Shown here: one piece after another, positions 1-64,000 of the stretch
Layout of the letters: every line of letters begins with the position of its first letter
Position numbering within the stretch: the first letter of the stretch is position 1
From: a virus
Reading direction: 5' to 3' (one strand)
Virus record (IMG/VR): IMGVR_UViG_3300032294_001228
Span: 1-64,000 of that record
Length of the DNA: 64,000 bases
The notes under the pieces: model-generated
Database searches by the model: none
Told to the model about the DNA's origin: nothing
The model's input: the letters and a program-made list of their open reading frames with translations, nothing else
Made by a program: the position numbers and the translations under genes

Positions 1-279
1 ACCACCGCCTTCTAACCATGCCACTGACTTGCCTTTAAGGATAGGACAAGTGCAACTTACTTCCTGATATTTTGTGCCAGCGTTATCTTCGATGATGTTA
101 CCTGTTTTAACGCAGGTCGAAGCCGCACATAATGCATATTCATAATCTGGATGATCACCACCGCACATAGCGATAGTGCCTGTAGGTGGAGTTGGAGCTT
201 TCTCATGTGGTTTACCTTCATGATCTGCCCATGCTGTGATGCTTAATGCTAATAATATAATGCCTAATAGTTGTTTCAT
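1..279 (-). CDS. Secreted cysteine-containing protein, 3' end cut by window
   Basis: An open frame of 93 codons begins at 279 on the minus strand and runs off the window. It starts MKQLLGIILLALSITAWA, a typical signal peptide with an Ala-x-Ala-like cleavage region, followed by a His/Pro-rich linker (about residues 20-32) and a domain with cysteines at about 39, 51, 56, 76 and 78, probably disulfide-bonded in the periplasm. A Shine-Dalgarno-like AGGAGA lies 7-12 bases upstream of the ATG. The family is not recognised. It is divergent from the next gene, which is also exported. Confidence 0.8.
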   Translation of the reverse strand, partial: MKQLLGIILLALSITAWADHEGKPHEKAPTPPTGTIAMCGGDHPDYEYALCAASTCVKTGNIIEDNAGTKYQEVSCTCPILKGKSVAWLEGGG

Positions 280-323
280 TGAAAATCTCCTAGTGTTTAA
301 GTTATTTATGGTAAACGAATCGG

Positions 324-352
324 TTGTAATATTCCTGCAATCTGTGTATAAT
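324..352 (+). promoter_or_regulatory. Sigma70-type promoter overlapping a late-type motif
   Basis: TTGTAA (324-329) and TATAAT (347-352) are separated by 17 bases. The -10 box merges into TAATAAATA (350-357), which resembles a T4 late promoter, so this gene may be read at two stages. The expected start is near 359. A small stem (364-368 with 374-378, loop CACAA) would sit at the 5' end of the transcript. Confidence 0.6.
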
Positions 353-411
353 AAATACTCATGTAGACCACAAGTCTATATAACTTAAATTAACCCAAAA
401 GGAAAATATCA

Positions 412-729
412 ATGAAAAAATCAGTAGTATTAGTATCTCTGGCTATCGCAGCCGCTTCAATCGCAACAGCATCAGCAACATTCGTGACATCTAACTCAAA
501 GCAAACTGAACTTGAACGTGCCGCTCGCATGGAAAACCTCAGTGTAGTAGCTGTGAAAAATGGTGATTATGAACTAGCATGCCGCGCTCAAACACAGGTA
601 GTTGATGCTTTAACCAAAGTGCAACTACGTGGTCAAGACCTAGTAGGTTCAGCTGTAGCACAAAAAGAAGACATTTGCCGTAAGGCTGGTGTTAGTGCAA
701 TGAACGAATATCGTTTCCTTGCTGGCTAA
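412..729 (+). CDS. Small exported protein of unknown function
   Basis: The 105-aa product starts with a positively charged, Ala-rich hydrophobic stretch (residues 1-23) that looks like a signal peptide or anchor. The rest is predicted mostly helical, with two cysteines (about 57 and 89) that could form a disulfide. The segment GDYELACRAQ recalls a segment of the exported protein at 49808-50080 (DVFAACSNLRISKNYA), so the two may be distant relatives with a TPR-like helical fold; this is inference. The start is supported by AAAGGAAAA eight bases upstream. It forms a single-gene unit with its own promoter and terminator. Confidence 0.85.
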   Translation: MKKSVVLVSLAIAAASIATASATFVTSNSKQTELERAARMENLSVVAVKNGDYELACRAQTQVVDALTKVQLRGQDLVGSAVAQKEDICRKAGVSAMNEYRFLAG

Positions 730-741
730 TATCGTGTAGGT

Positions 742-772
742 AAAAAAGCCTGCTCCGGTGGGCTTTTTTGTT
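742..772 (+). terminator. Rho-independent terminator
   Basis: AAAAAGCC pairs with GGCTTTTT around a short loop, followed by T residues. It closes the exported-protein gene just before the promoter of the tRNA array. Confidence 0.8.
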
Positions 773-799
773 GACTTTTCTTCAAAATTATCATATAAT
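771..799 (+). promoter_or_regulatory. Strong sigma70-type promoter of the tRNA array
   Basis: TTGACT (771-776) and TATAAT (794-799) with a 17-base spacer. The predicted start, seven bases after the -10, is 806, one base before the first base of the long inverted repeat. Confidence 0.8.
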
Positions 800-805
800 A
801 ACTAG

Positions 806-928
806 ACTATTAAGTTAGAGTTCTCAGCCAACCAATTTATGATACATGCGGAGTAATTCTAGATAGCACCTTCCGACGGGTCATATGCTATTGTTGCAAC
901 AGTAGCACGAGAACTCTAACTTAATAGA
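806..928 (+). ncRNA. Structured RNA element at the head of the tRNA transcript
   Basis: A perfect 19-bp inverted repeat (807-825 with 909-927) closes an 83-base domain. Inside it, 888-896 can pair with 899-907 (GCTATTGTT/AACAGTAGC), giving a second stem. There is no convincing ORF. The element begins at the predicted transcription start and ends four bases before the first tRNA, so RNase P cleavage at 932 would release a stable RNA of about 125 bases. It matches no RNA family known to me. T4 also carries small stable RNAs of unclear role (RNA C and D) in its tRNA cluster, so the location has a precedent. It could instead be only a processing stem. Confidence 0.6.
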
Positions 929-931
929 CGC

Positions 932-1008
932 GGGCCTATAGCTCAGTTGGTTAGAGCAGAGGACTCATAATCCTTTGGTCCCTGGTTCGAGTCCAGGTGG
1001 GCCCACCA
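932..1008 (+). tRNA. tRNA with CAT anticodon (Ile2 or Met)
   Basis: The 77-base gene has a 7-bp acceptor stem, encoded CCA, D-arm GCTCAGTTGGTTAGAGC, anticodon loop CTCATAA and T-loop TTCGAGT. The acceptor end GGGCCTA/TGGGCCC with discriminator A resembles bacterial tRNA-Ile(CAU), whose C34 is changed to lysidine so that it reads AUA. Elongator Met cannot be excluded from the sequence alone; no initiator-type C1-A72 mismatch is present. Confidence 0.93.
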
Positions 1009-1015
1009 AAGTAAT

Positions 1016-1091
1016 GCACCCATCGTCTAGAGGCCTAGGACATCGCCCTTTCACGGCGAGAACAGGGATTCGAATTCCCTTGGGTGTACCA
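1016..1091 (+). tRNA. tRNA-Glu(TTC)
   Basis: The 76-base gene has stem GCACCCA/TGGGTGT (first pair G-U), encoded CCA, anticodon stem TCGCC/GGCGA with loop CTTTCAC, and T-arm AGGGATTCGAATTCCCT. It lies 7 bases after the preceding tRNA. Confidence 0.93.
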
Positions 1092-1114
1092 GATTTTGTA
1101 GTAAATAGAGTAAC

Positions 1115-1199
1115 GCCGGCTTGCGCAGAGTGGGATTGCACCTGACTTGTAATCAGGCTTCGTAAGATAGAGAGTGTTCGATTCACTCAGCCGGCACCA
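1115..1199 (+). tRNA. tRNA-Thr(TGT), aberrant D-arm and variable region
   Basis: The acceptor GCCGGCT/AGCCGGC, discriminator A and encoded CCA match ordinary bacterial tRNA-Thr. The anticodon arm CCTGA-CTTGTAA-TCAGG gives anticodon TGT, and the T-arm GAGTG-TTCGATT-CACTC is intact. Two parts are odd: the D-stem can form only about three pairs (GCA/TGC), and the variable region between the anticodon and T stems is about 14 bases rather than 4-5. It may be a functional divergent tRNA, a decoy, or a decaying gene. Confidence 0.8.
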
Positions 1200-1205
1200 A
1201 ATAGT

Positions 1206-1282
1206 TGGGGATTCGCCAAGTTGGTTAAGGCATCGGATTTTGATTCCGACATTCCTAGGTTCGAATCCTAGATCCCCAGCCA
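1206..1282 (+). tRNA. tRNA-Gln(TTG)
   Basis: Acceptor TGGGGAT/ATCCCCA with discriminator G and encoded CCA, anticodon stem TCGGA/TCCGA with loop TTTTGAT, and T-arm CTAGGTTCGAATCCTAG. The weak U1-A72 pair is typical of bacterial tRNA-Gln. Confidence 0.93.
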
Positions 1283-1298
1283 AACACAGGAGAATAGT

Positions 1299-1439
1299 AT
1301 GTCTAAAGAATGGAAAGTAACATATAAAAAAACAGCTACAAGCAGAGAATTTTGGAAATTTTTTGAGTCTGAACAAAAGGCAAAAGTATTTGCAACTGTA
1401 CTCGGTGATCGTTGTGTAAGTATGAAAAAAATAGTATAA
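1299..1439 (+). CDS. 46-aa basic protein within the tRNA array
   Basis: ATG at 1299 is preceded by AGGAGA, and the 47-codon frame ends at 1439, ten bases before the next tRNA. The product (MSKEWKVTYKKTATSREFWK at the N terminus) is rich in Lys and aromatic residues, with no membrane segment. No family is recognised. Because it lies inside the tRNA transcript, its message would be freed by tRNA processing at both ends. Confidence 0.65.
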   Translation: MSKEWKVTYKKTATSREFWKFFESEQKAKVFATVLGDRCVSMKKIV

Positions 1440-1448
1440 TAAAGTTAC

Positions 1449-1533
1449 GCCCTGGTGGTGGAATTGGTAGACACACTGGTCTTAGAAGCCAGCGACGCGA
1501 GTCATGAGAGTTCGAGTCTCTCCTGGGGCACCA
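1449..1533 (+). tRNA. tRNA-Leu(TAG)
   Basis: The 85-base class II tRNA has anticodon arm CTGGT-CTTAGAA-GCCAG, a long variable arm, T-arm GAGAGTTCGAGTCTCTC and encoded CCA. The acceptor GCCCTGG/CTGGGGC contains two G-U wobble pairs. Confidence 0.92.
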
Positions 1534-1539
1534 AGTTTT

Positions 1540-1629
1540 GGAGAGTTGGCCGAGTGGTCGAAGGCAGCGGCTTGCTAAGCCGTCCTCCCAGTAATGGGAG
1601 CATAGGTTCGAATCCTATACTCTCCGCCA
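1540..1629 (+). tRNA. tRNA-Ser(GCT)
   Basis: The 90-base class II tRNA has acceptor GGAGAGT/ACTCTCC, discriminator G, encoded CCA, anticodon loop TTGCTAA and a long variable stem (CCTCCCAGTAATGGGAG). It is the last gene of the array. Confidence 0.93.
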
Positions 1630-1707
1630 AATTCGGTATCCCTAGCAACAATAACAATATAAAGAATCGTTGCAAGAACGCATAATTAACCCCTCTAAAA
1701 TTACAGA

Positions 1708-1715
1708 TATAAATA
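1708..1715 (+). promoter_or_regulatory. T4-type late promoter motif abutting a start codon
   Basis: TATAAATA, then four bases, then the ATG at 1720. In T4 transcription starts six positions after the last A of this box, which is within one base of this ATG. It lies in the palindrome AGATATAAATATCT. Confidence 0.6.
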
Positions 1716-1719
1716 TCTG

Positions 1720-2820
1720 ATGTCAAATAACTTCTGCCGGCACCTTAGTAACGGGTACAACATAGATGTCAAATGGGACAACACTCTCCAATGGAGGCCA
1801 TGCTGCCACTACGCCAAGAGTATTCCGTTACTTGATAAACAGGCAATAGAAAAAGAATTAGCATACACCTCTAGTGCAACTGGCTGGTTACCAGAATGCA
1901 GGGCCTGTCAGCAAATGGAAAATAGCGAAGCCAGTGCTACACATTCCCCTCGTATCTTTAGTTTTTATCGAAATCCTACTGAGCTAGAAACTGGTGAGTG
2001 CGGTTCATTGCAATTAAGCTTCGATGCAAGCTGCAATGCAGCCTGTTTAAGTTGCGGAAGTTACATCAGTGACACCTGGAAAAAATACGAGTACAAGCAT
2101 GGCATACGCGATATCGGACCGATAATCAATCACGCGGATAGACTAGCAGATCAGTTAATAGCTAACGTTGCAATGGACAAACTTGACGAGATTTTCATTC
2201 TAGGCGGAGAACCGTTTTACAGCGGATCTGGCAACAAAATTTTACGGCATTTACGAAACACCCACCCAGACATCAGTAAAGTCAAGCTACGATATCAAAC
2301 CAATGGTAGCATTATTCCGGATTTAGAAACCAGGGCCCTGTGGGAGGGGTTTGGCTCACTAGCAATCGGTTTTAGTCTCGACGGTGTCGGGGAAAGATTT
2401 GACTATCTGCGGTGGCCGCTTAAATGGACTAAAGTTGAGCAAACGGTTGCGAATATTCTAGAAACCACAAACGCTATAGTTACCACCAATTGTACTATTA
2501 ATCCGTTTAACGGTTTGTACTTTCAAGAAATAGTCGACTGGGCAACAGCAACTATTCCAGCGAATAGACGCAGATGGCTGGATCACCCTGTTCGCCCCAA
2601 TAGAGCAAATGGAATACTCGATCTTAATAAGACACCAATGGCTCTCAGAGAAGATATTATTAAAACCTATGGAGTCGATCATATATTGTCTAAAATTATT
2701 TCTAATTTAGAATTTTCTAACAACGCCCAAGAGATGCTTGACTACGTTAGCTTACATGATCAAATTCGTAAGCTCGACTGGAGGAGAACATTCCCTGACG
2801 TAGTAAAGTATTTTGCATAG
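1720..2820 (+). CDS. Radical SAM protein with N-terminal cysteine domain
   Basis: The 366-aa protein has the radical SAM cluster motif C105-x3-C109-x2-C112 (SCNAACLSC), which binds the [4Fe-4S] centre that cleaves S-adenosylmethionine, and a GGEPF motif at about residue 162 that contacts SAM. Four further cysteines (28, 29, 60, 63) in the N-terminal part could hold an auxiliary cluster. It is a paralog of the protein at 24545-25663: both have a CC pair near the N terminus and a YxRWPxKW segment. The substrate is unknown; the surface-chemistry context suggests modification of a sugar or protein. No Shine-Dalgarno is seen and the late promoter abuts the ATG, so a leaderless message is likely. 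Confidence 0.88.
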   Translation: MSNNFCRHLSNGYNIDVKWDNTLQWRPCCHYAKSIPLLDKQAIEKELAYTSSATGWLPECRACQQMENSEASATHSPRIFSFYRNPTELETGECGSLQLSFDASCNAACLSCGSYISDTWKKYEYKHGIRDIGPIINHADRLADQLIANVAMDKLDEIFILGGEPFYSGSGNKILRHLRNTHPDISKVKLRYQTNGSIIPDLETRALWEGFGSLAIGFSLDGVGERFDYLRWPLKWTKVEQTVANILETTNAIVTTNCTINPFNGLYFQEIVDWATATIPANRRRWLDHPVRPNRANGILDLNKTPMALREDIIKTYGVDHILSKIISNLEFSNNAQEMLDYVSLHDQIRKLDWRRTFPDVVKYFA

Positions 2821-2834
2821 ATTCAGAAATTTTA

Positions 2835-3932
2835 TTATGTAGGAAGAATGGGAATAATTTTATTTTTCTTCCCATAAGATGAATCAGATATGTCGGCAAT
2901 AACTTCAGTAGCACAAAATGTACATTGAGGTATTGGACCTTTAAGTTCAGCAGCTTTGACTGACGAATAGTTGTCAATGGTAATTGGTTGATACTGATGT
3001 ACTAATTCATTGGGCCACTCTATATTTTTTTGTTTTAAAAAATTAGACATAGTGGCCACTGTTGAACATTTATAAATTTTTGCGTCTAGCATAACGTGGC
3101 AATCTTTTGAAACACAATGATCGTGGGAGTTTTTAGGATCGCCTATATAAATAGAATCTTTATTTGCATTACCTGAGACAAGAAGATTCCAATTTGTAGA
3201 ACCCGATGGCATTTTAGTAAAAGCCCACGCAGGTCTTAAATGTATAGGTAATCCTAAACCAGTAATCAACCATGTTCCTGATTTTGTTCTATGACCTTTA
3301 ACTCCTTGCTCGTCGAACTCAAATTGGCTATTAAAATGAATTCTTGTGTCAGTGTGATCAATTTTCTGACAGTTACCAAATGCAGAATTTATATCTTTAA
3401 GTATTTTATCTTGATGATCTCGATCATGAAGATTGATGCAAAGAAAATATTTGTTGTCTACTAAAAGTTGATGTAGATTCTTAACTTTGGTAATATACGA
3501 TCCATTAGAGTCAATTTTAGCCCATGCATTGGGCCAAAGTTTTCTCAGACCTTCGACCCAACTTTTAAAATTTGGGTGCAATAACGGTTCTCCACCTAAA
3601 ATAGTGTACCATTCTAAATTAAGTAATTTGGCCCAGGGCTGATAAGATTCTATATCGAATTCGTAATGTCCGGTAAAATTAAAATTATTAAAACTGCGAC
3701 AGTCGCCGCAAGAAAGGTCACAGACATTAGTTATATAAAATTCAATATAATCTATAGTTAAGTTAAATGTGTATTCTTTAGTTAGCTCATCAAGAACAAA
3801 TTGCGGAATATTTTTTAGTGATTTAATATCCTCAAAACTTGGCCAGTCAGATCCAGCAAAAACACGATATTTTTCTTCGTCTAATAGATTTTTAATTACA
3901 TGCAGTTCTTGGAGAGTTAAGTTTTGTTGCAT
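2835..3932 (-). CDS. Radical SAM protein with SPASM-like cysteine-rich C terminus
   Basis: The 365-aa protein has C71-x3-C75-x2-C78 (VCDLSCGDC) and ILGGEPLL, the hallmarks of radical SAM enzymes. Its C-terminal part holds about five more cysteines (DHCVSKDC, KIYKCS, QCTFC), the usual sign of a SPASM/twitch domain with auxiliary Fe-S clusters, common in peptide- and sugar-modifying enzymes. It converges with the radical SAM gene at 1720-2820, leaving 14 bases between stops. The late motif on the minus strand ends four bases before its ATG. The substrate cannot be told from the sequence. Confidence 0.88.
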   Translation of the reverse strand: MQQNLTLQELHVIKNLLDEEKYRVFAGSDWPSFEDIKSLKNIPQFVLDELTKEYTFNLTIDYIEFYITNVCDLSCGDCRSFNNFNFTGHYEFDIESYQPWAKLLNLEWYTILGGEPLLHPNFKSWVEGLRKLWPNAWAKIDSNGSYITKVKNLHQLLVDNKYFLCINLHDRDHQDKILKDINSAFGNCQKIDHTDTRIHFNSQFEFDEQGVKGHRTKSGTWLITGLGLPIHLRPAWAFTKMPSGSTNWNLLVSGNANKDSIYIGDPKNSHDHCVSKDCHVMLDAKIYKCSTVATMSNFLKQKNIEWPNELVHQYQPITIDNYSSVKAAELKGPIPQCTFCATEVIADISDSSYGKKNKIIPILPT

Positions 3933-3936
3933 ATTT

Positions 3937-3944
3937 TATTTATA
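3937..3944 (-). promoter_or_regulatory. Late promoter motif abutting a start codon
   Basis: TATAAATA on the minus strand, four bases before the ATG at 3932. The expected transcription start falls at or next to the start codon. Confidence 0.6.
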
Positions 3945-3989
3945 ATTGTATGGTTAAGTGCATTAAATTAGTAGCAGGAAACTTTACTT

Positions 3990-4616
3990 TCAATCTCTCA
4001 TTAATAAATTTCGTATTTTAGATGTCTGTAACTGATACCAGCGGTCTAAAAATTCCCTTTGCTTAGCAGTAGACGGTTCTCCGATAAGTTCTTGCGTCTT
4101 AATAAAATCTTCAAGTACAACACATTGATCTGGAACAAACACTTCTTTAATTTTTTTAACCATCGGATCTAAATTATTAGTTGATCCTTTAAGGATTTGT
4201 TTAAAATATTTTTGAATATTATCGGGTGCATTAAACTGTTTTCGGCTAACATCAGTGAACCAATAGGCTTGTTTATCGTAGGCCATTCTTAGTTGTAAGT
4301 GAATGTTAGTGTATAGTAAAATTTTATGAGTATTGTGGCTAATATATTGATTGATATCTAGCATATTACGACAAAAAAAGGGGTTACAGATCAAAAATAC
4401 ACTTGGTTTCTTAGATTCTTTAAGAACATTATTATCAGGCCAAATTTCAGTTTGCTTCCAACGACGAGGGTTGTCGATTAAATTTAAAGGATACTGAGTT
4501 TTTATCATTTCCTGTACTACTGGTATATCAAATTGATATTTTCCAGTTAGTAAAAGATAATAGTATAAGGCGAATCCACCAGATCCGCCTTGATACAGTA
4601 TAGTTACATTTTGCAT
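3990..4616 (-). CDS. P-loop-like protein, possibly sulfotransferase-related
   Basis: The 208-aa product opens with a beta-strand and glycine-rich turn (VTILYQGGSGGFALYYYLL), like the nucleotide-binding start of PAPS-dependent sulfotransferases. Similar openings occur at 4661-6460 (YMPGHAGNFLTRLF) and 63250-63834 (FFTGAPGSRWSGIA). The rest is not recognised; a nucleotide-binding role is inference. It is divergent from the glycosyltransferase-like gene across a 44-base spacer that holds one late promoter motif for each direction. Confidence 0.75.
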   Translation of the reverse strand: MQNVTILYQGGSGGFALYYYLLLTGKYQFDIPVVQEMIKTQYPLNLIDNPRRWKQTEIWPDNNVLKESKKPSVFLICNPFFCRNMLDINQYISHNTHKILLYTNIHLQLRMAYDKQAYWFTDVSRKQFNAPDNIQKYFKQILKGSTNNLDPMVKKIKEVFVPDQCVVLEDFIKTQELIGEPSTAKQREFLDRWYQLQTSKIRNLLMRD

Positions 4617-4621
4617 TACAA

Positions 4622-4629
4622 TATTTACC
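4622..4629 (-). promoter_or_regulatory. Late-like promoter motif abutting a start codon
   Basis: GGTAAATA on the minus strand, five bases before the ATG at 4616, so the sixth position after the box is the A of the ATG. It is a weaker match than TATAAATA but has the same geometry. Confidence 0.45.
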
Positions 4630-4647
4630 TACCAGTATATTGACCAC

Positions 4648-4655
4648 TATAAATA
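4648..4655 (+). promoter_or_regulatory. Late promoter motif abutting a start codon
   Basis: TATAAATA, five bases before the ATG at 4661. The sixth position after the box is the A of the ATG. This placement rules out the in-frame TTG at 4640, which lies upstream of the promoter. Confidence 0.6.
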
Positions 4656-4660
4656 TTATT

Positions 4661-6460
4661 ATGAAGTCTATTTTTATAATCTATATGCCCGGCCATGCTG
4701 GCAATTTCCTTACCAGATTGTTTAGTTTAAGCGAGACAACGTTTCCGCACTTAACAAAACATGAATTCAATAAATCAATGACCGCTAAAAAGATTGAAGA
4801 ATTTAATAGACTTGACCTTTATTCGTTTGAACAGAAAAAATTTTATGTAGGCTGGATGAGTTTTCACAAAGCATTTATAGGGTATCAACATTCTGATCAG
4901 ATAGAAACACTTACTCGGACATGTTCAAATATTTACTCCAGCGTTGTTTATTCTATTCACCCTGTAGAATTCTTAAAATTTTCATATAAAATTATGGAAA
5001 AAGATATAGATCTATATCATGTAGATTTAGATTTAGGTAAGTTTGGTGAGTGGGTTGAACAAAGCCGAAAACAATTAAAATTTATAACTAGACCCAATGA
5101 GGCCGATACCTTCTCAAAAATATCTTCAAGATATAATACTAAAGCAATTAGTTTAACAAAAATGCTTGAATCAGAAGATGCATTTCTAGATGAATATAAT
5201 AGATTATGCAAATTGATGAATCTTACACCAATAGAGACTCAAGCCATTGCGTTATATCGTAATTGGAAATCTATTAGACTAGACCAAAATTTATCAATTG
5301 AACAACCAACTACTAAAATACTTTCAAGGCCGCCACACGACGATTTTACTTTTTCGTTATTAAATTCGTTAATAAATTCCAAGTTGCCTTGCATAGATAA
5401 ATGTGAAACGTATTATTGTTGGGGCTCTCCTCCTAGCGATATTTTAGATTTTTTAACCAATTTGACCCCAACTAAACCCAACGTTATTATTGGCATTAAA
5501 GATCTGTTGGACCTATGGCGTGATTTTAATTGGTGGACTGATTCTATTCAAGATGGGCCAAAATTGCTAATAGAATTAGCTAATAAATTTCCCAACACAA
5601 ATTTTATTATTTTTACAAGTCTCGAAAAACTTGAACGTGAAATTAATGTTCCAAACATTCAGATTATTCCCTGGGGCGGTGACCTAACAAATCAAGCATT
5701 AGAATATCCATCACTCGAACCAGTGTTAGATAAAAACTTTGATTCCTCTAAAACATTTATTAGTTTAAATCGGCATGCCAGACAGCATCGATTGATTTTA
5801 TTAAGTTATTTGTTTGGCGCAGGATATGATACCAGCGGCGATATTAGTTATTTACATCAAGATGATCGAGACGATCTACTTAGTATAGTACCATGGGTCT
5901 TTGATGAATTGACCCACAAAATTATTAGAGAAAAGATACTAACAGGATTTAAACAAATTTACAATAATAAAACATTAATAACGGATGAGTTTGCAATCTA
6001 CGAAACTTTAGGTGAAAACAATAATTTTGATAATTTTAATAACAGATTACGCCACCGATACAAGGATAGCTTTGTAGAAATTGTCACAGAGTCATCTTTC
6101 AGTGCTCCTAGTTTTTTAGTTACTGAAAAAACACTTCACAGCATATATGGTTGTAATTTCCCTATAATACTCTCTGGAGTAGGATGTGTGCAACATTTAA
6201 GAGATATTGGATTTGATATGTTTGACGATATTATTGATCATAGTTATGATTTAATTGATAACCCTTTTGATCGTATTGTCGCAGCTGTAGAAAATAATCG
6301 TCAATTGTTACTTGATTCTGATTATGTTAAAAACTTATGGAAAATTAATAAGCAAAGATTTAAAAAAAATATAATACTTGCTCAAACTGATTTGTACAAC
6401 TGGTATCAAAGTCGAACAATATCAGAATTTAAAAAGATCAATTTAATTGACATTGAGTAA
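4661..6460 (+). CDS. Two-part protein: P-loop-like N terminus, GT10-like C terminus
   Basis: The 599-aa protein begins MKSIFIIYMPGHAGNFLTRL, a strand plus glycine-rich turn like the neighbouring minus-strand protein. Its C-terminal 200 residues carry a pattern shared with the proteins at 13367-14530 and 22557-23615: a VTE stretch, then TEKTLHSI, a hydrophobic PIILSG strand, LRDIGFDMFDDIIDHSYD and a run of polar helices. That order resembles the nucleotide-sugar-binding half of GT10 (fucosyltransferase-like) enzymes. It may be a fusion of a sulfotransferase-like and a glycosyltransferase domain acting on a virion or host glycan. The ATG at 4661 is preferred because the promoter lies between it and the upstream TTG. 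Confidence 0.8.
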   Translation: MKSIFIIYMPGHAGNFLTRLFSLSETTFPHLTKHEFNKSMTAKKIEEFNRLDLYSFEQKKFYVGWMSFHKAFIGYQHSDQIETLTRTCSNIYSSVVYSIHPVEFLKFSYKIMEKDIDLYHVDLDLGKFGEWVEQSRKQLKFITRPNEADTFSKISSRYNTKAISLTKMLESEDAFLDEYNRLCKLMNLTPIETQAIALYRNWKSIRLDQNLSIEQPTTKILSRPPHDDFTFSLLNSLINSKLPCIDKCETYYCWGSPPSDILDFLTNLTPTKPNVIIGIKDLLDLWRDFNWWTDSIQDGPKLLIELANKFPNTNFIIFTSLEKLEREINVPNIQIIPWGGDLTNQALEYPSLEPVLDKNFDSSKTFISLNRHARQHRLILLSYLFGAGYDTSGDISYLHQDDRDDLLSIVPWVFDELTHKIIREKILTGFKQIYNNKTLITDEFAIYETLGENNNFDNFNNRLRHRYKDSFVEIVTESSFSAPSFLVTEKTLHSIYGCNFPIILSGVGCVQHLRDIGFDMFDDIIDHSYDLIDNPFDRIVAAVENNRQLLLDSDYVKNLWKINKQRFKKNIILAQTDLYNWYQSRTISEFKKINLIDIE

Positions 6461-6475
6461 TTTTTTGTATATAAT
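6447..6475 (+). promoter_or_regulatory. Consensus sigma70 promoter plus late-like motif
   Basis: TTGACA (6447-6452), 17 bases, TATAAT (6470-6475), continuing into AATAAATA (6473-6480). It overlaps the end of the preceding gene and drives the PRMT-like gene. Predicted sigma70 start near 6482. Confidence 0.7.
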
Positions 6476-6515
6476 AAATAATCAATAATCAATTAGCTAA
6501 GGGAAACAATTATAA

Positions 6516-7553
6516 ATGAACAATATGGAATTTATTGACAATCCAGCAATCAATAGATATCTTTGTATGATAAACGATAAGTGGCGTAATCAATTTTTTT
6601 ATGACGCCTTACATAAACATGCAAAGGACAAAATAGTTTTAGATGTTGGCACTGGCACCGGACTACTTGCATTTTATGCTCTTTCAGCAGGCGCAAAATT
6701 TGTTTACTGCGTGGAAAGGTTATACGATGCCGCAGAATTAACCGATCAAATACTATCAAAACTTTTTGACAGATCTAGATTTAAAGTATTGCGTTGCGAT
6801 TTTTGGACGAATGAAATTGATAATCTGATTGACGATAAGATCGATATATTAGTAAGTGAAACTGTTGGTCCTGGATTATATGATCAAGGAATGTTCCATA
6901 CCTGGAATTATGCTAAGCCTTTTTTATCTGAATCAGCAATTAGTATACCTGACAGGTTACATTCTGATATTTGGCTCTGGTCTGGTGAAGATAACCTAGA
7001 CAATGTAGCACCAAAAGCTAAAAGAAATCTAGATATTAACACTATAAACCAGTTTAATAGAAACGCTTATTTTAATATCAATGATTATAGTTTGGATGAG
7101 TTATATGTGTCAGCAGTCATTGATAAAAATTATGCTCAAGCATTAATCGAAGTTGATCGTGAATGGTACAATAAAAATAAACAAAAAACTGTCCCACCTG
7201 TAAGGTGGGAATTAATTAACAGAATACGTGAAGAACCCTCTGAAAAACGTTTAGATATATTATCCTATACCTTAGATCAAGGACCAGAATTAGAATATAC
7301 TACCAAAAATTATCCGGAACATATCATTCCTAAAATTTCATTTGATTTAGACGTGCCAGATAAATCAGTGGTGGCATTTGTTCACAAAATGTCTTTTGAA
7401 TCAGAAACATTATATTTAAAAGACGCATCTTATATGCCCTGGAAAAAATCTCCAATGCTTTTTATTCCTGCTGCCGGCCAATATACTTTTACCTACAACA
7501 ATTCTATGATGGGTTTCCTTAGTTTAAAGGAGTGGATATATGAGGCAAAATAG
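6516..7553 (+). CDS. PRMT-like (protein arginine methyltransferase fold) enzyme
   Basis: The 345-aa protein has SAM motif I VLDVGTGTG (41-49), an acidic residue after strand 2 (E66, in YCVE) and a loop SETVGPGLYDQGM (113-125) at the place of the PRMT 'double-E' loop. In PRMTs two glutamates there hold the arginine guanidinium; here the first is E114 and the second position is best matched by D122. The N-terminal order of a helix, then motif I followed by AFYALSAGAKFVYCVE, is typical of PRMTs, and about 200 residues follow that could form the PRMT beta-barrel. It could methylate arginine in host or virion proteins, or another substrate. AAGGGAAA lies upstream of the ATG. Confidence 0.82.
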   Translation: MNNMEFIDNPAINRYLCMINDKWRNQFFYDALHKHAKDKIVLDVGTGTGLLAFYALSAGAKFVYCVERLYDAAELTDQILSKLFDRSRFKVLRCDFWTNEIDNLIDDKIDILVSETVGPGLYDQGMFHTWNYAKPFLSESAISIPDRLHSDIWLWSGEDNLDNVAPKAKRNLDINTINQFNRNAYFNINDYSLDELYVSAVIDKNYAQALIEVDREWYNKNKQKTVPPVRWELINRIREEPSEKRLDILSYTLDQGPELEYTTKNYPEHIIPKISFDLDVPDKSVVAFVHKMSFESETLYLKDASYMPWKKSPMLFIPAAGQYTFTYNNSMMGFLSLKEWIYEAK

Positions 7554-7608
7554 TAAATATTTAAAACATGGTTAGGATTGCAATTAGTCAAGAAAAATTA
7601 ATTTCACG

Positions 7609-9627
7609 ATGAAAAATCTAAAGAAAATCTTACTTAGTCCGTGGACCGCATTAGTTACACTAGCAGTGATAAGTTATGTGGTATTTACTGGACCTACATT
7701 TGTAGAATCAGTAAAACTACGTTACTTTGATCAATTGATTACCAATCAACCACGAGTTGAAAACAATATCTGGACTGTGAACATTGATGAAGCTACTATC
7801 AACAAGTATGGACAGTTTCCGTTCAAACGTGACAAGTATGCTAACCTAATCGGTGACTTATATAGTCGTAACGCAGGCTTAGTAGTTTGGAACATATTAA
7901 TGCCCGAAGCAGATCGCCAAGGTGGTGATCCGGCCTTAGCATTAGAACTAGAAGATCATCCTGTAGTCCTTAGCAACACCCCCAGCGATATAACTAAAAA
8001 CATTCCACGCAAGCCAGGATCAGCTGTGATTGGTGCGGAGTATATCGACACTATCATCAACTATCCGGGCATCATCGCTAACATTCCAGAACTAGAAAAT
8101 GCGGCTGTTGGTGTAGGCATCACTAATACCATGCCAGAGCTTGATGGTGTTAATCGTCGACTACCTTTGTTCGTGGGCTACAATGGTGGATTATATCCTA
8201 GCTTGCCCTTAGAAGTCCTGCGTGTGATGAGCAATGATGACACATTCCAAGTTAAACTAAATGAGTTTGGCGTTGAGAAGATGCGTATTCCCAGCTTCCG
8301 TCCTATCACCACAGACAGTGTTGGCCGTATCTGGGTAGACTGGAGCCAAGCCAGCAAGCCAGTCAGTGCTGTCGACTTGCCCAAAGACTTCAAGAAAGGT
8401 ATCGTTATCGTAGGAGTCAGTGCCGCAGGCATCGGTAATCCAGTATCAACATCAATGGGTGCGGTATGGCCACAAGACATGCAGGCCGCTGTTATTGGCA
8501 CACTAGGCAACAACGTAAACATTGAGCGTCCAGACTGGGCACCTGGTGCTGAACTATATGTGTTGATTGGGGTAAGTTTGATTATCCTATTACTAAGCCG
8601 TTGGGTCTATGTTGGCCTAGGCGTTGGTATCGTCTTATTAGGTAGTTTGATCCCAGCTAGTATGTATGTGTTCTCTACATACAAGTTTTTAATTGATGCT
8701 ATCGTGCCAACAGCAGGCGGTGTACTAGTTATGCTACACGCTTATGGTGTTAAGTTCATCAGCGAGTTCTTACAGAAACAACAGATCAAGAAACAATTTG
8801 GTAGTTATGTAAGTCCTGTTATCGTTGAACGTTTACAAAAGAATCCAGAGTTAATTCGTCTAGGTGGTGAAGAGAAGATGCTAACAGCCGTCATGACAGA
8901 TATGCGTAACTTTACAGGTTTAGGTGAAAAGTATGGCCAAGATGTAGAAGGCTTTACTGCTATCATGAATCAGTATATGACGGCTATCGCTCAACCTGTG
9001 TTTAAGAACGATGGGTGCTTGATTAAGTTCATCGGTGATGCGAGTTTACATATCCACGGTGCACCACTAGATGATGAGCGTCACGCTTATCATGCTGTCA
9101 AAACAACACTGGAAATGATTGATGCAGTAGAAGAATTTAATAAACATCTTGAAAGCATCGGCAAGCCACCAGTGGGCATGGGCGCAGGTGTTAATACGGG
9201 TAAGATACTTGTAGGTAATATTGGTAGTGAAGGTAAGATGGGTTACGACGTGTTAGGTGATCCTGTGTCAGTCGCGGCACGTTTAGAAAGTCAGACCAAA
9301 TCATATGGTGTGTTAATGATCCTCGGACCCGATACCGCTGAAGCAGTTAAAGATGACTTTGATGTAGTATGGTTAGACAATATCGCTGTAAAGGGTAAAA
9401 CAGTTGGGTTGAATATCTATACAGTAGGTAAAACAATTAAACACAAACACGAAGAATACAAGAAAGAATACACACGTGGTAATTGGAAGAAAGCTATTAC
9501 CTGGGCTAAAGAGCTCGAAGCTGATCCTAAAGTTACCATTAATGAATACTATCACAAGATGATACTACGCATGGAAGATGGCCTGCCACCTGAGTGGGAT
9601 GGAACTTACAGGGCTACAAGTAAATAA
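7609..9627 (+). CDS. CHASE2-domain transmembrane class III adenylate/guanylate cyclase
   Basis: The 672-aa protein has an N-terminal membrane segment (about 12-30), an extracytoplasmic CHASE2-type sensor (about 35-305, with VNIDEATINKYGQFPFKR), three membrane segments (about 318-395), a linker FGSYVSPVIVERL, and a class III cyclase domain. In the catalytic part the two metal aspartates are present (VMTDMRNFTGLGE and IKFIGDASLHIHG), as is the purine-binding Lys. The usual VNLAAR helix reads VSVAARLE, so the transition-state arginine is kept but the paired asparagine is Ser. Bacterial relatives make cAMP in response to outside signals. Activity is therefore plausible but not certain. AAATA motifs precede it but the promoter is weak. 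Confidence 0.92.
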   Translation: MKNLKKILLSPWTALVTLAVISYVVFTGPTFVESVKLRYFDQLITNQPRVENNIWTVNIDEATINKYGQFPFKRDKYANLIGDLYSRNAGLVVWNILMPEADRQGGDPALALELEDHPVVLSNTPSDITKNIPRKPGSAVIGAEYIDTIINYPGIIANIPELENAAVGVGITNTMPELDGVNRRLPLFVGYNGGLYPSLPLEVLRVMSNDDTFQVKLNEFGVEKMRIPSFRPITTDSVGRIWVDWSQASKPVSAVDLPKDFKKGIVIVGVSAAGIGNPVSTSMGAVWPQDMQAAVIGTLGNNVNIERPDWAPGAELYVLIGVSLIILLLSRWVYVGLGVGIVLLGSLIPASMYVFSTYKFLIDAIVPTAGGVLVMLHAYGVKFISEFLQKQQIKKQFGSYVSPVIVERLQKNPELIRLGGEEKMLTAVMTDMRNFTGLGEKYGQDVEGFTAIMNQYMTAIAQPVFKNDGCLIKFIGDASLHIHGAPLDDERHAYHAVKTTLEMIDAVEEFNKHLESIGKPPVGMGAGVNTGKILVGNIGSEGKMGYDVLGDPVSVAARLESQTKSYGVLMILGPDTAEAVKDDFDVVWLDNIAVKGKTVGLNIYTVGKTIKHKHEEYKKEYTRGNWKKAITWAKELEADPKVTINEYYHKMILRMEDGLPPEWDGTYRATSK

Positions 9628-9854
9628 TGATCTACGGACCGTGGGCTATAGTAATAGGACACTGCTTAGCAGGATTGTGCTATTTTAATTCATCTACACC
9701 TGCATCTTTTGACAACACTTTTGCAGACGAATTTACCTGCGAGATAACAGGCAAGCTGATAGATGATATAGGAACCAATCGAGCAGTTGGCCCAATAAAA
9801 ATAGAACACTACTGTTATAATTGGTTAGAACTAGCCAAGAAACAACAAAAATAA
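9627..9854 (+). CDS. Small protein of unknown function, coupled to the cyclase
   Basis: The 75-aa frame starts on the last base of the cyclase stop (TAATG), the usual sign of translational coupling. The N terminus is hydrophobic (about residues 5-20), so it may be membrane-bound or exported; cysteines at about 13, 18, 38 and 63 could form disulfides. The family is not recognised. It sits between a membrane cyclase and an exported peptidase, consistent with an envelope location. Confidence 0.7.
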   Translation: MIYGPWAIVIGHCLAGLCYFNSSTPASFDNTFADEFTCEITGKLIDDIGTNRAVGPIKIEHYCYNWLELAKKQQK

Positions 9855-9857
9855 ACT

Positions 9858-10649
9858 ATGAGATACGCGATATTCATACTTACATTGATATTCGCTTTGA
9901 TCGCAGACGCCCGTACAATCACTGCTAAGAGTTTTTTAGTCGCGGACAATCGTGGTGAGGTCATACTAGAGCGTAATGCTGACCGTGTGCAACCTATCGC
10001 CAGTATTACCAAACTGATGACAGCTATAGTGGTATTGAATTTACATCAAGACCTCAATGAAGAGTTAAAATTAGATTTTAAGAAATCTAATGTCTATCAT
10101 ACTCGATTACCACGCACACTCAAGACACTGAGCCGTGGTGAATTACTACAGTTAGCCATAGTCAAATCAGATAACTTTGCCGCATATACCTTGTGTGCTA
10201 ATTACCCGGGAGGGGTAGATCGTTGTGTGGCAGAGATGAACCATCAGGCCTTGGAGTTTGGTATGTATTCAACGCACTTCGCAGATCCTACAGGACTTGA
10301 TCAAGGCAATACCAGTAATGCTCGCGATTTAGTTAAATTAGTCCTAGTATCTAGCCATCATCCAGAGATCACAGAGGCCAGTGGCAAACCTAGTGTGAGT
10401 ATCCGAGTTAAAAAACGTTGGTGGGAATTTGGCAATACTAATCCATTAGTACGTCGAAGTGATAGTGTGGTGGTAAGTAAAACAGGTTATATAAATCAAT
10501 CAGGCGGTTGTGTAGTCATGCTGTTAGATACAGAATTGGGTCAGCGTGTGATAGTGGTATTGGGCAGCAAAAATACCAGGACACGTATTCCTGAGGCTGA
10601 ACAGATCAGCTTGGTAGTATCTGGCAGTGACGTTGACGTTAGATACTAG
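9858..10649 (+). CDS. D-alanyl-D-alanine peptidase (S11, PBP7-like)
   Basis: The 263-aa protein has a signal peptide (1-about 20) and the three penicillin-binding motifs in order: S49-I-T-K52, S104-D-N106 and K208-T-G210. This is the S11 low-mass PBP family, closest in size and motif spacing to PBP7-type endopeptidases, which cut D-Ala crosslinks in peptidoglycan in the periplasm. In a phage it could help remodel the wall during infection or lysis, or alter host wall growth. It starts four bases after the preceding stop. Its stop overlaps the end of the convergent gene at 10646. Confidence 0.92.
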   Translation: MRYAIFILTLIFALIADARTITAKSFLVADNRGEVILERNADRVQPIASITKLMTAIVVLNLHQDLNEELKLDFKKSNVYHTRLPRTLKTLSRGELLQLAIVKSDNFAAYTLCANYPGGVDRCVAEMNHQALEFGMYSTHFADPTGLDQGNTSNARDLVKLVLVSSHHPEITEASGKPSVSIRVKKRWWEFGNTNPLVRRSDSVVVSKTGYINQSGGCVVMLLDTELGQRVIVVLGSKNTRTRIPEAEQISLVVSGSDVDVRY

Positions 10650-10978
10650 TTTTTCTTTTTAGGTTCGTCTAGTTTACTTGCTTCGTCGAACTTGTCATTG
10701 GCTTCTTTTTCAACTTTCATCTGTTCCATGACGCGATCACTTTCGATAATCTTACCACGTAGATGTAATACAGTATTAACCTTTTGATTAAGTCTGATCA
10801 AGTCATTGTCTAGCATACGGATACGATCGATCAGTGCAATAAGCACCGTGTTAGCATCTGATATGACTGGCTTAACTTCCGTGGTTGCCCATGTCCATAC
10901 GTATTTGATAATTAATCCCATACCTACCGCGAACACGATAGGAAATCCATATTTGCTAATTAAGCCTACTACATCCAT
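10646..10978 (-). CDS. Small membrane protein with coiled coil, holin-like
   Basis: The 110-aa product has one N-terminal membrane segment (about 10-30, KYGFPIVFAVGMGLIIKYVW) followed by a long charged helix and a Lys-rich tail. It resembles the protein at 13026-13307, which also has a GFP turn in an N-terminal helix and an ALxxRxxxMxxDxIRxxxxV segment. The layout fits small phage membrane proteins such as BhlA/UviB-type holins; this is a guess from topology only. It starts on the last base of the upstream stop. Confidence 0.75.
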   Translation of the reverse strand: MDVVGLISKYGFPIVFAVGMGLIIKYVWTWATTEVKPVISDANTVLIALIDRIRMLDNDLIRLNQKVNTVLHLRGKIIESDRVMEQMKVEKEANDKFDEASKLDEPKKKN

Positions 10979-11328
10979 TATTTTTTCTTCCTTGATAATT
11001 TACTAGTTAATTCGTCAATGGCGATCTGCTGATTTTGAACAGTTGCTTCCAACACCTTAACACGATCATCAACTAGTTTATTCTCTTCTAGATCTTTAAG
11101 ATTGCTTTCTTGATCGGCTAGTTGTTTAGCAGATAATCCTGCGATGGAGTCAGACAGATTAGTTATTTTAACATCATACTCATCAACACGCACTTGTGCA
11201 TCATACGCAACATATGACATTCCTCCAATGGCTACAACTAACAATAAAGTTCCTAATGCCTTTAGTATTTTATCTGTTTTAGATGTTTCTTCTGGATTAG
11301 TTAATTCAGCTTTTTCAATATCACTCAT
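10978..11328 (-). CDS. Membrane-anchored coiled-coil protein
   Basis: The 116-aa product has an acidic N terminus, one membrane segment (about 24-42) and a heptad-patterned coiled coil (about 50-110) ending SRKKK. By topology it could be an inner-membrane spanin-like or accessory lysis protein; there is no clear family. Its ATG overlaps the end of the 42-aa gene upstream. Preceded by AGGAGAGCG. Confidence 0.75.
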   Translation of the reverse strand: MSDIEKAELTNPEETSKTDKILKALGTLLLVVAIGGMSYVAYDAQVRVDEYDVKITNLSDSIAGLSAKQLADQESNLKDLEENKLVDDRVKVLEATVQNQQIAIDELTSKLSRKKK

Positions 11329-11449
11329 TTATCGCTCTCCTAATTTGTTCGTTATGTTCATTGATCTTATCTTTTACAGCATTCATTTCTGGAGTTAGCC
11401 ACCAAAGAACTAGTGCTAACCAACAAACCCAAATTAATACGATTTTCAT
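11321..11449 (-). CDS. 42-aa single-span membrane protein
   Basis: The frame begins with ATG at 11449, inside the stop of the upstream DUF4337 gene (ATGA), and ends over the start of the next gene. The product has a Trp-rich hydrophobic helix (about 3-19) and a charged tail. The junctions on both sides support a real coupled gene. Function unknown. Confidence 0.65.
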   Translation of the reverse strand: MKIVLIWVCWLALVLWWLTPEMNAVKDKINEHNEQIRRAINE

Positions 11450-12009
11450 AGTGGCATCCAAAGTAATATGCCTTGCGACATTAATACTATGCCTGCACCT
11501 GCTAAGACGAAACTACCCCAGAACAAGGCCATGCTGATACTCAAGATACTTGCTGATAGTAATACGATACTCAGTTGGTATGCTGTACTTGCATATCCTA
11601 CCCATGGTAATTGTTTTTTATAATGGTCACGTGCTTCTTCCAATGCTTTGGCCTGTTTGTATAGCTCTGGTTTGCCTTCCGCACCTTGATCGTATGTTAA
11701 TGCTTTGTCACTGAACTTCTTAACCTTAGCAGGATCTGTTGCCTGGCTAGCGGCTAGCTCATACTGTGTTTGTTTGATACTTTTCGCTTGATAAAATACC
11801 CATAGGTCATTGGCCTGTATGGTATTGTTTAGGACTTTGCTGTTTAGGCTACCTTGTAGCCACATGTTAAATGCCAACAAGGCCGCGAACACGTTGATGA
11901 TTAATCCCGCTTTGCTTTTAATCATGCGTTCTCTGTCAGTAGCAGGAACTTCTGTACCATCATTCTTTTGACGTGTTACCATCTTCATCACTGTGTCTGT
12001 TAAAGCCAT
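11446..12009 (-). CDS. DUF4337-like membrane protein
   Basis: The 187-aa protein has a membrane segment at about 34-52, a middle soluble region with the segment NDLWVFYQAKSIKQTQ, and two C-terminal membrane segments (about 137-180). This order and the asparagine/tryptophan segment match the DUF4337 family of bacterial membrane proteins, whose function is unknown. It overlaps the 31-aa gene before it and the 42-aa gene after it, forming a coupled membrane-protein operon. Confidence 0.78.
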   Translation of the reverse strand: MALTDTVMKMVTRQKNDGTEVPATDRERMIKSKAGLIINVFAALLAFNMWLQGSLNSKVLNNTIQANDLWVFYQAKSIKQTQYELAASQATDPAKVKKFSDKALTYDQGAEGKPELYKQAKALEEARDHYKKQLPWVGYASTAYQLSIVLLSASILSISMALFWGSFVLAGAGIVLMSQGILLWMPL

Positions 12010-12095
12010 TTCATTATGTCCTCAAACCAAATTAGAATACTAAAAAATATTACGATCAAGCCAAGCAGGCAATAGTCTGCCGTATCCCATTTCAT
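12000..12095 (-). CDS. 31-aa single-span membrane protein
   Basis: ATG at 12095 lies within the stop of the lipase gene (ATGA), and the frame ends inside the start of the DUF4337 gene. The product is one hydrophobic helix (residues 9-24) flanked by charged ends. Coupling at both ends is the main support; length alone would not be convincing. Confidence 0.5.
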   Translation of the reverse strand: MKWDTADYCLLGLIVIFFSILIWFEDIMKWL

Positions 12096-12874
12096 TGTGG
12101 ATATTCCTCGCCCTTAGTCCAATGTTCTAAACGTTCAGCATAGCGGGTAATGCTGTGATTGCTGAAAAAATTAATATCTTTCTTTTTCAATCCTACTAAG
12201 AACCCACGCCATACGTCTTTACACGATTGTTTAAAAGTTAGAGTGCGTAAGTTACCATAGTGATTTATATAGTACATGCCACCAAAGTGATAGAAAGGCC
12301 ATAGGGGAACTCTGGCTACGATATCAGCATTATTGACAAAACGGAAATGTAGTACACCAGTGGCTTCTATAGCTCGAATATAAGCCTTATCGCCCACACG
12401 TGGACTACCATAGGTAAACAATGCCTGTGGGTTTGGTGTATCTTCTGAGCGTTGTAGTCGATAAGCTACGATAGTAGCCATGGCCGCACCTAGACTGTGT
12501 CCTGTGCACCACACTGTGCGTGTCTTGCCATAGTCGTTGGCTAGTTCATGTAAGGTAGGCCAAATATCATCTACTGATTCTTTAAATCCTGCGTGCAGTT
12601 TGCCAATGCCTGTTGAACTCGGCACTGGAAATGCTTTTAGATCGGCAGCGATATCTTTAAACTCTGTTGGTTGAGTGCCACGACAGACGATAACTAGGTC
12701 ATCATCATTGACTAACCAATAGGCCTGGCTGCCGTCATGATCGATAAACGTAGCCGTAAATCCTAATTTCTTAAACTTTGCCTTACCTTCTTTTTCAGGT
12801 AGATAAGCATATTCGCTACAACGAGCAAATAATGCCGCTTGTTCTGGGAAAGGACGCATATTTATTGCAGACAT
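12092..12874 (-). CDS. Class 3 lipase (alpha/beta hydrolase)
   Basis: The 260-aa protein has the nucleophile elbow GHSLG in VWCTGHSLGAAMATIV and the oxyanion-side segment IVCRGTQPTEFKDIAADL, both typical of lipase class 3. An Asp in NNADIVARVP and a His in the C-terminal FSNHSITRY region complete a likely triad. The start at 12874 is chosen over an upstream in-frame ATG at 12946 because GGAGT lies just before it. It is likely cytoplasmic, acting on host phospholipid or stored lipid; a role in lysis or membrane remodelling is inference. It overlaps the 54-aa gene upstream. Confidence 0.88.
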   Translation of the reverse strand: MSAINMRPFPEQAALFARCSEYAYLPEKEGKAKFKKLGFTATFIDHDGSQAYWLVNDDDLVIVCRGTQPTEFKDIAADLKAFPVPSSTGIGKLHAGFKESVDDIWPTLHELANDYGKTRTVWCTGHSLGAAMATIVAYRLQRSEDTPNPQALFTYGSPRVGDKAYIRAIEATGVLHFRFVNNADIVARVPLWPFYHFGGMYYINHYGNLRTLTFKQSCKDVWRGFLVGLKKKDINFFSNHSITRYAERLEHWTKGEEYPQ

Positions 12875-13026
12875 AATACTACTCCTATAAGTATTCCAAA
12901 AAATACACCAACGGCAAACGCTTTGAACATATCTACGTCGTGCCATACTGCTTGTTTTTTTAGATATTCTTTTGTGTGTGCTGGTAAACTATCGTACCAT
13001 AGTTCCCATTTATTAGGTTTAAACAT
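12862..13026 (-). CDS. 54-aa membrane protein upstream of the lipase
   Basis: The frame begins with ATG at 13026 on the last base of the preceding stop and ends 12 bases inside the lipase gene. Residues 1-33 are polar; residues 34-53 form a hydrophobic helix. AGGAGAG precedes the ATG. Function unknown; a C-tail-anchored accessory protein is plausible. Confidence 0.65.
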   Translation of the reverse strand: MFKPNKWELWYDSLPAHTKEYLKKQAVWHDVDMFKAFAVGVFFGILIGVVLCLQ

Positions 13027-13307
13027 TAATCTCTCCTAGCGTCATTTTTACCGTCAGCTCTAGCTATACGGTCTGTGTCTGGTTTTAATCCTAGTGCATT
13101 ACTGACGATGGTATCGATACGGATAACATCATGATTCATAGTTTTAACGCGATTGTCTAGGGCTGTAATGATACCAGCCATGCCCTTGATACTGCCAAGA
13201 ACACCTGCTAGTAATAGTTTGATCGTAAGATAAACGAAATAGCCACCCGCTAGGGCAACTGCGACGGGGAAGCCTAGATCCCCAATGAGTTTGAATATGT
13301 CACCCAT
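13026..13307 (-). CDS. Small membrane protein, holin-like
   Basis: The 93-aa product has an N-terminal amphipathic or hydrophobic hairpin (about 4-38, GFPVAVALAGGYFVYLTI), then a helix related to the one in the 110-aa protein at 10646, and an Arg/Asp-rich tail. The two may be paralogs flanking the membrane-protein operon. AAGGAGCATG precedes the ATG, and a late promoter motif lies 38 bases upstream. Confidence 0.75.
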   Translation of the reverse strand: MGDIFKLIGDLGFPVAVALAGGYFVYLTIKLLLAGVLGSIKGMAGIITALDNRVKTMNHDVIRIDTIVSNALGLKPDTDRIARADGKNDARRD

Positions 13308-13345
13308 GTCATGCTCCTTGAAATACTGCTTTATAGTTATAACAG

Positions 13346-13353
13346 TATTTATA
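13346..13353 (-). promoter_or_regulatory. Late promoter motif for the minus-strand membrane operon
   Basis: TATAAATA on the minus strand (AATATAAATACTG), 38 bases before the ATG at 13307. It is the only clear promoter for the coupled set from 13307 down to 10646. Confidence 0.6.
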
Positions 13354-13366
13354 TTTTGGTGAGCTT

Positions 13367-14530
13367 TTAGTGGGTTAGTGCGTGATAGATCTGATCGTAA
13401 GAAATATGGCTATCATCATAGCCTATAGATTGAAATAAGGTCTTGGTGTTGTCTAGTAATTCTCCGGTGATAATATGGCAGAATTCACCATAAAAATGAT
13501 GGAAATTATGTAAAACGATGGGTTCTACGGTTCGCATAACGTCAGTTTTTTCGCGATCAGATAATCCGCAATACCATGCCAATTGTTTGACTACCGCTTC
13601 AGTGCGGGAATCATTGTCTTGCATGCGATCATAACTTTCATCAATGATACCATCAAAAGTTTTAAATCCATAACTGCGTAAATAAGCAAGATTGCCTGGA
13701 GCAGCCAGGAGCATAAATGGCTGCTTGCTGACTATGGGTTTAAATATCTTTTCAGTTAAATGTAGTTTATTGTAGTAGAATACTGTTTCAGTGACTATGT
13801 GCCAAAAAGCATCGTAATTCGGAGTATCGTTATTATAATCACGCCTATTAATAGTCCTAGGAATGTCAGCACTAGCACTACCGTGTATATTTGCATGATC
13901 AATGGTTAGTTTATCAATGTCAGTCATGTGATGTTCTATGTGTTGTTTAGCAGGTTTACTTAATTTAGTTTTAGGATCTGCTGCCTCATCTCGCCAATCA
14001 TCAAATAGATTATCTGTAACATTAAAACTAATTAGCCCGTGATCTAGCAAGCCCTGTTCTTTCAGTTGACTTACAAAATAAATCCTATAACTGCGATCAT
14101 CAATGATAATTCTATTAAATGAAATGAAATCATACTTATATGGTTTAACTATTTGTTTATTATAGTTTAGAGAGTAGTAGCTACGATACCAGTCAAATGC
14201 CGCAAAACCATGAAAGAAATAATAAAGATTATAAAAATTATTTTTTTGGGTACAGATATTGATGTCATCGGAATATTCGCTAGTAACTAGAATACGTTTC
14301 TGAGTGTTGTTAGGCAAGAAACTAATATAAGGATCAACTAATTTTGTAATGAAAGGTTCTTGATCATAAAAAAATATTTTTGCTATCGGGTCAGATGTAG
14401 GTGTAAATACAGATATATCATGAATAGTAATATTGCCTACTTTTGGTACTCCATTAAATAGATGCCAAACTTCAAACTCTTTAAAAAGTTCTTGATATAA
14501 AAATTCGTAGATATGATCAATTTGGAGCAT
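13367..14530 (-). CDS. GT10-like glycosyltransferase-type protein
   Basis: The 387-aa protein has the module seen in two other proteins here: VTETVFYYNKLHLTEKIFKP, PFMLLAAPGN, LRSYGFKTFDGIIDESYD and a run of polar helices. In GT10 enzymes the comparable segment (TEK followed by a hydrophobic strand) binds the nucleotide sugar. Transfer of a sugar to a virion or host glycan is inferred. An upstream TTG (14539) is possible, but ATG at 14530 is preferred. The start region overlaps the divergent start of the dehydrogenase gene. Confidence 0.78.
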   Translation of the reverse strand: MLQIDHIYEFLYQELFKEFEVWHLFNGVPKVGNITIHDISVFTPTSDPIAKIFFYDQEPFITKLVDPYISFLPNNTQKRILVTSEYSDDINICTQKNNFYNLYYFFHGFAAFDWYRSYYSLNYNKQIVKPYKYDFISFNRIIIDDRSYRIYFVSQLKEQGLLDHGLISFNVTDNLFDDWRDEAADPKTKLSKPAKQHIEHHMTDIDKLTIDHANIHGSASADIPRTINRRDYNNDTPNYDAFWHIVTETVFYYNKLHLTEKIFKPIVSKQPFMLLAAPGNLAYLRSYGFKTFDGIIDESYDRMQDNDSRTEAVVKQLAWYCGLSDREKTDVMRTVEPIVLHNFHHFYGEFCHIITGELLDNTKTLFQSIGYDDSHISYDQIYHALTH

Positions 14531-14532
14531 GT

Positions 14533-15780
14533 ATGTCAACTCAATTAAAAACAGTAGGATTCATCGGAATCGGTAAATTAGGTCTACCCTGTGCTGAAGT
14601 AATGGCACAACAGTATGACGTAACTGGCTATGATATTTACCCTAAGGTCAGTGACAAGATCAAGGTTTCTGATACGCTAGAAGGTGCAGTACGAGGGAAA
14701 GATGTCATCTTTGTAGCAGTACAAACTCCCCATGATCCTATCTACGATGGCAGTCAACCTATTACACATTTACCAAATAAAGATTTTGATTATACTATTG
14801 TTAAAGATGTTCTTAAAGACATTAATCAATATATATTACCACAGAAACAATTAGTGGTATTGATTTCAACAGTGCTACCCGGAACTACTCGTAGAGAACT
14901 ACGAGATTGTGTTAAAGATGCTCGGTTTGTCTACAACCCATACTTGATAGCCATGGGTAGTGTAGCATGGGACATGGTTAATCCTGAAATGGTCATCATC
15001 GGCACAGAAGATGGTAGCTTGACTGGTGATGCACAGTTACTCAAAGACTTCTATGCACCCCTTATGGAAAATAATCCACGCTACGCTATTGGCACTTGGG
15101 ATGAAGCAGAAGCTATTAAAGTATTCTATAATACATTCATCAGTGCTAAAATTGGCCTTGTCAACATGATACAAGATGTGGCAATGAAAAATGGCAACAT
15201 GAATGTAGATGTAGTAACTGATGCACTCAGTGAAAGTACTATACGAATTGTTAGCAAGAAATATATGACTGCAGGCATGGGTGATGCAGGCCCTTGTCAC
15301 CCACGTGATAATATCGCACTTCGCTACCTGGCAGAACGTTTAAATCTAGGATATGATATATTTGATACTGTCATGCATGCTCGTGAAGAACAAGCACGCA
15401 ATCTGGCTATCTATTTAGACAAGATAGCAAAGAATAACAATTTACCAATTATCATACACGGTAAAGCCTACAAGCCAGATATTGACATGCTAGAAGGCAG
15501 TTATAGTTTATTAATTGGCAGTTATTTAGATGGGCTAGGTAGTGATTATACCTATGTTGATCCTTTAACACACGATCATCTACATGATCCATATCCAGCT
15601 GTTATTTTACTAGCACACAATCGCCACGTTACTTATGGTTATACTGGCTCTGCTAATAAACAAGAATTATATTTTATTCCCAGCGGCGGCAGTGTTATAG
15701 TAGATCCGTGGCGCAACTATACAAATGAAAATTCAAACATTCATGTGATACACTATGGAAATTCTAGACCAAATAGCTAA
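14533..15780 (+). CDS. UDP-glucose/GDP-mannose dehydrogenase family protein
   Basis: The 415-aa protein has the N-terminal NAD-binding fold GFIGIGKLGLPCAE (9-22), the substrate segment FVAVQTPHDP, STVLPGTTR (112-120), and the catalytic cysteine C255 in GMGDAGPCHPRDN. This family oxidises the C6 hydroxyl of a nucleotide sugar twice to make a uronic acid such as UDP-glucuronate. The length is normal for the family. It heads a plus-strand operon with a dioxygenase and an amidinotransferase, consistent with building a modified sugar. Confidence 0.9.
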   Translation: MSTQLKTVGFIGIGKLGLPCAEVMAQQYDVTGYDIYPKVSDKIKVSDTLEGAVRGKDVIFVAVQTPHDPIYDGSQPITHLPNKDFDYTIVKDVLKDINQYILPQKQLVVLISTVLPGTTRRELRDCVKDARFVYNPYLIAMGSVAWDMVNPEMVIIGTEDGSLTGDAQLLKDFYAPLMENNPRYAIGTWDEAEAIKVFYNTFISAKIGLVNMIQDVAMKNGNMNVDVVTDALSESTIRIVSKKYMTAGMGDAGPCHPRDNIALRYLAERLNLGYDIFDTVMHAREEQARNLAIYLDKIAKNNNLPIIIHGKAYKPDIDMLEGSYSLLIGSYLDGLGSDYTYVDPLTHDHLHDPYPAVILLAHNRHVTYGYTGSANKQELYFIPSGGSVIVDPWRNYTNENSNIHVIHYGNSRPNS

Positions 15781-16270
15781 TATAGAATGCTTCTGGGATG
15801 ACGAATATCTATATCTAGACTATGAAGTAGAAACATTTAATAATCCCTTAGATACCGAACGTTGGCTTAAACAAGGATATCGTTGTAACTTTACTGGTGC
15901 TATGTGTGACATGCGCCGACCACAGCCCAGCTGGAACGATAAATTTATTCGTCACTTTGAAGCACTAGGTTGGCGAGATATAGGTACCAGTTACTATCGC
16001 ATGGATACCGGCACGATATTGCCTATTCATCAAGATACTTACAAGCGTTATGTGGAATTGTTTAAACTAGAAGGTCAAGAATACCGTATCCGCCGTGCTA
16101 TTGTATTTTTAGAAGATTGGCAGTCTGGACATTATTTAGAATTAAAAGGTCGCCCGGTGGTAGGATGGCGTGCAGGATTTACTGTGGTATGGGCATATGA
16201 TGACCCGCACATGGCCGCCAACGTTGGTGCTACTCCAAGATACACATTACAGATCACAGGACACATATGA
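15755..16270 (+). CDS. Fe(II)/2-oxoglutarate oxygenase-like protein
   Basis: The 171-aa protein has LPIHQDTYKRY (His-x-Asp iron ligands), RRAIVFLEDWQSGHYLEL, and a distal pattern DDPHMAANVGATPRYTLQ with a third His and an Arg that could bind 2-oxoglutarate. This is the jelly-roll arrangement of non-haem iron hydroxylases. The substrate is unknown. It overlaps the dehydrogenase by 26 bases and the amidinotransferase by 4, so these three are probably made together. Confidence 0.75.
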   Translation: MEILDQIANIECFWDDEYLYLDYEVETFNNPLDTERWLKQGYRCNFTGAMCDMRRPQPSWNDKFIRHFEALGWRDIGTSYYRMDTGTILPIHQDTYKRYVELFKLEGQEYRIRRAIVFLEDWQSGHYLELKGRPVVGWRAGFTVVWAYDDPHMAANVGATPRYTLQITGHI

Positions 16271-17181
16271 AAATAAGTTCAAGCAATGAATGGGGAAAAC
16301 TACGATCAGTAGTCGTGGGATCAGCCACTAATGCCAATTGGCCTACAAATGATCCGGTGTTTGCTGAAGAAAGTCGTAAGACTACCTGGACGGAAACTCC
16401 AGTTCCTAATGGTGCTGTTCCGCAGTGGATTGTCGATGAAGCTAATGAGGATTTGGCTATCTTAGCAGATACATTGACTAAACTTAAAATCTCAGTATAT
16501 CGTCCTCGAGACATGGACTTTCCTCGACTAGGCGGTATGTATAACTATTGTCCTCGTGACAGATTACTCATAGCTAGTGGTACGGTTATAGTACCTAACA
16601 TGATGTATCCTTGCCGCAACATGGAAGAAGTTGCCCTAGGTGCGGTCTTAGATGCTGCCGAACATGTCAAATATATGCCTAAAGATCAAGGCATGATTAT
16701 GGATGCCGCTAATGTCTGCCGATTAGGTGACCGTTGGTTATTCCTAGAAAGTCCCAGCGGTAATCGTGCCGCCTACGAATGGTTATGCGAACAACTGCCA
16801 GAGATTAAAATAGAGTTAGTAAATTTTTATGCTGGTGTACATATCGACAGTACTATTACTCCACTACGTGAAGGACTGGTCATGCTAAATGCCAGCAGAG
16901 TAAATCAAGTGAATTGTCCCAAGGTGTTTGATGGTTGGGAGAAGATCTGGGTCAATGATGTGATAGCACAGGACTTCTACGAATATCCTTATGCCAGTAA
17001 ATGGGTAGGTATGAATGTACTCAGTGTGGATGAGAACACAGTAGTCATTGATGCCGCCCAGACCCAATTAATAAAAGACTTAGAGCGTTGTAGTATAACC
17101 TGTATTCCATTAACCTTGCGACATGCACGTACCTTAGGGGGCAGTTTCCACTGTGTGACCCTTGATTTAGTTAGAGAATAA
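16267..17181 (+). CDS. Glycine amidinotransferase-like enzyme (copy 1)
   Basis: The 304-aa protein has the catalytic triad region of the GATM/StrB family: D146 in MDAANV, H192 in GVHIDSTITPL and C296 in GGSFHCVTLDLVR. The N terminus EWGKLRSVVVGSA is also typical of the family. These enzymes move an amidino group, usually from arginine, to an amine through a covalent cysteine intermediate. The acceptor is unknown; an amino sugar or amino-acid decoration is possible given the operon. It starts with an ATGA overlap on the oxygenase gene. Confidence 0.87.
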   Translation: MKISSSNEWGKLRSVVVGSATNANWPTNDPVFAEESRKTTWTETPVPNGAVPQWIVDEANEDLAILADTLTKLKISVYRPRDMDFPRLGGMYNYCPRDRLLIASGTVIVPNMMYPCRNMEEVALGAVLDAAEHVKYMPKDQGMIMDAANVCRLGDRWLFLESPSGNRAAYEWLCEQLPEIKIELVNFYAGVHIDSTITPLREGLVMLNASRVNQVNCPKVFDGWEKIWVNDVIAQDFYEYPYASKWVGMNVLSVDENTVVIDAAQTQLIKDLERCSITCIPLTLRHARTLGGSFHCVTLDLVRE

Positions 17182-17215
17182 CTAAATATTAGTTACAATT
17201 TGGAAATAATTTTAT

Positions 17216-17947
17216 ATGCCGCAGACATTTGCTGGGTACACTGAATGTTCAGTTAATGCCTTTAAGTTCAATCCCAAAAGCCAAGAAGTTGTAGATCGTA
17301 AGAAGGAAATCTTACAGTCTATAGCCCAACATCATGGCAATAATCCCACCAGCGTATTGTTCTACGGATTTAGTCCAATGATGCTAGGTGCTGGATATAA
17401 ACAACTAGCAGTCACGCAGATTACAGAACAAACAAAAAAATTCCTCGACGATAGAGGTGTTAAATATACATACGTTGCAGAAGAAAATTTAGGTAATTAT
17501 AGTAAAAGTTTTGATTGGGTGGTAGCCACAGATGAGTATTTTACTTTTGCTCAAACAGAAGAAGAGCAACAGTCAAAAATACAATTAGCTTGTACTCTGG
17601 CCAAAACTGCTGTAGTAACTACATTACGTGATTACAAGAATCAAGATTTCCGCGATAGAGAATTTAGTCAACCATTGGCAGTACATGCACAAAATCGTAC
17701 TAAGATATTTTTAGAATATCATAATTATGATTTTGCTGACAAGAACAGTTGGAATACCACAGTATATGAATTAGATGGCGCAGACGCTAAAATACACAGT
17801 GAATTTCCAAGACGTAGTATGTTCTTTAAGCAAATGGCTAAATTTAGTATAGATGCAGGTGCAAAGAATTTCTTTGTGCATAAAAATTTAATGTATAAGA
17901 GTTTGATCAAGAAAAACTACGAGCACGTTATTAGCATTAGTTTTTAA
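17216..17947 (+). CDS. Protein of unknown function, possible methyltransferase-like fold
   Basis: The 243-aa protein has a segment TSVLFYGFSPMMLGAGY near residues 44-60 and FDWVVATDEYFTFA near 100-113, spaced like strands 1 and 4 of a Rossmann-like methyltransferase, but without a clear GxGxG. It is not recognised with confidence. A late-like motif TAAATA (17183-17188) and GGAAAT precede the ATG. It lies between the amidinotransferase and a fibre protein. Confidence 0.75.
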   Translation: MPQTFAGYTECSVNAFKFNPKSQEVVDRKKEILQSIAQHHGNNPTSVLFYGFSPMMLGAGYKQLAVTQITEQTKKFLDDRGVKYTYVAEENLGNYSKSFDWVVATDEYFTFAQTEEEQQSKIQLACTLAKTAVVTTLRDYKNQDFRDREFSQPLAVHAQNRTKIFLEYHNYDFADKNSWNTTVYELDGADAKIHSEFPRRSMFFKQMAKFSIDAGAKNFFVHKNLMYKSLIKKNYEHVISISF

Positions 17948-17968
17948 TCAACTCAATTCGAGAATAGT

Positions 17969-19240
17969 ATGGATATCAATCAACAGCTACAGCCTATCAT
18001 CGCCGGCATAATTCAGGATCTCAAAACGCAGATCAATACTGAACTACGTCAACAGCTATCCTCAGAAATAGTGAAAATCCTAGCCGCAACAGAACTAACC
18101 AGTATAATCAATCAAGCAGTATCCAATCAGGTTAACGCACGATTGGATAAATTTGACTTTGCTGGTACTGGAGAAACTGAACTCAAAGTGGCGTTTAAAC
18201 AGATCACTGACAATGTTGCTAAAAATTTATTTGTAGGAGCCAATAAACAGGTCTCTGAATATGTAGGACAAAAGCTCAAAGAAGTCAACGTATCTGATGC
18301 TGTCAAAGCAGTGGTGCAAACCTCACTGAGTGAATATCTCAAAGGTGCTAACTTTCCTGAAGCTAGTATTTCTCATACTAGTTTAAATCTAAAAGGCTTC
18401 AAGATCACTGGCGATGCGATCGAAGGCGGAATCATTTCAAAATTTGCCAGCACTGGCATCGATGATCTGGCTACAAAAGTACAGATGACTATCATGGATC
18501 GAGGTGTTGCATTTGAAAGTGGTCTACACACCCCAGAGTTAAATGTCACCGGTAGTCTTACAGTCAAAGGAAATTTGATATTTGCAGACGTAGACACGTC
18601 GACTACGGGATTTGAAAAGATTGTCAAAGAAACTAGTGAGTCGGTCAGAAAAAATCTTAATCAAGAATTGTTTAATGGATTTAGCAATACTATATTTGAT
18701 CGCATACAGGCAGAAGGACTTGATCTAGACAAAATAACACAGGGTGGTAAAGAAGTTATCAATGGTAGTCAATTGGGTTATCATGTCGTTGACAGTAATC
18801 TACGTAGACTAGGTGTAGTTGAAGATCTGCAGACGGCTGGGGAAACTCTGCTGGTGGATACACTATATGTACAGCAAGGGCGTGTGGGTATCAATACCAT
18901 GGAACCTAGTTACCCATTGAGCATTTGGGACCAGGAAATTGAAATAGTTGCTACTAAACATACCCAGGATGTGGGCTACATTGGTACTGCTAGAAATCAA
19001 AGTTTGATATTAGGTGCAAATAATAAACAAAACATTGTGCTAGTTCCAGATGGCAGTGTAGAAGTTGAAAATATCAGTATTGGTCCTGTGGCCATGACCA
19101 GCGGCAATCGAATACCTAATTACGAAGGTCGAGCAGGACATATTGTATGGAACGACACTCCTACTACTGGCGGACCAATTGGCTGGGTCTGTATTGGCGG
19201 AGCTCGATGGGCTAGTTTTGGTAGAATCGACAATGGTTAA
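17969..19240 (+). CDS. Tail fibre-like structural protein
   Basis: The 423-aa protein has an N-terminal coiled-coil region (about 1-110, Gln/Leu/Ile heptads), a middle beta-rich part with the repeating pattern LNVTGSLTVKGNLIFADV common in trimeric phage fibres, and a C-terminal part containing GRVGINTMEPSYPLSIWD and a compact tip (WVCIGGARWASFGRID). It is likely a virion fibre or fibre-attached protein. Its place inside the surface-chemistry block suggests those enzymes may act on it or on its receptor. Confidence 0.8.
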   Translation: MDINQQLQPIIAGIIQDLKTQINTELRQQLSSEIVKILAATELTSIINQAVSNQVNARLDKFDFAGTGETELKVAFKQITDNVAKNLFVGANKQVSEYVGQKLKEVNVSDAVKAVVQTSLSEYLKGANFPEASISHTSLNLKGFKITGDAIEGGIISKFASTGIDDLATKVQMTIMDRGVAFESGLHTPELNVTGSLTVKGNLIFADVDTSTTGFEKIVKETSESVRKNLNQELFNGFSNTIFDRIQAEGLDLDKITQGGKEVINGSQLGYHVVDSNLRRLGVVEDLQTAGETLLVDTLYVQQGRVGINTMEPSYPLSIWDQEIEIVATKHTQDVGYIGTARNQSLILGANNKQNIVLVPDGSVEVENISIGPVAMTSGNRIPNYEGRAGHIVWNDTPTTGGPIGWVCIGGARWASFGRIDNG

Positions 19241-19261
19241 ATCTAACATAAGATCAACGCT

Positions 19262-19708
19262 ATGTTAGATGACAATTTAGAAATATTATATTGCCGTATT
19301 GATCTTACTAAGACCAATTATAGTCAAATTGATTCTGCTAAATTAATAGTAGATCCTAACCCGGCCGAACTTAAACAAATATTTGAAAAGTATTGTGCAT
19401 ACAAAAAGTTTACCAGTGTTGAACCAATGTGGGATAGTGAATTTACTTGGCCGCACAATGATGTCGTCGGATACTATGATTCTACCAAATTGGTTGCTTG
19501 GTCAGTGGTAACCAAGTATAATAAAGATGATGTCTATTCTGTTCAGTTTGCTTGGGACTACACAAATCCCGGATTAAGATTGGGCATTAAGAGTATAGAA
19601 CATGAATGTGCTTATTATAAGAGCCTAGGCTACAAATACTATTATCTAGGTGAAGCACACAAATATAAACAAAATCTTCAAGGATTTGAATTACTAGGAA
19701 AATTATAA
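19262..19708 (+). CDS. GNAT-fold protein resembling arginyltransferase C-terminal domain
   Basis: The 148-aa protein ends with SIEHECAYYKSLGYKYYYLG followed by KYKQNLQGFELL. This resembles the C-terminal domain of ATE-type aminoacyl-tRNA-protein transferases (GNAT fold), where a strand-helix-strand precedes a YLG turn. The cysteine-rich N-terminal domain of true ATE is missing, so it is probably a truncated or repurposed member. Its substrate is unknown. Its stop overlaps the next ATG by one base (TAATG). Confidence 0.65.
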   Translation: MLDDNLEILYCRIDLTKTNYSQIDSAKLIVDPNPAELKQIFEKYCAYKKFTSVEPMWDSEFTWPHNDVVGYYDSTKLVAWSVVTKYNKDDVYSVQFAWDYTNPGLRLGIKSIEHECAYYKSLGYKYYYLGEAHKYKQNLQGFELLGKL

Positions 19709-20037
19709 TGGATATCTATCATATTTGGGCAGACAAAGAAGGTGACATCAGTGACATCGACTGGGTCAATAACATGAAAGGATTCTTACAGCATCTAGTA
19801 GATGAAGGTAAGATGGTTACCTATCGTATCACACGCTGTAAGATGGGATTCCGTAGCATGGATATTCCTGAATGGCATATCATGATGGAGTTCAATGATA
19901 TGGCACAGTTAGAGAATGCTTTTAAACGTGTAGCACCACTCGAAGGTGAACTAGAAGACAAACATCGCAGTTTCAATCAATTCGTCAAAGGCAATATTCA
20001 ACACGCTTACTTTAGAGATTGGCCGGATGACCTATAA
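19708..20037 (+). CDS. DUF6614-like protein
   Basis: The 109-aa product has the order IYHIWADKEGDISD, VTYRITRCKMGF, PEWHIMMEFNDMAQLENAF and a C-terminal YFRDWP, which fits my memory of the small DUF6614 family (a ferredoxin-like dimeric fold is likely). No catalytic role is known to me. It overlaps the genes before (1 base) and after (11 bases). Confidence 0.7.
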   Translation: MDIYHIWADKEGDISDIDWVNNMKGFLQHLVDEGKMVTYRITRCKMGFRSMDIPEWHIMMEFNDMAQLENAFKRVAPLEGELEDKHRSFNQFVKGNIQHAYFRDWPDDL

Positions 20038-21157
20038 TGTACATCAACATTGGGATCCACTTAAAGTTTGCATAGTTGGTAAATCATACAGTCCTCAGTT
20101 TTATAGTTTTATAACTAACAGTCGGGTTCGTAATGTACTAGAGCGTATTGCCGAAGAAACAGAAGAAGACTATCAAAAATTAATTAAAGTTTTAGAAACA
20201 TTTGGTGTAGAAGTTATAAGACCTAATGTATACGATGATTATACTCTATACATTGATACCAGAGGCAAAATCACTGCACCACCTATGACCCCAAGAGACT
20301 ATTCTGCTCAAATTGGAAATACCTTTTATTTTGATCAAACACAAATATTTGCCAAATGGGAAAAATTTAGGGGTGTAGATTGGCCCATTGAAAGACCTAA
20401 AAAATATGAAGATATACCACAGTGGATCATTGAAGAATCTGCAAAGTTGTGGGGATTTAACATTACCGCTAGGAATCTTGCTTGGGATAATGTTTTAGAA
20501 AAAATTTCTAACCACACAAATATTATTTTTGATCAGGACATCAATTCTGCAATGGTAACCAGAGTAGGTAAAGATTTATATTTTGCTACAGATTCGTATG
20601 ACCAAGATCAAACATCATTACTGCAACTTAGACAGCCTCAATTTCCACAGTATAGATGCAGAGTAGTTAACACAGGAGGACACAGTGATGGGACATTCTG
20701 CCCTGTGGTGCCTGGGCTGATCGTAAGTTTGCAAGACGTTCCTACATATAAAGATACATTCCCAGACTGGGAAGTTGTTTATCTACCTCAACAGAGTTGG
20801 AGTAAGGTTAAACCATTTTTAGATCTAAAATACAAAAATGGTGGTAAATGGTGGGTACCAGGCGAAGAACTAAATGATGATTTCACAGACTTTGTAGAAA
20901 GTTGGTTAAAAGAATGGGTAGGATACGTAGAAGAAACAGTATTTGATGTAAACATGCTGGTAATTGATGAAAAAAATGTAGTATGTAATAACTATAATGA
21001 ACAGGTATTTGCGGCGTTTGATCGTTTTGGTATTACTCCGCATGTGGTAAATTTCCGCCATAGATATTTCTGGGATGGCGGACTACACTGTATAACCAGC
21101 GATCTACATCGTGAAGGCGTCCAAAAAGACTACTTTCCAGAACGCAGATTGACATAA
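20027..21157 (+). CDS. Amidinotransferase-like enzyme (copy 2)
   Basis: The 376-aa protein keeps the family's histidine (H219 in GGHSDGTFCPVVPGL) and cysteine (C355 in WDGGLHCITSDLHRE); the acidic partner may be D171 in FDQDINSAM. It is 70 residues longer than copy 1 and clearly divergent from it, so the two may use different acceptors. Its N terminus WDPLKVCIVGKS is also family-like. It overlaps the DUF6614-like gene, and its last codons overlap the promoter of the repair operon. Confidence 0.84.
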   Translation: MTYNVHQHWDPLKVCIVGKSYSPQFYSFITNSRVRNVLERIAEETEEDYQKLIKVLETFGVEVIRPNVYDDYTLYIDTRGKITAPPMTPRDYSAQIGNTFYFDQTQIFAKWEKFRGVDWPIERPKKYEDIPQWIIEESAKLWGFNITARNLAWDNVLEKISNHTNIIFDQDINSAMVTRVGKDLYFATDSYDQDQTSLLQLRQPQFPQYRCRVVNTGGHSDGTFCPVVPGLIVSLQDVPTYKDTFPDWEVVYLPQQSWSKVKPFLDLKYKNGGKWWVPGEELNDDFTDFVESWLKEWVGYVEETVFDVNMLVIDEKNVVCNNYNEQVFAAFDRFGITPHVVNFRHRYFWDGGLHCITSDLHREGVQKDYFPERRLT

Positions 21158-21177
21158 TCAAAAAATGGTGCTATACT
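21149..21177 (+). promoter_or_regulatory. Sigma70 promoter giving a leaderless repair transcript
   Basis: TTGACA (21149-21154), 17 bases ending TGC, TATACT (21172-21177). The seventh base after the -10 is 21184, the A of the next ATG, so the mRNA should have no leader. Confidence 0.65.
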
Positions 21178-21183
21178 AGCACT

Positions 21184-21582
21184 ATGAAACTATTATCCCC
21201 AATGCAGGATGACCTTATGGTCCAACAGCAAGTAGCCAATACATGGCAACATTTCGTTGGTGTAATTTGCCTTAACCAAACTAATCGAACTATCGTAAAG
21301 AAAATTCTACCTACATTCTTTAGCCTATGGCCTGAAGATGATGTTTTTTTGGACAAGGCTACAGAGAAAGAAGTTAAGGCACTAATCAAACCTATGGGCA
21401 TGGTTAACAAGCGATATATAGCATTAATGAGAATGAGCATAGATCACTTGTTCTGGGACGGAAATGATGCTACAATATTATATGGTATCGGACAGTATGG
21501 CAGTGAAAGTTACCGCATATTTTTTAAAAACGAACGCTTTGAACCTAAAGATAAAGAATTGAGAAAGTATCTTGGCTACTAA
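21184..21582 (+). CDS. MBD4-like HhH-GPD DNA glycosylase
   Basis: The 132-aa protein matches the C-terminal glycosylase domain of MBD4-type enzymes: HFVGVICLNQTNR (24-36), IKPMGMVNKR (68-77), the hairpin turn YGIGQYGSESYRIF (100-113) and PKDKELRKY (121-129). D123 aligns with the catalytic aspartate of human MBD4 (in PEDHKL). Such enzymes remove thymine or uracil opposite guanine. It lacks an Fe-S cluster motif and is about the size of a bare catalytic domain. It overlaps uvsE by 11 bases and probably acts in the same repair unit. Confidence 0.82.
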   Translation: MKLLSPMQDDLMVQQQVANTWQHFVGVICLNQTNRTIVKKILPTFFSLWPEDDVFLDKATEKEVKALIKPMGMVNKRYIALMRMSIDHLFWDGNDATILYGIGQYGSESYRIFFKNERFEPKDKELRKYLGY

Positions 21583-22603
21583 GAAAATAGGCTTTGCCTG
21601 CAAGTGGATTGACACACCCGATCAGGTCAACGGAATAAAATCTACCGACCCTGCAAAAGAATTAAATACTGGTACAACCACTGTAGCCTGGCTCAATCGA
21701 CAAACCCGCGAAGTGGCAGAGCAACGTCTCTGGGATCTTATGGTCCAAAATATTCAATCAATACATAAACTTGTCGAGCGAGTAGGTACATTAGATGAAT
21801 CCCTTAGAATGGTTCGCTTATCAAGTGATATACTACCAGTATATACAGAGTCTAGCTGGAGTTATTTTTGGCGTCGCACTGACGTCCGCGATTTTTGCTC
21901 AACGGCCTTTGCTCAAGTGGGCGATGTTGCTCGTAGCCGTGGGGTCCGCCTTAGCTTTCATCCGGGGCAATTCACAGTTCTCGCATCTGATAATCCTGCT
22001 ATTGTCGACAGAAGTATAGAAGAATTTGAATATCATGCTGACATGATCCGCTGGATGGGTTATGGCAAACAGTTCCAAGACTTTAAATGCAACGTGCATA
22101 TCGCAGGCCGCTTAGGACCACAGGGCATACGTGATGCCTACAAGAGATTGTCACCAGAAGCACGCAACACTATTACTATAGAAAATGAGGAGATGAAACA
22201 TGGACTTGATACTTGCCTCGAGCTTTATGATCTTGTGCCTATCGTTCTTGATATACACCATCATTTCATCCGAGAAGGAGAATACATACAACTTGCTGAC
22301 CGAAGAACTCAAAAGGTTATTGAAAGTTGGCGTGGTCGTCGTCCTGTGTGCCATTACAGCGTATCTCGTGAAGACTTACTATTGGGGCACGATACTAACA
22401 CTCTTCCTGACATGAAAGTCCTATTAGAAACCGGGCACAAGAAAAGCAAACTGCGAGCACACAGTGACTTCTATTGGAACACCGCGGTTAACGATTGGGC
22501 CTTGACATTTTTGGAATCGTTTGACATGATGTGCGAGTCAAAAGCAAAAAATCTAGCTAGTTTTGCCTTGTATGATCGAGCAAAACAGCTCGCAATTCTT
22601 TAG
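21572..22603 (+). CDS. uvsE: UV damage endonuclease UvsE
   Basis: The 343-aa protein has the TIM-barrel motifs of UVDE: IGFACKWI at the start, SFHPGQFTVLASDNPAIVDR, NVHIAGRLG, TIENEEMKHGLDTCLELYD and VLDIHHHF, which provide the His/Glu/Asp metal ligands. UvsE nicks DNA 5' of UV photoproducts. The start is TTG at 21572 (TTGGCTACT), inside the glycosylase gene. The last codons overlap the convergent gene at 22557. Confidence 0.92.
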   Translation: MATKKIGFACKWIDTPDQVNGIKSTDPAKELNTGTTTVAWLNRQTREVAEQRLWDLMVQNIQSIHKLVERVGTLDESLRMVRLSSDILPVYTESSWSYFWRRTDVRDFCSTAFAQVGDVARSRGVRLSFHPGQFTVLASDNPAIVDRSIEEFEYHADMIRWMGYGKQFQDFKCNVHIAGRLGPQGIRDAYKRLSPEARNTITIENEEMKHGLDTCLELYDLVPIVLDIHHHFIREGEYIQLADRRTQKVIESWRGRRPVCHYSVSREDLLLGHDTNTLPDMKVLLETGHKKSKLRAHSDFYWNTAVNDWALTFLESFDMMCESKAKNLASFALYDRAKQLAIL

Positions 22604-23615
22604 AAAAATCCCCATACCAATCTGTTCCAAGCATCACACTTTTATTATATTCTGTTATAGGTTTTATTTTATCTAAGATTTCTTTTTGAGGTTGATCAAT
22701 AAGATAATTCATCTGTGCTAGTGCTAAGGAAAATCGGTGATCACTATCTTCTACGCTATCGTAACTTTCATCAATTATTCCATCAAATGTTTTAAATCCC
22801 AGTTGACGTAGGTTACGCAGATAATATTGCCCACTAAACACAATAAACAATCTTTCGGCTAGGATAGGTTTAACAATTTTTTCAGTGTAAAAACTGTATT
22901 GGTTATCCCAATTTGTTTCTGCTACTATACTATAAGCAGTTTGATTATAAATGTCTGCAGAAATTATCTGACTTAACGACACTCGTTGACCACTATAACT
23001 AACATGGGTGATAGTATTTTTAATTTCATCTTCAGGTATATCTATATTAGGCCAAATCCAATTATTGATTAATTGTTTTTGTAATGATAGATTACGGTCT
23101 TGCAGATATGTCATAATAACATGCTGTGTTAATTTATTATCAGTTATGTAATCATAAATTTTTTGTCTGTGAGGTTTACGCCATCCCAGCAATATATCAA
23201 ATGTTTTAGATTTCGCAATATAGGGGTTAAGTTTCTCAAGTAGATCAGAAGATTTATAAAAATCACAGGTAGTTATAAACCAATCCATCCATTGGTAACT
23301 AGGATATCCTTCAATTGATCCACAGATAAAATATTTAATTTTAGGATGTTGATGATTGACTATGAATCTAATAGAATCAGAATGTAGTTCTGAAACAAGT
23401 ACAACTATGACAGAACATGTGGTCAGAGCATAGGCAATATTATCATCAAAACTAGAATCATAGGGATATGGCATATGAAATACTGCTGGACTACCTGCGG
23501 TGATTTCTTCTGTTTTTTGTAAATTTGCCTGCCTCAAATGCCAACTGCAAACGTCTGTATCTGCGTAAATTTTATTCATAATATCAGCATATTTAATATA
23601 AATTTTGGTTGACAA
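22557..23615 (-). CDS. GT10-like glycosyltransferase-type protein
   Basis: The 352-aa protein has the shared module: AETNWDNQYSFYTEKIVKP, RLFIVFSGQYY, LRQLGFKTFDGIIDESYD, then polar helices. It is closest to the protein at 13367-14530 (identical FKTFDGIIDESYD segment). The N-terminal half (about 1-180) differs and may choose the acceptor. The start at 23615 lies at the edge of the divergent promoter at 23609; an internal ATG 36 bases in (23579) is an alternative. Confidence 0.78.
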   Translation of the reverse strand: MSTKIYIKYADIMNKIYADTDVCSWHLRQANLQKTEEITAGSPAVFHMPYPYDSSFDDNIAYALTTCSVIVVLVSELHSDSIRFIVNHQHPKIKYFICGSIEGYPSYQWMDWFITTCDFYKSSDLLEKLNPYIAKSKTFDILLGWRKPHRQKIYDYITDNKLTQHVIMTYLQDRNLSLQKQLINNWIWPNIDIPEDEIKNTITHVSYSGQRVSLSQIISADIYNQTAYSIVAETNWDNQYSFYTEKIVKPILAERLFIVFSGQYYLRNLRQLGFKTFDGIIDESYDSVEDSDHRFSLALAQMNYLIDQPQKEILDKIKPITEYNKSVMLGTDWYGDFSKELRAVLLDHTRQN

Positions 23616-23637
23616 ACGGTAAAACTGATAGTATAAT
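23609..23637 (+). promoter_or_regulatory. Consensus sigma70 promoter
   Basis: TTGACA (23609-23614), 17 bases containing GGTAAAA, TATAAT (23632-23637) followed by AGCAGTA. Predicted start 23644. It drives the run of genes from 23672 onward. Confidence 0.8.
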
Positions 23638-23671
23638 AGCAGTATAAAAATTAATAAAGAAAGGCAAAAAT

Positions 23672-24097
23672 ATGGGATTAGACATGTATGCTTATTCAGC
23701 TAACAAAGCTGGTGCCCAAACAGAATATTGGGAAAATGGTGAATTCGATAAAGAAAAAGGCGAATTTGTCAGCACCTGCACTAAACCTAAAGAATTGATG
23801 TACTGGCGTAAACATCCTAACCTACATGGTTGGATGGAACGTCTCTGGGAAGAAAAAGGTCGTCCGGGTGCTGAAAGTGACGCTGAAATGTTTAATGGCG
23901 TAGAGCTTGAGCTGGAATGGCATGATATCGAAAACCTAGAAGCGGATATCAAGGAAGATAACTTGCCAGGAACTACAGGATTCTTCTTTGGTGATGACAG
24001 TGATGAATACTACAAAGCTCAAGATCTTGAATTCGTCAAACAGGCCAAAGCAGACTTGTTCTTAGGCCTAAAAGTGTATTATAATAGTTCATGGTAG
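23672..24097 (+). CDS. MGLDMY-family protein of unknown function
   Basis: The 141-aa acidic protein begins MGLDMYAYS and contains LMYWRKHPNLHGWMERLWEE, a pattern I recognise from many phage and bacterial hypothetical proteins with no assigned role. AAAGAAAGG precedes the ATG. As first gene of a strong early-type operon it may be an early host-takeover protein; this is inference. Confidence 0.85.
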   Translation: MGLDMYAYSANKAGAQTEYWENGEFDKEKGEFVSTCTKPKELMYWRKHPNLHGWMERLWEEKGRPGAESDAEMFNGVELELEWHDIENLEADIKEDNLPGTTGFFFGDDSDEYYKAQDLEFVKQAKADLFLGLKVYYNSSW

Positions 24098-24282
24098 ATA
24101 AACTTAAAGAACTAGAAACACAGATTGGTTTGGTGCATGATATCATGCGCCACACTGATGTCAAAGATCCACGCATGGAAAGCCTACGTGAATTATTAGC
24201 AGTCATGTATCAAGAATTAAACAAGTTGCAACCAGCACGGGATAAATTAGATAAACCACTACTAAGTGATGACAGCCTATGA
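24091..24282 (+). CDS. Small helical protein
   Basis: The 63-aa product is charged and almost wholly helical (heptad-like Leu/Ile spacing in LKELETQIGLVHDIM and LRELLAVMYQELNKL). It overlaps the previous gene by 7 bases and the next by 4 (ATGA). Function unknown. Confidence 0.75.
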   Translation: MVDKLKELETQIGLVHDIMRHTDVKDPRMESLRELLAVMYQELNKLQPARDKLDKPLLSDDSL

Positions 24283-24536
24283 CAGTGAAAGAAATGAAAC
24301 TAAATGATGACTTCGTTTACAACAACGAAGAAGAAGCAGAAATGGGTCAGCTACATGCTATCCATAACAACATGAATGCTATTGCCAATGTTCGCCGACA
24401 ATTAGAACAGCAGGCGGCACAACCCAGTCTCACACACTGCGAAGAATGTGGCGAGGAGATTCCTAAAAAACGTCAGGAATTAATCAAGGGAGTACGTCTT
24501 TGTGTTTTCTGTCAGCAGATGCACGAACGTCGTTAA
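24279..24536 (+). CDS. DksA/TraR-type C4 zinc-finger protein
   Basis: The 85-aa protein has a helical N terminus and C54-x2-C57-x17-C75-x2-C78 (HCEECGEEIPKKRQ then RLCVFCQ), the spacing of the DksA/TraR zinc finger. Short TraR-like members bind the RNA polymerase secondary channel and change promoter choice. It sits in an early-type operon, which fits a role in steering host transcription. The start overlaps the previous stop (ATGA). Confidence 0.85.
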   Translation: MTVKEMKLNDDFVYNNEEEAEMGQLHAIHNNMNAIANVRRQLEQQAAQPSLTHCEECGEEIPKKRQELIKGVRLCVFCQQMHERR

Positions 24537-24544
24537 ATATTGTA

Positions 24545-25663
24545 ATGGAACATATATGTTATCATCCTTGGGTAGGATTAGATATTAGTCCTCAGGGTGA
24601 ATTTAAACCTTGTTGTAAATATCAAAAAACCATTGATACTTCCTTAGCTGGATATTTAAATAATAAAGAATTAATTCGACTTAAAGAAGATTTTTTAGAA
24701 GGTAAACGTCCCATTGAGTGCAAACGATGTTGGGATGATGAGGATGCTGGATTGCCTAGTAAAAGACAGTTGGATTGGAAATATATTTTCCATGAACAGT
24801 CTCCTGGCTGGGATCCTATTAAAGTATTAAGTTTGCCTTTTGGAAACTCATGCAATCTGGCCTGCAGAACATGTAATAGTTCTGCTTCAAGCGGATGGAT
24901 TTCTGAAGCTAAAAAATTACAAAAGCATTTACCAGAAACAATAATTTATAAACATCAAAAATTTTATCAAGACAAGAAGTTTATTGATCAAATTAAATCG
25001 CTGTGTTTAGATGTATTACATATACAATTTCCAGGTGGTGAACCATTCCTTGCTGGCATTGAAGAACACTTAGATTTTTTAAATTTTTTATTAGAACATA
25101 ATCCACAAAATATAAGTCTACACTATATGACTAATGCAACTATATTCCCTAGCCAAAAATTTTGGGATAAATGGATAAAATTTAAAAATGTTGATATTCA
25201 GTTAAGTATTGATGGAACAGATCAACAATTTGAATATATCAGATGGCCTGCTAAATGGTCACAAGTCAATGAAAATATACAACGAGTCACAATTGAAAAA
25301 AAAGACAATATACAAATTAGTATCAGTCATACAGTAAGTATTTTTAATGTGTTGTATTTGCCAGAATTTATTAAATGGTGCCTACAAAATAACCTTGGCA
25401 AACCATATTTAGGATTAGTATCAAATCCGACAATGTATTCTATAAAAGCACTACCAAGAAAAGTCAAACAATCGATTAGTGATAAATTAAATAGATTTAT
25501 GTTTAAAGAAGTAGTATCATATATGAATAGTGAAGATTTAAGCTGTGAATTTAGTACCGCGATTAAACATATACAGCTAGTAGACCAACAAAGAAAACAA
25601 AATTTTAAAGATATATTTCCGGAACTTTATCAACTTTTAAAGGAAGCAGAATGCCAAATTTAG
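24545..25663 (+). CDS. Radical SAM protein with N-terminal cysteine domain
   Basis: The 372-aa protein has C103-x3-C107-x2-C110 (SCNLACRTC) and FPGGEPFL. Its N terminus [20 protein letters not shown] resembles a SPASM-like cysteine domain placed before, not after, the barrel, as in the paralog at 1720-2820. ATG 24545 is preferred to an upstream in-frame start at 24500, which lies inside the zinc-finger gene. Its end overlaps clpP by 13 bases. The substrate is unknown. Confidence 0.87.
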
Positions 25664-26244
25664 TGCCAATGGTGTTAGAACGTACCAGCCAGGGTGAACG
25701 TAGTTATGACTTATATTCAAGACTATTAAAAGATCGTATAGTTATGTTAGATACGGATGTTAATGAACATTCAGCAAGTTTAATCGTAGCACAGTTATTG
25801 TTCTTGGAGAGTGAAGATGCCAATAAAGACATCCTATTTTATATTAACAGTCCTGGTGGCGTTGTCACTGCTGGTATGGCTATTTACGACACAATGCAGT
25901 TTATTAAGCCTGACGTGTCAACCATCGTCATGGGGCAGGCTTGTAGCATGGGTTCCTTATTGGCTAGTAGTGGTGCTCAAGGCAAGCGTATGATCCTTCC
26001 TAATGCTCGTCACATGATACATCAACCTAGTGGTGGTGCTGGCGGGCAAGCTACTGACATGGAAATCCAGGTTAACGAAATCCTTAAGATGAAAAAGACG
26101 TTAACGCAGATCTACGTAGATCACAACTCAAAGGGTAAAACTTTTGAAGAGCTGTCTAAAGACATGGAAAGAGATAATTTCATGTCAGCACAAGAAGCCA
26201 TAGACTATGGCCTAGCTGATGAAATTGTACAAAAACGCACATAA
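25651..26244 (+). CDS. clpP: ClpP protease subunit
   Basis: The 197-aa protein has the ClpP triad S99 ([12 protein letters not shown]), H124 ([10 protein letters not shown]) and D175 (MERDNFMSA), plus [18 protein letters not shown]. Length and motif order are those of a normal bacterial ClpP with a very short propeptide. It would need a host unfoldase (ClpX or ClpA), since none is seen here. The window also encodes a tmRNA whose tag ends AVAA, a ClpXP-type degron. Its start overlaps the radical SAM gene; a terminator follows. Confidence 0.95.
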
Positions 26245-26259
26245 AATCATTGGTTTATA

Positions 26260-26290
26260 AGTCATTGATTCTAAATGACTTTTATTTTCA
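26260..26290 (+). terminator. Rho-independent terminator after clpP
   Basis: AGTCATT (26260-26266) pairs with AATGACT (26274-26280), followed by TTTATTTTC. Moderate strength. Confidence 0.6.
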
Positions 26291-26310
26291 CTTTTTTCTG
26301 CTGATTTTGG

Positions 26311-26339
26311 TTGACTTTTTGGTTAAACTCCTGTATAAT
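26311..26339 (+). promoter_or_regulatory. Sigma70 promoter
   Basis: TTGACT (26311-26316), spacer of 17 bases with GGTTAAA, TATAAT (26334-26339). Predicted start 26346. Confidence 0.78.
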
Positions 26340-26371
26340 ATGCATATATTAACAATTAAGGAGTAGACAAC

Positions 26372-26788
26372 ATGGCTTACATGAACCAAGAAAAGAAAGC
26401 AACTATTTCAGCTCAGGTTAAACCTATTTTCAAGAAATATGGTGTAAAAGCTACCCTAGCAGTGCGCCATCATTCTACTATCGTAGTCAATATCCAATCA
26501 GGTACTTTGGACTTCATCGGTAACGCTAATGCAGTCCAAATCCACCGTCGTGACACAGGGCGAGATGCACGTATTATAACTGATCAATATCTAGATGTTA
26601 ACCCATACTGGTATCAAGAGCACTTTACAGGTGAATGTAAAGAATTCTTTGATGCTGTGTTCAAAGCCATCAAGTCAGCAGATTGGTATGACGAATCAGA
26701 TGCTATGACCGATTATTTTAACACTGCCTACTACTTTGATATCAATATAGGCCGTTGGAACAAACCTTATCAATTAATCAAGGAGTAA
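26372..26788 (+). CDS. Conserved phage-type hypothetical protein
   Basis: The 138-aa protein starts MAYMNQEKKATISAQVKP and has a segment VKATLAVRHHSTIVVNIQSG, a pattern I have seen in large-phage and plasmid hypotheticals but cannot assign. Histidines at 38-39 are conserved-looking. AAGGAG precedes the ATG. It shares a transcript with the 47-aa membrane protein that follows. Confidence 0.85.
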   Translation: MAYMNQEKKATISAQVKPIFKKYGVKATLAVRHHSTIVVNIQSGTLDFIGNANAVQIHRRDTGRDARIITDQYLDVNPYWYQEHFTGECKEFFDAVFKAIKSADWYDESDAMTDYFNTAYYFDINIGRWNKPYQLIKE

Positions 26789-26791
26789 TAA

Positions 26792-26935
26792 ATGACAAAT
26801 CTATTATGTTTTTTAGCAGGAGCGGTAATAATGGACTTTCTTTGGGCCTGGAAATTTGGAATCCCGCAGATGTTTTGGTCTAGGCTAAAATTTGGTATCA
26901 ATAAACTTTATAAAATTTGGAAATATAGCAAATAA
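26792..26935 (+). CDS. 47-aa membrane protein
   Basis: ATG 26792 follows AAGGAGTAATAA. The product has a hydrophobic N-terminal helix (about 3-21, LLCFLAGAVIMDFLWAW) and a basic C-terminal tail. Its stop overlaps the edge of the next promoter. Function unknown. Confidence 0.6.
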   Translation: MTNLLCFLAGAVIMDFLWAWKFGIPQMFWSRLKFGINKLYKIWKYSK

Positions 26936-26939
26936 ATGG

Positions 26940-26968
26940 TTGACAAACCAAACCAAAGGTGCTATAAT
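26940..26968 (+). promoter_or_regulatory. Sigma70 promoter giving a leaderless transcript
   Basis: TTGACA (26940-26945), 17 bases ending in the extended -10 TGC, TATAAT (26963-26968). The seventh base after the -10 is 26975, the A of the next ATG. Confidence 0.75.
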
Positions 26969-26974
26969 AGCTAC

Positions 26975-27178
26975 ATGAAATACAGTAATTTAACAAGAAT
27001 TTGTGGTGGCAACATCACTCCAGAAACACTCAAACAAGTGTTTGTGGATATTGAATTTCAGACTACTGCGGTCAAACAGGAGTTCTGGCAGTATATGTTT
27101 GAAATGGGGGAGGCTTTTGGAGACATCCAAAGCTTCATAGTTCAAGATAGACAACAAGAAGGAGTAATAAATGTTTAA
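26975..27178 (+). CDS. Small protein, probably leaderless mRNA
   Basis: The 67-aa product MKYSNLTRICGGNITPETLK has no recognised family. An upstream in-frame ATG at 26936 is rejected because the promoter lies between it and this one. With the start codon at the predicted transcription start there is no Shine-Dalgarno. It overlaps the next gene by 8 bases. Confidence 0.75.
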   Translation: MKYSNLTRICGGNITPETLKQVFVDIEFQTTAVKQEFWQYMFEMGEAFGDIQSFIVQDRQQEGVINV

Positions 27179-27491
27179 AGTAACAGGTATTTCAACGTTA
27201 AATGGTCAGACTAAGGTTCGTTTCGCTAACGATTTAGTTAGCCGTGTTAAGATCTTAAACAAAGATGGTCATAAGGATATCAACTTAGTTGAACTTCCAA
27301 ATGCACTTTCAAAAGGTGATTGTGTTAAGCATCTTAAGTCATCTGAATTGTATGTGAAATTTGGTGCGGCTATCGATGCGGCAGATGCGAAATACAACTC
27401 ATTAGGTACTGTAAAAGTTACTAAGCCAAGCCTAGAAGCTATCAAGGCACGTGCTGGTATTGAAACAGAAGTAGCTGTAAACGCTTCTTAA
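27171..27491 (+). CDS. Hypothetical protein with SH3-like beta-rich N terminus
   Basis: The 106-aa product has alternating strands (FKVTGISTLNGQTKVRF) that could form a small barrel and a helical Ala-rich end. AAGGAG lies before the ATG inside the upstream gene, so it has a normal ribosome site even though the first gene of the unit does not. No family recognised. Confidence 0.78.
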   Translation: MFKVTGISTLNGQTKVRFANDLVSRVKILNKDGHKDINLVELPNALSKGDCVKHLKSSELYVKFGAAIDAADAKYNSLGTVKVTKPSLEAIKARAGIETEVAVNAS

Positions 27492-27508
27492 TTCTAAAGA
27501 GTGTATTG

Positions 27509-27535
27509 AAAAGGTCCTTGGGGGCCTTTTCTCTT
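27509..27535 (+). terminator. Rho-independent terminator
   Basis: AAAAGGTCC (27509-27517) pairs with GGGCCTTTT (27522-27530) through one G-U, followed by CTCTTT. It abuts the next late promoter. Confidence 0.75.
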
Positions 27536-27543
27536 TATAAATA
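27536..27543 (+). promoter_or_regulatory. Late promoter motif abutting a start codon
   Basis: TATAAATA, then five bases, then ATG at 27549. The sixth position after the box is the A of the start codon. Confidence 0.6.
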
Positions 27544-27548
27544 TCTGT

Positions 27549-27728
27549 ATGAACAAAAATTATTATTACACAGAACAAGAGTGGGCAAAAATAGTTGGTT
27601 ATGGCGCATTACCTGCTGACAGACAAAAGCCTATTATAGACGAACAACACTGGAATGGTGAACAGCGACTAAACAAGACAACAGGTGAAGTTGAGGTTTG
27701 GTATAACGGTGATTGGTGTGCTCGTTGA
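27549..27728 (+). CDS. 59-aa protein, probably leaderless mRNA
   Basis: The frame MNKNYYYTEQEWAKIVGYGA is rich in Tyr and Trp and soluble. It has no Shine-Dalgarno; the late motif ends five bases before its ATG. The stop overlaps a possible TTG start of the next frame. No family recognised. Confidence 0.65.
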   Translation: MNKNYYYTEQEWAKIVGYGALPADRQKPIIDEQHWNGEQRLNKTTGEVEVWYNGDWCAR

Positions 27729-27853
27729 ATAAATGCCCAATTCCAGGCGGTGCAAAAACCCGCTGGGTAATATTTGGCACATTTATGTTCTTCCTTGCCA
27801 AGGGATTAGTTTGGTTATTGTTGGGATTGATAGCATGGGCGAAATATTTCTAG
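27725..27853 (+). CDS. 42-aa membrane protein, TTG start
   Basis: A frame beginning TTG at 27725 overlaps the previous stop (TTGA) and encodes a soluble Lys/Arg N terminus plus a hydrophobic helix (about 15-38) with several Phe and Trp. The coupling and composition support it, but the start codon is uncertain. Confidence 0.45.
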   Translation: MNKCPIPGGAKTRWVIFGTFMFFLAKGLVWLLLGLIAWAKYF

Positions 27854-27945
27854 TAGGTGTTGTGATATTATTATTGATAGTGATGGCCGAGGAATTTTTC
27901 GAAGCCTATGATGAATGGAACAACAGTGACGAGGATGACGTTTAA
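27835..27945 (+). CDS. 36-aa membrane protein with acidic tail
   Basis: ATG 27835 lies in another frame within the previous small ORF. The product is a hydrophobic helix (MGEIFLVGVVILLLIVM) followed by an acidic tail (EEFFEAYDEWNNSDEDD). Two overlapping membrane frames of this kind resemble nested lysis genes. A longer in-frame start at 27733 is possible. Confidence 0.5.
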   Translation: MGEIFLVGVVILLLIVMAEEFFEAYDEWNNSDEDDV

Positions 27946-28052
27946 TGTTACGTTGGATTAAGAATTTATTTTTACCCAAGGTAGTAGGATATCGCCCTTG
28001 TTGGTTAAAAGAGCAACTAAATGAATCACAAAAGAAAAAGACCAAAAAATAG
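27945..28052 (+). CDS. 35-aa basic protein
   Basis: ATG at 27945 overlaps the previous stop (TAATG). The product MLRWIKNLFLPKVVGYRPCW continues into a Lys-rich tail. It is coupled to its neighbours, but the short length leaves doubt. Confidence 0.4.
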   Translation: MLRWIKNLFLPKVVGYRPCWLKEQLNESQKKKTKK

Positions 28053-28194
28053 ACGTGCAGGATGTCTAATGTGCAAGCCAAACAAAATGAATGGCTCAAA
28101 CAAAGATCAACTTGGACACACAGGATTTGGTAAGTTAAAGAAAACTATATTGTCAAAGTTGGATCTAAGGCAGTATATAAAAGAATTGTTGTAA
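28021..28194 (+). CDS. 57-aa basic protein with CxxC
   Basis: ATG 28021 starts a 57-aa frame (MNHKRKRPKNRRAGCLMCKP) with one CxxC and an Arg/Lys-rich N terminus, suggesting RNA or DNA binding. It ends one base before the tmRNA acceptor part. The pattern of a basic stretch then GCLMCKP recalls small phage hypotheticals. Confidence 0.55.
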   Translation: MNHKRKRPKNRRAGCLMCKPNKMNGSNKDQLGHTGFGKLKKTILSKLDLRQYIKELL

Positions 28195-28195
28195 T

Positions 28196-28490
28196 CCCTT
28201 CGATGTGAAGGCATGTTGGACGGCGGTTCGATTCCGCCCATCTCCACCAAAGTATTTTAGCGATAGAGTTTTTTATTGGGGATGACCAGGTTTCGACAGC
28301 GTGAGCTAGCAAAGACGGCAACACGAGAGTTGACTGACGTAATCAGCAAAAATCTCTAGATGCAAAAACATCTAAACTTGGTACTGTTAAAGTAGCAATG
28401 GGCAAAAACTTCCGTTTTGGCTCACGCACTGAGGCAGTAGCGGCCTAAGAAACCGCAACCACGGGGTAGCTATACCTTGTCACCCAAAAT
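28196..28490 (+). ncRNA. ssrA: Circularly permuted (two-piece) tmRNA gene
   Basis: The acceptor piece comes first: T-arm GGCGG-TTCGATT-CCGCC (222-238 after 28000), then CATCTCC (28239-28245), A and CCA (28247-28249). After a 28-base spacer the other end begins GGGGATG (28278-28284), which pairs with CATCTCC; the third pair is the G-U that alanyl-tRNA synthetase needs. A tag frame runs 28395-28448: resume codon GCA, then AMGKNFRFGSRTEAVAA and TAA. Tags ending in two alanines are ClpXP degrons. Permuted ssrA genes are known in alphaproteobacteria, cyanobacteria and some betaproteobacteria. The outer borders of the mature pieces are approximate; the spacer should be removed by RNases. Confidence 0.9.
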
Positions 28491-28493
28491 AGT

Positions 28494-28522
28494 AGAAAGC
28501 CCTTGATTGGGCTTTCTTTTTG
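28494..28522 (+). terminator. Rho-independent terminator of tmRNA
   Basis: AGAAAGCCC (28494-28502) pairs with GGGCTTTCT (28509-28517) around TTGATT, followed by TTTT. Confidence 0.85.
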
Positions 28523-28534
28523 ACAAAAAGTCGA

Positions 28535-28563
28535 TTGACTTTTGGTTAAAATCATGCTATAAT
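28535..28563 (+). promoter_or_regulatory. Sigma70 promoter with extended -10
   Basis: TTGACT (28535-28540), 17 bases with GGTTAAA and ending TGC, TATAAT (28558-28563). Predicted start 28570, which is the A of an ATG. Confidence 0.8.
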
Positions 28564-28569
28564 ACTAGT

Positions 28570-28596
28570 ATGAACAATAAAGAAAGTGGACAATAA
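28570..28596 (+). CDS. Possible leaderless 8-codon leader peptide
   Basis: The predicted transcript begins with ATG and reads MNNKESGQ, ending TAA that overlaps the ATG of the next gene (TAATG). It could couple translation of the next gene to a leaderless start. It is too short to be sure; chance is possible. Confidence 0.3.
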   Translation: MNNKESGQ

Positions 28597-29159
28597 TGAG
28601 TAAAATCATTGAGCAGTTTAAAGAAAAAATCAAGTTTACTGACCATGTTTACATCACTGAAAGCCGTAAAGGTGGCAAGTCGACCATCCGTACTAATAAT
28701 GATACTAAAATGCCCAAGGGTATCTACACGCTTTGGTTAGAAGGCACAGAATCTACAGCAGGCTTTGGTATGTTATACCTAGGTATTTCGGGTGCTGATA
28801 AACAAACAGCTCGTGAAGGTATCAAACAACGTTGGTTAAGCCACGCATTTAAACTAACAGGTATCAGCATGCCTGATCGAGTCAGTGGCAATCCCTCTAA
28901 AGGTGGCCGTGTGGCAGATACCAAAGAATTTGCCTCAATACGTAAAGACCTACATGACCTAGGCTATAATCTAGACACTATATTAGATAAATTGTATATC
29001 CGTTTTATCAACTTAGAAGGTGTAGGCAAAACTAAAATCGAAGCAATGGAAACACGTATCTTAGAAACTCGTATTGCCAAAGGACAATGTCGCCTCAACG
29101 GTGCTAAACGTCGTCCAGCACTGTCGATCGAAGAACTTAATTATTTTGATAGTCTGTAA
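28596..29159 (+). CDS. GIY-YIG-like domain protein
   Basis: The 187-aa protein has GIYTLWLEG (42-50), GMLYLGIS (58-65) and a following RWLSHAFK, in the order of a GIY-YIG nuclease (GIY, YxGxT, Arg and His), and an ETRILETRI segment near residue 150 that could supply the catalytic Glu. The match is partial, so nuclease activity is uncertain. It begins on the stop of the possible leader peptide; AAAGTGGAC is a weak ribosome site. Confidence 0.78.
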   Translation: MSKIIEQFKEKIKFTDHVYITESRKGGKSTIRTNNDTKMPKGIYTLWLEGTESTAGFGMLYLGISGADKQTAREGIKQRWLSHAFKLTGISMPDRVSGNPSKGGRVADTKEFASIRKDLHDLGYNLDTILDKLYIRFINLEGVGKTKIEAMETRILETRIAKGQCRLNGAKRRPALSIEELNYFDSL

Positions 29160-29166
29160 CACGAAT

Positions 29167-29174
29167 CATAAATA
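29167..29174 (+). promoter_or_regulatory. Late-like promoter motif
   Basis: CATAAATA, just after the previous stop. Transcription would start near 29180, giving a 52-base leader that contains the hairpin TCCCA/TGGGA and ends with AAGGAGAAAACT before the ATG. Confidence 0.45.
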
Positions 29175-29231
29175 TTATTACCTTGTCCCATGCATTGGGA
29201 ACATTGTGTAAAAGACACCAAGGAGAAAACT

Positions 29232-30182
29232 ATGTCTAATGCTATACCGCAGTATGCGGAATCACTTGTCACTAACAGTCACGGTCGCCAATATTGGATC
29301 TATACCGATGACGTATTTTATCAACAACGTATTGCCAACGCAGGTCCTTATCAAAAGAAGAACTTAATTCGTTTGCGTAACTTAAAGCCAAACGCTAGAA
29401 CTATCATTGATGTAGGTGCTAACATTGGCATGAACACCATTGAGTATGCTACCTGGGCTCAAGAAGTACACAGTTTTGAACCCACAGCACAGACTTATAG
29501 TATGCTTACTCGTACTATTGCTCTAGCACAAGCGCAAGGCAATCAAGCCAAAGGTTGGTACCCGGACGCCAACGGTAGAGATGGATTAGCTGATACTACT
29601 GTTCGAGGTAAGATTACTACTTACGATTGCGCATTAAGTTCACAACCGGGTACTAGTCAAATCATCATCAAGAAAGATAATGCAGGGCACAATTACCTAG
29701 ATAACTTGCATTTACCAACACGTACAGGTAAGGTACGTACACGCCCAACTGAGCCACCTACCCAAACAGTGGTATTGAAGACACTAGATAGTTATGGATT
29801 CACTGACGTGGACGTCATCAAAGTGGACGTCGAAGGTCACGAGTTTGATGTCGTACAAGGTGCAGAGCAAACTATTCTCAAGTATCAACCCGTGGTACAG
29901 TTAGAAATGGTTGAGCATCAGCCCATACGTTTCAATTGGAACTGTCAGATGATTTATGATTGGTTTTATGATCGTGACTATGTTCCAACACTCAGTGATG
30001 GTACTTTAGCAGGCCGTAAGTGGCACAAGTATCCACGTGAAATGGAACGTTTCTTTGTACATAAAAGCCAGCTTAATCTTAATCCAGCTGACTATCTGTT
30101 TGAAGTTGAAGAAACAACGGAGAAGGAAGATCGTCCATATTGGAACTATGTACCACCTGCAAGAGAAGTTAAACAAGACTAA
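29232..30182 (+). CDS. FkbM-family methyltransferase
   Basis: The 316-aa protein has the SAM motif IIDVGANIGMNTIEYA, the acidic strand-2 end VHSFEP, and the FkbM-type later motifs VDVIKVDVEGHEFDVVQGA and PVVQLEM. FkbM enzymes O-methylate sugars, polyketides or lipids, so it fits the surface-chemistry theme. ATG 29232 is chosen over 29190 because AAGGAGAAA lies just before it. The following terminator makes it a single-gene unit. Confidence 0.9.
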   Translation: MSNAIPQYAESLVTNSHGRQYWIYTDDVFYQQRIANAGPYQKKNLIRLRNLKPNARTIIDVGANIGMNTIEYATWAQEVHSFEPTAQTYSMLTRTIALAQAQGNQAKGWYPDANGRDGLADTTVRGKITTYDCALSSQPGTSQIIIKKDNAGHNYLDNLHLPTRTGKVRTRPTEPPTQTVVLKTLDSYGFTDVDVIKVDVEGHEFDVVQGAEQTILKYQPVVQLEMVEHQPIRFNWNCQMIYDWFYDRDYVPTLSDGTLAGRKWHKYPREMERFFVHKSQLNLNPADYLFEVEETTEKEDRPYWNYVPPAREVKQD

Positions 30183-30183
30183 T

Positions 30184-30209
30184 AAAGGCCCGCAAGGGCT
30201 TTTATTTTG
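30184..30209 (+). terminator. Rho-independent terminator with GCAA loop
   Basis: AAAGGCCC (30184-30191) pairs with GGGCTTTT (30196-30203) through one G-U pair, with a GCAA (GNRA) tetraloop and a T-rich tail. Confidence 0.78.
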
Positions 30210-30210
30210 A

Positions 30211-30239
30211 TTGACTTTTATCAAATTTGATAGTATAAT
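30211..30239 (+). promoter_or_regulatory. Sigma70 promoter
   Basis: TTGACT (30211-30216), 17 bases, TATAAT (30234-30239). Predicted start 30246; the leader holds AGAAAG before the ATG. Confidence 0.78.
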
Positions 30240-30271
30240 TTTATTAAAATAACAACTTAGAAAGTATAGCT

Positions 30272-31411
30272 ATGACTAAACTACAGATACAAGAACGTGC
30301 ATTTTATGCAGACACAGTGAACGGCCAATTCCATAAAAGCCAATCACACTATGTTAATCTTGCCCAGCGTCTCCGTGAGAGTATCAATGGAGAATCTTGG
30401 AAAGAGATGACATTAGCTAATTCAATTGAATTATTTAAAAAGAATAATCCCAATAAAAAGAAATGGGAAGATTTTACCTTTTGTAAGAGCGTTACAACTA
30501 CACTAGATAAAATCGATATTGACATTACGTTGCAAAGATTACTAGACCTAATCCATGGTTGCAATATCATAGATCATTTTGCACAAGTACAGGTCATGCC
30601 AATCTGCGTTTACGAAGATGCTAATCGTCCCGGAAGATATGTCTGTTGGGATGGACAGCATACTGCCATAGTGCTGTACATTATCGCCACTAAGGTGTTA
30701 GGACTAGACTATAGTAAATGCCAAGTACCTATCGTTATCTATGCCAGCCATCAGAAAAGCGAAATGCGTGAATGTTTTATTAACCTTAATGGTGAATGGA
30801 AAAAACCATTGGACAATATCGACAAAGTACATCAAAAGATATTTGGTGTGCGTACCGATGGCAGTAAGAATCCAGAGTGGTTATTGATTAATGATAAACA
30901 AACTGCACTAGAAGGTTCTAAAATATTCCTAACACATCCTAAGTTTGGTGATAGCGATCAACCAGGAGCATATACTCGTTTAGATGAATTCTTAGACCCG
31001 CAGTATGATCTCAGTATCACACAGTATTTTGCCAAATATTTCTTTAGCGTTTGTCAAAGCAATCGTCCGATTCAACCTAAGGAAAGTTGGATGTTGTATG
31101 ATTATTTTAGGTATTGTAAGATAGCTAAAATCGAAGTGTCTGATCTATACATAGCAGGAGTGGCTAGAAGTCTACGCAAAGCATTCGATGATGACTTTGA
31201 TGCAACTGAGTTATATGATCGTGCAAAATGGTCTTATGCAGAATGGTTTAGAGACAATAAACCTAATCCAGACGGTACGCTTTGGGGCATTTCCTATCCA
31301 GAACAAAAGATTGGTTTAACTTTCTTAGTTAAACAGATAGCTAAAAACTTCGATGGTGCTATTCCTAAGATCAATCCTCTTTGGCCAGTTCCAAACGAAC
31401 ATTTATTCTAA
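30272..31411 (+). CDS. ParB/DGQHT-like protein
   Basis: The 379-aa protein has a ParB-like core: VMPICVYED, then RYVCWDGQHTAIVLYIIA at about residues 127-144. The DGQH motif is shared with ParB/sulfiredoxin-fold proteins and with DGQHR-type DndB-like proteins; the fold binds nucleotides. The long helical C terminus is not recognised. It is followed after one base by an HNH gene, so they may act together on DNA. Confidence 0.75.
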   Translation: MTKLQIQERAFYADTVNGQFHKSQSHYVNLAQRLRESINGESWKEMTLANSIELFKKNNPNKKKWEDFTFCKSVTTTLDKIDIDITLQRLLDLIHGCNIIDHFAQVQVMPICVYEDANRPGRYVCWDGQHTAIVLYIIATKVLGLDYSKCQVPIVIYASHQKSEMRECFINLNGEWKKPLDNIDKVHQKIFGVRTDGSKNPEWLLINDKQTALEGSKIFLTHPKFGDSDQPGAYTRLDEFLDPQYDLSITQYFAKYFFSVCQSNRPIQPKESWMLYDYFRYCKIAKIEVSDLYIAGVARSLRKAFDDDFDATELYDRAKWSYAEWFRDNKPNPDGTLWGISYPEQKIGLTFLVKQIAKNFDGAIPKINPLWPVPNEHLF

Positions 31412-31412
31412 C

Positions 31413-31910
31413 ATGACTGTTACCTTCCGTTTACCATCTCAAGATGTGCGTAAATCTGCTACTATACTTAAAAAGCAGATTGAGAACGATCTTAGATGTA
31501 AGTTAGAGGATTGTGATAATCCTCTGACCATGTTCACAGGTCCGGGTGCTAATCATCTGTGTAGAGATCATCAACTACAGCAGAGGGAATATGGCGGCAT
31601 GGGTCGGCATGATCGCCCTTGGACTTTCGCTCGAGAATGGTGCTGTGATTGGTGTGGGTATAGTCCAAAAGACGATCCGTGGTTTGAAAATCCCCCTATT
31701 CCATTTGATGATGAATTACACAAAGCCCGGGCAATGCGTAATACCCTGATCGCAGATCATATTGAACGTAAAGCAGATGGTGGCGGACATGGTAAAGACA
31801 ATATACAGACTCTTTGCCAAAACTGTAACGCTAAGAAAACTGCCCTACACAAAGATTATCAAAGATCAAAATACAACGATTTTATAGAACCACCAAAAGA
31901 CTTGACATAA
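31413..31910 (+). CDS. HNH endonuclease domain protein
   Basis: The 165-aa protein has two zinc-type CxxC pairs (WCCDWCGY and LCQNCNAKK) and the HNH core in IADHIERKADGGGHGKDNIQ. The His of ADHI, the Asn of KDNI and the closing CxxC fit the HNH order. ATG 31413 lies just after the previous stop; an upstream in-frame start at 31353 lies inside the ParB-like gene. It could be a free-standing homing endonuclease or a host-DNA nuclease. Confidence 0.85.
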   Translation: MTVTFRLPSQDVRKSATILKKQIENDLRCKLEDCDNPLTMFTGPGANHLCRDHQLQQREYGGMGRHDRPWTFAREWCCDWCGYSPKDDPWFENPPIPFDDELHKARAMRNTLIADHIERKADGGGHGKDNIQTLCQNCNAKKTALHKDYQRSKYNDFIEPPKDLT

Positions 31911-31931
31911 ATAATTCTGCTAGTGTATACT
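31902..31931 (+). promoter_or_regulatory. groESL promoter
   Basis: TTGACA (31902-31907), 18 bases, TATACT (31926-31931), overlapping the stop of the HNH gene. No CIRCE element is seen. Confidence 0.7.
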
Positions 31932-31936
31932 AGTTG

Positions 31937-31965
31937 TTTCGTGCCTATAATAGGGCGGAACGAAA
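31937..31965 (+). promoter_or_regulatory. 5'-terminal hairpin in the groESL leader
   Basis: TTTCGT (31937-31942) pairs with ACGAAA (31960-31965), and GCC/GGC inside can extend the stem. It begins at the predicted transcript start, so it may protect the 5' end or respond to temperature. AGGAG follows downstream of it. Confidence 0.5.
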
Positions 31966-31996
31966 ATTTTATTTGCTTAATTAGGAGAAATAAACA

Positions 31997-33924
<1,928 letters not shown>

Positions 33925-33948
33925 TTAACTACCCAGTTAATTCTACTA

Positions 33949-33978
33949 AAATAGGGCCTACCTGGCCCTATTATTTTG
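33949..33978 (+). terminator. Rho-independent terminator of groESL
   Basis: AATAGGGCC (33950-33958) pairs with GGCCCTATT (33964-33972), followed by ATTTT. Confidence 0.85.
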
Positions 33979-33988
33979 ACTATGGTTG

Positions 33989-33996
33989 TATAAATA
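33989..33996 (+). promoter_or_regulatory. Late promoter motif of the fibre cluster
   Basis: TATAAATA. The expected start is near 34002, giving a 29-base leader with TAGGGGAA before the ATG at 34031. Confidence 0.65.
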
Positions 33997-34030
33997 CTAT
34001 ATCAATGCTATTATAGGGGAATATGGAACC

Positions 34031-35464
34031 ATGGCAAACACAAATTTCGTAGTACATAACGGTCTAACGGTTGGACCTCTAACAATCGACGCAACAACCG
34101 GAAACATAGTCACAACCGGTAGTATTTCTGGTGCTTTTATCGGAATATCATCTGATCAAATTAGTAATGGTGGGAGTAATGTAAGAGTCACAGCTGATTG
34201 GGTTAATGTAAGTGTCAAAGGGTCAAATGTATTATCAGTAGGTAGTTTGTTTACATCACTGAATGCAGGTTACTTAAACATAGGCGGTAACGTATTAGCT
34301 ACTACAGGTAGCTTTGGTGCAGTTAATTCAACTGGATTCATTAACACCACAGCCAATATTTCGGGTGCAGTAATTAATGCAGGAACATTAAATGCTACTG
34401 GAACTACAACTTTAGCTGCAGTTAATTCAACTGGATTTATCAATACCACAGCCAATATTTCGGGTGCAGTAATTAATGCAGGTAGTGTTCAGTCAGCTGG
34501 CATGCTAAGAGCAAATAGTACAGCGGCTGCTAGTTCAGCTACAACTGGTGCTATTGTCACTGCCGGCGGTATAGGAGTACTTAGGGACTCGGTATTTGGT
34601 GGTAACGTAACCATCGACGGTAATTTATTTGTTAATGGCAATACATCGGTGTTTAATACCAACAACGTAAACATTAACGATAGCATAATTTTCCTAGCAG
34701 ATAATAACACTGGTGATACTTTAGACATAGGTATCGTTAGCTCATTTACTAACCCAGGTTATCAACACACTGGGTTTGTACGCGATGCTACCGATGGTAT
34801 CTGGAAATTATTTGCTAACGTAGTGGCTGAACCAACTACCACAGTAGATTTCACTAATGCTACATATAGCCCGCTACGTATTGGCGCACTAACTTCTACT
34901 CAAGTTAACACTACAGGTAATGTGTTGGCCGCTGCAGGGGTGTTTAGTGGGCTAACAGTAAATGGTAACGTCACTGTTACCTCAGCTTACGTTATGCCTT
35001 CAGCTAATGCTGCATCAAGCATCGGAACTTCAGCATCGAGATGGAATTTCATTTTCGGGGTTAACGGTAACTTCTTAAGTGTTAATGCTAACTATGCTGA
35101 CTTGGCAGAAAAATATCTAGCTGATGCGGCGTACGAGCCAGGTACTGTATTGATGTTTGGTGGTGACCAAGAAGTAACAGAATGTACACATGACATGTGC
35201 CCACGTGTAGCTGGTGTTGTTTCTACTAATCCAGCTTACTTGATGAATCAAGGACTTGAAGGAGATCACACAGTAGAACTAGCACTTACAGGTCGAGTTC
35301 CAACTAAGGTCACAGGCACCGTACAGAAAGGTGATATGATGGTATCAGCAGGTAACGGTCGAGCACGTGCAGAAGCTAATCCACATGTTGGATCTGTAAT
35401 TGGTAAAGCCTTAGAAAATTCCGAAGGTGACGCAGTTATCGAAGTAGTCGTTGGTAAACATTAA
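34031..35464 (+). CDS. Tail fibre protein
   Basis: The 477-aa protein is built of short beta repeats (GNVLATTGSF and NSTGFINTT types) typical of trimeric fibres. Its C-terminal 120 residues (NYADLAEKYLADAAYEPGTV onward, including VAGVVSTNPAYLMN and LTGRVPTKVTG) are shared with the next fibre and many marine phage fibres. ATG 34031 is preferred over an in-frame upstream start because a promoter and ribosome site lie between. It is probably a receptor-binding or short tail fibre. Confidence 0.87.
   Translation: MANTNFVVHNGLTVGPLTIDATTGNIVTTGSISGAFIGISSDQISNGGSNVRVTADWVNVSVKGSNVLSVGSLFTSLNAGYLNIGGNVLATTGSFGAVNSTGFINTTANISGAVINAGTLNATGTTTLAAVNSTGFINTTANISGAVINAGSVQSAGMLRANSTAAASSATTGAIVTAGGIGVLRDSVFGGNVTIDGNLFVNGNTSVFNTNNVNINDSIIFLADNNTGDTLDIGIVSSFTNPGYQHTGFVRDATDGIWKLFANVVAEPTTTVDFTNATYSPLRIGALTSTQVNTTGNVLAAAGVFSGLTVNGNVTVTSAYVMPSANAASSIGTSASRWNFIFGVNGNFLSVNANYADLAEKYLADAAYEPGTVLMFGGDQEVTECTHDMCPRVAGVVSTNPAYLMNQGLEGDHTVELALTGRVPTKVTGTVQKGDMMVSAGNGRARAEANPHVGSVIGKALENSEGDAVIEVVVGKH
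34319..34482 (+). repeat. Two direct 65-bp copies, 99 bp apart
   Basis: The 65-bp units at 34319-34383 and 34418-34482 differ at only a few bases and encode the same segment (AVNSTGFINTTANISGAVIN). The period of 99 bp is 33 residues, so the fibre gained one repeat unit recently. Confidence 0.85.
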
Positions 35465-35482
35465 TTTTACTTAATAAAAACT

Positions 35483-35507
35483 TAGGACCTTCGGGTCCTA
35501 TTTTTTT
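35483..35507 (+). terminator. Rho-independent terminator with TTCG loop
   Basis: TAGGACC (35483-35489) pairs with GGTCCTA (35494-35500) around a TTCG tetraloop, followed by seven T. Confidence 0.88.
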
Positions 35508-35515
35508 GATAAATA
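35508..35515 (+). promoter_or_regulatory. Late promoter motif
   Basis: TGATAAATA overlaps the terminator's T tract. Transcription would start near 35521, 21 bases before the ATG at 35542. Confidence 0.55.
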
Positions 35516-35541
35516 CACTAAACCTTTATTAAGAGATATCA

Positions 35542-38343
35542 ATGTCATCATTGACCAAAGTTAAATTAAACAACATCGACACTAGTGTTACGTTTATTTA
35601 CGATCCACTTGTATTATTAAATTACGGCTCTACATTAGCCAATACTGATATTGGCTTTGTATTCAACCGAGACGGCGGCATATCATCTAACGTGGCTTTA
35701 TATTGGAATGAAACCACAGATAGAGTTACTATTGCATATACATCAGCATCTGGATTACCTAACAGTAATGTAACTATTACTAAAATGGCCAACGTGGCCG
35801 CTGATTGGTATTTTGGCAACCTAGCAGGCGGTACTACAAATACTGTTTGGGTTTCAGCCAACGTATTGCCCACAGCCAACGCATTTTATAATTTTGGTAG
35901 TCCCACACAGCGATGGAACGTGGGATACTTTGCTGCTACAACATTAGATCTAGGTGGTAGTCAAATTTCAGTAGATCCTACCAATGGATTTAAATTCACA
36001 GTTGGCAGTACCGGTACTCCTATATATCTGGCTTCAAATGGTGCTTTATCTGGTACTACATTATCTACATCGGGCACTATCTCAGCAGACGGTGCGATTA
36101 ACACCAAAGCCAATGTCTTAGCCAGCCAAGTATCAGCAGGTTCTATAGTAACTACAGGTGTAGTAAATGCTGGTGGTAATGTACTAGCAAGTACAGGTAT
36201 ATTCAATTTATTAGATGTTAACGGTAACGTTGAAATAGGTAGTGTGGGCACACCTGGTGCTGGCCATAGTATTATTGGCAACATAGTGCAATCGGGTGCA
36301 GGTACAATATTTTTTAATACCCCCGGCAATATCTTAGCACAAACAGCCAACGTAGGTCAAATTGGTGTTGTAAATAACCTGGTAGTTGGACAATCAACCT
36401 TCGTTGGTGAATTGTTTGTTACTACACGTGCAGGTGATGAGGGCGGACAACTTAACCTTGCTCCTGCTGTGACTAATAATACCTTAGTCGGCAATGTTGT
36501 AATTGATGTATTTCAAAATCGTTTGAGAATTTTTGAAAGTGGTGGCACTAATCGAGGTGGATACTTTGATATTTCCAGTCTTGCTACCAGTGCGGGTACA
36601 AATTTTGGCGCCGGCGGTGGCGGTGGTGGCAGCAATTATGGCAATGCTAACGTAGCACAATACTTGCCTACATACACAGGTACCATTGGTGCTAGTTTAA
36701 TCAATTCAACTGGTAACATATTGGCCACTGGTGCTGTATTAAATGCACTAACAGTCAACGGTAATGAATCAGTTACCGGTTTCTTGAATGTAACTGGTAA
36801 CATTATTGCTCTTACTGCTGATGTAGGCGGCATAGAAGCGACTGGTGTAATTTACGCCAACAGTACAATACAGTCAAGTACAATTACCAATGGTGCTTTG
36901 GTAGTTGCAGGAGGGGTAGGAATATCCAGAGATGTACATATTGGTGGAAATCTAACTGTCAATGGTAATGTGTTTGTCAATGGTAACACTGTCACTATTA
37001 ATGCCAATAATTTGACCATCAATGACGGCATGATTTTTCTAGCAGAGGACAACCCTGCTGATACTATAGACCTTGGTTTTATAGGTCATTATACCAGTCC
37101 CACATTACTACACGCTGGATTCGTCCGTGATGCCACTGATGGCGTTTGGAAACTATTCACTAATGTAGCACCAAATCCAACTACTACAGTTGATTTCACT
37201 AATGCTATCTATAGTCCACTATATCTAGGATCTCTAACAGCAGTCGGTAACGTATTGTCTACAGGTCTGAGAGTATTTGGTAATACTAGTATTGGTCTAG
37301 CTGGTGCTGTTAGCGGTCAATTCCATACAGTAGTAGGTAATATCACACAAACATCAAGTGGTGGTGCGGTTTATATCAACACCACAGGTAACGTGTTAGC
37401 AACTGCTGGTGTATTTAATGGTTTAACTGTTAATGGTGGTATCACATCAACTGGATTTATCAACACAAGTGGTAACGTAAGCGGAGCCGTGGTCAATGCA
37501 GGTGTAGTTAACTCAACTGGTAATGTCCTAGCTACCACTGGTAGATTTAACAACGTCACCGTCAATACAGGCAACATCAATGCAGTTGGTGGGTTTTTCG
37601 TAGGTAATGGGTTTTTCCTAACTGGTATAGTATCAGGTGGAGGTGGTGGTGGTGGCTTTGTTTATACTGTTAGTGCTAGCCCTCCTGTAACATCAAATGC
37701 AGGTGACGTATGGTATGATTCTGGTACTGATACTCTTTTCCAACGTATCAACGACGGTACTAACACTGTTTGGGTAGACGTTGCAGGTCTTCCATTAAAT
37801 ATTAACACAGTAGTTCAAGGCACTAGCCTAAGTGTTACAGGTGCTGGTACTGTGTTAGGTAATTTAAGCACAGGAAATGTGATACCAGTAACCAGCAATG
37901 TTTTTTCGTTAGGATCAAGTAGTAATTGGTATAGCAGAATCTGGGGCCAGGCAGTTAATGCTCTTTATGCTGACTTGGCAGAAAAATATTCCGGAGATGC
38001 TGACTATGATTCAGGTACCGTGGTTATTTTTGGTGGCATCGCAGAAGTCACAAAATCAGTTAATTCTCATGATCCAGCTATAGCTGGTGTTGTTTCTACT
38101 AATCCAGCTTATCTAATGAATTCTAATCAAGAAGGGATAAGCGTGGCACTGACCGGAAGAGTGCCCTGCTGGGTCAAAGGTCCAATAAATAAAGGTGATC
38201 GTGTAGTTTCTAGTGACATTCCTGGTGTAGGTGAAAAATTAAATCTTGACAAATATCAACCAGGCTGTATTATAGGTAAAAGTTTAGAATCATTGAATAA
38301 TGATGAAATTAAAAAAATTGAAGTTGTTGTAGGAAGAATATAA
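35542..38343 (+). CDS. Long tail fibre protein
   Basis: The 933-aa protein is mostly beta repeats (GNVLASTGIF, TVNGN, FVNGNT), with glycine hinges (GAGGGGGGSN near residue 360; GGGGGGGF near 700). A block from about GGVGISRDVHIGG to TVDFTNAIYSPL is shared with the previous fibre. The C-terminal domain (ALYADLAEKYSGDADYDSGT onward) is the same family as in the previous fibre. It is likely a long fibre with hinge regions. The gene continues directly into the S74 gene. Confidence 0.87.
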   Translation: MSSLTKVKLNNIDTSVTFIYDPLVLLNYGSTLANTDIGFVFNRDGGISSNVALYWNETTDRVTIAYTSASGLPNSNVTITKMANVAADWYFGNLAGGTTNTVWVSANVLPTANAFYNFGSPTQRWNVGYFAATTLDLGGSQISVDPTNGFKFTVGSTGTPIYLASNGALSGTTLSTSGTISADGAINTKANVLASQVSAGSIVTTGVVNAGGNVLASTGIFNLLDVNGNVEIGSVGTPGAGHSIIGNIVQSGAGTIFFNTPGNILAQTANVGQIGVVNNLVVGQSTFVGELFVTTRAGDEGGQLNLAPAVTNNTLVGNVVIDVFQNRLRIFESGGTNRGGYFDISSLATSAGTNFGAGGGGGGSNYGNANVAQYLPTYTGTIGASLINSTGNILATGAVLNALTVNGNESVTGFLNVTGNIIALTADVGGIEATGVIYANSTIQSSTITNGALVVAGGVGISRDVHIGGNLTVNGNVFVNGNTVTINANNLTINDGMIFLAEDNPADTIDLGFIGHYTSPTLLHAGFVRDATDGVWKLFTNVAPNPTTTVDFTNAIYSPLYLGSLTAVGNVLSTGLRVFGNTSIGLAGAVSGQFHTVVGNITQTSSGGAVYINTTGNVLATAGVFNGLTVNGGITSTGFINTSGNVSGAVVNAGVVNSTGNVLATTGRFNNVTVNTGNINAVGGFFVGNGFFLTGIVSGGGGGGGFVYTVSASPPVTSNAGDVWYDSGTDTLFQRINDGTNTVWVDVAGLPLNINTVVQGTSLSVTGAGTVLGNLSTGNVIPVTSNVFSLGSSSNWYSRIWGQAVNALYADLAEKYSGDADYDSGTVVIFGGIAEVTKSVNSHDPAIAGVVSTNPAYLMNSNQEGISVALTGRVPCWVKGPINKGDRVVSSDIPGVGEKLNLDKYQPGCIIGKSLESLNNDEIKKIEVVVGRI

Positions 38344-38346
38344 TAT

Positions 38347-39078
38347 ATGGCATTTCCAAGTGGTCCTAGTAATGGGCAAGTCGCTACTGTAGGTGGTATA
38401 ACCTATATTTACAACAGTACCAAAGGTGCTTGGGTAAGAACTACTAGTAGCGGCACCAATCTTACCGCTAATAGTATTAACATTGGTTCAGGTGCTACGA
38501 GTACAACAACCACAACAGGTGCAGTGATAGTTACTGGTGGTGTAGGAGTTGGCGGTAACATAAATGCCGGTGGTACTGTCACAGCTGCTACACTAGTGGG
38601 TAATTTTACAGGCAGTATTTCATCAAGTCAGGTTACTACTGCATTAGGATATACTCCTCTTAGTGCTGTTCCAAATGCTAGTACACAAGTATCAAGTCTG
38701 GGTGTAGGTACAGCCGCAAGTGGAACCACAGGTGAGATACGTGCCACTAATAATATCACAGCCTACTTTGCATCTGATGCTAGATTTAAAGAAAACATAC
38801 AAGAAGTAGACAATGCATTAGATAAGGTATGCGCCATTGGATCTAAAACCTTTGATTGGTCTGAGGAATACATAAAGGCACACGGTGGCACTGACGGCTA
38901 CTTTGTACAAAAATCGGACTTTGGGGTCGTGGCGCAAGATGTGCAAGCAGTGTTTCCACAGGCAGTAAGAGTTAGGGTAGATGGCACTCTGGCTGTAGAT
39001 TATGAAAAATTAGCCACACTTGCTTTTGGAGCGATTAAAGAATTAGTAAAACGTATTGAACTATTGGAATCAAAATAA
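38347..39078 (+). CDS. Fibre protein with S74 intramolecular chaperone domain
   Basis: The 243-aa protein has a short beta-rich fibre part and a C-terminal Peptidase_S74 domain starting SDARFKENIQEVDNAL (about residue 140), with FGVVAQDVQAVFPQAV and a terminal coiled coil. S74 domains trimerise fibres and then cut themselves off; the Ser of the SDAR motif is the usual cleavage site. Its stop overlaps the next start by one base. Confidence 0.9.
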   Translation: MAFPSGPSNGQVATVGGITYIYNSTKGAWVRTTSSGTNLTANSINIGSGATSTTTTTGAVIVTGGVGVGGNINAGGTVTAATLVGNFTGSISSSQVTTALGYTPLSAVPNASTQVSSLGVGTAASGTTGEIRATNNITAYFASDARFKENIQEVDNALDKVCAIGSKTFDWSEEYIKAHGGTDGYFVQKSDFGVVAQDVQAVFPQAVRVRVDGTLAVDYEKLATLAFGAIKELVKRIELLESK

Positions 39079-40121
39079 TGGCAACAGAGACCAGTGGAGA
39101 AATTGGCATAGTCAATGCAACTGCTAGTCGAAATCTCAGTGTTCAGATTGGCATAGCTAATGGTACTCAAATTGATTTAAACAATGCTGACCTTCGAACC
39201 TTAGCTGGAATACCAACTTTGGGCGCGGTTATAAGTTTTAGTTCATTCTACAGCAAACCGGCAGTTGGACAAAATGAATATACAACTCCAGGTACATATT
39301 CCTGGGTAGCCCCTGTTGGTGTAACCGCAGTGTCTGTTGTTTGCGTTGGTGGCGGTGGTGGCCCTAACGCCAACTCTAGCGGTGCATCGGCTGGTGGCGG
39401 AGGTGGCCTTGGTTGGAGGAATAATATTGCAGTAACCCCTAAAGTGGGATATACCGTAACAGTTGGCAGTGGTGGTACAAGAGCAACATCGGGCACAGCT
39501 GGAGCAGGTGGTGATAGTTTTTTCATAAACACTTCAACAGTCAGAGGCGGTGGCGGAGGTGGTGGTACATCAGCCAGCAATACTGGCGGAGCTGGTGGAA
39601 CGTTTACTGGTGACGGTGGTGGTAATGGTGGTAATGGTGGCGGTCGAAATGGGTCGACTGCACAAGCTGGTGGCGGTGGCGGTGCAGGTGGTTACGCTGG
39701 TGCAGGTGGTAATGGTAGTGACGGTACAAATAATGGTACCGGCAGTGCGGGTTCAGGTGGCGGTGGCGGTGGTGGAGGTGGTTGCGGTACATCAGACACT
39801 GGTGGTTCAGGTGGTGGTGTTGGACTGTTAGGTCAAGGTAGTAACGGTGCAAAAGGGGCATCAACTACCGCAGATGGTCGCGGAGGATTCGGTGGGTCAG
39901 GTGGTAGCAATGCCAGCCTGGCCAGTACTTCTACCACAGCAGAGAACATATACGGCACTGGATCTCCATCAACCCCGGGAGCTTTTGGCGGCGGAGGTTC
40001 AGGATCTGATAACCCCGGTACAGCTGAACAATCCAACGGAGCCGGCGGTGCTGTGAGAATTATTTGGGGTAATGCAACCACTAGCAGATCTTTCCCTTCA
40101 ACTAATACAGGAAATTTATAA
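39078..40121 (+). CDS. Glycine-rich tail tip/adhesin protein
   Basis: The 347-aa protein starts with an ordinary N-terminal domain (about 1-60), then EYTTPGTYSWVAPVGVTAVS, then about 220 residues dominated by Gly runs with Ala/Ser/Asn, ending GGAVRIIWG. Glycine-rich domains of this kind form polyglycine-II bundles in fibre tips (for example gp38 of phage S16) and vary to change host range. The strong GGT/GGC bias produces long false ORFs on both strands. Confidence 0.87.
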   Translation: MATETSGEIGIVNATASRNLSVQIGIANGTQIDLNNADLRTLAGIPTLGAVISFSSFYSKPAVGQNEYTTPGTYSWVAPVGVTAVSVVCVGGGGGPNANSSGASAGGGGGLGWRNNIAVTPKVGYTVTVGSGGTRATSGTAGAGGDSFFINTSTVRGGGGGGGTSASNTGGAGGTFTGDGGGNGGNGGGRNGSTAQAGGGGGAGGYAGAGGNGSDGTNNGTGSAGSGGGGGGGGGCGTSDTGGSGGGVGLLGQGSNGAKGASTTADGRGGFGGSGGSNASLASTSTTAENIYGTGSPSTPGAFGGGGSGSDNPGTAEQSNGAGGAVRIIWGNATTSRSFPSTNTGNL

Positions 40122-40381
40122 TGGAAAATTTATGGATTGAAATTGTTAACGGTCAACCGGTTAATCATCCCTATTTAGAGTCAAATTTACTTGCGGGATA
40201 TCCTGAGTGGAATGGTGTTATTCCTACAGATCGATTCGCTCCATTTGTTCGAATCGAACCACCAGCAGATAAAATTGTGACTCGAGTAGAATATCAATTA
40301 GTCAACGGTGTTTGGACTGATGTATTTGAGTGTATCGATATACCAACTGTAGACTCGGAATCTAATTCGGATGATGTTTAA
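40121..40381 (+). CDS. Small fibre-cluster protein
   Basis: The 86-aa acidic product starts MENLWIEIVNGQPVNHPYLE and has a beta-rich middle. It lies immediately after the tip protein (TAATG) and may be a fibre assembly or chaperone factor, as genes in this position often are; the fold is not recognised. No clear terminator follows before the next promoter. Confidence 0.75.
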   Translation: MENLWIEIVNGQPVNHPYLESNLLAGYPEWNGVIPTDRFAPFVRIEPPADKIVTRVEYQLVNGVWTDVFECIDIPTVDSESNSDDV

Positions 40382-40409
40382 TTTTAAACATTAATCTTGC
40401 AAATTTTGC

Positions 40410-40438
40410 TTGACAAGTTAACCAAATGGCTGTATAAT
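40410..40438 (+). promoter_or_regulatory. Sigma70 promoter
   Basis: TTGACA (40410-40415), 17 bases, TATAAT (40433-40438). Predicted start 40445. Confidence 0.78.
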
Positions 40439-40469
40439 ACGCTTATAAACTAATAAGAAAGGCGTATTT

Positions 40470-40844
40470 TTGGAACAAGTTACAGTTAGAACACGCTTGT
40501 ATCAACCCAGTTATCACCGCGCAGATGCATACTGCGAACACGAAATTACAGGTGAAATCCTTAATACAATCAAATGGTTACAACCTGATGAAATAGCCAT
40601 CTCTAACCCCCAACACCCAAACGGATTCAGCATCTTACATAAGAAAAACATTTTATGGATCAAAGACTTACAAGGCCGTAAATCCACAGTTAAAATTGAC
40701 TCGGACTATAAGCAGTGGACTGTCCGAGGATCAAAAGGTAATGAATATCTTGTGATTCGCCAAAAAGGTCAGTATAATTGCTCGTGTCCAGGTTTCACAT
40801 ATCGTAAATCATGTCGTCATATCACAGAGGTAACCAATGAATAG
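40470..40844 (+). CDS. SWIM zinc-finger protein
   Basis: The 124-aa protein ends with a SWIM motif (CxC then CxH) in YNCSCPGFTYRKSCRH. SWIM fingers bind DNA or proteins. The start is TTG at 40470 (TTGGAACAAGTT) with AAGAAAGG upstream; no better ATG exists. It overlaps the DNA ligase gene by 8 bases, so the two may be partners, for example in targeting ligase to DNA ends. Confidence 0.82.
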   Translation: MEQVTVRTRLYQPSYHRADAYCEHEITGEILNTIKWLQPDEIAISNPQHPNGFSILHKKNILWIKDLQGRKSTVKIDSDYKQWTVRGSKGNEYLVIRQKGQYNCSCPGFTYRKSCRHITEVTNE

Positions 40845-42156
40845 TCCATGGCAGGTAATTAGTGCCTTAGAAACACACAATCTCCGCACAGACAAAGAAC
40901 AGATAATTCAAGCACAAGTTCTAGCAAAAAATTCAGAATTTTTTGAAGGATGTTGCCTTGCTTTAGATAGTATGGTTACATTTGGGGTCAAAGCTGTTTC
41001 AGAATCAACTGTAGATGGTACAGGTCTTAGCTGGATAGGATTTAAACAGCTAGCAGATGCACTTGCAAGCCGTCAACTTACAGGTAATGATGCGCAAACT
41101 GCTATCGCCCATGCACGTATGCGAGCAACTAAAGAGCAATGGAACTTGTGGTATCGCCGTATTTTAATTAAAGATCTACGCTGTGGGGTAAGCGAAAAAA
41201 CCATCAACAAAGTAGCGGAGAAAAATAATGCTAAAGATTACGCTATTCCTGTTTTTACTTGCCAACTTGCTCACGATAGTGCAAATCATGAATCCAAAGT
41301 CGCAGGCGAAAAACTTATCGAAATCAAGCTCGACGGAGTGCGTGTTATTGCTATTGTTTACCCAAATGGGGCTGTTAGTCTTTTTAGCCGTAATGGTAAA
41401 CAATTGGACAACTTTCCATTAGTTGAGCGACAATTAAGTCGACATGCTCATATGTTTGCTGAACCTGTGGTACTGGATGGCGAGATTATGTCGGCAAGTT
41501 TTCAAGATCTAATGAAACAAGTACATCGAAAAAGTAACTTGCAAAGTACAGACGCTGTACTAAACTTGTTTGATATAATCACCCTGGCAGAATTTCAATC
41601 TGGGCGAGGACAACATCGACAAATTGATCGTAGTGTCACTTTGGCAGCTTGGTACAATGAAGTTAGTGCTCATATGCCTAATGTAACCATAGTAGGACAA
41701 GAACTAATTGATCTAGGTAATGTCGCAGGACAAGCACGGTTTAAACAAATTAATCAAGAGGCCATTGATGGCGGGTACGAAGGCATCATGATTAAAGATC
41801 CTAGCGCAGTATATGAGTGTAAGCGTAGTGTGGCATGGCTTAAACTCAAACCATTTATTGAAGTCAGCCTTAAGGTAGTAGCAGTAGAAGAAGGTACAGG
41901 ACGTAATGTGGGTAAACTAGGCGCACTTATTTGTGAAGGAGTAGATGATGGAAAATTTATTAAGGTCAATGTCGGTAGTGGCTTTACTGATAGTGATCGC
42001 GACGCTTATTGGCAAAGTCGCCAAGATATCATCGGACACACGGTTGAAGTCCGAGCAGACGCGGCAACTCAAAGCCAGGATTCGGAGGGGACGTGGAGTT
42101 TAAGATTCCCAAGATTCTTACGTTTCCGTGGATTCGACGCAGGCGAGAAGCTATGA
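40837..42156 (+). CDS. ATP-dependent DNA ligase
   Basis: The 439-aa protein has the adenylation motif K164-L-D-G (IEIKLDGVRV), motif III VLDGEIM, motif IV EGIMIKDPSAVYE and motif V WLKLKP, plus a C-terminal OB-fold region. It seals nicks using ATP, as T4 gp30 does. Size is close to T4 ligase. It is downstream of the SWIM gene and overlaps the next gene by 4 bases. Confidence 0.93.
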   Translation: MNSPWQVISALETHNLRTDKEQIIQAQVLAKNSEFFEGCCLALDSMVTFGVKAVSESTVDGTGLSWIGFKQLADALASRQLTGNDAQTAIAHARMRATKEQWNLWYRRILIKDLRCGVSEKTINKVAEKNNAKDYAIPVFTCQLAHDSANHESKVAGEKLIEIKLDGVRVIAIVYPNGAVSLFSRNGKQLDNFPLVERQLSRHAHMFAEPVVLDGEIMSASFQDLMKQVHRKSNLQSTDAVLNLFDIITLAEFQSGRGQHRQIDRSVTLAAWYNEVSAHMPNVTIVGQELIDLGNVAGQARFKQINQEAIDGGYEGIMIKDPSAVYECKRSVAWLKLKPFIEVSLKVVAVEEGTGRNVGKLGALICEGVDDGKFIKVNVGSGFTDSDRDAYWQSRQDIIGHTVEVRADAATQSQDSEGTWSLRFPRFLRFRGFDAGEKL

Positions 42157-42419
42157 TCGAAGAATTAAAACAACTGTCGACCAAAGAAGTCATGACCATG
42201 ATAGAAGGTAGCATTAAAGCCATAGTTGACAATCCTGATTATTTTTATAATAGTAATGTTGGTCCACAATATAGCAAACTAACACCCAAGGGTTGTGACA
42301 TGGTATTAAAGTCAATGACTGCCCTACTACCTTTGCTGGCACAGGCCAAGGAACGTGACTTAGATGCTCGTGCGAAATCAATAACTTGGAATTCATTAAA
42401 GGAGGAAGACATACAGTGA
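42153..42419 (+). CDS. Small helical protein
   Basis: The 88-aa frame begins ATG at 42153 in an ATGA overlap with the ligase stop; this start is preferred over upstream in-frame codons inside the ligase. The product has EELKQLSTKEVMTMIEG and is helical with no membrane segment. Function unknown. Confidence 0.75.
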   Translation: MIEELKQLSTKEVMTMIEGSIKAIVDNPDYFYNSNVGPQYSKLTPKGCDMVLKSMTALLPLLAQAKERDLDARAKSITWNSLKEEDIQ

Positions 42420-42709
42420 CAGACAGGCAAACATCATGGATGTTATTTGGCTTTGCTATGATAGTTAGTTTTATATTCCTATCAGTGCTGATTAAAGTAA
42501 ATTATGATTTGGATCAAGCTCGACGTGCCAATGACAGCCTACAACATCAAATTGATCAGCTGAAAAAAGCGGACGATGAGCAACGCCAAAAGATCGCTGA
42601 GTTAACCAAATCCACCCAAACTATCGCACGTGATATCGATGTTACCCAAGACTTACAACGTAAACAAGCCCAAATCATGGTAGATTTGAAAAAGGGTCGT
42701 AAGAAATAA
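42416..42709 (+). CDS. Membrane-anchored coiled-coil protein
   Basis: GTG at 42416 (overlap GTGA with the previous stop) with AAAGGAGG upstream is the preferred start. The 97-aa product has one N-terminal membrane segment (about 8-26) and a long coiled coil (about 30-90). Topology recalls inner-membrane spanins, but no lipoprotein partner lies next to it. Confidence 0.75.
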   Translation: MTDRQTSWMLFGFAMIVSFIFLSVLIKVNYDLDQARRANDSLQHQIDQLKKADDEQRQKIAELTKSTQTIARDIDVTQDLQRKQAQIMVDLKKGRKK

Positions 42710-42727
42710 TTTTGGTTAAATTCCAGG

Positions 42728-42756
42728 TTGCACAATTTTTAAACAGAGTGTATTAT
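42728..42756 (+). promoter_or_regulatory. Promoter and 5' hairpin of the HTH gene
   Basis: TTGCAC (42728-42733), 17 bases, TATTAT (42751-42756). The predicted start near 42763 is followed almost at once by GCTGA-TGGGTTG-TCAGC (42766-42782) and TTTTT, which could be an attenuator or a 5' protector. Confidence 0.5.
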
Positions 42757-42843
42757 TACTATAACGCTGATGGGTTGTCAGCTTTTTATGAAAGGGCAGA
42801 AATGTCTATTTTAAGTTTATTTTCAAAAACGGAGAAACTAGTA

Positions 42844-43104
42844 ATGGCAAAACGTAAATCAACAAACTTAGTTAAGGTTAAAAACCAAGTATCATTCTTA
42901 GAAAGATATCTTCGTGGTACAAACAGAACATTGTCTGTAGCACAAGCTCAAGCTAACTATGGTATCGCTAAATTAACAGCTCGTATCTCAGAAATGCGTG
43001 CGGCTGGTTTAAATGTAAAAACTATCACTAATTCAAGTGGTAACACAGCATATAAAATCTCTGCTCGTGACTTTACAGGTTCACGTGCTAAGATGTTCAA
43101 CTAA
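42844..43104 (+). CDS. Winged helix-turn-helix DNA-binding protein
   Basis: The 86-aa basic protein has VSFLERYLRGTNRTLSVAQA followed by YGIAKLTARISEMRAAGLNV, the pattern of a winged HTH in which the recognition helix is AKLTARISEMRAAG and the wing is the ITNSSGNTAYKIS strand pair. ATG 42844 has GGAGAAAC before it; an in-frame ATG at 42802 is an alternative. It has its own promoter and terminator and may be a transcription regulator. Confidence 0.82.
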   Translation: MAKRKSTNLVKVKNQVSFLERYLRGTNRTLSVAQAQANYGIAKLTARISEMRAAGLNVKTITNSSGNTAYKISARDFTGSRAKMFN

Positions 43105-43126
43105 TAGCTTAGGCTGCGCCAGGCAC

Positions 43127-43157
43127 AAAAAAGCCCCTTAATTGGGGCTTTTTTATT
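43127..43157 (+). terminator. Rho-independent terminator
   Basis: AAAAAAGCCCC (43127-43137) pairs with GGGGCTTTTTT (43144-43154) around a short loop. Confidence 0.9.
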
Positions 43158-43162
43158 TCAAG

Positions 43163-43191
43163 TTGACAATCCTGGCTATTTGTAGTATAAT
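43163..43191 (+). promoter_or_regulatory. Sigma70 promoter of the lysis/envelope genes
   Basis: TTGACA (43163-43168), 17 bases, TATAAT (43186-43191). The predicted transcript begins TCCTATTAGGAG, in which the ribosome site could pair with the first bases (TCCT/AGGA). Confidence 0.78.
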
Positions 43192-43216
43192 ATACGGTCC
43201 TATTAGGAGTAAAAAC

Positions 43217-43801
43217 ATGATACATCGTTTTCGTTGGTACTTGATAATAAGTTTTATTACCACAGTCAGTTATTTACAATATGATAACATAAATTATAAT
43301 CGTCCGCATCAAGAATTATTAGATAATTTTAATTTGATTACGCCAACGATAGCGAAATCTAATAAGGATTTTTTAGAATTAGATAGAAAACCAATTTTAT
43401 ATAACAGCCGAGATCTTAGGTGCCTAGCACAGAACATATTTTTTGAAGCCGGAACAGAAAGTATGTTGGGCAAGATCGCAGTTGGGCAGGTCACTGTTAA
43501 TAGGGTTAAAATTGGACATTGGGGTGAAACAGTTTGTGAAGTAGTAAATTCCAAAGGTCAATTTAGTTGGACTGATAGAGATGATTTATCTATTGACAAG
43601 GACAGTAAAAATTATAAGGACAGCGTATGGGCAGCCAAAAAAGTGTTACAAGAACGCAAGCGCCTGCGTATTTTAAGATCCGCACTGTTTTATCATGCTG
43701 ATTATGTCCAACCAAAATGGGCAGATAAAACTCAAAAAATTACTAAAATCGACAAACATATATTTTATAATGGAGCCAAAGGTAGTTCACTAAGTCTATG
43801 A
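43217..43801 (+). CDS. SleB-type cell wall hydrolase
   Basis: The 194-aa protein has an N-terminal membrane or signal segment (about 6-22) and the hydrolase core LAQNIFFEAGTESMLGKIAV, QVTVNRV, ETVCEVVNSKGQFSWT, found in SleB/Hydrolase_2 cell-wall lytic enzymes; the Glu in FFEAG is the probable catalytic acid. It would cut peptidoglycan glycan strands in the periplasm. ATG 43217 has TAGGAG upstream; longer frames would cross the promoter. A likely endolysin. Confidence 0.9.
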   Translation: MIHRFRWYLIISFITTVSYLQYDNINYNRPHQELLDNFNLITPTIAKSNKDFLELDRKPILYNSRDLRCLAQNIFFEAGTESMLGKIAVGQVTVNRVKIGHWGETVCEVVNSKGQFSWTDRDDLSIDKDSKNYKDSVWAAKKVLQERKRLRILRSALFYHADYVQPKWADKTQKITKIDKHIFYNGAKGSSLSL

Positions 43802-44235
43802 AAACCAAACTATATTTTGCTTATGGTATGAACACTAACCGTGATGAAATGGCCTACCGTTGCCCAACCGCAGTTCCCATGGGTAAGGCCATATTGCCGG
43901 GATATCGTTTTGAGTTTAAGAGTTTTGCCACTATCGTTCCAGACACAGACAGCAGTGTAGAAGGAGTGCTTTGGACCATCACTGATCGTGATGAGCAGGC
44001 TCTAGACGTATTGGAAGGCTATCCAGAATTTTATGACAAACGACATGTCACAATCCAACAAGGTATTGACTATATCGCCATGACCTATATCATGAATCCA
44101 AGAGAAAAGGGATTTGGTCCAAGTGATGGCTATTATAGCATGGTATCAGAAGGATATCAACAATTTGGATTGAGCCAACAGCAGTTATTAGAAGCACGAT
44201 CACGTTCAAACAAGGAGATTTGGATCTATGAATAA
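43798..44235 (+). CDS. Gamma-glutamylcyclotransferase-like (GGCT/AIG2) protein
   Basis: The 145-aa protein has KLYFAYGMNTN (phosphate-binding YGSL-like loop) and LDVLEGYPEFYDKR with the catalytic-type Glu, in the order of the GGCT/AIG2 fold. Such enzymes cyclise gamma-glutamyl amines to 5-oxoproline. It overlaps the hydrolase by 4 bases and the lipoprotein by 8. Its role next to lysis genes is unclear. Confidence 0.85.
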   Translation: MKTKLYFAYGMNTNRDEMAYRCPTAVPMGKAILPGYRFEFKSFATIVPDTDSSVEGVLWTITDRDEQALDVLEGYPEFYDKRHVTIQQGIDYIAMTYIMNPREKGFGPSDGYYSMVSEGYQQFGLSQQQLLEARSRSNKEIWIYE

Positions 44236-44443
44236 GTTGATATTAATTTTAGCATTGATCACAGTTGGATGCGCCAATAACCAAATCGTCGAACAGTCCA
44301 GAAGAGAAGCCGCCTATCGTAGGATATTAGACGACACTCAATATACTACAGTACCAACAGCTGGTCCTGGACCATTGGAAATGCCACAAGAGTGGATGGA
44401 CCAATGGCGAGATAAACCAATTGACAAAAACCAAAATAGATAG
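44228..44443 (+). CDS. Small lipoprotein
   Basis: The 71-aa protein has a signal peptide with lipobox LITVGC (cysteine at 15), so the mature form is a lipid-anchored 57-aa peptide. Being next to a peptidoglycan hydrolase, it could be an outer-membrane spanin, but this is inference; the coiled-coil protein at 42416 could be a partner. Confidence 0.78.
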   Translation: MNKLILILALITVGCANNQIVEQSRREAAYRRILDDTQYTTVPTAGPGPLEMPQEWMDQWRDKPIDKNQNR

Positions 44444-44449
44444 TATAAT
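44421..44449 (+). promoter_or_regulatory. Sigma70 promoter and 5' hairpin
   Basis: TTGACA (44421-44426), 17 bases, TATAAT (44444-44449), within the end of the lipoprotein gene. GTGAT (44459-44463) can pair with ATCAC (44470-44474) just after the predicted start at 44456. Confidence 0.75.
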
Positions 44450-44496
44450 GTTTTTAACGTGATAAATTCATCACATAACTTGAAAGGAGTTCATTC

Positions 44497-45201
44497 GTGA
44501 ACATTAAGAAAATCAGCCTTGCAGTTGCTGGTGCGCTATTAGTAGTTGGTTGTGCTGGTAATAACGGCATTGTAAAAAACGCAGATCTTAAACCTGATAC
44601 TGACAGTATCCGTCCGAAACCAGTGAGCACTGTGTTCCACAGACCTCAAGGCACTATGACTATTACTTTTGATAGTAAAGGTGAGTTCTTGGAAATCACT
44701 TCAAAAGGCACTGCTCCTATCGCAGGTAACAATGCTTTCTCAATTGAACAAGCGGCACAGGTTGCCCAACTACGTGCTAAACGTAATATTGCTGAATTTA
44801 TTTCAACACAATTACAAACCACACGTTCAGTTAAAGTGTTATCTACAGCAGTTCAGAAGAGTTTGGAAAATACTACCAACGGTATGAGTGAAGAAGTTAA
44901 GATTGATGACAAAGACTTTGATGCCAACGGTAATCCAGTGATCATTAACGCTTACAATGATGGTAGCAAAGATACAGCACCTGCTCCAGTGGTTGAAGGT
45001 AATCCAAATACCAACAGTGAAAAGATTGCTGAGATCGTCCGTGAGAACATCACAACATCAAGTTCTGCATTAATTCGTGGTGCTGTGATCACTGATGAGA
45101 AGATCGACCAGGCTGGTAGAACTATCGTCGTAGAGATCAAGACTGGTACTAACACGGTTAAAGCCGCAAACGAACTTCGTAAACTAATGGGATCTAACTA
45201 A
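44497..45201 (+). CDS. Lipoprotein, LPP20-like
   Basis: The 234-aa protein has a signal peptide and lipobox LVVGCAGN (cysteine at 19). The start is GTG at 44497 with GAAAGGAG upstream. A central helix-rich part (EQAAQVAQLRAKRNIAEFI) and the C-terminal part ALIRGAVITDEKIDQAGRTI resemble LPP20-type lipoproteins. It should be anchored in the outer membrane. Such a protein in a phage may alter the host surface or block other phages. Confidence 0.78.
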   Translation: MNIKKISLAVAGALLVVGCAGNNGIVKNADLKPDTDSIRPKPVSTVFHRPQGTMTITFDSKGEFLEITSKGTAPIAGNNAFSIEQAAQVAQLRAKRNIAEFISTQLQTTRSVKVLSTAVQKSLENTTNGMSEEVKIDDKDFDANGNPVIINAYNDGSKDTAPAPVVEGNPNTNSEKIAEIVRENITTSSSALIRGAVITDEKIDQAGRTIVVEIKTGTNTVKAANELRKLMGSN

Positions 45202-45202
45202 G

Positions 45203-45331
45203 ATGAAAACATTCATTGGTGGATTCATCGTAGGTGTCATTGTAGCCACAGTGGGATTTGGCGGTGTTGCCCGTATATTAGATCGCGGTGTAGAAACAGT
45301 TAAGTCACACAGCCAAGAACTAGCACAGTAA
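45203..45331 (+). CDS. 42-aa single-span membrane protein
   Basis: ATG 45203 follows the lipoprotein stop by one base. The product is MKTFIGGFIVGVIVATVGFG and continues into a short amphipathic tail (LDRGVETVKSHSQELAQ). Small proteins of this look are common in phages but unassigned. It ends one base before the next ATG. Confidence 0.7.
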   Translation: MKTFIGGFIVGVIVATVGFGGVARILDRGVETVKSHSQELAQ

Positions 45332-45332
45332 T

Positions 45333-46403
45333 ATGCGTATATTATTACTGGGGCTAGTTCTCTGGTCCACTACAGTTCTTGCCGCTTCTCGAGTAGAAGT
45401 TGAAGGGCATGGGCGCAACTTAGAAGAAGCCAAACAAAATGGTTTTAGAACTGCTATAGAATTCGTAGTTGGGCAAGTTGTCATAGGGGACACTGAAGTA
45501 AACGGTGATCGTATTACCAAAGACTTTGTTGGGAGTTATTCGGCAGGCTACATAGAAGACTATGAAATCCGAGATACACATTATGTTGGTGGAGAAGTTG
45601 TGGTGTTTATGGCTGTTAAAGTTGCTGACAGTAAAATAGCACAGCGTATGCTGACCATTGGTGATTATAGGACTGTGATCCAAGGTCAGAAATTGCAGGA
45701 TAGGCTTAACAGTATGTTAGATCAACGCAGTCGCGGTGACCATGTATTAACTGAAGTTTTAGGCAGTTATCCCCGTAATGCTTATATTCTTACCACAAAC
45801 GAATTTAAATTAATCATCGGTATTCGCAGACAAGTTTATATCGATATTCCTTACGAAATACGTTGGAGTAGACTTTGGTTAGAATCTCTTGCAGAAACAC
45901 TAGACCTGGTGGCTTTAGAATCAAGACGTTGTAGTAATTTTCCGTCAAAGGAACTTGAAAATTTTAGTTTATCTTTGAGTATAATCAAGTTTCTTCAGGA
46001 AAAATCTTGTGGGTTTGAGTCAGATATAACCGTGATATATAAACCTGCTGATTCCTGGATGCTGAAAAAATACAATTATTATTTCCCCGATTTGGCTACA
46101 TTGGACTTAGTAAACAATGAAATGCGTAATCCTGTGGGTAGACAACACGTAGGATTAGTAGTAGACTTAAAAGATGCAGGCGGAAATTACATAACCTCTA
46201 GATGCTTTACAATTAATACTGAACCGTTAATTGAGTATACTGAATCCAAAGCTGAAGTTGATAGTATACATGGGCGTAACCCTAGACCAAGAGTACAAGG
46301 ACATATAGCAGTTGCAGGTACACTGCGTATCGAAGGCTTAACCTCAGAAGATTTAGGCAATCTTGCTAGGGGAGATACACACATTGAGAAAAGTTGTATA
46401 TGA
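45333..46403 (+). CDS. Exported protein with FlgT/LPP20-like N-terminal domain
   Basis: The 356-aa protein has a signal peptide (about 1-18) and then VEVEGHGRNLEEAKQNGFRT, a segment order (VEG, then EAR/EAK helix) like the N-terminal domain of FlgT and LPP20-related proteins. The rest is unassigned. With the LPP20-like lipoprotein and the 42-aa membrane protein it forms an envelope set. Confidence 0.75.
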   Translation: MRILLLGLVLWSTTVLAASRVEVEGHGRNLEEAKQNGFRTAIEFVVGQVVIGDTEVNGDRITKDFVGSYSAGYIEDYEIRDTHYVGGEVVVFMAVKVADSKIAQRMLTIGDYRTVIQGQKLQDRLNSMLDQRSRGDHVLTEVLGSYPRNAYILTTNEFKLIIGIRRQVYIDIPYEIRWSRLWLESLAETLDLVALESRRCSNFPSKELENFSLSLSIIKFLQEKSCGFESDITVIYKPADSWMLKKYNYYFPDLATLDLVNNEMRNPVGRQHVGLVVDLKDAGGNYITSRCFTINTEPLIEYTESKAEVDSIHGRNPRPRVQGHIAVAGTLRIEGLTSEDLGNLARGDTHIEKSCI

Positions 46404-46413
46404 GCAGTATAAT
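46384..46413 (+). promoter_or_regulatory. Sigma70-like promoter
   Basis: TTGAGA (46384-46389), 18 bases, TATAAT (46408-46413), overlapping the end of the previous gene. GAAAGGAA precedes the next ATG. Confidence 0.55.
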
Positions 46414-46439
46414 GTTAAATTTTTTGAAAGGAATCAAAC

Positions 46440-47468
46440 ATGGCAACTAAAAAACCTACTAAGAAAGAACTAGAAGCACAGAAACTAGCCGAACAAGAAA
46501 AGCTGATAGCTACACTTAAATTCACTCCACGCAGTTATAACGTCAGCATGTGGGGCTATGGTGGTGAAGTGGTCATGGGCACAATTAGCCGTGAGATCTA
46601 CAATTATTTTAAAGAGAATCGCCTAAGTGTCAGTGACTTTGCCTGGGACAGTGAATACGCTGAAAAGAAAAACATTCCGGAAGAAATGTGGCCATGTACA
46701 CCAGGGTCATGGTACGACTGTGATGATATATGTCATACCAATGGCGTCAGCAGGAGTGCTGGACATATCCAAGTAGATGACGAGAATGGTAATGAGATCT
46801 TAAATCGTGAACTTGACACTATTGATGGTACGGATATACAGCTATCAATCAATGATGAATACTGGCCAGGATCAATTGGCGACGGTGTAGTATTCGTTGG
46901 ACGCAGTAATGAAAAAGGCACGTTCTTTGAAGCTGAATTGCCTTTGACAGCACCATTTGATCAAGAGAAACTGACTCTGGTATATGATGATGTTGAAAAT
47001 GAAGATATCGTCTATACTGTCAGCTACGATGGTGAAGACCTCGACAACAATGGTGCTAACACCGACGGTAAGAGCAGTGACTTCTATTTCTATCTAGTCG
47101 AAGACGGTGAGATAGTAGAAAACTATTCAGAGCCCGAGAGCACTTATATCACTTACTGGGCAGAAGACTACGAGCAGACCAAAACATTTAAATTTAACAA
47201 AAAGAATCGCCCGCCCGTGCCAGGTGAGTATAAATGCAGTTGGAGCCCAGGTTGGGGCACTAGTTATGGCACCTTGGAGTGGACTGGTGATAAGTGGTTA
47301 GAATATGAATATGAAATAGCCAAGGAAGTCACAGGTGTCACAGAGTGGGCAGGATTAAATTGGGATACCAGCGATATGAAAAATAAACCTAAACGTAAAC
47401 CAAGAACACCTAAAACTGGAGTATATCCGTATCCAAGCCAAGCAGTATTAAAAGCCCAGGAGGCATAA
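46440..47468 (+). CDS. Acidic protein of unknown function
   Basis: The 342-aa protein has a Lys/Glu N-terminal helix (1-28), then a beta-rich acidic middle (SYNVSMWGYGGEVVMGTISR; PGSWYDCDDICHTNG) and a basic Pro-rich end. No known family. The conserved-looking Trp and Cys/Asp residues suggest a folded domain near 60-110. It overlaps the next start by one base. Confidence 0.8.
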   Translation: MATKKPTKKELEAQKLAEQEKLIATLKFTPRSYNVSMWGYGGEVVMGTISREIYNYFKENRLSVSDFAWDSEYAEKKNIPEEMWPCTPGSWYDCDDICHTNGVSRSAGHIQVDDENGNEILNRELDTIDGTDIQLSINDEYWPGSIGDGVVFVGRSNEKGTFFEAELPLTAPFDQEKLTLVYDDVENEDIVYTVSYDGEDLDNNGANTDGKSSDFYFYLVEDGEIVENYSEPESTYITYWAEDYEQTKTFKFNKKNRPPVPGEYKCSWSPGWGTSYGTLEWTGDKWLEYEYEIAKEVTGVTEWAGLNWDTSDMKNKPKRKPRTPKTGVYPYPSQAVLKAQEA

Positions 47469-47815
47469 TGGGAGTAGCGTATCCAGGATATCGTTCAACA
47501 CCTAATACAGGTAATATCACTATCGGTGGGGCCGGTGCCAGCAGTCCTAACTATGCCAGCACATTATCTATCAATGCAGGTGCAGGCACAGGTTCTACGT
47601 GGGCTAGTACTACAGCCCAAGGTCAGCTTAAAGTTGAAGGCAAAGATGCTGACATCTTTATCAACGGACAAAGTCTCAGCGACTGGATGTCAGCTGTTGA
47701 TCGTCGCTTAACTATCCTACGACCAACTCCAGAACTCTTAGAAAAATATTCAGCATTACAAGAAGCCTACGATCACTACAAAACACTAGAAAGCCTACTA
47801 TATGAGCAAGAGTAA
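47468..47815 (+). CDS. Phage protein with DADIxINGxSL motif
   Basis: The 115-aa protein has a low-complexity N terminus and a C-terminal part LKVEGKDADIFINGQSLSDW followed by RRLTILRPTPELLEKYSALQ. I recognise this DADI-ING segment and RLxILxPxPEL helix from T4-like phages of marine and freshwater hosts, where it is unassigned and possibly structural. It overlaps the next gene by 14 bases. Confidence 0.8.
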   Translation: MGVAYPGYRSTPNTGNITIGGAGASSPNYASTLSINAGAGTGSTWASTTAQGQLKVEGKDADIFINGQSLSDWMSAVDRRLTILRPTPELLEKYSALQEAYDHYKTLESLLYEQE

Positions 47816-47990
47816 ACTAACCATTCGCGTCCAAGATATTGATAAGGTCACAACCATTGCGAAATGGTGTAAGGACAATTTGGACCCGCATGAATGGGAT
47901 ATGACCCCCATACACCTGTTCAAACCAGACTATCGTTTCCATTTTGAGTGTGAAAAGACCCGTATCCAGGTTATCCTACAGCACCTATAA
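47802..47990 (+). CDS. Small hypothetical protein
   Basis: The 62-aa product (MSKSKLTIRVQDIDKVTTIA) looks like a small alpha/beta domain with Trp and His residues. The gene is coupled to the previous one. No family recognised. Confidence 0.72.
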   Translation: MSKSKLTIRVQDIDKVTTIAKWCKDNLDPHEWDMTPIHLFKPDYRFHFECEKTRIQVILQHL

Positions 47991-47995
47991 AACAC

Positions 47996-48024
47996 TTGAC
48001 AATTTGGTAAAAAGGTGCTATAAT
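47996..48024 (+). promoter_or_regulatory. Sigma70 promoter with extended -10
   Basis: TTGACA (47996-48001), 17 bases with GGTAAAA and ending TGC, TATAAT (48019-48024). Confidence 0.8.
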
Positions 48025-48059
48025 TATACTATATACTAAGAATAATAGGTGCAGATTAC

Positions 48060-48374
48060 GTGCAGTTTTTAACTAATATTTTGATCGCGTATGGTGTGAT
48101 ATCTATGATATTCACTACCATATTCCTTTTTGGTTTAGTGCGTAATATCCGCAAAGAAATTCAACTGATCGAAGATGTTGACCGTTTTAAGAAAACTGTC
48201 AAACTGGTCTACGTAGAACAGGTAGATGGTATGTATCGTATGCACGACAAGTTTACGCATCACTATATCTGTCAGGCCGCTACAGAAAAAGAATTATGGG
48301 AAACTGCTGATGCTATGTTTCCTAATGTCAAAGTAATGTCAACTTCAATCAATGCGGAGGTAACTAAACTATGA
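48060..48374 (+). CDS. Membrane protein, GTG start
   Basis: The 104-aa product begins GTG at 48060, with AGGTGC close by as a weak ribosome site. It has an N-terminal membrane segment (about 5-27) and a soluble part with YRMHDKFTHHYICQAATEKE. The function is unknown. It overlaps the next gene by 4 bases. Confidence 0.75.
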   Translation: MQFLTNILIAYGVISMIFTTIFLFGLVRNIRKEIQLIEDVDRFKKTVKLVYVEQVDGMYRMHDKFTHHYICQAATEKELWETADAMFPNVKVMSTSINAEVTKL

Positions 48375-48778
48375 GCATGCACATGGAAGGTCCGTGGCTT
48401 AGTACCACAGGCAAGAAACGTGGTAAGAAAAAATTCCGTAATGCTGACGTTGCTAACAAAGCACGTAAGAATGCGGAGTCTTGGCAGGCTTTTTTAGATA
48501 AATGGGATATTAAACCTGATGACAAAGCTAATGGAAAAACTGTACGCAAAAGCACCTGGATGGGCCCAACTGTTAATTCACGTGTTGTGGTTGATCCTCG
48601 CCGCAGTACCCGCCATATTCCTAGCTTGGATACTGGGCGTGGTGTAGCTGTTAAAAAAGAAGTGCAACAATATACAGGCACTGCTATGTTAGGCATAGGA
48701 CAACTACACAAGTCTAACAGCATTCCTGTGTTCAGTAAAGAAGATGCTGTGGATATTTCAAAGATGAGGAGAGGATAA
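48371..48778 (+). CDS. Conserved phage-type hypothetical protein
   Basis: The 135-aa basic protein has KRGKKKFRNADVANKARKNA and a C-terminal segment IGQLHKSNSIPVFSKEDAVD, a combination I recall from many phage hypotheticals, possibly structural or head-proximal. No enzymatic motif. It is followed directly by the Ntn-hydrolase-like gene. Confidence 0.82.
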   Translation: MSMHMEGPWLSTTGKKRGKKKFRNADVANKARKNAESWQAFLDKWDIKPDDKANGKTVRKSTWMGPTVNSRVVVDPRRSTRHIPSLDTGRGVAVKKEVQQYTGTAMLGIGQLHKSNSIPVFSKEDAVDISKMRRG

Positions 48779-49219
48779 TTGACAACCATAGCATGGGACG
48801 GTAAGACACTAGCATCTGATACTAGATGCAACAGTGGCAATATTAAACTAAAAATCTCAAAAATCCGCAAGCACAAAGGACACTTAGTTGCTTGGGCAGG
48901 CCCTTGCTCACATGGTGAAGAAATGTTTGCTTGGTGGAAGGCAGGTGCTAAAGCTGCAAACTTTCCCGATAGCCAATTGAATGATGACGACCGTGTGGAT
49001 TTTGTTGTAGTAACTCCCGAGCGCAAGGTATTCTTATGGCAAGGCGCGGCTTATCCGCAGGATATGAGTTTGAATAAGCAATATGCCATTGGTAGTGGTC
49101 GTGATTTCGCACTTGCGGCCATGTATTTAGGCAAGACAGCACCCGAAGCAGTGGAACTAGCTGGTCGTTTTGACACAGGCACAGACAGCGACGGAGTGGA
49201 GTTTATATGTTTAAAATAA
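48779..49219 (+). CDS. HslV/proteasome-like Ntn hydrolase
   Basis: The 146-aa protein starts MTTIAWDGKTLASDTRCNSG, in which removal of Met would expose Thr as the N-terminal nucleophile, as in HslV. SDTR and a downstream SGRDFALAAMYLG helix fit proteasome-fold proteins. TTG at 48779 directly follows the previous stop (TAATTG), with GAGGAGAGG upstream. Protease or amidase activity is inferred from fold only; a key Lys at the usual position is uncertain. Confidence 0.75.
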   Translation: MTTIAWDGKTLASDTRCNSGNIKLKISKIRKHKGHLVAWAGPCSHGEEMFAWWKAGAKAANFPDSQLNDDDRVDFVVVTPERKVFLWQGAAYPQDMSLNKQYAIGSGRDFALAAMYLGKTAPEAVELAGRFDTGTDSDGVEFICLK

Positions 49220-49464
49220 TCAAACGAATAAAGAAATTATTTAAAAAGAAAGAAAAATACAAACCTAGTAAATTGCTCAAGGATAGATCCTGGAGAGCTG
49301 AACGGATGTTCCCACCGTTTAGAGTCAAACAATTCAGGCCACCCTTCCCTGGTGGAACATTTGTATATCCCGATTCATGGTATAAAGAATGGAACAATAG
49401 GTTATTAGATGAGGGCTGGACTAAAAAAGAAGTTAAACAAGGTTGGAGATGGAAGGAACTATGA
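49207..49464 (+). CDS. Small basic protein
   Basis: The 85-aa product has a very basic N terminus (MFKIIKRIKKLFKKKEKYKP) and a Trp/Pro-rich remainder (PPFPGGTFVYPDSWYKEWNN). It could bind nucleic acid or membranes. It overlaps the genes before and after it. Confidence 0.7.
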   Translation: MFKIIKRIKKLFKKKEKYKPSKLLKDRSWRAERMFPPFRVKQFRPPFPGGTFVYPDSWYKEWNNRLLDEGWTKKEVKQGWRWKEL

Positions 49465-49814
49465 TGGAATTCAAAGACATACCATGGCGAGATAAGATAT
49501 CAGAAGATGATCAGATCGCTGTGTTTCTAGACAAGTATCCTGTAACCAAAGGGCACGTGCTGGTAGTGCCAAAATACAATAACCTTACCGCCCTAGGTGA
49601 AGCATTCAAATATGCTATGAGCATTGGTCGCCACCAGGTAGCCATAGGCGAGTGGGACGGATTTAACATTGGCATGAACAATGGAGAAGCCGCAGGACAG
49701 ACAGTCATGTGGCCGCATATACATGTCATACCTAGACGCTACGGAGATGTAGAAGATCCCGTAGGCGGCGTTCGCAATACAATCCCAGGAAAAGGAAACT
49801 ATAAATTATGGTAA
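49461..49814 (+). CDS. HIT-domain protein
   Basis: The 117-aa protein has GHVLVVPK and WPHIHVIPR, the His-x-His of histidine-triad nucleotide hydrolases, plus FNIGMNNGEAAGQTV. HIT enzymes cleave nucleotide phosphoramidates or dinucleoside polyphosphates. ATG 49461 (ATGATGG) lies over the previous stop. Confidence 0.92.
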   Translation: MMEFKDIPWRDKISEDDQIAVFLDKYPVTKGHVLVVPKYNNLTALGEAFKYAMSIGRHQVAIGEWDGFNIGMNNGEAAGQTVMWPHIHVIPRRYGDVEDPVGGVRNTIPGKGNYKLW

Positions 49815-50080
49815 AATATGGAATCACGACAGTAGCATTTTTAATCTTGATAGTATCAACCTTGGTGTATGCAGAGAATCCTCCCAAGGAAGAACAATAC
49901 TATCGCACTATGGCCAAACAGCACTTTGATCTAGCGGCCATACAGTTTGACAACAAAGACGTGTTTGCGGCTTGTAGTAATCTGCGCATCAGCAAGAACT
50001 ATGCTCGTCATATCAATGATAATATCATCAATGATCATCTAACTCTACTGTTAGCTAAGATGTGTAGTGGAGACAGCTAA
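49808..50080 (+). CDS. Small exported protein
   Basis: The 90-aa product has a signal peptide (about 1-22, ending VYAEN) and a helical body with two cysteines (CSNLRISKNYA and KMCSG). It looks like a distant relative of the protein at 412-729. It is probably periplasmic. Its stop overlaps the next start (TAATG). Confidence 0.75.
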   Translation: MVKYGITTVAFLILIVSTLVYAENPPKEEQYYRTMAKQHFDLAAIQFDNKDVFAACSNLRISKNYARHINDNIINDHLTLLLAKMCSGDS

Positions 50081-50424
50081 TGGGTGACAAAATTGAGCAC
50101 GAAATTTGGTTAGATTCCTATGCCAACGATCTAGCTAACATCACTATCGATACCAGTGACATCAACACACAAGAATGGGATGATTGGATCCAACAATATA
50201 CTGGTGAACTGGACCTTAATATCGGTAATTATTATGATAGTCGCTTAGGTGCCGATGATATCAATCTCACAGCCGGTGGTGAAGAAATGCTTAGGGTAGC
50301 CCAAGATGGATTTTATGTGCGTGGAGTCAAAGTAGAAGCTGATGCTAAAGAAGCACAAGCGGTATATAATGCTTTCAAACAATGGATGACCTACGCTATT
50401 TTAAACGGTGAGATCAATAATTAA
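50080..50424 (+). CDS. Acidic hypothetical protein
   Basis: The 114-aa acidic product ([20 protein letters not shown]) has no membrane segment and no recognised family. Its stop overlaps the beginning of a late-like motif that precedes infA. Confidence 0.75.
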
Positions 50425-50431
50425 GTAAATA
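50424..50431 (+). promoter_or_regulatory. Late-like promoter motif upstream of infA
   Basis: AGTAAATA. Expected start near 50437; the leader then has AAAGGAAAGGAAG, an unusually long ribosome site, before the TTG start. Confidence 0.4.
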
Positions 50432-50453
50432 CTATATTAAAGGAAAGGAAGAC

Positions 50454-50669
50454 TTGGCGAAAGAAGACGTTATTAAATTATCAGGAAAAGTAGAGGAAAT
50501 ACTAGGTAACAGTATGTTCCGTGTCAGGCTTGAGAACGATCATATGGTTACTGCTTATATAGGTGGTAAACTGCGTATGCACACTATCAAGATTATCCTA
50601 GGTGACGAAGTTGACGTTGAAATGACTCCATATGATCTTACCAAAGCTCGTATTGTTTATAGGAAATAA
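50454..50669 (+). CDS. infA: Translation initiation factor IF-1
   Basis: The 71-aa protein matches bacterial IF-1 end to end: [37 protein letters not shown] and [20 protein letters not shown], the OB-fold that sits in the 30S A site. Length is the same as bacterial IF-1 (about 71). The start codon is TTG, which gives the weakest usual initiation, but the ribosome site before it is strong. A phage copy could bias initiation to phage messages. The next gene follows two bases later. Confidence 0.94.
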
Positions 50670-50671
50670 CT

Positions 50672-50995
50672 ATGGTAACAATGAATCCAGGTGCAATAAA
50701 CAAAATCAAAGAACTACTTGCTGAAGAAAACAACCCAAATTTAAAACTGCGTATGTTTGTACAAGGTGGCGGATGTAGTGGTTTTCAGTATGGTTTTACC
50801 TTTGACGAAGAACAAAACGAAGATGATTTTGATTTTGAGTTTGATGGCGTACACCTGTTAGTTGACAGCATGAGCAGTCAGTATCTACAAGGTGCCGAAA
50901 TAGACTATACAGAATCATTACAAGGTAGCCAATTTAGTATTAAGAATCCCAACGCCCAAACAACCTGTGGATGCGGAAGTAGTTTCAGCGCATGA
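50672..50995 (+). CDS. A-type iron-sulfur cluster carrier (ErpA/IscA-like)
   Basis: The 107-aa protein has the three conserved cysteines: [11 protein letters not shown] and the C-terminal [11 protein letters not shown]. The CGCGSSF end is typical of ErpA. These carriers deliver [4Fe-4S] or [2Fe-2S] clusters to target enzymes; here the three radical SAM proteins are natural clients. It overlaps the next gene by 4 bases. Confidence 0.92.
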
Positions 50996-51837
50996 GAATA
51001 GCCTTATGCTTCAGCGGACAGAACCGCACAGGTCATGCGACTGCCGATAATATCAAACGTTATGTAGGTGATCTATTACCTGATTGTGATGTGTTTGCAC
51101 ATTTCTGGGATAGCGAAACACGTGGCACTGGTTATGCTAATCGCGAAGGTGCTGTTAGCACTAATACTGAGTGGCACAGTCCTACCCTAAGCAGTCATGA
51201 TAAATTCGTAGAGTTTTATCGCCAATGGGCACCACGCACTATCATGATAGAACAGTATGATCTACAACCTAATCGCCCTAAGTGGGGTGGCCGTCGTTGG
51301 GATCCCGTAGAGCAGAAATGGCATGTTAGCATGTGGCGTAGTCTTTACGAAGCTAACAAACTTAAACAGGACTATGCACAGAAAAATCAGATAGTCTATG
51401 ACTACACTGTACGCTTACGCAGTGATCTTGTGTTTGATAGCACGAAGAGCCTAGCAGAAGATTTGAAATTGATACAACATAATCATATGATGTTATTTGG
51501 TGATCACTATGCTATTTGGCCTATACATGGTATGACTCGTATTGAAGATATTTTTTGGATTGGTCCCAGTCATTTGATGGATCAAGTTAGCACATATTAT
51601 GCCTGCTATACAAATACCGTGCCTAACATAGATGAACCTCAACAACCCGGGTATCAAGATTGGCAATGGCACAGTGCGGCATGGATAACACGGGGTTTAG
51701 GATACCAATTCTATCCACTACAAAACAATGCTATGCGCATCTACACTGAGCAAGACATAAAAACAGACATTGCCCCTTTAGATCCCGGATTTGGGCCCCC
51801 ACCACGCTACGGCGCATTTGAAAATAAAAACATCTAG
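50992..51837 (+). CDS. Glycosyltransferase-like protein
   Basis: The 281-aa protein starts [20 protein letters not shown] and has [11 protein letters not shown], then [14 protein letters not shown], a pattern found in a family of polysaccharide-biosynthesis-type proteins of cellular and viral genomes that is related to GT-A glycosyltransferases (the Asp of RSD may bind metal and sugar). It has a terminator after it. Exact sugar unknown. Confidence 0.8.
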
Positions 51838-51860
51838 CCCGCCCAAAGCGGGTTTTTTAT
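51838..51860 (+). terminator. Rho-independent terminator
   Basis: CCCGC (51838-51842) pairs with GCGGG (51848-51852), followed by TTTTTT. Confidence 0.8.
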
Positions 51861-51872
51861 TCTCTAAAGTTC

Positions 51873-51880
51873 GATAAATA
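51873..51880 (+). promoter_or_regulatory. Late promoter motif
   Basis: GATAAATA; transcription expected near 51886, with AAAGGAC in the leader before the ATG at 51905. Confidence 0.55.
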
Positions 51881-51904
51881 CTAGATATTAAAGGACTTCT
51901 AGGT

Positions 51905-52486
51905 ATGACAATTACCACTCAAAATTTTATAGCAGTAAATGTTGGATCAAGCCCTAATGATGGAACAGGTGATGATCTACGCACAGCCTTTCAAAAAGTC
52001 AATGCAAACTTTGGTTGGATCGGCAACACTGGATTTAGTGCCGCAAATATCGCTGCTGGCACAATAGAAGTATCTGGTACTGTTGAGGCATCGGTATTAA
52101 ACAGCACAGGTAATATAATTACTCCTACAGCAACCGTATTTGGTAATATAATCAGTGGCGGAGCACACGTTGAAACTGGTTATCGTCAGTTAAAACCCAC
52201 AGGAAATATTGCTGTAACAGCAAACGTCGGCACAAATCGATTACTGTTACATCCAACTGGAACTATAATAAGTTTTGGTGCAAACGTTACACTACCTAAC
52301 ACTCAAGCAGACGGCACCATCTTTAGTATATCATCTAATGTCACAATTAGCGAATTATCAGTACAACCAAATTGGAACAATGTTGTAACAGTTTCTCCGT
52401 TTGGAAACATATCTCCAGTTACTGCGGGTACTGTTGCACGATATATGTATATTGCAGCTGATTTTAGATGGTATAGAATAGCATAG
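51905..52486 (+). CDS. Tail structural protein with NDGTGD motif
   Basis: The 193-aa protein starts with IAVNVGSSPNDGTGDDLRTA followed by FQKVNANFGWI, a common N-terminal attachment segment of phage fibre and baseplate proteins. The C-terminal half (RQLKPTGNIAVTANVGTNRL to the terminal FRWYRI) is homologous to the end of the protein at 57022-57918. Likely virion. Confidence 0.85.
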   Translation: MTITTQNFIAVNVGSSPNDGTGDDLRTAFQKVNANFGWIGNTGFSAANIAAGTIEVSGTVEASVLNSTGNIITPTATVFGNIISGGAHVETGYRQLKPTGNIAVTANVGTNRLLLHPTGTIISFGANVTLPNTQADGTIFSISSNVTISELSVQPNWNNVVTVSPFGNISPVTAGTVARYMYIAADFRWYRIA

Positions 52487-52494
52487 GAACATAA

Positions 52495-55400
52495 ATGGCA
52501 TACCCAATTTGGCTAACTCCTGCAGGTAATCTAGGCATTGTGCCTGAGGCTGAATATTATCAATTCAGTTTGGATGGATATGATACTTCTGGTGGCGCAC
52601 TTAAATATTCTAGAATAAGCGGAACTTTGCCGGTTGGCCTACAAATAACTCCCAGCGGAGTAATTAAAGGTATACCTATTAGTACAGGGGGTCCTGATCT
52701 TAATCAAGAATTTACGTTTACAATTAGATTGCAAAATTTAAGCACTCTAAGAGTAGCAGATCGTACTTTTAATATAACAATTACTAATGTAGCCCCTCCG
52801 ATAATTGTTCCTAAAACTGTAGTTAATTTTTATAATTTAATATTACAGGGTAATATCTCTGCCGCGGAAGGACAATATATTAATCAACAATTTAGCCGTG
52901 CTAATGCTACTGTGTTTAAGACAGTAACCAATAGTTCAGTTATCACTGTTACATATAATACAGAAACACCGTTTACTTTAAATAATGGTAATTTAATTGT
53001 TGTTGACGGAGCAAATTTAACCTTTACAAATGCCTATCCTACTTCCTACACTGTGGTTTCAAGTATTAGCACAAGAGACCTAGGTGAATATTTTGACGGA
53101 CAGGTTTTAAATCTTCAGTTAGAAGCAACAGAATTCATCCTGGGTGGGGACTTAACCTGGACCTTGCGTAGTGGAAGTCTTCCTCCGGGACTAATGCTAA
53201 GTCCATCTGGATTAATCTCTGGTTACATAAAACTAATACCAGCTGTAGGTCCTAGTGGTGATCCAGGTTGGGATGATACCAATTGGGACGGACGTTTTAC
53301 CTTTAACAATGCACCCAGTCAGCTGGGTTGGGATTTTCCCTTAGGTACAATCAGCAAGAATTTTGAATTTACCATTGAGGTTTCAGATGGTAGCCTAACT
53401 GATGCTGTGACCTATAGATTATTTGTTGTGCCAAAACGAGCAACTACCGCAGATAGTACACTGTTAACCGCAGATACTAGCATTATCAATGATGTTAAAT
53501 TTACCGTTGACACTGGTAGTAGACATAACCCTATCATAACCACTACGCAAGACGATATAACTTCTCAAAGGCAGGGAAGTTGGTTTACTTTACAAATCCA
53601 GGCTATTGATTTAGAAGAAGACATACTAAATTTTTCAATTCCTAATTTGAGTGCTGGATCATTTGACGAGCAAGTAGTATCAGGTCAATACCCATACGTG
53701 GGTCGTGCTGAAGTTATAAATGGTAATATTTCTGTAGCTACGAACTGGCCGGGCAATAACACCCCTTATCTTGTTTCAGGCGATCAAATTCAAGTCTTGT
53801 CACCATTTACAGACATTACCAGTGTACAGACATCTTTGGTATGGTATGACGCCACAGTCAATAATCACGGCTCAATGCGTATAGTGGGCAATACCATAAT
53901 CACAGCTAATGTAGGTAATTTTATCAGTCAGAGTATTGGTTCAGCAAACGCAACTGTTACGAATTCTAGCGTAACTACTGGAAATATTACCTTAGACGGT
54001 AGTATCCTATTAGGAACTATAGAAGTAGGCGGTAATTTAATTGTTAGTGCCAATGTTGGTGACTTCTTAACGCAACTTGGATCTACAGGCAATGCTAGAG
54101 TTACTTCTAGTGTAAGTTTCAATTCTTTAATAGACGTCCAATTTAATTCTGGATCATTTGTCATTAATGGCGGCAACTTACAAATAAACGGGGCAAATAT
54201 TTCTAGTTATCCAATTAGTCAAAGTTCATCGTTACAAACAGTGGTCCTAAATGCGAATGTTGGAGATATTATTACTCAATCTTCTACCGGGGCCAATGCC
54301 AGAGTTATCAAAGCTCAGAGTGCATTCAATGATGGCATCATACAACCATTATACTTTGAGGTACAATTTAATTCTGGTAAATTTGCCACAGGAGTAAGTG
54401 CAGGTAATATTAAATTAAATAGCAGTAATGTTGATGTATATCCAACTAGTGTTTATACTCAAGCTGATATTAATTTTATATACAATTCAGGTGAATTTAG
54501 AATTAATCAAATACCTTCTGCTGATAGTATTGTGTATATTGCAGGTCGTAATAGTTTTGCTGTTCCAAGTAAATTTTTAACTGTTGGAGTAGATGTAGAT
54601 CCAAGTCCAAATACTCAAGGTTCAGTGGGCTTTGACGAAGATAAATTTGATCAAGGTGCATTAGCACTACCGGGTACACTGAGTTTAAACTCGCAATCTG
54701 GTTGGATCACTGGGTTTTTACCTACTCAGGTCGCTTACCAACTTTCATATGATTTTGAAGTAATTGTTTATAAGCGTGATTATCCTACCTATCAAACAAG
54801 TCAGTTATTTTCTATCACAGTTTTAGGCGACCTGTATAATACAATTGAGTGGGTAACACCTAGTTTTCTTGGTGAGATACAAAATGGCTCAGTCAGTGAT
54901 CTAAGTGTTTTAGCTATTAATCCCCAAGGTAGGCAAATTTATTATTACTACACCCCTGGCTCCTATCTAAATCAGGTTCAGGGATTAAGACTAGAACCAG
55001 ACGGACTACTTAGTGGTCGAGCAAGTTTCCAGTTGTTTAAACTAGATGGGGGCACAACAATATTTGACGGTGACTTTTTTACAGGTGAACCTACTACTAC
55101 GTTCGATCATACATTTGAATTTTCAATTACCGCCCAGACATTTGATCAAACTACTAGTTCAAATAGAATTTTCAGAGTATTAGTACGTGAAAGAAATTCA
55201 AGACCATATGAAAACTTATATCTAAAAGCCATTTTAAATAAGTATCAACGATTAGAATTCAGAGATGTTATTCAAAATCAAAGTGTGTTTCCATCCGATT
55301 TAATCTACAGATCAACTGATCCTTGGTTTGGCGTGGCCAGAGATTTAAGAATGTTATTTTTACCAGGATTAAATCCTAGTACGTTAGGCGAATATGCTGC

Positions 55401-56961
55401 CGCCATTGAAACAAATCATTTTAGAAAAAGACTATTGTTTAGTGAAGTTAAAACAGCAGTAGCACGTCGTGATGGCGTATACGATGTAATAGAAACAGCG
55501 ACTGGGGATGTAATAGGTACTTATAACATTTACAACACGGTTTTCATTCCTACTGATTTTAGTAGAGGATACACAGTGGCCAACGTTATCCCTAGCGATA
55601 CATCTATAGGTGATCAAACTATTAAATATGAAGTGGTTTATGCAGAAATAAAAGACGAAAACACCAACAGTTTAGGTCAAGGTCCAGCCGATGTAATAGA
55701 TCTAAACGGAGTCATACGAAATCCATATCTGGTAGGAGGTAATTCTTATGTAATTGCAACTCCCAATGCATTTACTAATATGGACAATGCTGTGGTTAAT
55801 AACATTGGTTATCAGGATAAAGGTGTATTACCTGATTGGATGACTAGTATCCAACCAAATGGCACACAACTAGGATTTGTACGTGCAGCTGTGTTGGCTT
55901 ATGTTCAGCCTGGAGCAGGAAAGACTGTAGCTTGGAGATTTAATGAATTAGGATATAACCTAAACGAGATTAATTTTACGGTTGATCGTTATTATCTTGA
56001 CAATGTTTACACTAGTAATTTCGACATCTCTGCAAATACATTCATCAGCAGTAGAGAAACCACATTTGATAGATATCCTGCCTTACCAACTTCCTTTAAT
56101 AATATTGCCAGTGTTGACTATGCTGTTGATATTCCGTTCCAAGAAATCAATGAGCGTACTGTTGGGCAAATAGGTCTCAATGGCGGATTAGATGGTATTA
56201 CTTCCTTCCGTAACGGTGAACGGTTAATTTTCTTTAGTCAAGAATTCCAGACTGCTGTCGATATCAGTGACAACTATAATCAAGGTTGGACCTATAGTAT
56301 AGATCCTTGGGACGATCCTGGAACATGGGACTTTGATTTTGCATGGGATCCAGCAACTTATGTACCTGGCTATAGAGAATGGTTGGCTAGTAGACAATTT
56401 ATCGACAGCAACGAGTTATTTTCAGTACCTAATCAACGTATAGCTATATGGCAAATTAATATAGATGGAAATAATTATGTTAGATTGACATTGGCCAATG
56501 TGACTACTACAGTTTCTTCAATATCTGCTAATACCACTGGTTTTGGTAGTAATGTAAGATTGTCTAGCACAGAAAATTTATTTGTAGGCATGCCAGCCAG
56601 AGCCAATGGTCTAGCAAATACCACAGTTATCACCGACATAGTAGGCGCAAACGTTGTACTGTATCCGGCACCATCTGGAGGTATTAGTAGTACAATAACA
56701 TTTATACCAACACCAAATTACAATGATGTTGTATACGTAAGAAACGGAACTTCGCACGGTGGAGTTAACGTTTACTACAACCCAATTATTCCTTCAGGAA
56801 ATATTGTTCCTGGTTGGAGCGAAATTCCGCAAGAAATCAAAACAGTTGGTACTACGTTTGATGGTGACGGAACTAAATTCTACGACTATAGAGACAACTA
56901 TGTAATACCTCAACAAGGTGAAAAACAGGTTGTGTTTCCTCGTCAGAATGTTTTTATATAA
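52495..56961 (+). CDS. Giant Ig-like repeat tail protein (1488 aa)
   Basis: The 1488-aa protein has at least four putative-Ig (He_PIG-type) units: GTLPVGLQITPSGVIKGIP, GSLPPGLMLSPSGLISGYI, GTLSLNSQSGWITGFLP and QGLRLEPDGLLSGRASF, each followed by an FEFTIEVSDG-like strand. The C-terminal third is different and not recognised. This architecture is typical of large baseplate/fibre connectors or receptor-binding proteins. It is by far the longest gene here and is expected to be late. Confidence 0.87.
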   Translation: MAYPIWLTPAGNLGIVPEAEYYQFSLDGYDTSGGALKYSRISGTLPVGLQITPSGVIKGIPISTGGPDLNQEFTFTIRLQNLSTLRVADRTFNITITNVAPPIIVPKTVVNFYNLILQGNISAAEGQYINQQFSRANATVFKTVTNSSVITVTYNTETPFTLNNGNLIVVDGANLTFTNAYPTSYTVVSSISTRDLGEYFDGQVLNLQLEATEFILGGDLTWTLRSGSLPPGLMLSPSGLISGYIKLIPAVGPSGDPGWDDTNWDGRFTFNNAPSQLGWDFPLGTISKNFEFTIEVSDGSLTDAVTYRLFVVPKRATTADSTLLTADTSIINDVKFTVDTGSRHNPIITTTQDDITSQRQGSWFTLQIQAIDLEEDILNFSIPNLSAGSFDEQVVSGQYPYVGRAEVINGNISVATNWPGNNTPYLVSGDQIQVLSPFTDITSVQTSLVWYDATVNNHGSMRIVGNTIITANVGNFISQSIGSANATVTNSSVTTGNITLDGSILLGTIEVGGNLIVSANVGDFLTQLGSTGNARVTSSVSFNSLIDVQFNSGSFVINGGNLQINGANISSYPISQSSSLQTVVLNANVGDIITQSSTGANARVIKAQSAFNDGIIQPLYFEVQFNSGKFATGVSAGNIKLNSSNVDVYPTSVYTQADINFIYNSGEFRINQIPSADSIVYIAGRNSFAVPSKFLTVGVDVDPSPNTQGSVGFDEDKFDQGALALPGTLSLNSQSGWITGFLPTQVAYQLSYDFEVIVYKRDYPTYQTSQLFSITVLGDLYNTIEWVTPSFLGEIQNGSVSDLSVLAINPQGRQIYYYYTPGSYLNQVQGLRLEPDGLLSGRASFQLFKLDGGTTIFDGDFFTGEPTTTFDHTFEFSITAQTFDQTTSSNRIFRVLVRERNSRPYENLYLKAILNKYQRLEFRDVIQNQSVFPSDLIYRSTDPWFGVARDLRMLFLPGLNPSTLGEYAAAIETNHFRKRLLFSEVKTAVARRDGVYDVIETATGDVIGTYNIYNTVFIPTDFSRGYTVANVIPSDTSIGDQTIKYEVVYAEIKDENTNSLGQGPADVIDLNGVIRNPYLVGGNSYVIATPNAFTNMDNAVVNNIGYQDKGVLPDWMTSIQPNGTQLGFVRAAVLAYVQPGAGKTVAWRFNELGYNLNEINFTVDRYYLDNVYTSNFDISANTFISSRETTFDRYPALPTSFNNIASVDYAVDIPFQEINERTVGQIGLNGGLDGITSFRNGERLIFFSQEFQTAVDISDNYNQGWTYSIDPWDDPGTWDFDFAWDPATYVPGYREWLASRQFIDSNELFSVPNQRIAIWQINIDGNNYVRLTLANVTTTVSSISANTTGFGSNVRLSSTENLFVGMPARANGLANTTVITDIVGANVVLYPAPSGGISSTITFIPTPNYNDVVYVRNGTSHGGVNVYYNPIIPSGNIVPGWSEIPQEIKTVGTTFDGDGTKFYDYRDNYVIPQQGEKQVVFPRQNVFI

Positions 56962-56970
56962 AATTTTAGT

Positions 56971-56997
56971 TATAAATACACTTGTACTAGATAAATA
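56971..56997 (+). promoter_or_regulatory. Tandem late promoter motifs
   Basis: TATAAATA (56971-56978) and GATAAATA (56990-56997), 19 bases apart, before the gene at 57022. The second would give a start near 57003. Confidence 0.6.
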
Positions 56998-57021
56998 ACT
57001 ACATATTTGAGAGACTTATAA

Positions 57022-57918
57022 ATGAGTAATATTAACCCACAAAACATTGATGGAAGTTTTCCTATAGCAGGCCAAGATAATAACAGCCAGGGTTTTAGAG
57101 ATAACTTTACCAACACAATTAATAATTTTACCTTTGCTGCCGCTGAGTTAACTGATCTTCAGACTTATGCGGTGTTAAAAGGACCATTAGGTTCTGTTGG
57201 GCAAACTGGTACTCCTATCAATGACATGAATTATGCTTTTATTACAGCACCACAGTTAGTAGAAGCAGTTGAAACTATTAACCAAATTGGTAATGTTTCA
57301 GTAGGCGGTAGCCAGACCATAGATTGGACAGACGGGCATTTCCAAACACTCAGCGTTACAGGATCTGCCACACTAAGTTTTGCTAGTACTTGGCCACCAA
57401 CTAATCATTGGACTAAATTAAGATTACGTATACTTTCATACGGTAGTACTGCACTTACTTTTCCAGCAACAGTTACAGAAAATATCGCAAGTATTAATGG
57501 ATTTGTCAGCGGCACAACTGTTAATTTAAGCGCAGGTATACATGAATACGAATTAACTACCTACAACAACGGTAGTATCGTGGCTATTCATGATTTGATG
57601 TCTAATCTAGGTCCGGTTTTACAACAATTAAGACCAACAGCTAACGTAGCTATTACAGCTAATATCGGAACAGATCGATTATTGATTACTCCGACACCAA
57701 GTGGTGGTATTACTAGTTTCTTCCTTGATGTAACATTACCAAATGTTCAAACAAATGGCGCAACGATTTCTATTTCATCAAACGTAGCCGTTGGAACATT
57801 TAGAGCGTTGCCAAGTTACACCAGCAGTGTTTCACCTAGTGCTAATACAACTATTGCCGCTGGATCATCAGTTAGTTACGTTTACGTATCAGCTGACAAC
57901 AGATGGTATAGAGTATAA
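57022..57918 (+). CDS. Tail structural protein with QDNNSQGFRDNF motif
   Basis: The 298-aa protein starts with PIAGQDNNSQGFRDNFTNTI, a widespread attachment segment of T4-like phages of aquatic bacteria. The middle is beta-rich (TLSFASTWPPTNHWTKLRLR). The C-terminal part is homologous to the end of the 193-aa protein at 51905. The pair flanks the giant Ig-like protein. Likely virion component. Confidence 0.85.
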   Translation: MSNINPQNIDGSFPIAGQDNNSQGFRDNFTNTINNFTFAAAELTDLQTYAVLKGPLGSVGQTGTPINDMNYAFITAPQLVEAVETINQIGNVSVGGSQTIDWTDGHFQTLSVTGSATLSFASTWPPTNHWTKLRLRILSYGSTALTFPATVTENIASINGFVSGTTVNLSAGIHEYELTTYNNGSIVAIHDLMSNLGPVLQQLRPTANVAITANIGTDRLLITPTPSGGITSFFLDVTLPNVQTNGATISISSNVAVGTFRALPSYTSSVSPSANTTIAAGSSVSYVYVSADNRWYRV

Positions 57919-57943
57919 TTAGGTTAATCTTTAACCAAAATCA

Positions 57944-57972
57944 TTGACTCCTTATATAAACTAGCGTATAGT
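57944..57972 (+). promoter_or_regulatory. Sigma70 promoter
   Basis: TTGACT (57944-57949), 17 bases, TATAGT (57967-57972). The leader holds AAGGAG before the ATG at 57997. Confidence 0.7.
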
Positions 57973-57996
57973 TAGTTATATAAGGAGTTTTCTTTT

Positions 57997-58431
57997 ATGC
58001 AAATCGATTTAAACAAATATCAAGAATTTGTCAAGATAGTAACCAGCGAGCCTAGTAACGATCTAACTACATTCATGAACCGGTGTGATGAACTGGATGC
58101 CAATTATGATGGTAGTACACAAACACATGGCCCGGATATCAACGTACCATTACTATTAACAGCCTGTTTAGGCTTAGCTGCCGAATCGGGCGAATTTTGC
58201 GAAATTCCAAAGAAAATGTTTTTCCAAAGTAAACCACTTAACGAAGAAAACGTGTTTCACATGAAACGTGAGTTAGGTGATATCATGTGGTATTGGGTTA
58301 ATGCTTGTCGTGCGCTAAATCTAGATCCTAATGATGTTATCGCTGAAAATGTCAACAAACTCAAAGCCAGATATCCGGGCGGTGAATTTGATGCTTATTA
58401 TAGCGAAAATAGAAAAGCAGGAGACTTATAA
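57997..58431 (+). CDS. MazG-like nucleotide pyrophosphohydrolase
   Basis: The 144-aa protein has LLTACLGLAAESGEFCEIPK and MKRELGDIMWYWVNACRALN, the ExxE...ExxD metal-binding helices of MazG-fold enzymes. Phage MazG proteins hydrolyse (d)NTPs or lower (p)ppGpp-type signals. Its stop overlaps the next start by one base. Confidence 0.92.
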   Translation: MQIDLNKYQEFVKIVTSEPSNDLTTFMNRCDELDANYDGSTQTHGPDINVPLLLTACLGLAAESGEFCEIPKKMFFQSKPLNEENVFHMKRELGDIMWYWVNACRALNLDPNDVIAENVNKLKARYPGGEFDAYYSENRKAGDL

Positions 58432-58682
58432 TGCACCCATTGGCTCCAGATCTTGTGGGATTAAGCGATGAAGAATTGCATAAAAAACGCAGTGAGCTAC
58501 AGGGTCGATTGAATTATGCTTATCGTATTGGTAGTACAGATATGGTAAATCAGTTACAATTATTGTTACAAGATTATGCCATAGAAGTAGAGAGACGAAA
58601 CCAAAAAATGCTAGATGATGCACAAAAGGCTGGTAGGATAAGTAAACCTGGTGATGATACAGCCAAGGATATTACTAGTTGA
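58431..58682 (+). CDS. Small helical protein
   Basis: The 83-aa charged product (LSDEELHKKRSELQGRLNYA) is likely all helical with no recognised family. It starts on the MazG stop and ends over the TTG start of the next gene. Confidence 0.75.
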   Translation: MHPLAPDLVGLSDEELHKKRSELQGRLNYAYRIGSTDMVNQLQLLLQDYAIEVERRNQKMLDDAQKAGRISKPGDDTAKDITS

Positions 58683-59191
58683 AATACGATCAATACGGAC
58701 AGGCCTATACAGATAGTAACGAATTGTGTAACTTACTGTATAAAAACCCTACGCTAGATATCAGCAGATTCCAAGTTGAAGACAGCCTAGAATATAATCG
58801 CAGTGTAGCAGAACTACATGCTGAATTGGACCTATTAGACAGTTATCACGAAATTACCCAAACAGTAGAAGAATTTGATAATACACTACAAAAAAACTGG
58901 CACATGCCCAAAGAATATAAGGATTTAGACATCGCTGCGTATGTATTAGGATTATGTCGAGAAGAACACGAATTACAACGTGTAGGTCAAGAATTATTGC
59001 TGTATCAGGAACGTGATCTATTTGATCTATTACGTTATTTGAAATATTTGGTAGATACATTACGTAAGAATAACGTAGTTTGGGGTGTGGGTCGTGGTAG
59101 TAGTGTAGCTAGTTATGTGCTGTTCTTATTGGGCGTACATAAGATCGACAGTCTATACTATAATTTAGACATCACCGAATTCTTGAAATAA
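58679..59191 (+). CDS. DnaE-like palm fragment protein (GRGS motif)
   Basis: The 170-aa protein ends with VVWGVGRGSSVASYVLFLLG followed by VHKIDSLYYNLDITEFL, which matches the palm start of C-family polymerases (GVGRGSAAGS...LGI..IDPL.YNL.FERFL). No other polymerase motif follows, so it is a free-standing fragment of DnaE. TTG at 58679 overlaps the previous stop (TTGA). It may have been kept for binding to host replisome parts; activity as a polymerase is very unlikely. Confidence 0.85.
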   Translation: MKYDQYGQAYTDSNELCNLLYKNPTLDISRFQVEDSLEYNRSVAELHAELDLLDSYHEITQTVEEFDNTLQKNWHMPKEYKDLDIAAYVLGLCREEHELQRVGQELLLYQERDLFDLLRYLKYLVDTLRKNNVVWGVGRGSSVASYVLFLLGVHKIDSLYYNLDITEFLK

Positions 59192-59194
59192 ATA
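59187..59194 (+). promoter_or_regulatory. Late-like promoter motif
   Basis: AATAAATA overlapping the previous stop; transcription expected near 59200, with TAGGAGAAA before the ATG at 59218. Confidence 0.45.
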
Positions 59195-59217
59195 CGCATA
59201 TAATAGGAGAAACACAA

Positions 59218-59661
59218 ATGGCAGCACAACATAGATCAGCCCGCGGCATACCAGTAGATATGGATAGATTACGTTTAGCTAACGAAACTTCTATTGCTGT
59301 GGGAAATATGAAAGTAAACGCTCGAGGTGATCAACTAGGACCCGGTGGCAAGATTGTTAAAACACGTGCCCAAATACTAGCAGAAAAAAATAAATTGTAT
59401 GGTTCTTTAGCAGACGACACTCCTGTGCTTGAAAGCATACCGGAAGAGCAGGCACTTCCAGATTTTACTATTCCCTCTAACAATATTGTGCAACAACCTG
59501 CACAGGATACACCTGTGGCAGAAACAGCTGGGTCACCTGTAAAACCCAGAGGAAGTTTTGCTGAAAGTTTGGCCAAGGAAACGGTAGTTGAACAAGAATT
59601 GTTAAATCCAAAAGAAGTTTTAAATACTCCTGCAAATCAACCAGGTATTAAAAGAATCTAA
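59218..59661 (+). CDS. Conserved T4-like phage hypothetical protein
   Basis: The 147-aa product has an ordered N terminus (RSARGIPVDMDRLRLANETS, then GNMKVNARGDQLGPGGKIVK) and a Pro/Glu-rich disordered tail. I recall this N-terminal block from several T4-like phages, where it is a hypothetical, possibly structural protein. It is followed 10 bases later by the gp31-like gene. Confidence 0.82.
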   Translation: MAAQHRSARGIPVDMDRLRLANETSIAVGNMKVNARGDQLGPGGKIVKTRAQILAEKNKLYGSLADDTPVLESIPEEQALPDFTIPSNNIVQQPAQDTPVAETAGSPVKPRGSFAESLAKETVVEQELLNPKEVLNTPANQPGIKRI

Positions 59662-59670
59662 GAGGTCACT

Positions 59671-60027
59671 ATGTCATCAGCATATGAAGCTAAACAAATT
59701 AAATCTATCAGACCATTACATGATCATGTGTTAATAACAGACATGAATTTTAAAGAGCGTGTGACATCAACTGGTATTATTATTCGAAGCACAGATGGTA
59801 AATTAGAAGGTATACATGCCCGTTGGGGCCGCGTTTATGCTGTGGGCAAGGATCAAAAAGATGTGCGTCCAGGGCAGTACATATTAGTTAAACATGGTCG
59901 CTGGACTCGCGGTACGCTAATCGAAGATCAAGAAGGTGAGAAGACTATTCGCCGTATTGATGACGCTGATATTCTTCTAGTCAGCGACGAGCCCATGCAG
60001 GACGAAACTATCGGTCAAGGTCTATAA
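59671..60027 (+). CDS. GroES-like co-chaperonin of the gp31 type
   Basis: The 118-aa protein has a GroES barrel order: IRPLHDHVLITDMNFKERVT, STGIIIRSTDGK (mobile loop), GRVYAVGKDQKDVRPGQYIL and DADILLVSDE. It is clearly divergent from the canonical GroES at 31997 and longer, as T4 gp31 is relative to host GroES; gp31 enlarges the GroEL cavity so that the capsid protein fits. Whether this one works with the phage GroEL or the host GroEL is not known. It lies next to replication and head-type genes, not in the groESL operon. Confidence 0.83.
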   Translation: MSSAYEAKQIKSIRPLHDHVLITDMNFKERVTSTGIIIRSTDGKLEGIHARWGRVYAVGKDQKDVRPGQYILVKHGRWTRGTLIEDQEGEKTIRRIDDADILLVSDEPMQDETIGQGL

Positions 60028-60258
60028 TTGGAAGAAGAAGTAAAATACGTTCCCCACGAAGTAGTAAGCGCAATCAGAGAACTAGCACGAAATGCCAGCA
60101 GTCCATATTCTGATGGCTTTAGTGCCTGTGCTTATAAACACGATCTCTATATATTAAAATGTTTTATAGAAGACATGTATAAAAGCTGCCCAGATTTTCC
60201 TCAACAGGAACGAGAATGGGAACAGGCAAGACTAATGGAGATATTGAAAAGAAAATGA
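60028..60258 (+). CDS. Small hypothetical protein, TTG start
   Basis: The 76-aa product starts TTG directly at the previous stop (TAATTG) and has EEEVKYVPHEVVSAIRELAR plus one Cys pair. Likely all helical; family unknown. Its stop overlaps the 25-aa ORF by an ATGA. Confidence 0.68.
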   Translation: MEEEVKYVPHEVVSAIRELARNASSPYSDGFSACAYKHDLYILKCFIEDMYKSCPDFPQQEREWEQARLMEILKRK

Positions 60259-60332
60259 AGATATTGGCCTTGATTGTTCTTATAATCTTTGTTATAATAG
60301 TGTTATTAAATATTGGCAAGGATAGAAAATGA
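60255..60332 (+). CDS. 25-aa membrane micro-protein
   Basis: ATG at 60255 overlaps the previous stop (ATGA), and its stop TGA overlaps the ATG of the clamp loader (ATGA). The product MKILALIVLIIFVIIVLLNI plus GKDRK is a single hydrophobic helix with a basic end. Both overlaps fit a coupled operon, which is stronger support than length. The -35/-10 of a second promoter lie inside it. Confidence 0.6.
   Translation: MKILALIVLIIFVIIVLLNIGKDRK
60270..60298 (+). promoter_or_regulatory. Internal sigma70-type promoter
   Basis: TTGATT (60270-60275), 17 bases, TATAAT (60293-60298), inside the micro-protein. It could give extra clamp-loader mRNA, with AAGGATAG before the ATG at 60329. Confidence 0.5.
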
Positions 60333-61252
60333 AACAACTTTGGGTAGAACAGTATCGTCCAAAAACCTTAGATGGGTATGTATTCCAAGATGATAGTATG
60401 CGTGAACAAGTGCAAAGCTGGATTCGTGCAGGCACTATTCCGCATTTACTATTACATGGTGGTCCTGGCACAGGTAAAACAACCTTAGCAAAGATGCTGA
60501 TTAACGAATTAGGCGTTGACGAATACGACGTACTATTTGCTAACGGAAGTAAAGAAGCACGTAAGATTGAGTGGGTTGATAAGTTAATTAGTTTCTGTCA
60601 GACAATGCCATTTGGTCAATTTAAAATTGTGCTAATTGACGAAGCAGACTATATGAATGCTGTAAGTGTTCAACCAGCACTGCGTAATCTGATGGAAGAA
60701 TACAGCGATACAGTTCGTTTTATCCTTACCTGTAACTATCCAAATAAAATCTTACCGCCAATACACAGTCGGTGTCAAAGTATTCATGTCAACAAAGCAG
60801 ATCATACAGAGTTCACAGCACGTGTAGCAACTGTGTTGGTAGCAGAAGGTGTTGAGTTTGATCTAGATACACTAGACAACTATGTACGTGCTACCTATCC
60901 AGATCTGCGCAAGTGTTTAAATCTTACGCAACAAAACTCAACAGAAGGCAAGTTACGTAGTCCTAAAGAAGGTGACAAAGCAGTGGGTGATTGGAAACTT
61001 GACTGTGTAGCACTGTTCAAATCAGGTAAGATTCGTGAAGCACGTAAACTTCTATGTGAACAAGCTGAAGCAGAAGAAATGGATGGTGTGTTTCGCTGGA
61101 TGTATGATAACTTAGATCTTTGGAGTAAAACAACAGAAGGACAAGACGAAGCTGTTGTTATTATACGCAAAGGTCTAGTTAATCACAGCATGGTTGCTGA
61201 TGCTGAAATTAATCTAAGTGCTACACTAGTGGAGTTAAGTCAAATTGGCTAA
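60329..61252 (+). CDS. Sliding-clamp loader ATPase (gp44-like)
   Basis: The 307-aa AAA+ protein has Walker A GGPGTGKTT (44-52), Walker B with DEAD box (104-107), and the SRC arginine finger motif HSRCQS (146-151), plus an early WVEQYRPKTLDGYVFQ segment typical of RFC/gp44 subunits. It loads the sliding clamp onto primer-template DNA; in T4 the same clamp also activates late promoters of the TATAAATA class seen here. The gp62-like partner is not recognised. Confidence 0.93.
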   Translation: MKQLWVEQYRPKTLDGYVFQDDSMREQVQSWIRAGTIPHLLLHGGPGTGKTTLAKMLINELGVDEYDVLFANGSKEARKIEWVDKLISFCQTMPFGQFKIVLIDEADYMNAVSVQPALRNLMEEYSDTVRFILTCNYPNKILPPIHSRCQSIHVNKADHTEFTARVATVLVAEGVEFDLDTLDNYVRATYPDLRKCLNLTQQNSTEGKLRSPKEGDKAVGDWKLDCVALFKSGKIREARKLLCEQAEAEEMDGVFRWMYDNLDLWSKTTEGQDEAVVIIRKGLVNHSMVADAEINLSATLVELSQIG

Positions 61253-61562
61253 ATTAGACATTTACTTATTAGCTACCTATGTAGCCCGACCTAAAAATCC
61301 TCGTCAGACTAGCCGTGCTGGATACATCACCAATCCAGATAATATACAATACGATGAAAATTTAGAAATCGTCCGAGGTTGGCGTGATCGATACATGAAA
61401 TACAGTGTAGTATTAGATCTTACTAACGAAAAAGTTGTTAAGAATAGTTTTCATAATGGTAAGACTTTTGAAGAGTTATTCACACACTATCACGAAGGTT
61501 TTGGTGAATATATCGAACAAACGGTTAATGATTTAAATGCGTCGCTCCAGCTTAAAGGATAG
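61245..61562 (+). CDS. Hypothetical protein coupled to the clamp loader
   Basis: The 105-aa product starts TTG at 61245 within the clamp-loader end. It occupies the place of gene 62 in T4 but is shorter and without recognisable similarity, so the identity is open. It contains RGWRDRYMKYSVVLDLTNEK. It overlaps the cupin gene by 26 bases. Confidence 0.72.
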   Translation: MAKLDIYLLATYVARPKNPRQTSRAGYITNPDNIQYDENLEIVRGWRDRYMKYSVVLDLTNEKVVKNSFHNGKTFEELFTHYHEGFGEYIEQTVNDLNASLQLKG

Positions 61563-61857
61563 TGGCTCCCGCGGGTGGTTTATAGGTGACTTTGATGGTG
61601 CCGTGCATCGCACCAAAGACTTTGAAGTAACTTATCAGAAGAATCCGCGCGGTCAAACTGCCAGTCATATCCACAAACTAGCCTATGAGATTACCTTGGT
61701 TATCAGTGGACGCCAGATCTGCAATGGTCAGATGTTTGCCGCAGGAGACATCTGCATCTTAGAACCCGGCGATATCAGCCAAATTGAATATCTTGAAGAA
61801 ACAGAAGTTGTTACTATTAAAACCCCTAGTGTTCCTTCAGATAAGCACTACCTTTAG
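61537..61857 (+). CDS. Cupin-domain protein
   Basis: The 106-aa protein has ASHIHKLAYEITLVISGRQI and FAAGDICILEPGDISQIEYL, with the His-x-His and Glu of cupin motif 1 and the PGD turn between. Cupins bind metals or sugars; the substrate is unknown. It converges with phoH with no intergenic gap. Confidence 0.85.
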   Translation: MRRSSLKDSGSRGWFIGDFDGAVHRTKDFEVTYQKNPRGQTASHIHKLAYEITLVISGRQICNGQMFAAGDICILEPGDISQIEYLEETEVVTIKTPSVPSDKHYL

Positions 61858-62592
61858 TTAAATTTCACCATAGATCGATAGGATCTCCCTTACCGCTGGA
61901 TGTCTTGCGATATCTCTCTGATTAAATTCAACACCGGCTACATACTTACTCTGTTGGTATGCTTCAACAAGACCTTTGAAGTCTAGTAAGCCATTGTCCT
62001 TATCACAACGGTCTGCCTGACGTGTATCACCTGTTACAACAATCTTAGAACCTTCACCGAGTCGCGTTAGGAGCATCTTTATCTGTCCAGGAGTGGCATT
62101 TTGCATTTCATCTGCAACGACCCAAGCCTCCTTAAATGTGCGACCTCTCATATATGCTAGTGGAGCTATCTCAATCACTTGTTCATCTAGCATACGGGCT
62201 ACATCTCTAGGACTGTAATACTCTTGGATCACATCAAAGAGTGGTCTAGTCCATGGTTCCATTTTTGCTGTTATATTGCCTGGTAGGAAGCCGTGCTTCT
62301 CATCGTCCACTCCTACCGCTGGACGTGTTAGGATAATTTTACTCACTGTGCCTTCTTTGAAAGCCTTAACACCTGCTTGCATGGCCAACATGGTTTTACC
62401 AGTACCAGCTGGTCCTGTAGCAAATACAATGTGTTTAGTGGAATCTGTTAGTAATTCGATATATGTTTCTTGGTTTAGGCTTTTTGGAATTAGTGTTACT
62501 GTCTTTCTCTGTTGAACGTATTGGTTAAAACTAAGTGTGTTGTTTACTTCTACTGCTGCTAAGTGTCTACTGCTAGTTCTACGTTTTGACAT
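61858..62592 (-). CDS. phoH: PhoH-family ATPase
   Basis: The 244-aa protein has Walker A GPAGTGKT (60-67), the ILTRPAVGVDDEKHGFLPGN region, the Walker B ADEMQN, and VVTGDTRQADR. PhoH proteins are RNA-binding ATPases; they are very common in phages of marine and freshwater bacteria and often used as a marker gene. Preceded by GGGAGC. A 9-bp hairpin lies in its leader. Confidence 0.95.
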   Translation of the reverse strand: MSKRRTSSRHLAAVEVNNTLSFNQYVQQRKTVTLIPKSLNQETYIELLTDSTKHIVFATGPAGTGKTMLAMQAGVKAFKEGTVSKIILTRPAVGVDDEKHGFLPGNITAKMEPWTRPLFDVIQEYYSPRDVARMLDEQVIEIAPLAYMRGRTFKEAWVVADEMQNATPGQIKMLLTRLGEGSKIVVTGDTRQADRCDKDNGLLDFKGLVEAYQQSKYVAGVEFNQRDIARHPAVREILSIYGEI

Positions 62593-62611
62593 AATGCTCC
62601 CTGTTGATGAG

Positions 62612-62636
62612 TTTGTAGATTAAAGGCATCTACAAA
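62612..62636 (-). promoter_or_regulatory. Hairpin in the phoH leader
   Basis: A perfect 9-bp stem (62612-62620 with 62628-62636) with a 7-base loop lies 20-44 bases before the phoH ATG. Upstream of it is TTAAATATC, a weak late-like motif. It lacks a U tract on the minus strand, so it is more likely a leader structure or operator than a terminator. Confidence 0.5.
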
Positions 62637-62701
62637 GATATTTAAGGAGAGGAATTTTATTTTTTTCTGACTAGTTTAATTTTTAATCTCGTGACTAAAT
62701 A

Positions 62702-63220
62702 TTAAGCTGACCTGGACCATTCAGCGTAGATCCTATTATTATCCCAACAGCAGATCATTAGCTTAAATCCAAATAGTTCTGATAGTTTTACGTGTTCTTC
62801 AATAGACCACTGATAAAAATTTATATCCTTGCATTCGTCGTTGCCATGATCTGCGATTCCAGGATTACATCGCCAATAGATGCGTGCGGTAGGTTTAAGA
62901 CAATTAATCACACAGGCGATCTGATTCATGATAGTTAGCTTGTCGCCAAAATTAATACTGCCTAGGCATAGTGCAACATCAAAACGATCGACAGTATTAA
63001 ATTTTTCTATACTAACTTTATAGTCGGCAGCATCATTAGCAGGATCTATACCTACAAGATTAACTATGCGAGATTTGAATTCGTTAAACCCGCAACCAAC
63101 ATCTAAGACTAGTTCATTAGACTGTATTTTGTCTACTAATGCCCAGCCAGAATACTGATATCGATCTATGTCTGATTTCCACACTGTGGAAAAATATTTG
63201 TCAAGTTCTTCTTGTTTCAT
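62702..63220 (-). CDS. Class I SAM-dependent methyltransferase
   Basis: The 172-aa protein has LVLDVGCGFNEFKSRI, LVGIDPAND and FDVALCLGSINFGDKL, the Rossmann-fold methyltransferase motifs I, II and IV. It is small, with no extra domain, so the substrate is unknown; a sugar or small molecule is plausible. The promoter motif CATAAATA on the minus strand at 63245-63252 overlaps the start of the divergent gene. Confidence 0.85.
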   Translation of the reverse strand: MKQEELDKYFSTVWKSDIDRYQYSGWALVDKIQSNELVLDVGCGFNEFKSRIVNLVGIDPANDAADYKVSIEKFNTVDRFDVALCLGSINFGDKLTIMNQIACVINCLKPTARIYWRCNPGIADHGNDECKDINFYQWSIEEHVKLSELFGFKLMICCWDNNRIYAEWSRSA

Positions 63221-63249
63221 AAGTAATTATATACGTAGTTAACTTATTT

Positions 63250-63834
63250 ATGAATTTACCTAATCACATATTTTTTACTGGAGCACCAGGTAGTCGTTGG
63301 AGCGGCATAGCGCAGACTATCGAATCTATTCCTGGGTTTAATACCAGCGACCGTAATCCCAATCGTGAATACACACACAATAACTACAGTGGGCATCTAG
63401 GTGCTTACTTTGGCGAAGGTATGGAATGTATATTAATTACCAATGGCGATTACATAGATAGACAGTGGGCAGAGCCTGGCGGTACCAAGCTGATTAAAAG
63501 CCATGAGTGGGCCTTCCATTTAACCGGTATACGTAAGAAAAAACAGTGGCGAGATAGCTGGGTTATGATGGTATATCGACCTGACATGGCTTGCTACAGC
63601 TGGTGGCATGAAGCAGGTGGATTTAACATTAAATACCCCAACTATAGTGCATATAAAAACAGCAACAATATGCTGACTGAAATTGTCAAACAAAATGAGG
63701 CAATTTTGGCTTACGGAAAGATAAATAACTGCAAGTGGGAGTATTTTACTTCTTCTTGGATATCCGAGAATTTCGGTGTAGAAATAGATGTAGCTAAGGT
63801 CTGGCCAGATATATTAGTTACATTAATTAAATAA
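63250..63834 (+). CDS. Sulfotransferase-like P-loop protein
   Basis: The 194-aa protein begins IFFTGAPGSRWSGIAQTIES, a strand and Gly-rich loop like the PAPS-binding start of sulfotransferases, and has LIKSHEWAFHL and a VMVYRPDMACYSWW strand, an order similar to the family's KTH and VYRNP segments. It may sulfate a glycan. The assignment rests on pattern only. Confidence 0.72.
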   Translation: MNLPNHIFFTGAPGSRWSGIAQTIESIPGFNTSDRNPNREYTHNNYSGHLGAYFGEGMECILITNGDYIDRQWAEPGGTKLIKSHEWAFHLTGIRKKKQWRDSWVMMVYRPDMACYSWWHEAGGFNIKYPNYSAYKNSNNMLTEIVKQNEAILAYGKINNCKWEYFTSSWISENFGVEIDVAKVWPDILVTLIK

Positions 63835-63837
63835 ATA
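63830..63837 (+). promoter_or_regulatory. Late-like promoter motif
   Basis: AATAAATA overlapping the previous stop; transcription expected near 63843 with AAAGGAAA before the ATG at 63860. Confidence 0.5.
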
Positions 63838-63859
63838 ACTTTATATAAAGGAAATTAAC

Positions 63860-64000
63860 ATGAACTCAAAACAATTTGTTGCTAAACTAGCACAAGATAA
63901 TGAAGCACTATTTCAAGCAAGTGAAATGAACGTTGAAGCATATTTTAATAGTAATCCAACAACTGAACAACTAGTTGAACACTTCACAGGCCGTATGGTT
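63860..64000 (+). CDS. Partial CDS at window edge
   Basis: An ATG-initiated frame of 47 codons is open to the end of the window. It starts MNSKQFVAKLAQDNEALFQA and is acidic and helical. AAAGGAAA is a good ribosome site. Not enough is visible to name a family. Confidence 0.75.
   Translation, partial: MNSKQFVAKLAQDNEALFQASEMNVEAYFNSNPTTEQLVEHFTGRMV

What the first reader, a model, noticed from the sequence alone, without database searches (positions are those of the whole stretch)
28196..28522. Phage-borne circularly permuted tmRNA with an AVAA degron tag
The acceptor half (T-arm, CATCTCC, CCA) lies upstream of the GGGGATG half and the tag frame. The acceptor pairing, the G-U third pair, the T-arm, the resume GCA and a 17-codon tag ending AVAA-stop are all visible. 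Permuted ssrA is known from a few bacterial lineages. A phage copy, beside a phage clpP 2 kb away, suggests the phage tags and destroys stalled products itself, or rescues ribosomes on its many leaderless or broken messages. It also points to a host lineage with permuted ssrA.
Basis: partly seen in the sequence, partly recalled or inferred. Interest (0 to 1): 0.88.

Follow-up and report, generated by a model that had tools for sequence, protein, structure and literature searches.

The report
Phage permuted tmRNA, hairpin-bearing long tag
This virus of bacteria carries its own two-piece ribosome-rescue RNA, a known kind of gene, but it belongs to a large group found here only in phages whose degradation tag is nearly three times the usual length and contains a conserved RNA hairpin inside the translated stretch, in phages that often also encode the ClpA, ClpP and ClpS parts of a protein-shredding machine.

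Summary
The locus is real: Rfam beta_tmRNA (147.7 bits), tmRNA_permuted (124.5 bits) and ARAGORN all call a circularly permuted tmRNA. The resume codon is GCA at 28362, so the tag has 28 codons (AKTSKLGTVKVAMGKNFRFGSRTEAVAA), not 17.

Phage-borne permuted tmRNA is already published (Melnitz paper, PMC9004378). The tmRNA type does not identify the host: phages of Pseudomonas, Stenotrophomonas and Acinetobacter carry it too.

What looks new is the tag. In an IMG/VR sample seeded only on the T-arm, 23 of 32 tmRNAs have 26-31-codon tags. The long tags fall into at least four families. The two that I scanned for occur in at least 26 and 120 viral contigs and in no tmRNA among 84,980 bacterial and archaeal genomes. 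Their frames are under protein-level constraint and also fold into an RNA hairpin inside the translated frame, supported by covariation beyond an amino-acid-preserving null (strong in family B, modest in the window's family A).

This phage also encodes ClpP (2 kb upstream), a ClpA with an intact IGF docking loop beside DnaJ, and GroEL. ClpS occurs in most relatives; SmpB was found in none. Most likely it performs trans-translation with host SmpB and hands products to ClpAP/ClpXP. That routing, and the hairpin's role, are inferred.

The parts
28157..28539 (+). Permuted (two-piece) tmRNA gene, ARAGORN call; Rfam beta_tmRNA hit 28136-28424, tmRNA_permuted hit 28187-28448
28187..28249 (+). Acceptor piece: 5' part of the tRNA-like long stem, T-arm (28222-28238), 3' acceptor strand CATCTCC (28239-28245), discriminator A and encoded CCA (28246-28249)
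28250..28277 (+). 28-nt intervening segment expected to be removed on processing
   Evidence: processing inferred from known two-piece tmRNAs
28278..28361 (+). Coding piece 5' end: GGGGATG acceptor strand (28278-28284, third pair G-U), D-arm analogue, PK1-like region up to the resume codon
28362..28445 (+). Tag reading frame, 28 codons, AKTSKLGTVKVAMGKNFRFGSRTEAVAA (family A long tag)
28382..28439 (+). RNA hairpin inside the translated frame (inner stem 28399-28409 / 28414-28424, loop 28410-28413)
28440..28456 (+). Stop-codon hairpin (H5-like): GCGG 28440-28443 / CCGC 28453-28456, stop TAA 28446-28448 in the loop
28461..28480 (+). Downstream hairpin (ACGGGGUA/UACCUUGU type) shared with long-tag relatives
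28494..28523 (+). Terminator-like stem (AGAAAGCCC..GGGCTTTCT, 28494-28517) followed by a T run on the + strand
   Evidence: the scan reports the stem on the - strand; the + strand T run was read directly
25651..26244 (+). ClpP, 197 aa, catalytic Ser/His/Asp motifs conserved
   Evidence: PF00574 266.8 bits; PDB ClpP 8r05 E=1.4e-77; alignment
32299..33924 (+). Phage GroEL (chaperonin)
   Evidence: PF00118 E=9e-76, phrog_5725 E=5e-180

Best explanation
A genuine phage-encoded, circularly permuted tmRNA that works in trans-translation. From known tmRNA biology (inferred for this gene): the precursor is cut by tRNA-processing enzymes into an acceptor piece and a coding piece, charged with alanine through the G-U acceptor pair, loaded with host SmpB, and used to rescue stalled ribosomes during infection. 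Shown here by sequence: the rescued chain would receive a 28-residue tag ending AVAA. The tag belongs to a set of long tags found here only in phages, which look like the normal 10-codon frame with about 18 codons inserted. The insert is constrained both as peptide and as an in-frame RNA hairpin. Inferred: tagged chains are degraded by Clp proteases, including the phage's own ClpA-ClpP, with the extension serving as an extended handle or specificity element for that unfoldase, while the hairpin structures the otherwise single-stranded tag region of a two-piece RNA.
For: Covariance models and ARAGORN. Same resume context and frame in the relatives. T-arm-seeded sample without tag ascertainment: 23 of 32 tags are 26-31 aa. 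Long-tag motifs occur only inside permuted tmRNA frames in IMG/VR and in no tmRNA among 84,980 bacterial/archaeal genomes. dN/dS in the tag-unascertained sample 0.29 (B) and 0.58 (A). RNA hairpin: canonical pairs and covariation exceed all 500 amino-acid-preserving shuffles in A28, B28, B31 and slid partners; the same test on ClpP windows gives at most z 3.4, against 3.7-8.2 for the tags. ClpP of 200 bits or more: family A 14/14, always 1.3-4.7 kb upstream on the same strand; short-tag or cultured phages 0/28. ClpA: all eight family A contigs of at least 110 kb, 0/14 short-tag contigs. ClpA has both Walker motifs, the GYVG pore loop and the IGF docking loop. ClpS in 13 of 16 long-tag records.
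Against: No RNA or protein data. The Clp association may be shared ancestry of one jumbo-phage group: family B gives 5/14 for strong ClpP, families C/D 0/5, and cultured Phosso has ClpA, ClpP and ClpS with a 13-aa tag. Protein constraint in family A outside the core is weak (N-terminal ratio 0.81). The hairpin signal in family A (z 3.7-3.8) is only slightly above the highest control window (3.4). In E. coli, ClpS is known to steer ClpAP away from ssrA-tagged substrates (own knowledge), which complicates a ClpAP route in relatives with ClpS. No SmpB was found (many records are fragments).
Confidence: 0.7

Rival explanations
1. The long tag exists only because an RNA structural element (hairpin) was inserted in the frame; the peptide it encodes is a by-product and degradation still depends only on the last few residues (AVAA/ALAA).
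For: Covariation in which amino acid 19 (S/T/A) follows the wobble base of Gly in family B (pair 45-55: AT14, TA8, TG5, CG5). Folds are more stable than synonymous recodings, mean z about -1.1, and -2.4 for the window. Hairpin sequences differ between families A, B and C while a hairpin itself persists.
Against: Protein-level constraint in B (dN/dS 0.29 unascertained; several residues invariant with silent change, though part of them were fixed by the search pattern) and a KV-x-MG-xx-FRF core in A.
Confidence: 0.4
2. Orthogonal degron: the extension is recognised specifically by the phage's ClpA (or an adaptor), so phage-tagged proteins are routed to phage ClpAP rather than to host ClpXP.
For: Family A: ClpP 14/14 and close upstream, ClpA in all contigs of at least 110 kb; none of the 14 short-tag contigs tested has ClpA. 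IGF loop kept in phage ClpA. Precedent: Mesoplasma florum's long tag is read by its own Lon and poorly by others (PMC8138137).
Against: Clade confounding. Families C/D lack strong ClpP and ClpA; family B contig G017 has ClpA but no ClpP match. Phosso combines ClpAP with a short tag.
Confidence: 0.3
3. A passenger: the phage picked up ssrA with a host segment, and it is degenerate or unexpressed.
For: tmRNA genes are common integration sites and phages can pick up fragments (discussed in PMC9004378).
Against: Complete acceptor, T-arm, CCA, PK1-like region, resume and stop; conserved frame with purifying selection; the long-tag form is absent from the bacterial genomes searched, so it is not a recent host copy.
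Confidence: 0.05
4. Chance or annotation artefact: ARAGORN merely ran past the true stop or started too early.
For: ARAGORN missed or misread a few loci (e.g. L126, L173).
Against: The frame runs from the conserved resume context to the H5-like stop hairpin in well over a hundred relatives; the short-tag controls are read as 10 aa in nearly every case by the same program; Rfam alignments agree.
Confidence: 0.02

Closest known systems
Betaproteobacterial two-piece tmRNA (Rfam RF01850 beta_tmRNA; RF04321 tmRNA_permuted)
   Same: Permuted order, tRNA-like domain with CCA, G-U acceptor pair, resume context, stop-codon hairpin; scores above both gathering thresholds
   Different: 28-codon tag with an internal hairpin; the most frequent tag length is 10 aa (PMC11915505)
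Phage two-piece tmRNAs (Methylophilales phage Melnitz, Pelagibacter phage Mosig; 53 in INPHARED by ARAGORN, PMC9004378); cultured DLP6, SM1, XacN1, Menderavirus, BUCT628
   Same: Permuted ssrA on a lytic phage genome
   Different: The cultured ones read here have 12-14 aa tags and no long-tag family; the passages of the Melnitz paper that I read do not discuss tag length
Mesoplasma florum ssrA tag / mf-Lon
   Same: Long tmRNA tag, tag-protease specificity pair
   Different: Mollicute tmRNA, Lon not Clp; no hairpin in the frame that I know of; not phage
Clp sets of Rak2-like jumbo phages (Agrobacterium phage Atu_ph07, Sinorhizobium phages Phosso and AP-J-162)
   Same: Phage DnaJ-ClpA gene pair, ClpP, ClpS; Phosso also has a permuted tmRNA (alpha type), AP-J-162 a tmRNA
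   Different: Atu_ph07 has no tmRNA hit; Phosso's tag is short (ANDNVSTKVALAA, 13 aa)

Membership tests
tmRNA (permuted form) | Acceptor half with CCA upstream of the coding half | tested here: met
   RF04321 1-213 full length 124.5 bits, RF01850 1-331 full length 147.7 bits; coordinates
tmRNA (permuted form) | Acceptor stem with G-U third pair for alanine charging | tested here: met
   GGGGATG / CATCTCC, third pair G-U; charging itself not testable
tmRNA (permuted form) | Tag frame from a conserved resume codon to a stop in the H5 hairpin, ending in a small hydrophobic degron | tested here: met
   GCA 28362 to TAA 28446, ends AVAA; stop hairpin GCGG/CCGC
tmRNA (permuted form) | Tag of about 10 codons (typical, not obligatory) | tested here: not met
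   28 codons; 23/32 in the T-arm-seeded phage sample are 26-31
tmRNA (permuted form) | Processing to two mature pieces, SmpB binding, ribosome rescue | not testable with these tools
   No RNA or biochemical data; no SmpB in 29 viral records
Betaproteobacterial two-piece subtype | Best match to RF01850 rather than alpha or cyano models | tested here: met
   Only beta_tmRNA and tmRNA_permuted reported over threshold for the window
Bacterial-type ClpAP protease | ClpP with catalytic Ser-His-Asp | tested here: met
   PF00574 267 bits; [13 protein letters not shown], ERDxFMS motifs aligned to PDB ClpP
Bacterial-type ClpAP protease | Unfoldase with two AAA modules and IGF/IGL ClpP-docking loop | tested here: met
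   G000 72212-74530, 772 aa: AAA, AAA_lid_9, AAA_2, ClpB_D2-small, two Walker A/B, IGF at 623
Bacterial-type ClpAP protease | Degrades ssrA-tagged protein | not testable with these tools
   Needs purified proteins

The most novel reading that the evidence does not exclude
A phage-specific class of tmRNA in which a translated RNA hairpin was built into the tag frame to encode an extended degron read preferentially by phage-encoded ClpA(S)P, giving the phage its own trans-translation-to-proteolysis channel, with tag cassettes exchanged between phages near the resume codon.
Probability: 0.3. Interest if true: 0.88.

Novelty: new variant of a known kind. Interest (0 to 1): 0.7.

Why it matters
Why lytic phages carry tmRNA is an open question. 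A large phage-only set of long, doubly constrained tags (peptide and in-frame RNA fold), often in phages with their own ClpA, ClpP and ClpS, suggests that the phages are not merely copying host rescue but have rewritten the tag. That makes the question testable with reporters and purified ClpAP, and may supply orthogonal degron-protease pairs. It also suggests that the tag frame of tmRNA can accommodate a stable hairpin, which the Rfam models used here do not represent.

Tried and rejected
A 17-codon tag (reader): rejected, the resume codon is at 28362. Host inference from tmRNA type: rejected, gammaproteobacterial phages carry permuted tmRNA. Tag mimics a phage protein: rejected at motif level, all viral hits of the two motifs are tmRNA frames. 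Long tags inherited from bacteria: no tmRNA hit in 84,980 genomes. Phage SmpB: none. tblastn of two tags against INPHARED phages: none. ClpP presence alone as a link to long tags: weak, since about 100-bit ClpP-like genes are common in short-tag phages too; only bacterial-grade ClpP and ClpA separate them. Acinetobacter phage MD-2021a hits were set aside as apparent bacterial contigs (clpX, trigger factor, argC). Finding the bacterial host and Burkholderiales reference tags through the genome search failed for lack of a suitable centre genome.

Full report
Observation. The sequence at 28157-28539 (+) is a circularly permuted tmRNA. ARAGORN calls tmRNA*. Rfam gives full-length hits to beta_tmRNA (147.7 bits, gathering 84) and tmRNA_permuted (124.5 bits, gathering 47). 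The tag is not. The relatives, and both models, place the resume codon in the context ..UARAUGCA, here GCA 28362, so the tag is AKTSKLGTVKVAMGKNFRFGSRTEAVAA, 28 codons, with the stop in an H5-like hairpin.

Novelty of the basic finding. Two-piece tmRNA in phages is published: Melnitz encodes one, and 53 two-piece tmRNAs were counted among 18,146 phage genomes, 50 of them from marine or aquatic samples (PMC9004378). Cultured phages read here with permuted tmRNA include DLP6, SM1, XacN1, BUCTxx99, BUCT628 and Menderavirus, all with 12-14 aa tags. Several infect gammaproteobacteria; of 274 sampled genomes of that class only one has a beta-type permuted tmRNA over cut-off. The permuted form therefore does not identify the host.

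The unusual feature. A scan of IMG/VR with the exact T-arm 30-mer, blind to the tag, gave 32 tmRNAs including the window's: 8 tags of 10 aa, 1 of 13, and 23 of 26-31 aa. The long tags fall into families: A (..KVxMGxxFRF..EAVAA, the window's), B (ANADTFDFSAMSFTGNTV..ALAA), C (..FKFYEVDVAVNDSKFALAA, 23 aa) and D (24 aa). Patterns for A and B found 26 and at least 120 viral contigs. Every A and B match lay in a tmRNA tag frame, counting those where ARAGORN made no call but the frame ends in the same tag or runs off the contig. No tmRNA carried them in one genome for each of 84,980 bacterial and archaeal species: 0 hits for A; 10 hits for B, all in other sequence. A control scan for 10-aa tags returned permuted tmRNAs read by ARAGORN as 10 aa in nearly every case.

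Peptide constraint. In the tag-unascertained sample dN/dS is 0.29 for B (0.26 in the extension) and 0.58 for A (0.63 in the extension). In the full sets the inner motifs are nearly invariant in amino acids with silent change, but those motifs were partly fixed by the search pattern.

RNA constraint. The long-tag frames that I folded form a long hairpin within the translated stretch; in the window the inner stem is 28399-28409 / 28414-28424 with loop 28410-28413. The folds are more stable than synonymous recodings (family mean z about -0.9 to -1.8; window z -2.37; 10-aa controls -0.31). With codons shuffled only among identical amino acids, no shuffle of 500 reached the observed paired fraction or covariation in A28, B28 or B31. 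In B, a glycine codon's third base and residue 19's first base covary through AT, TA, TG and CG. Sliding the partners by 1-3 columns destroys the signal. The same test on ClpP windows of these phages gave z up to 3.4, against 3.7-3.8 for A, 6.3-8.2 for B28 and 4.8-4.9 for B31. So the hairpin is well supported in B and modestly in A, where only nine distinct 28-codon sequences were available. The three sequences of family C were too few to test.

Modularity. Similar coding-piece bodies carry different tags (A and B at 94% body identity; short and B at 88-92%), as if tag cassettes were exchanged near the resume codon.

Proteolysis genes. The window's clpP (25651-26244) is a complete bacterial-type ClpP. 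In all 14 family A records, including the window's, a ClpP of 200 bits or more lies upstream on the same strand, 1.3-4.7 kb away where I compared coordinates. Family B has such a ClpP in 5 of 14 records tested, C/D in 0 of 5, and short-tag or cultured records in 0 of 28. Weaker ClpP-like genes (about 100 bits) are common everywhere. The record also carries a 772-aa ClpA-like protein (72212-74530) directly after DnaJ, with both AAA modules, the GYVG pore loop and the IGF docking loop. ClpA is present in all eight family A contigs of at least 110 kb, in both large family B contigs, and in none of 14 short-tag IMG/VR contigs or five cultured phages with 12-14 aa tags. ClpS is in 13 of 16 long-tag records (not found in the window's own 118,684-base record, which may be a fragment) and in none of seven short-tag contigs. 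SmpB was found in no viral record. The DnaJ-ClpA pair is shared with Rak2-like jumbo phages such as Atu_ph07, and with Phosso (PMC6102473). Phosso combines ClpA, ClpP, ClpS and an alpha-type permuted tmRNA with a 13-aa tag, so Clp genes and long tags are not strictly linked, and shared ancestry may explain the association.

Mechanism. Shown by sequence: gene anatomy, tag, hairpin, Clp genes. From established tmRNA biology: processing to two pieces, alanine charging, SmpB-dependent rescue, degradation through the C-terminal AVAA. Inferred: host SmpB is used; phage ClpAP shares in or takes over degradation; the extension is a specificity handle and the hairpin organises the tag region. Peptide-driven, RNA-driven and combined explanations remain open.

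Verdict. The finding as written is partly right and already known in kind; the long, hairpin-bearing, phage-only tag is a new variant as far as the literature available here shows. Two caveats: only open-access papers were searchable, and supplementary tables (for example Table S1 of PMC9004378) could not be read.

Noticed in passing
G000 72212-74530 (L367:8212-10530) and L367:7344-8201: ClpA-like unfoldase directly downstream of a phage DnaJ, the same pair as in jumbo phages Atu_ph07 and PA5oct; in Phosso a peptide deformylase gene lies between the two.
   Followed up: partly
window 31997-33924: Phage GroEL (541 aa) preceded by a 96-aa ORF in the position of GroES (not tested); the phage carries GroEL, DnaJ, ClpA and ClpP, a broad proteostasis set.
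   Followed up: partly
window 932-1629: Cluster of six tRNA genes (Met, Glu, Thr, Gln, Leu, Ser).
   Followed up: no
window 1720-2820 and 24500-25663: Two radical-SAM proteins matching the same PHROG (14086), one directly upstream of clpP.
   Followed up: no
G015, G021, G022, G324 ClpP-like genes: Divergent ClpP-like matches with one in-frame TAA in large phage contigs; recoding, split gene or tool edge effect not resolved.
   Followed up: no
L174/L395 (Xanthomonas phage XacN1, 36047-36205 of record): Two adjacent CTA-anticodon (suppressor-like) tRNA genes about 1 kb upstream of its permuted tmRNA; the tmRNA occurs twice in the record.
   Followed up: no
L043: A second IMG/VR contig carries exactly the window's 28-aa tag, although ARAGORN does not call it.
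   Followed up: partly
L309, L339-L342 (unnamed gammaproteobacterial genomes): A few genomes of one order carry permuted tmRNA (two beta-type with tag ANDDNFEVALAA, two alpha-like) while most of that order do not; possibly prophage-borne.
   Followed up: no
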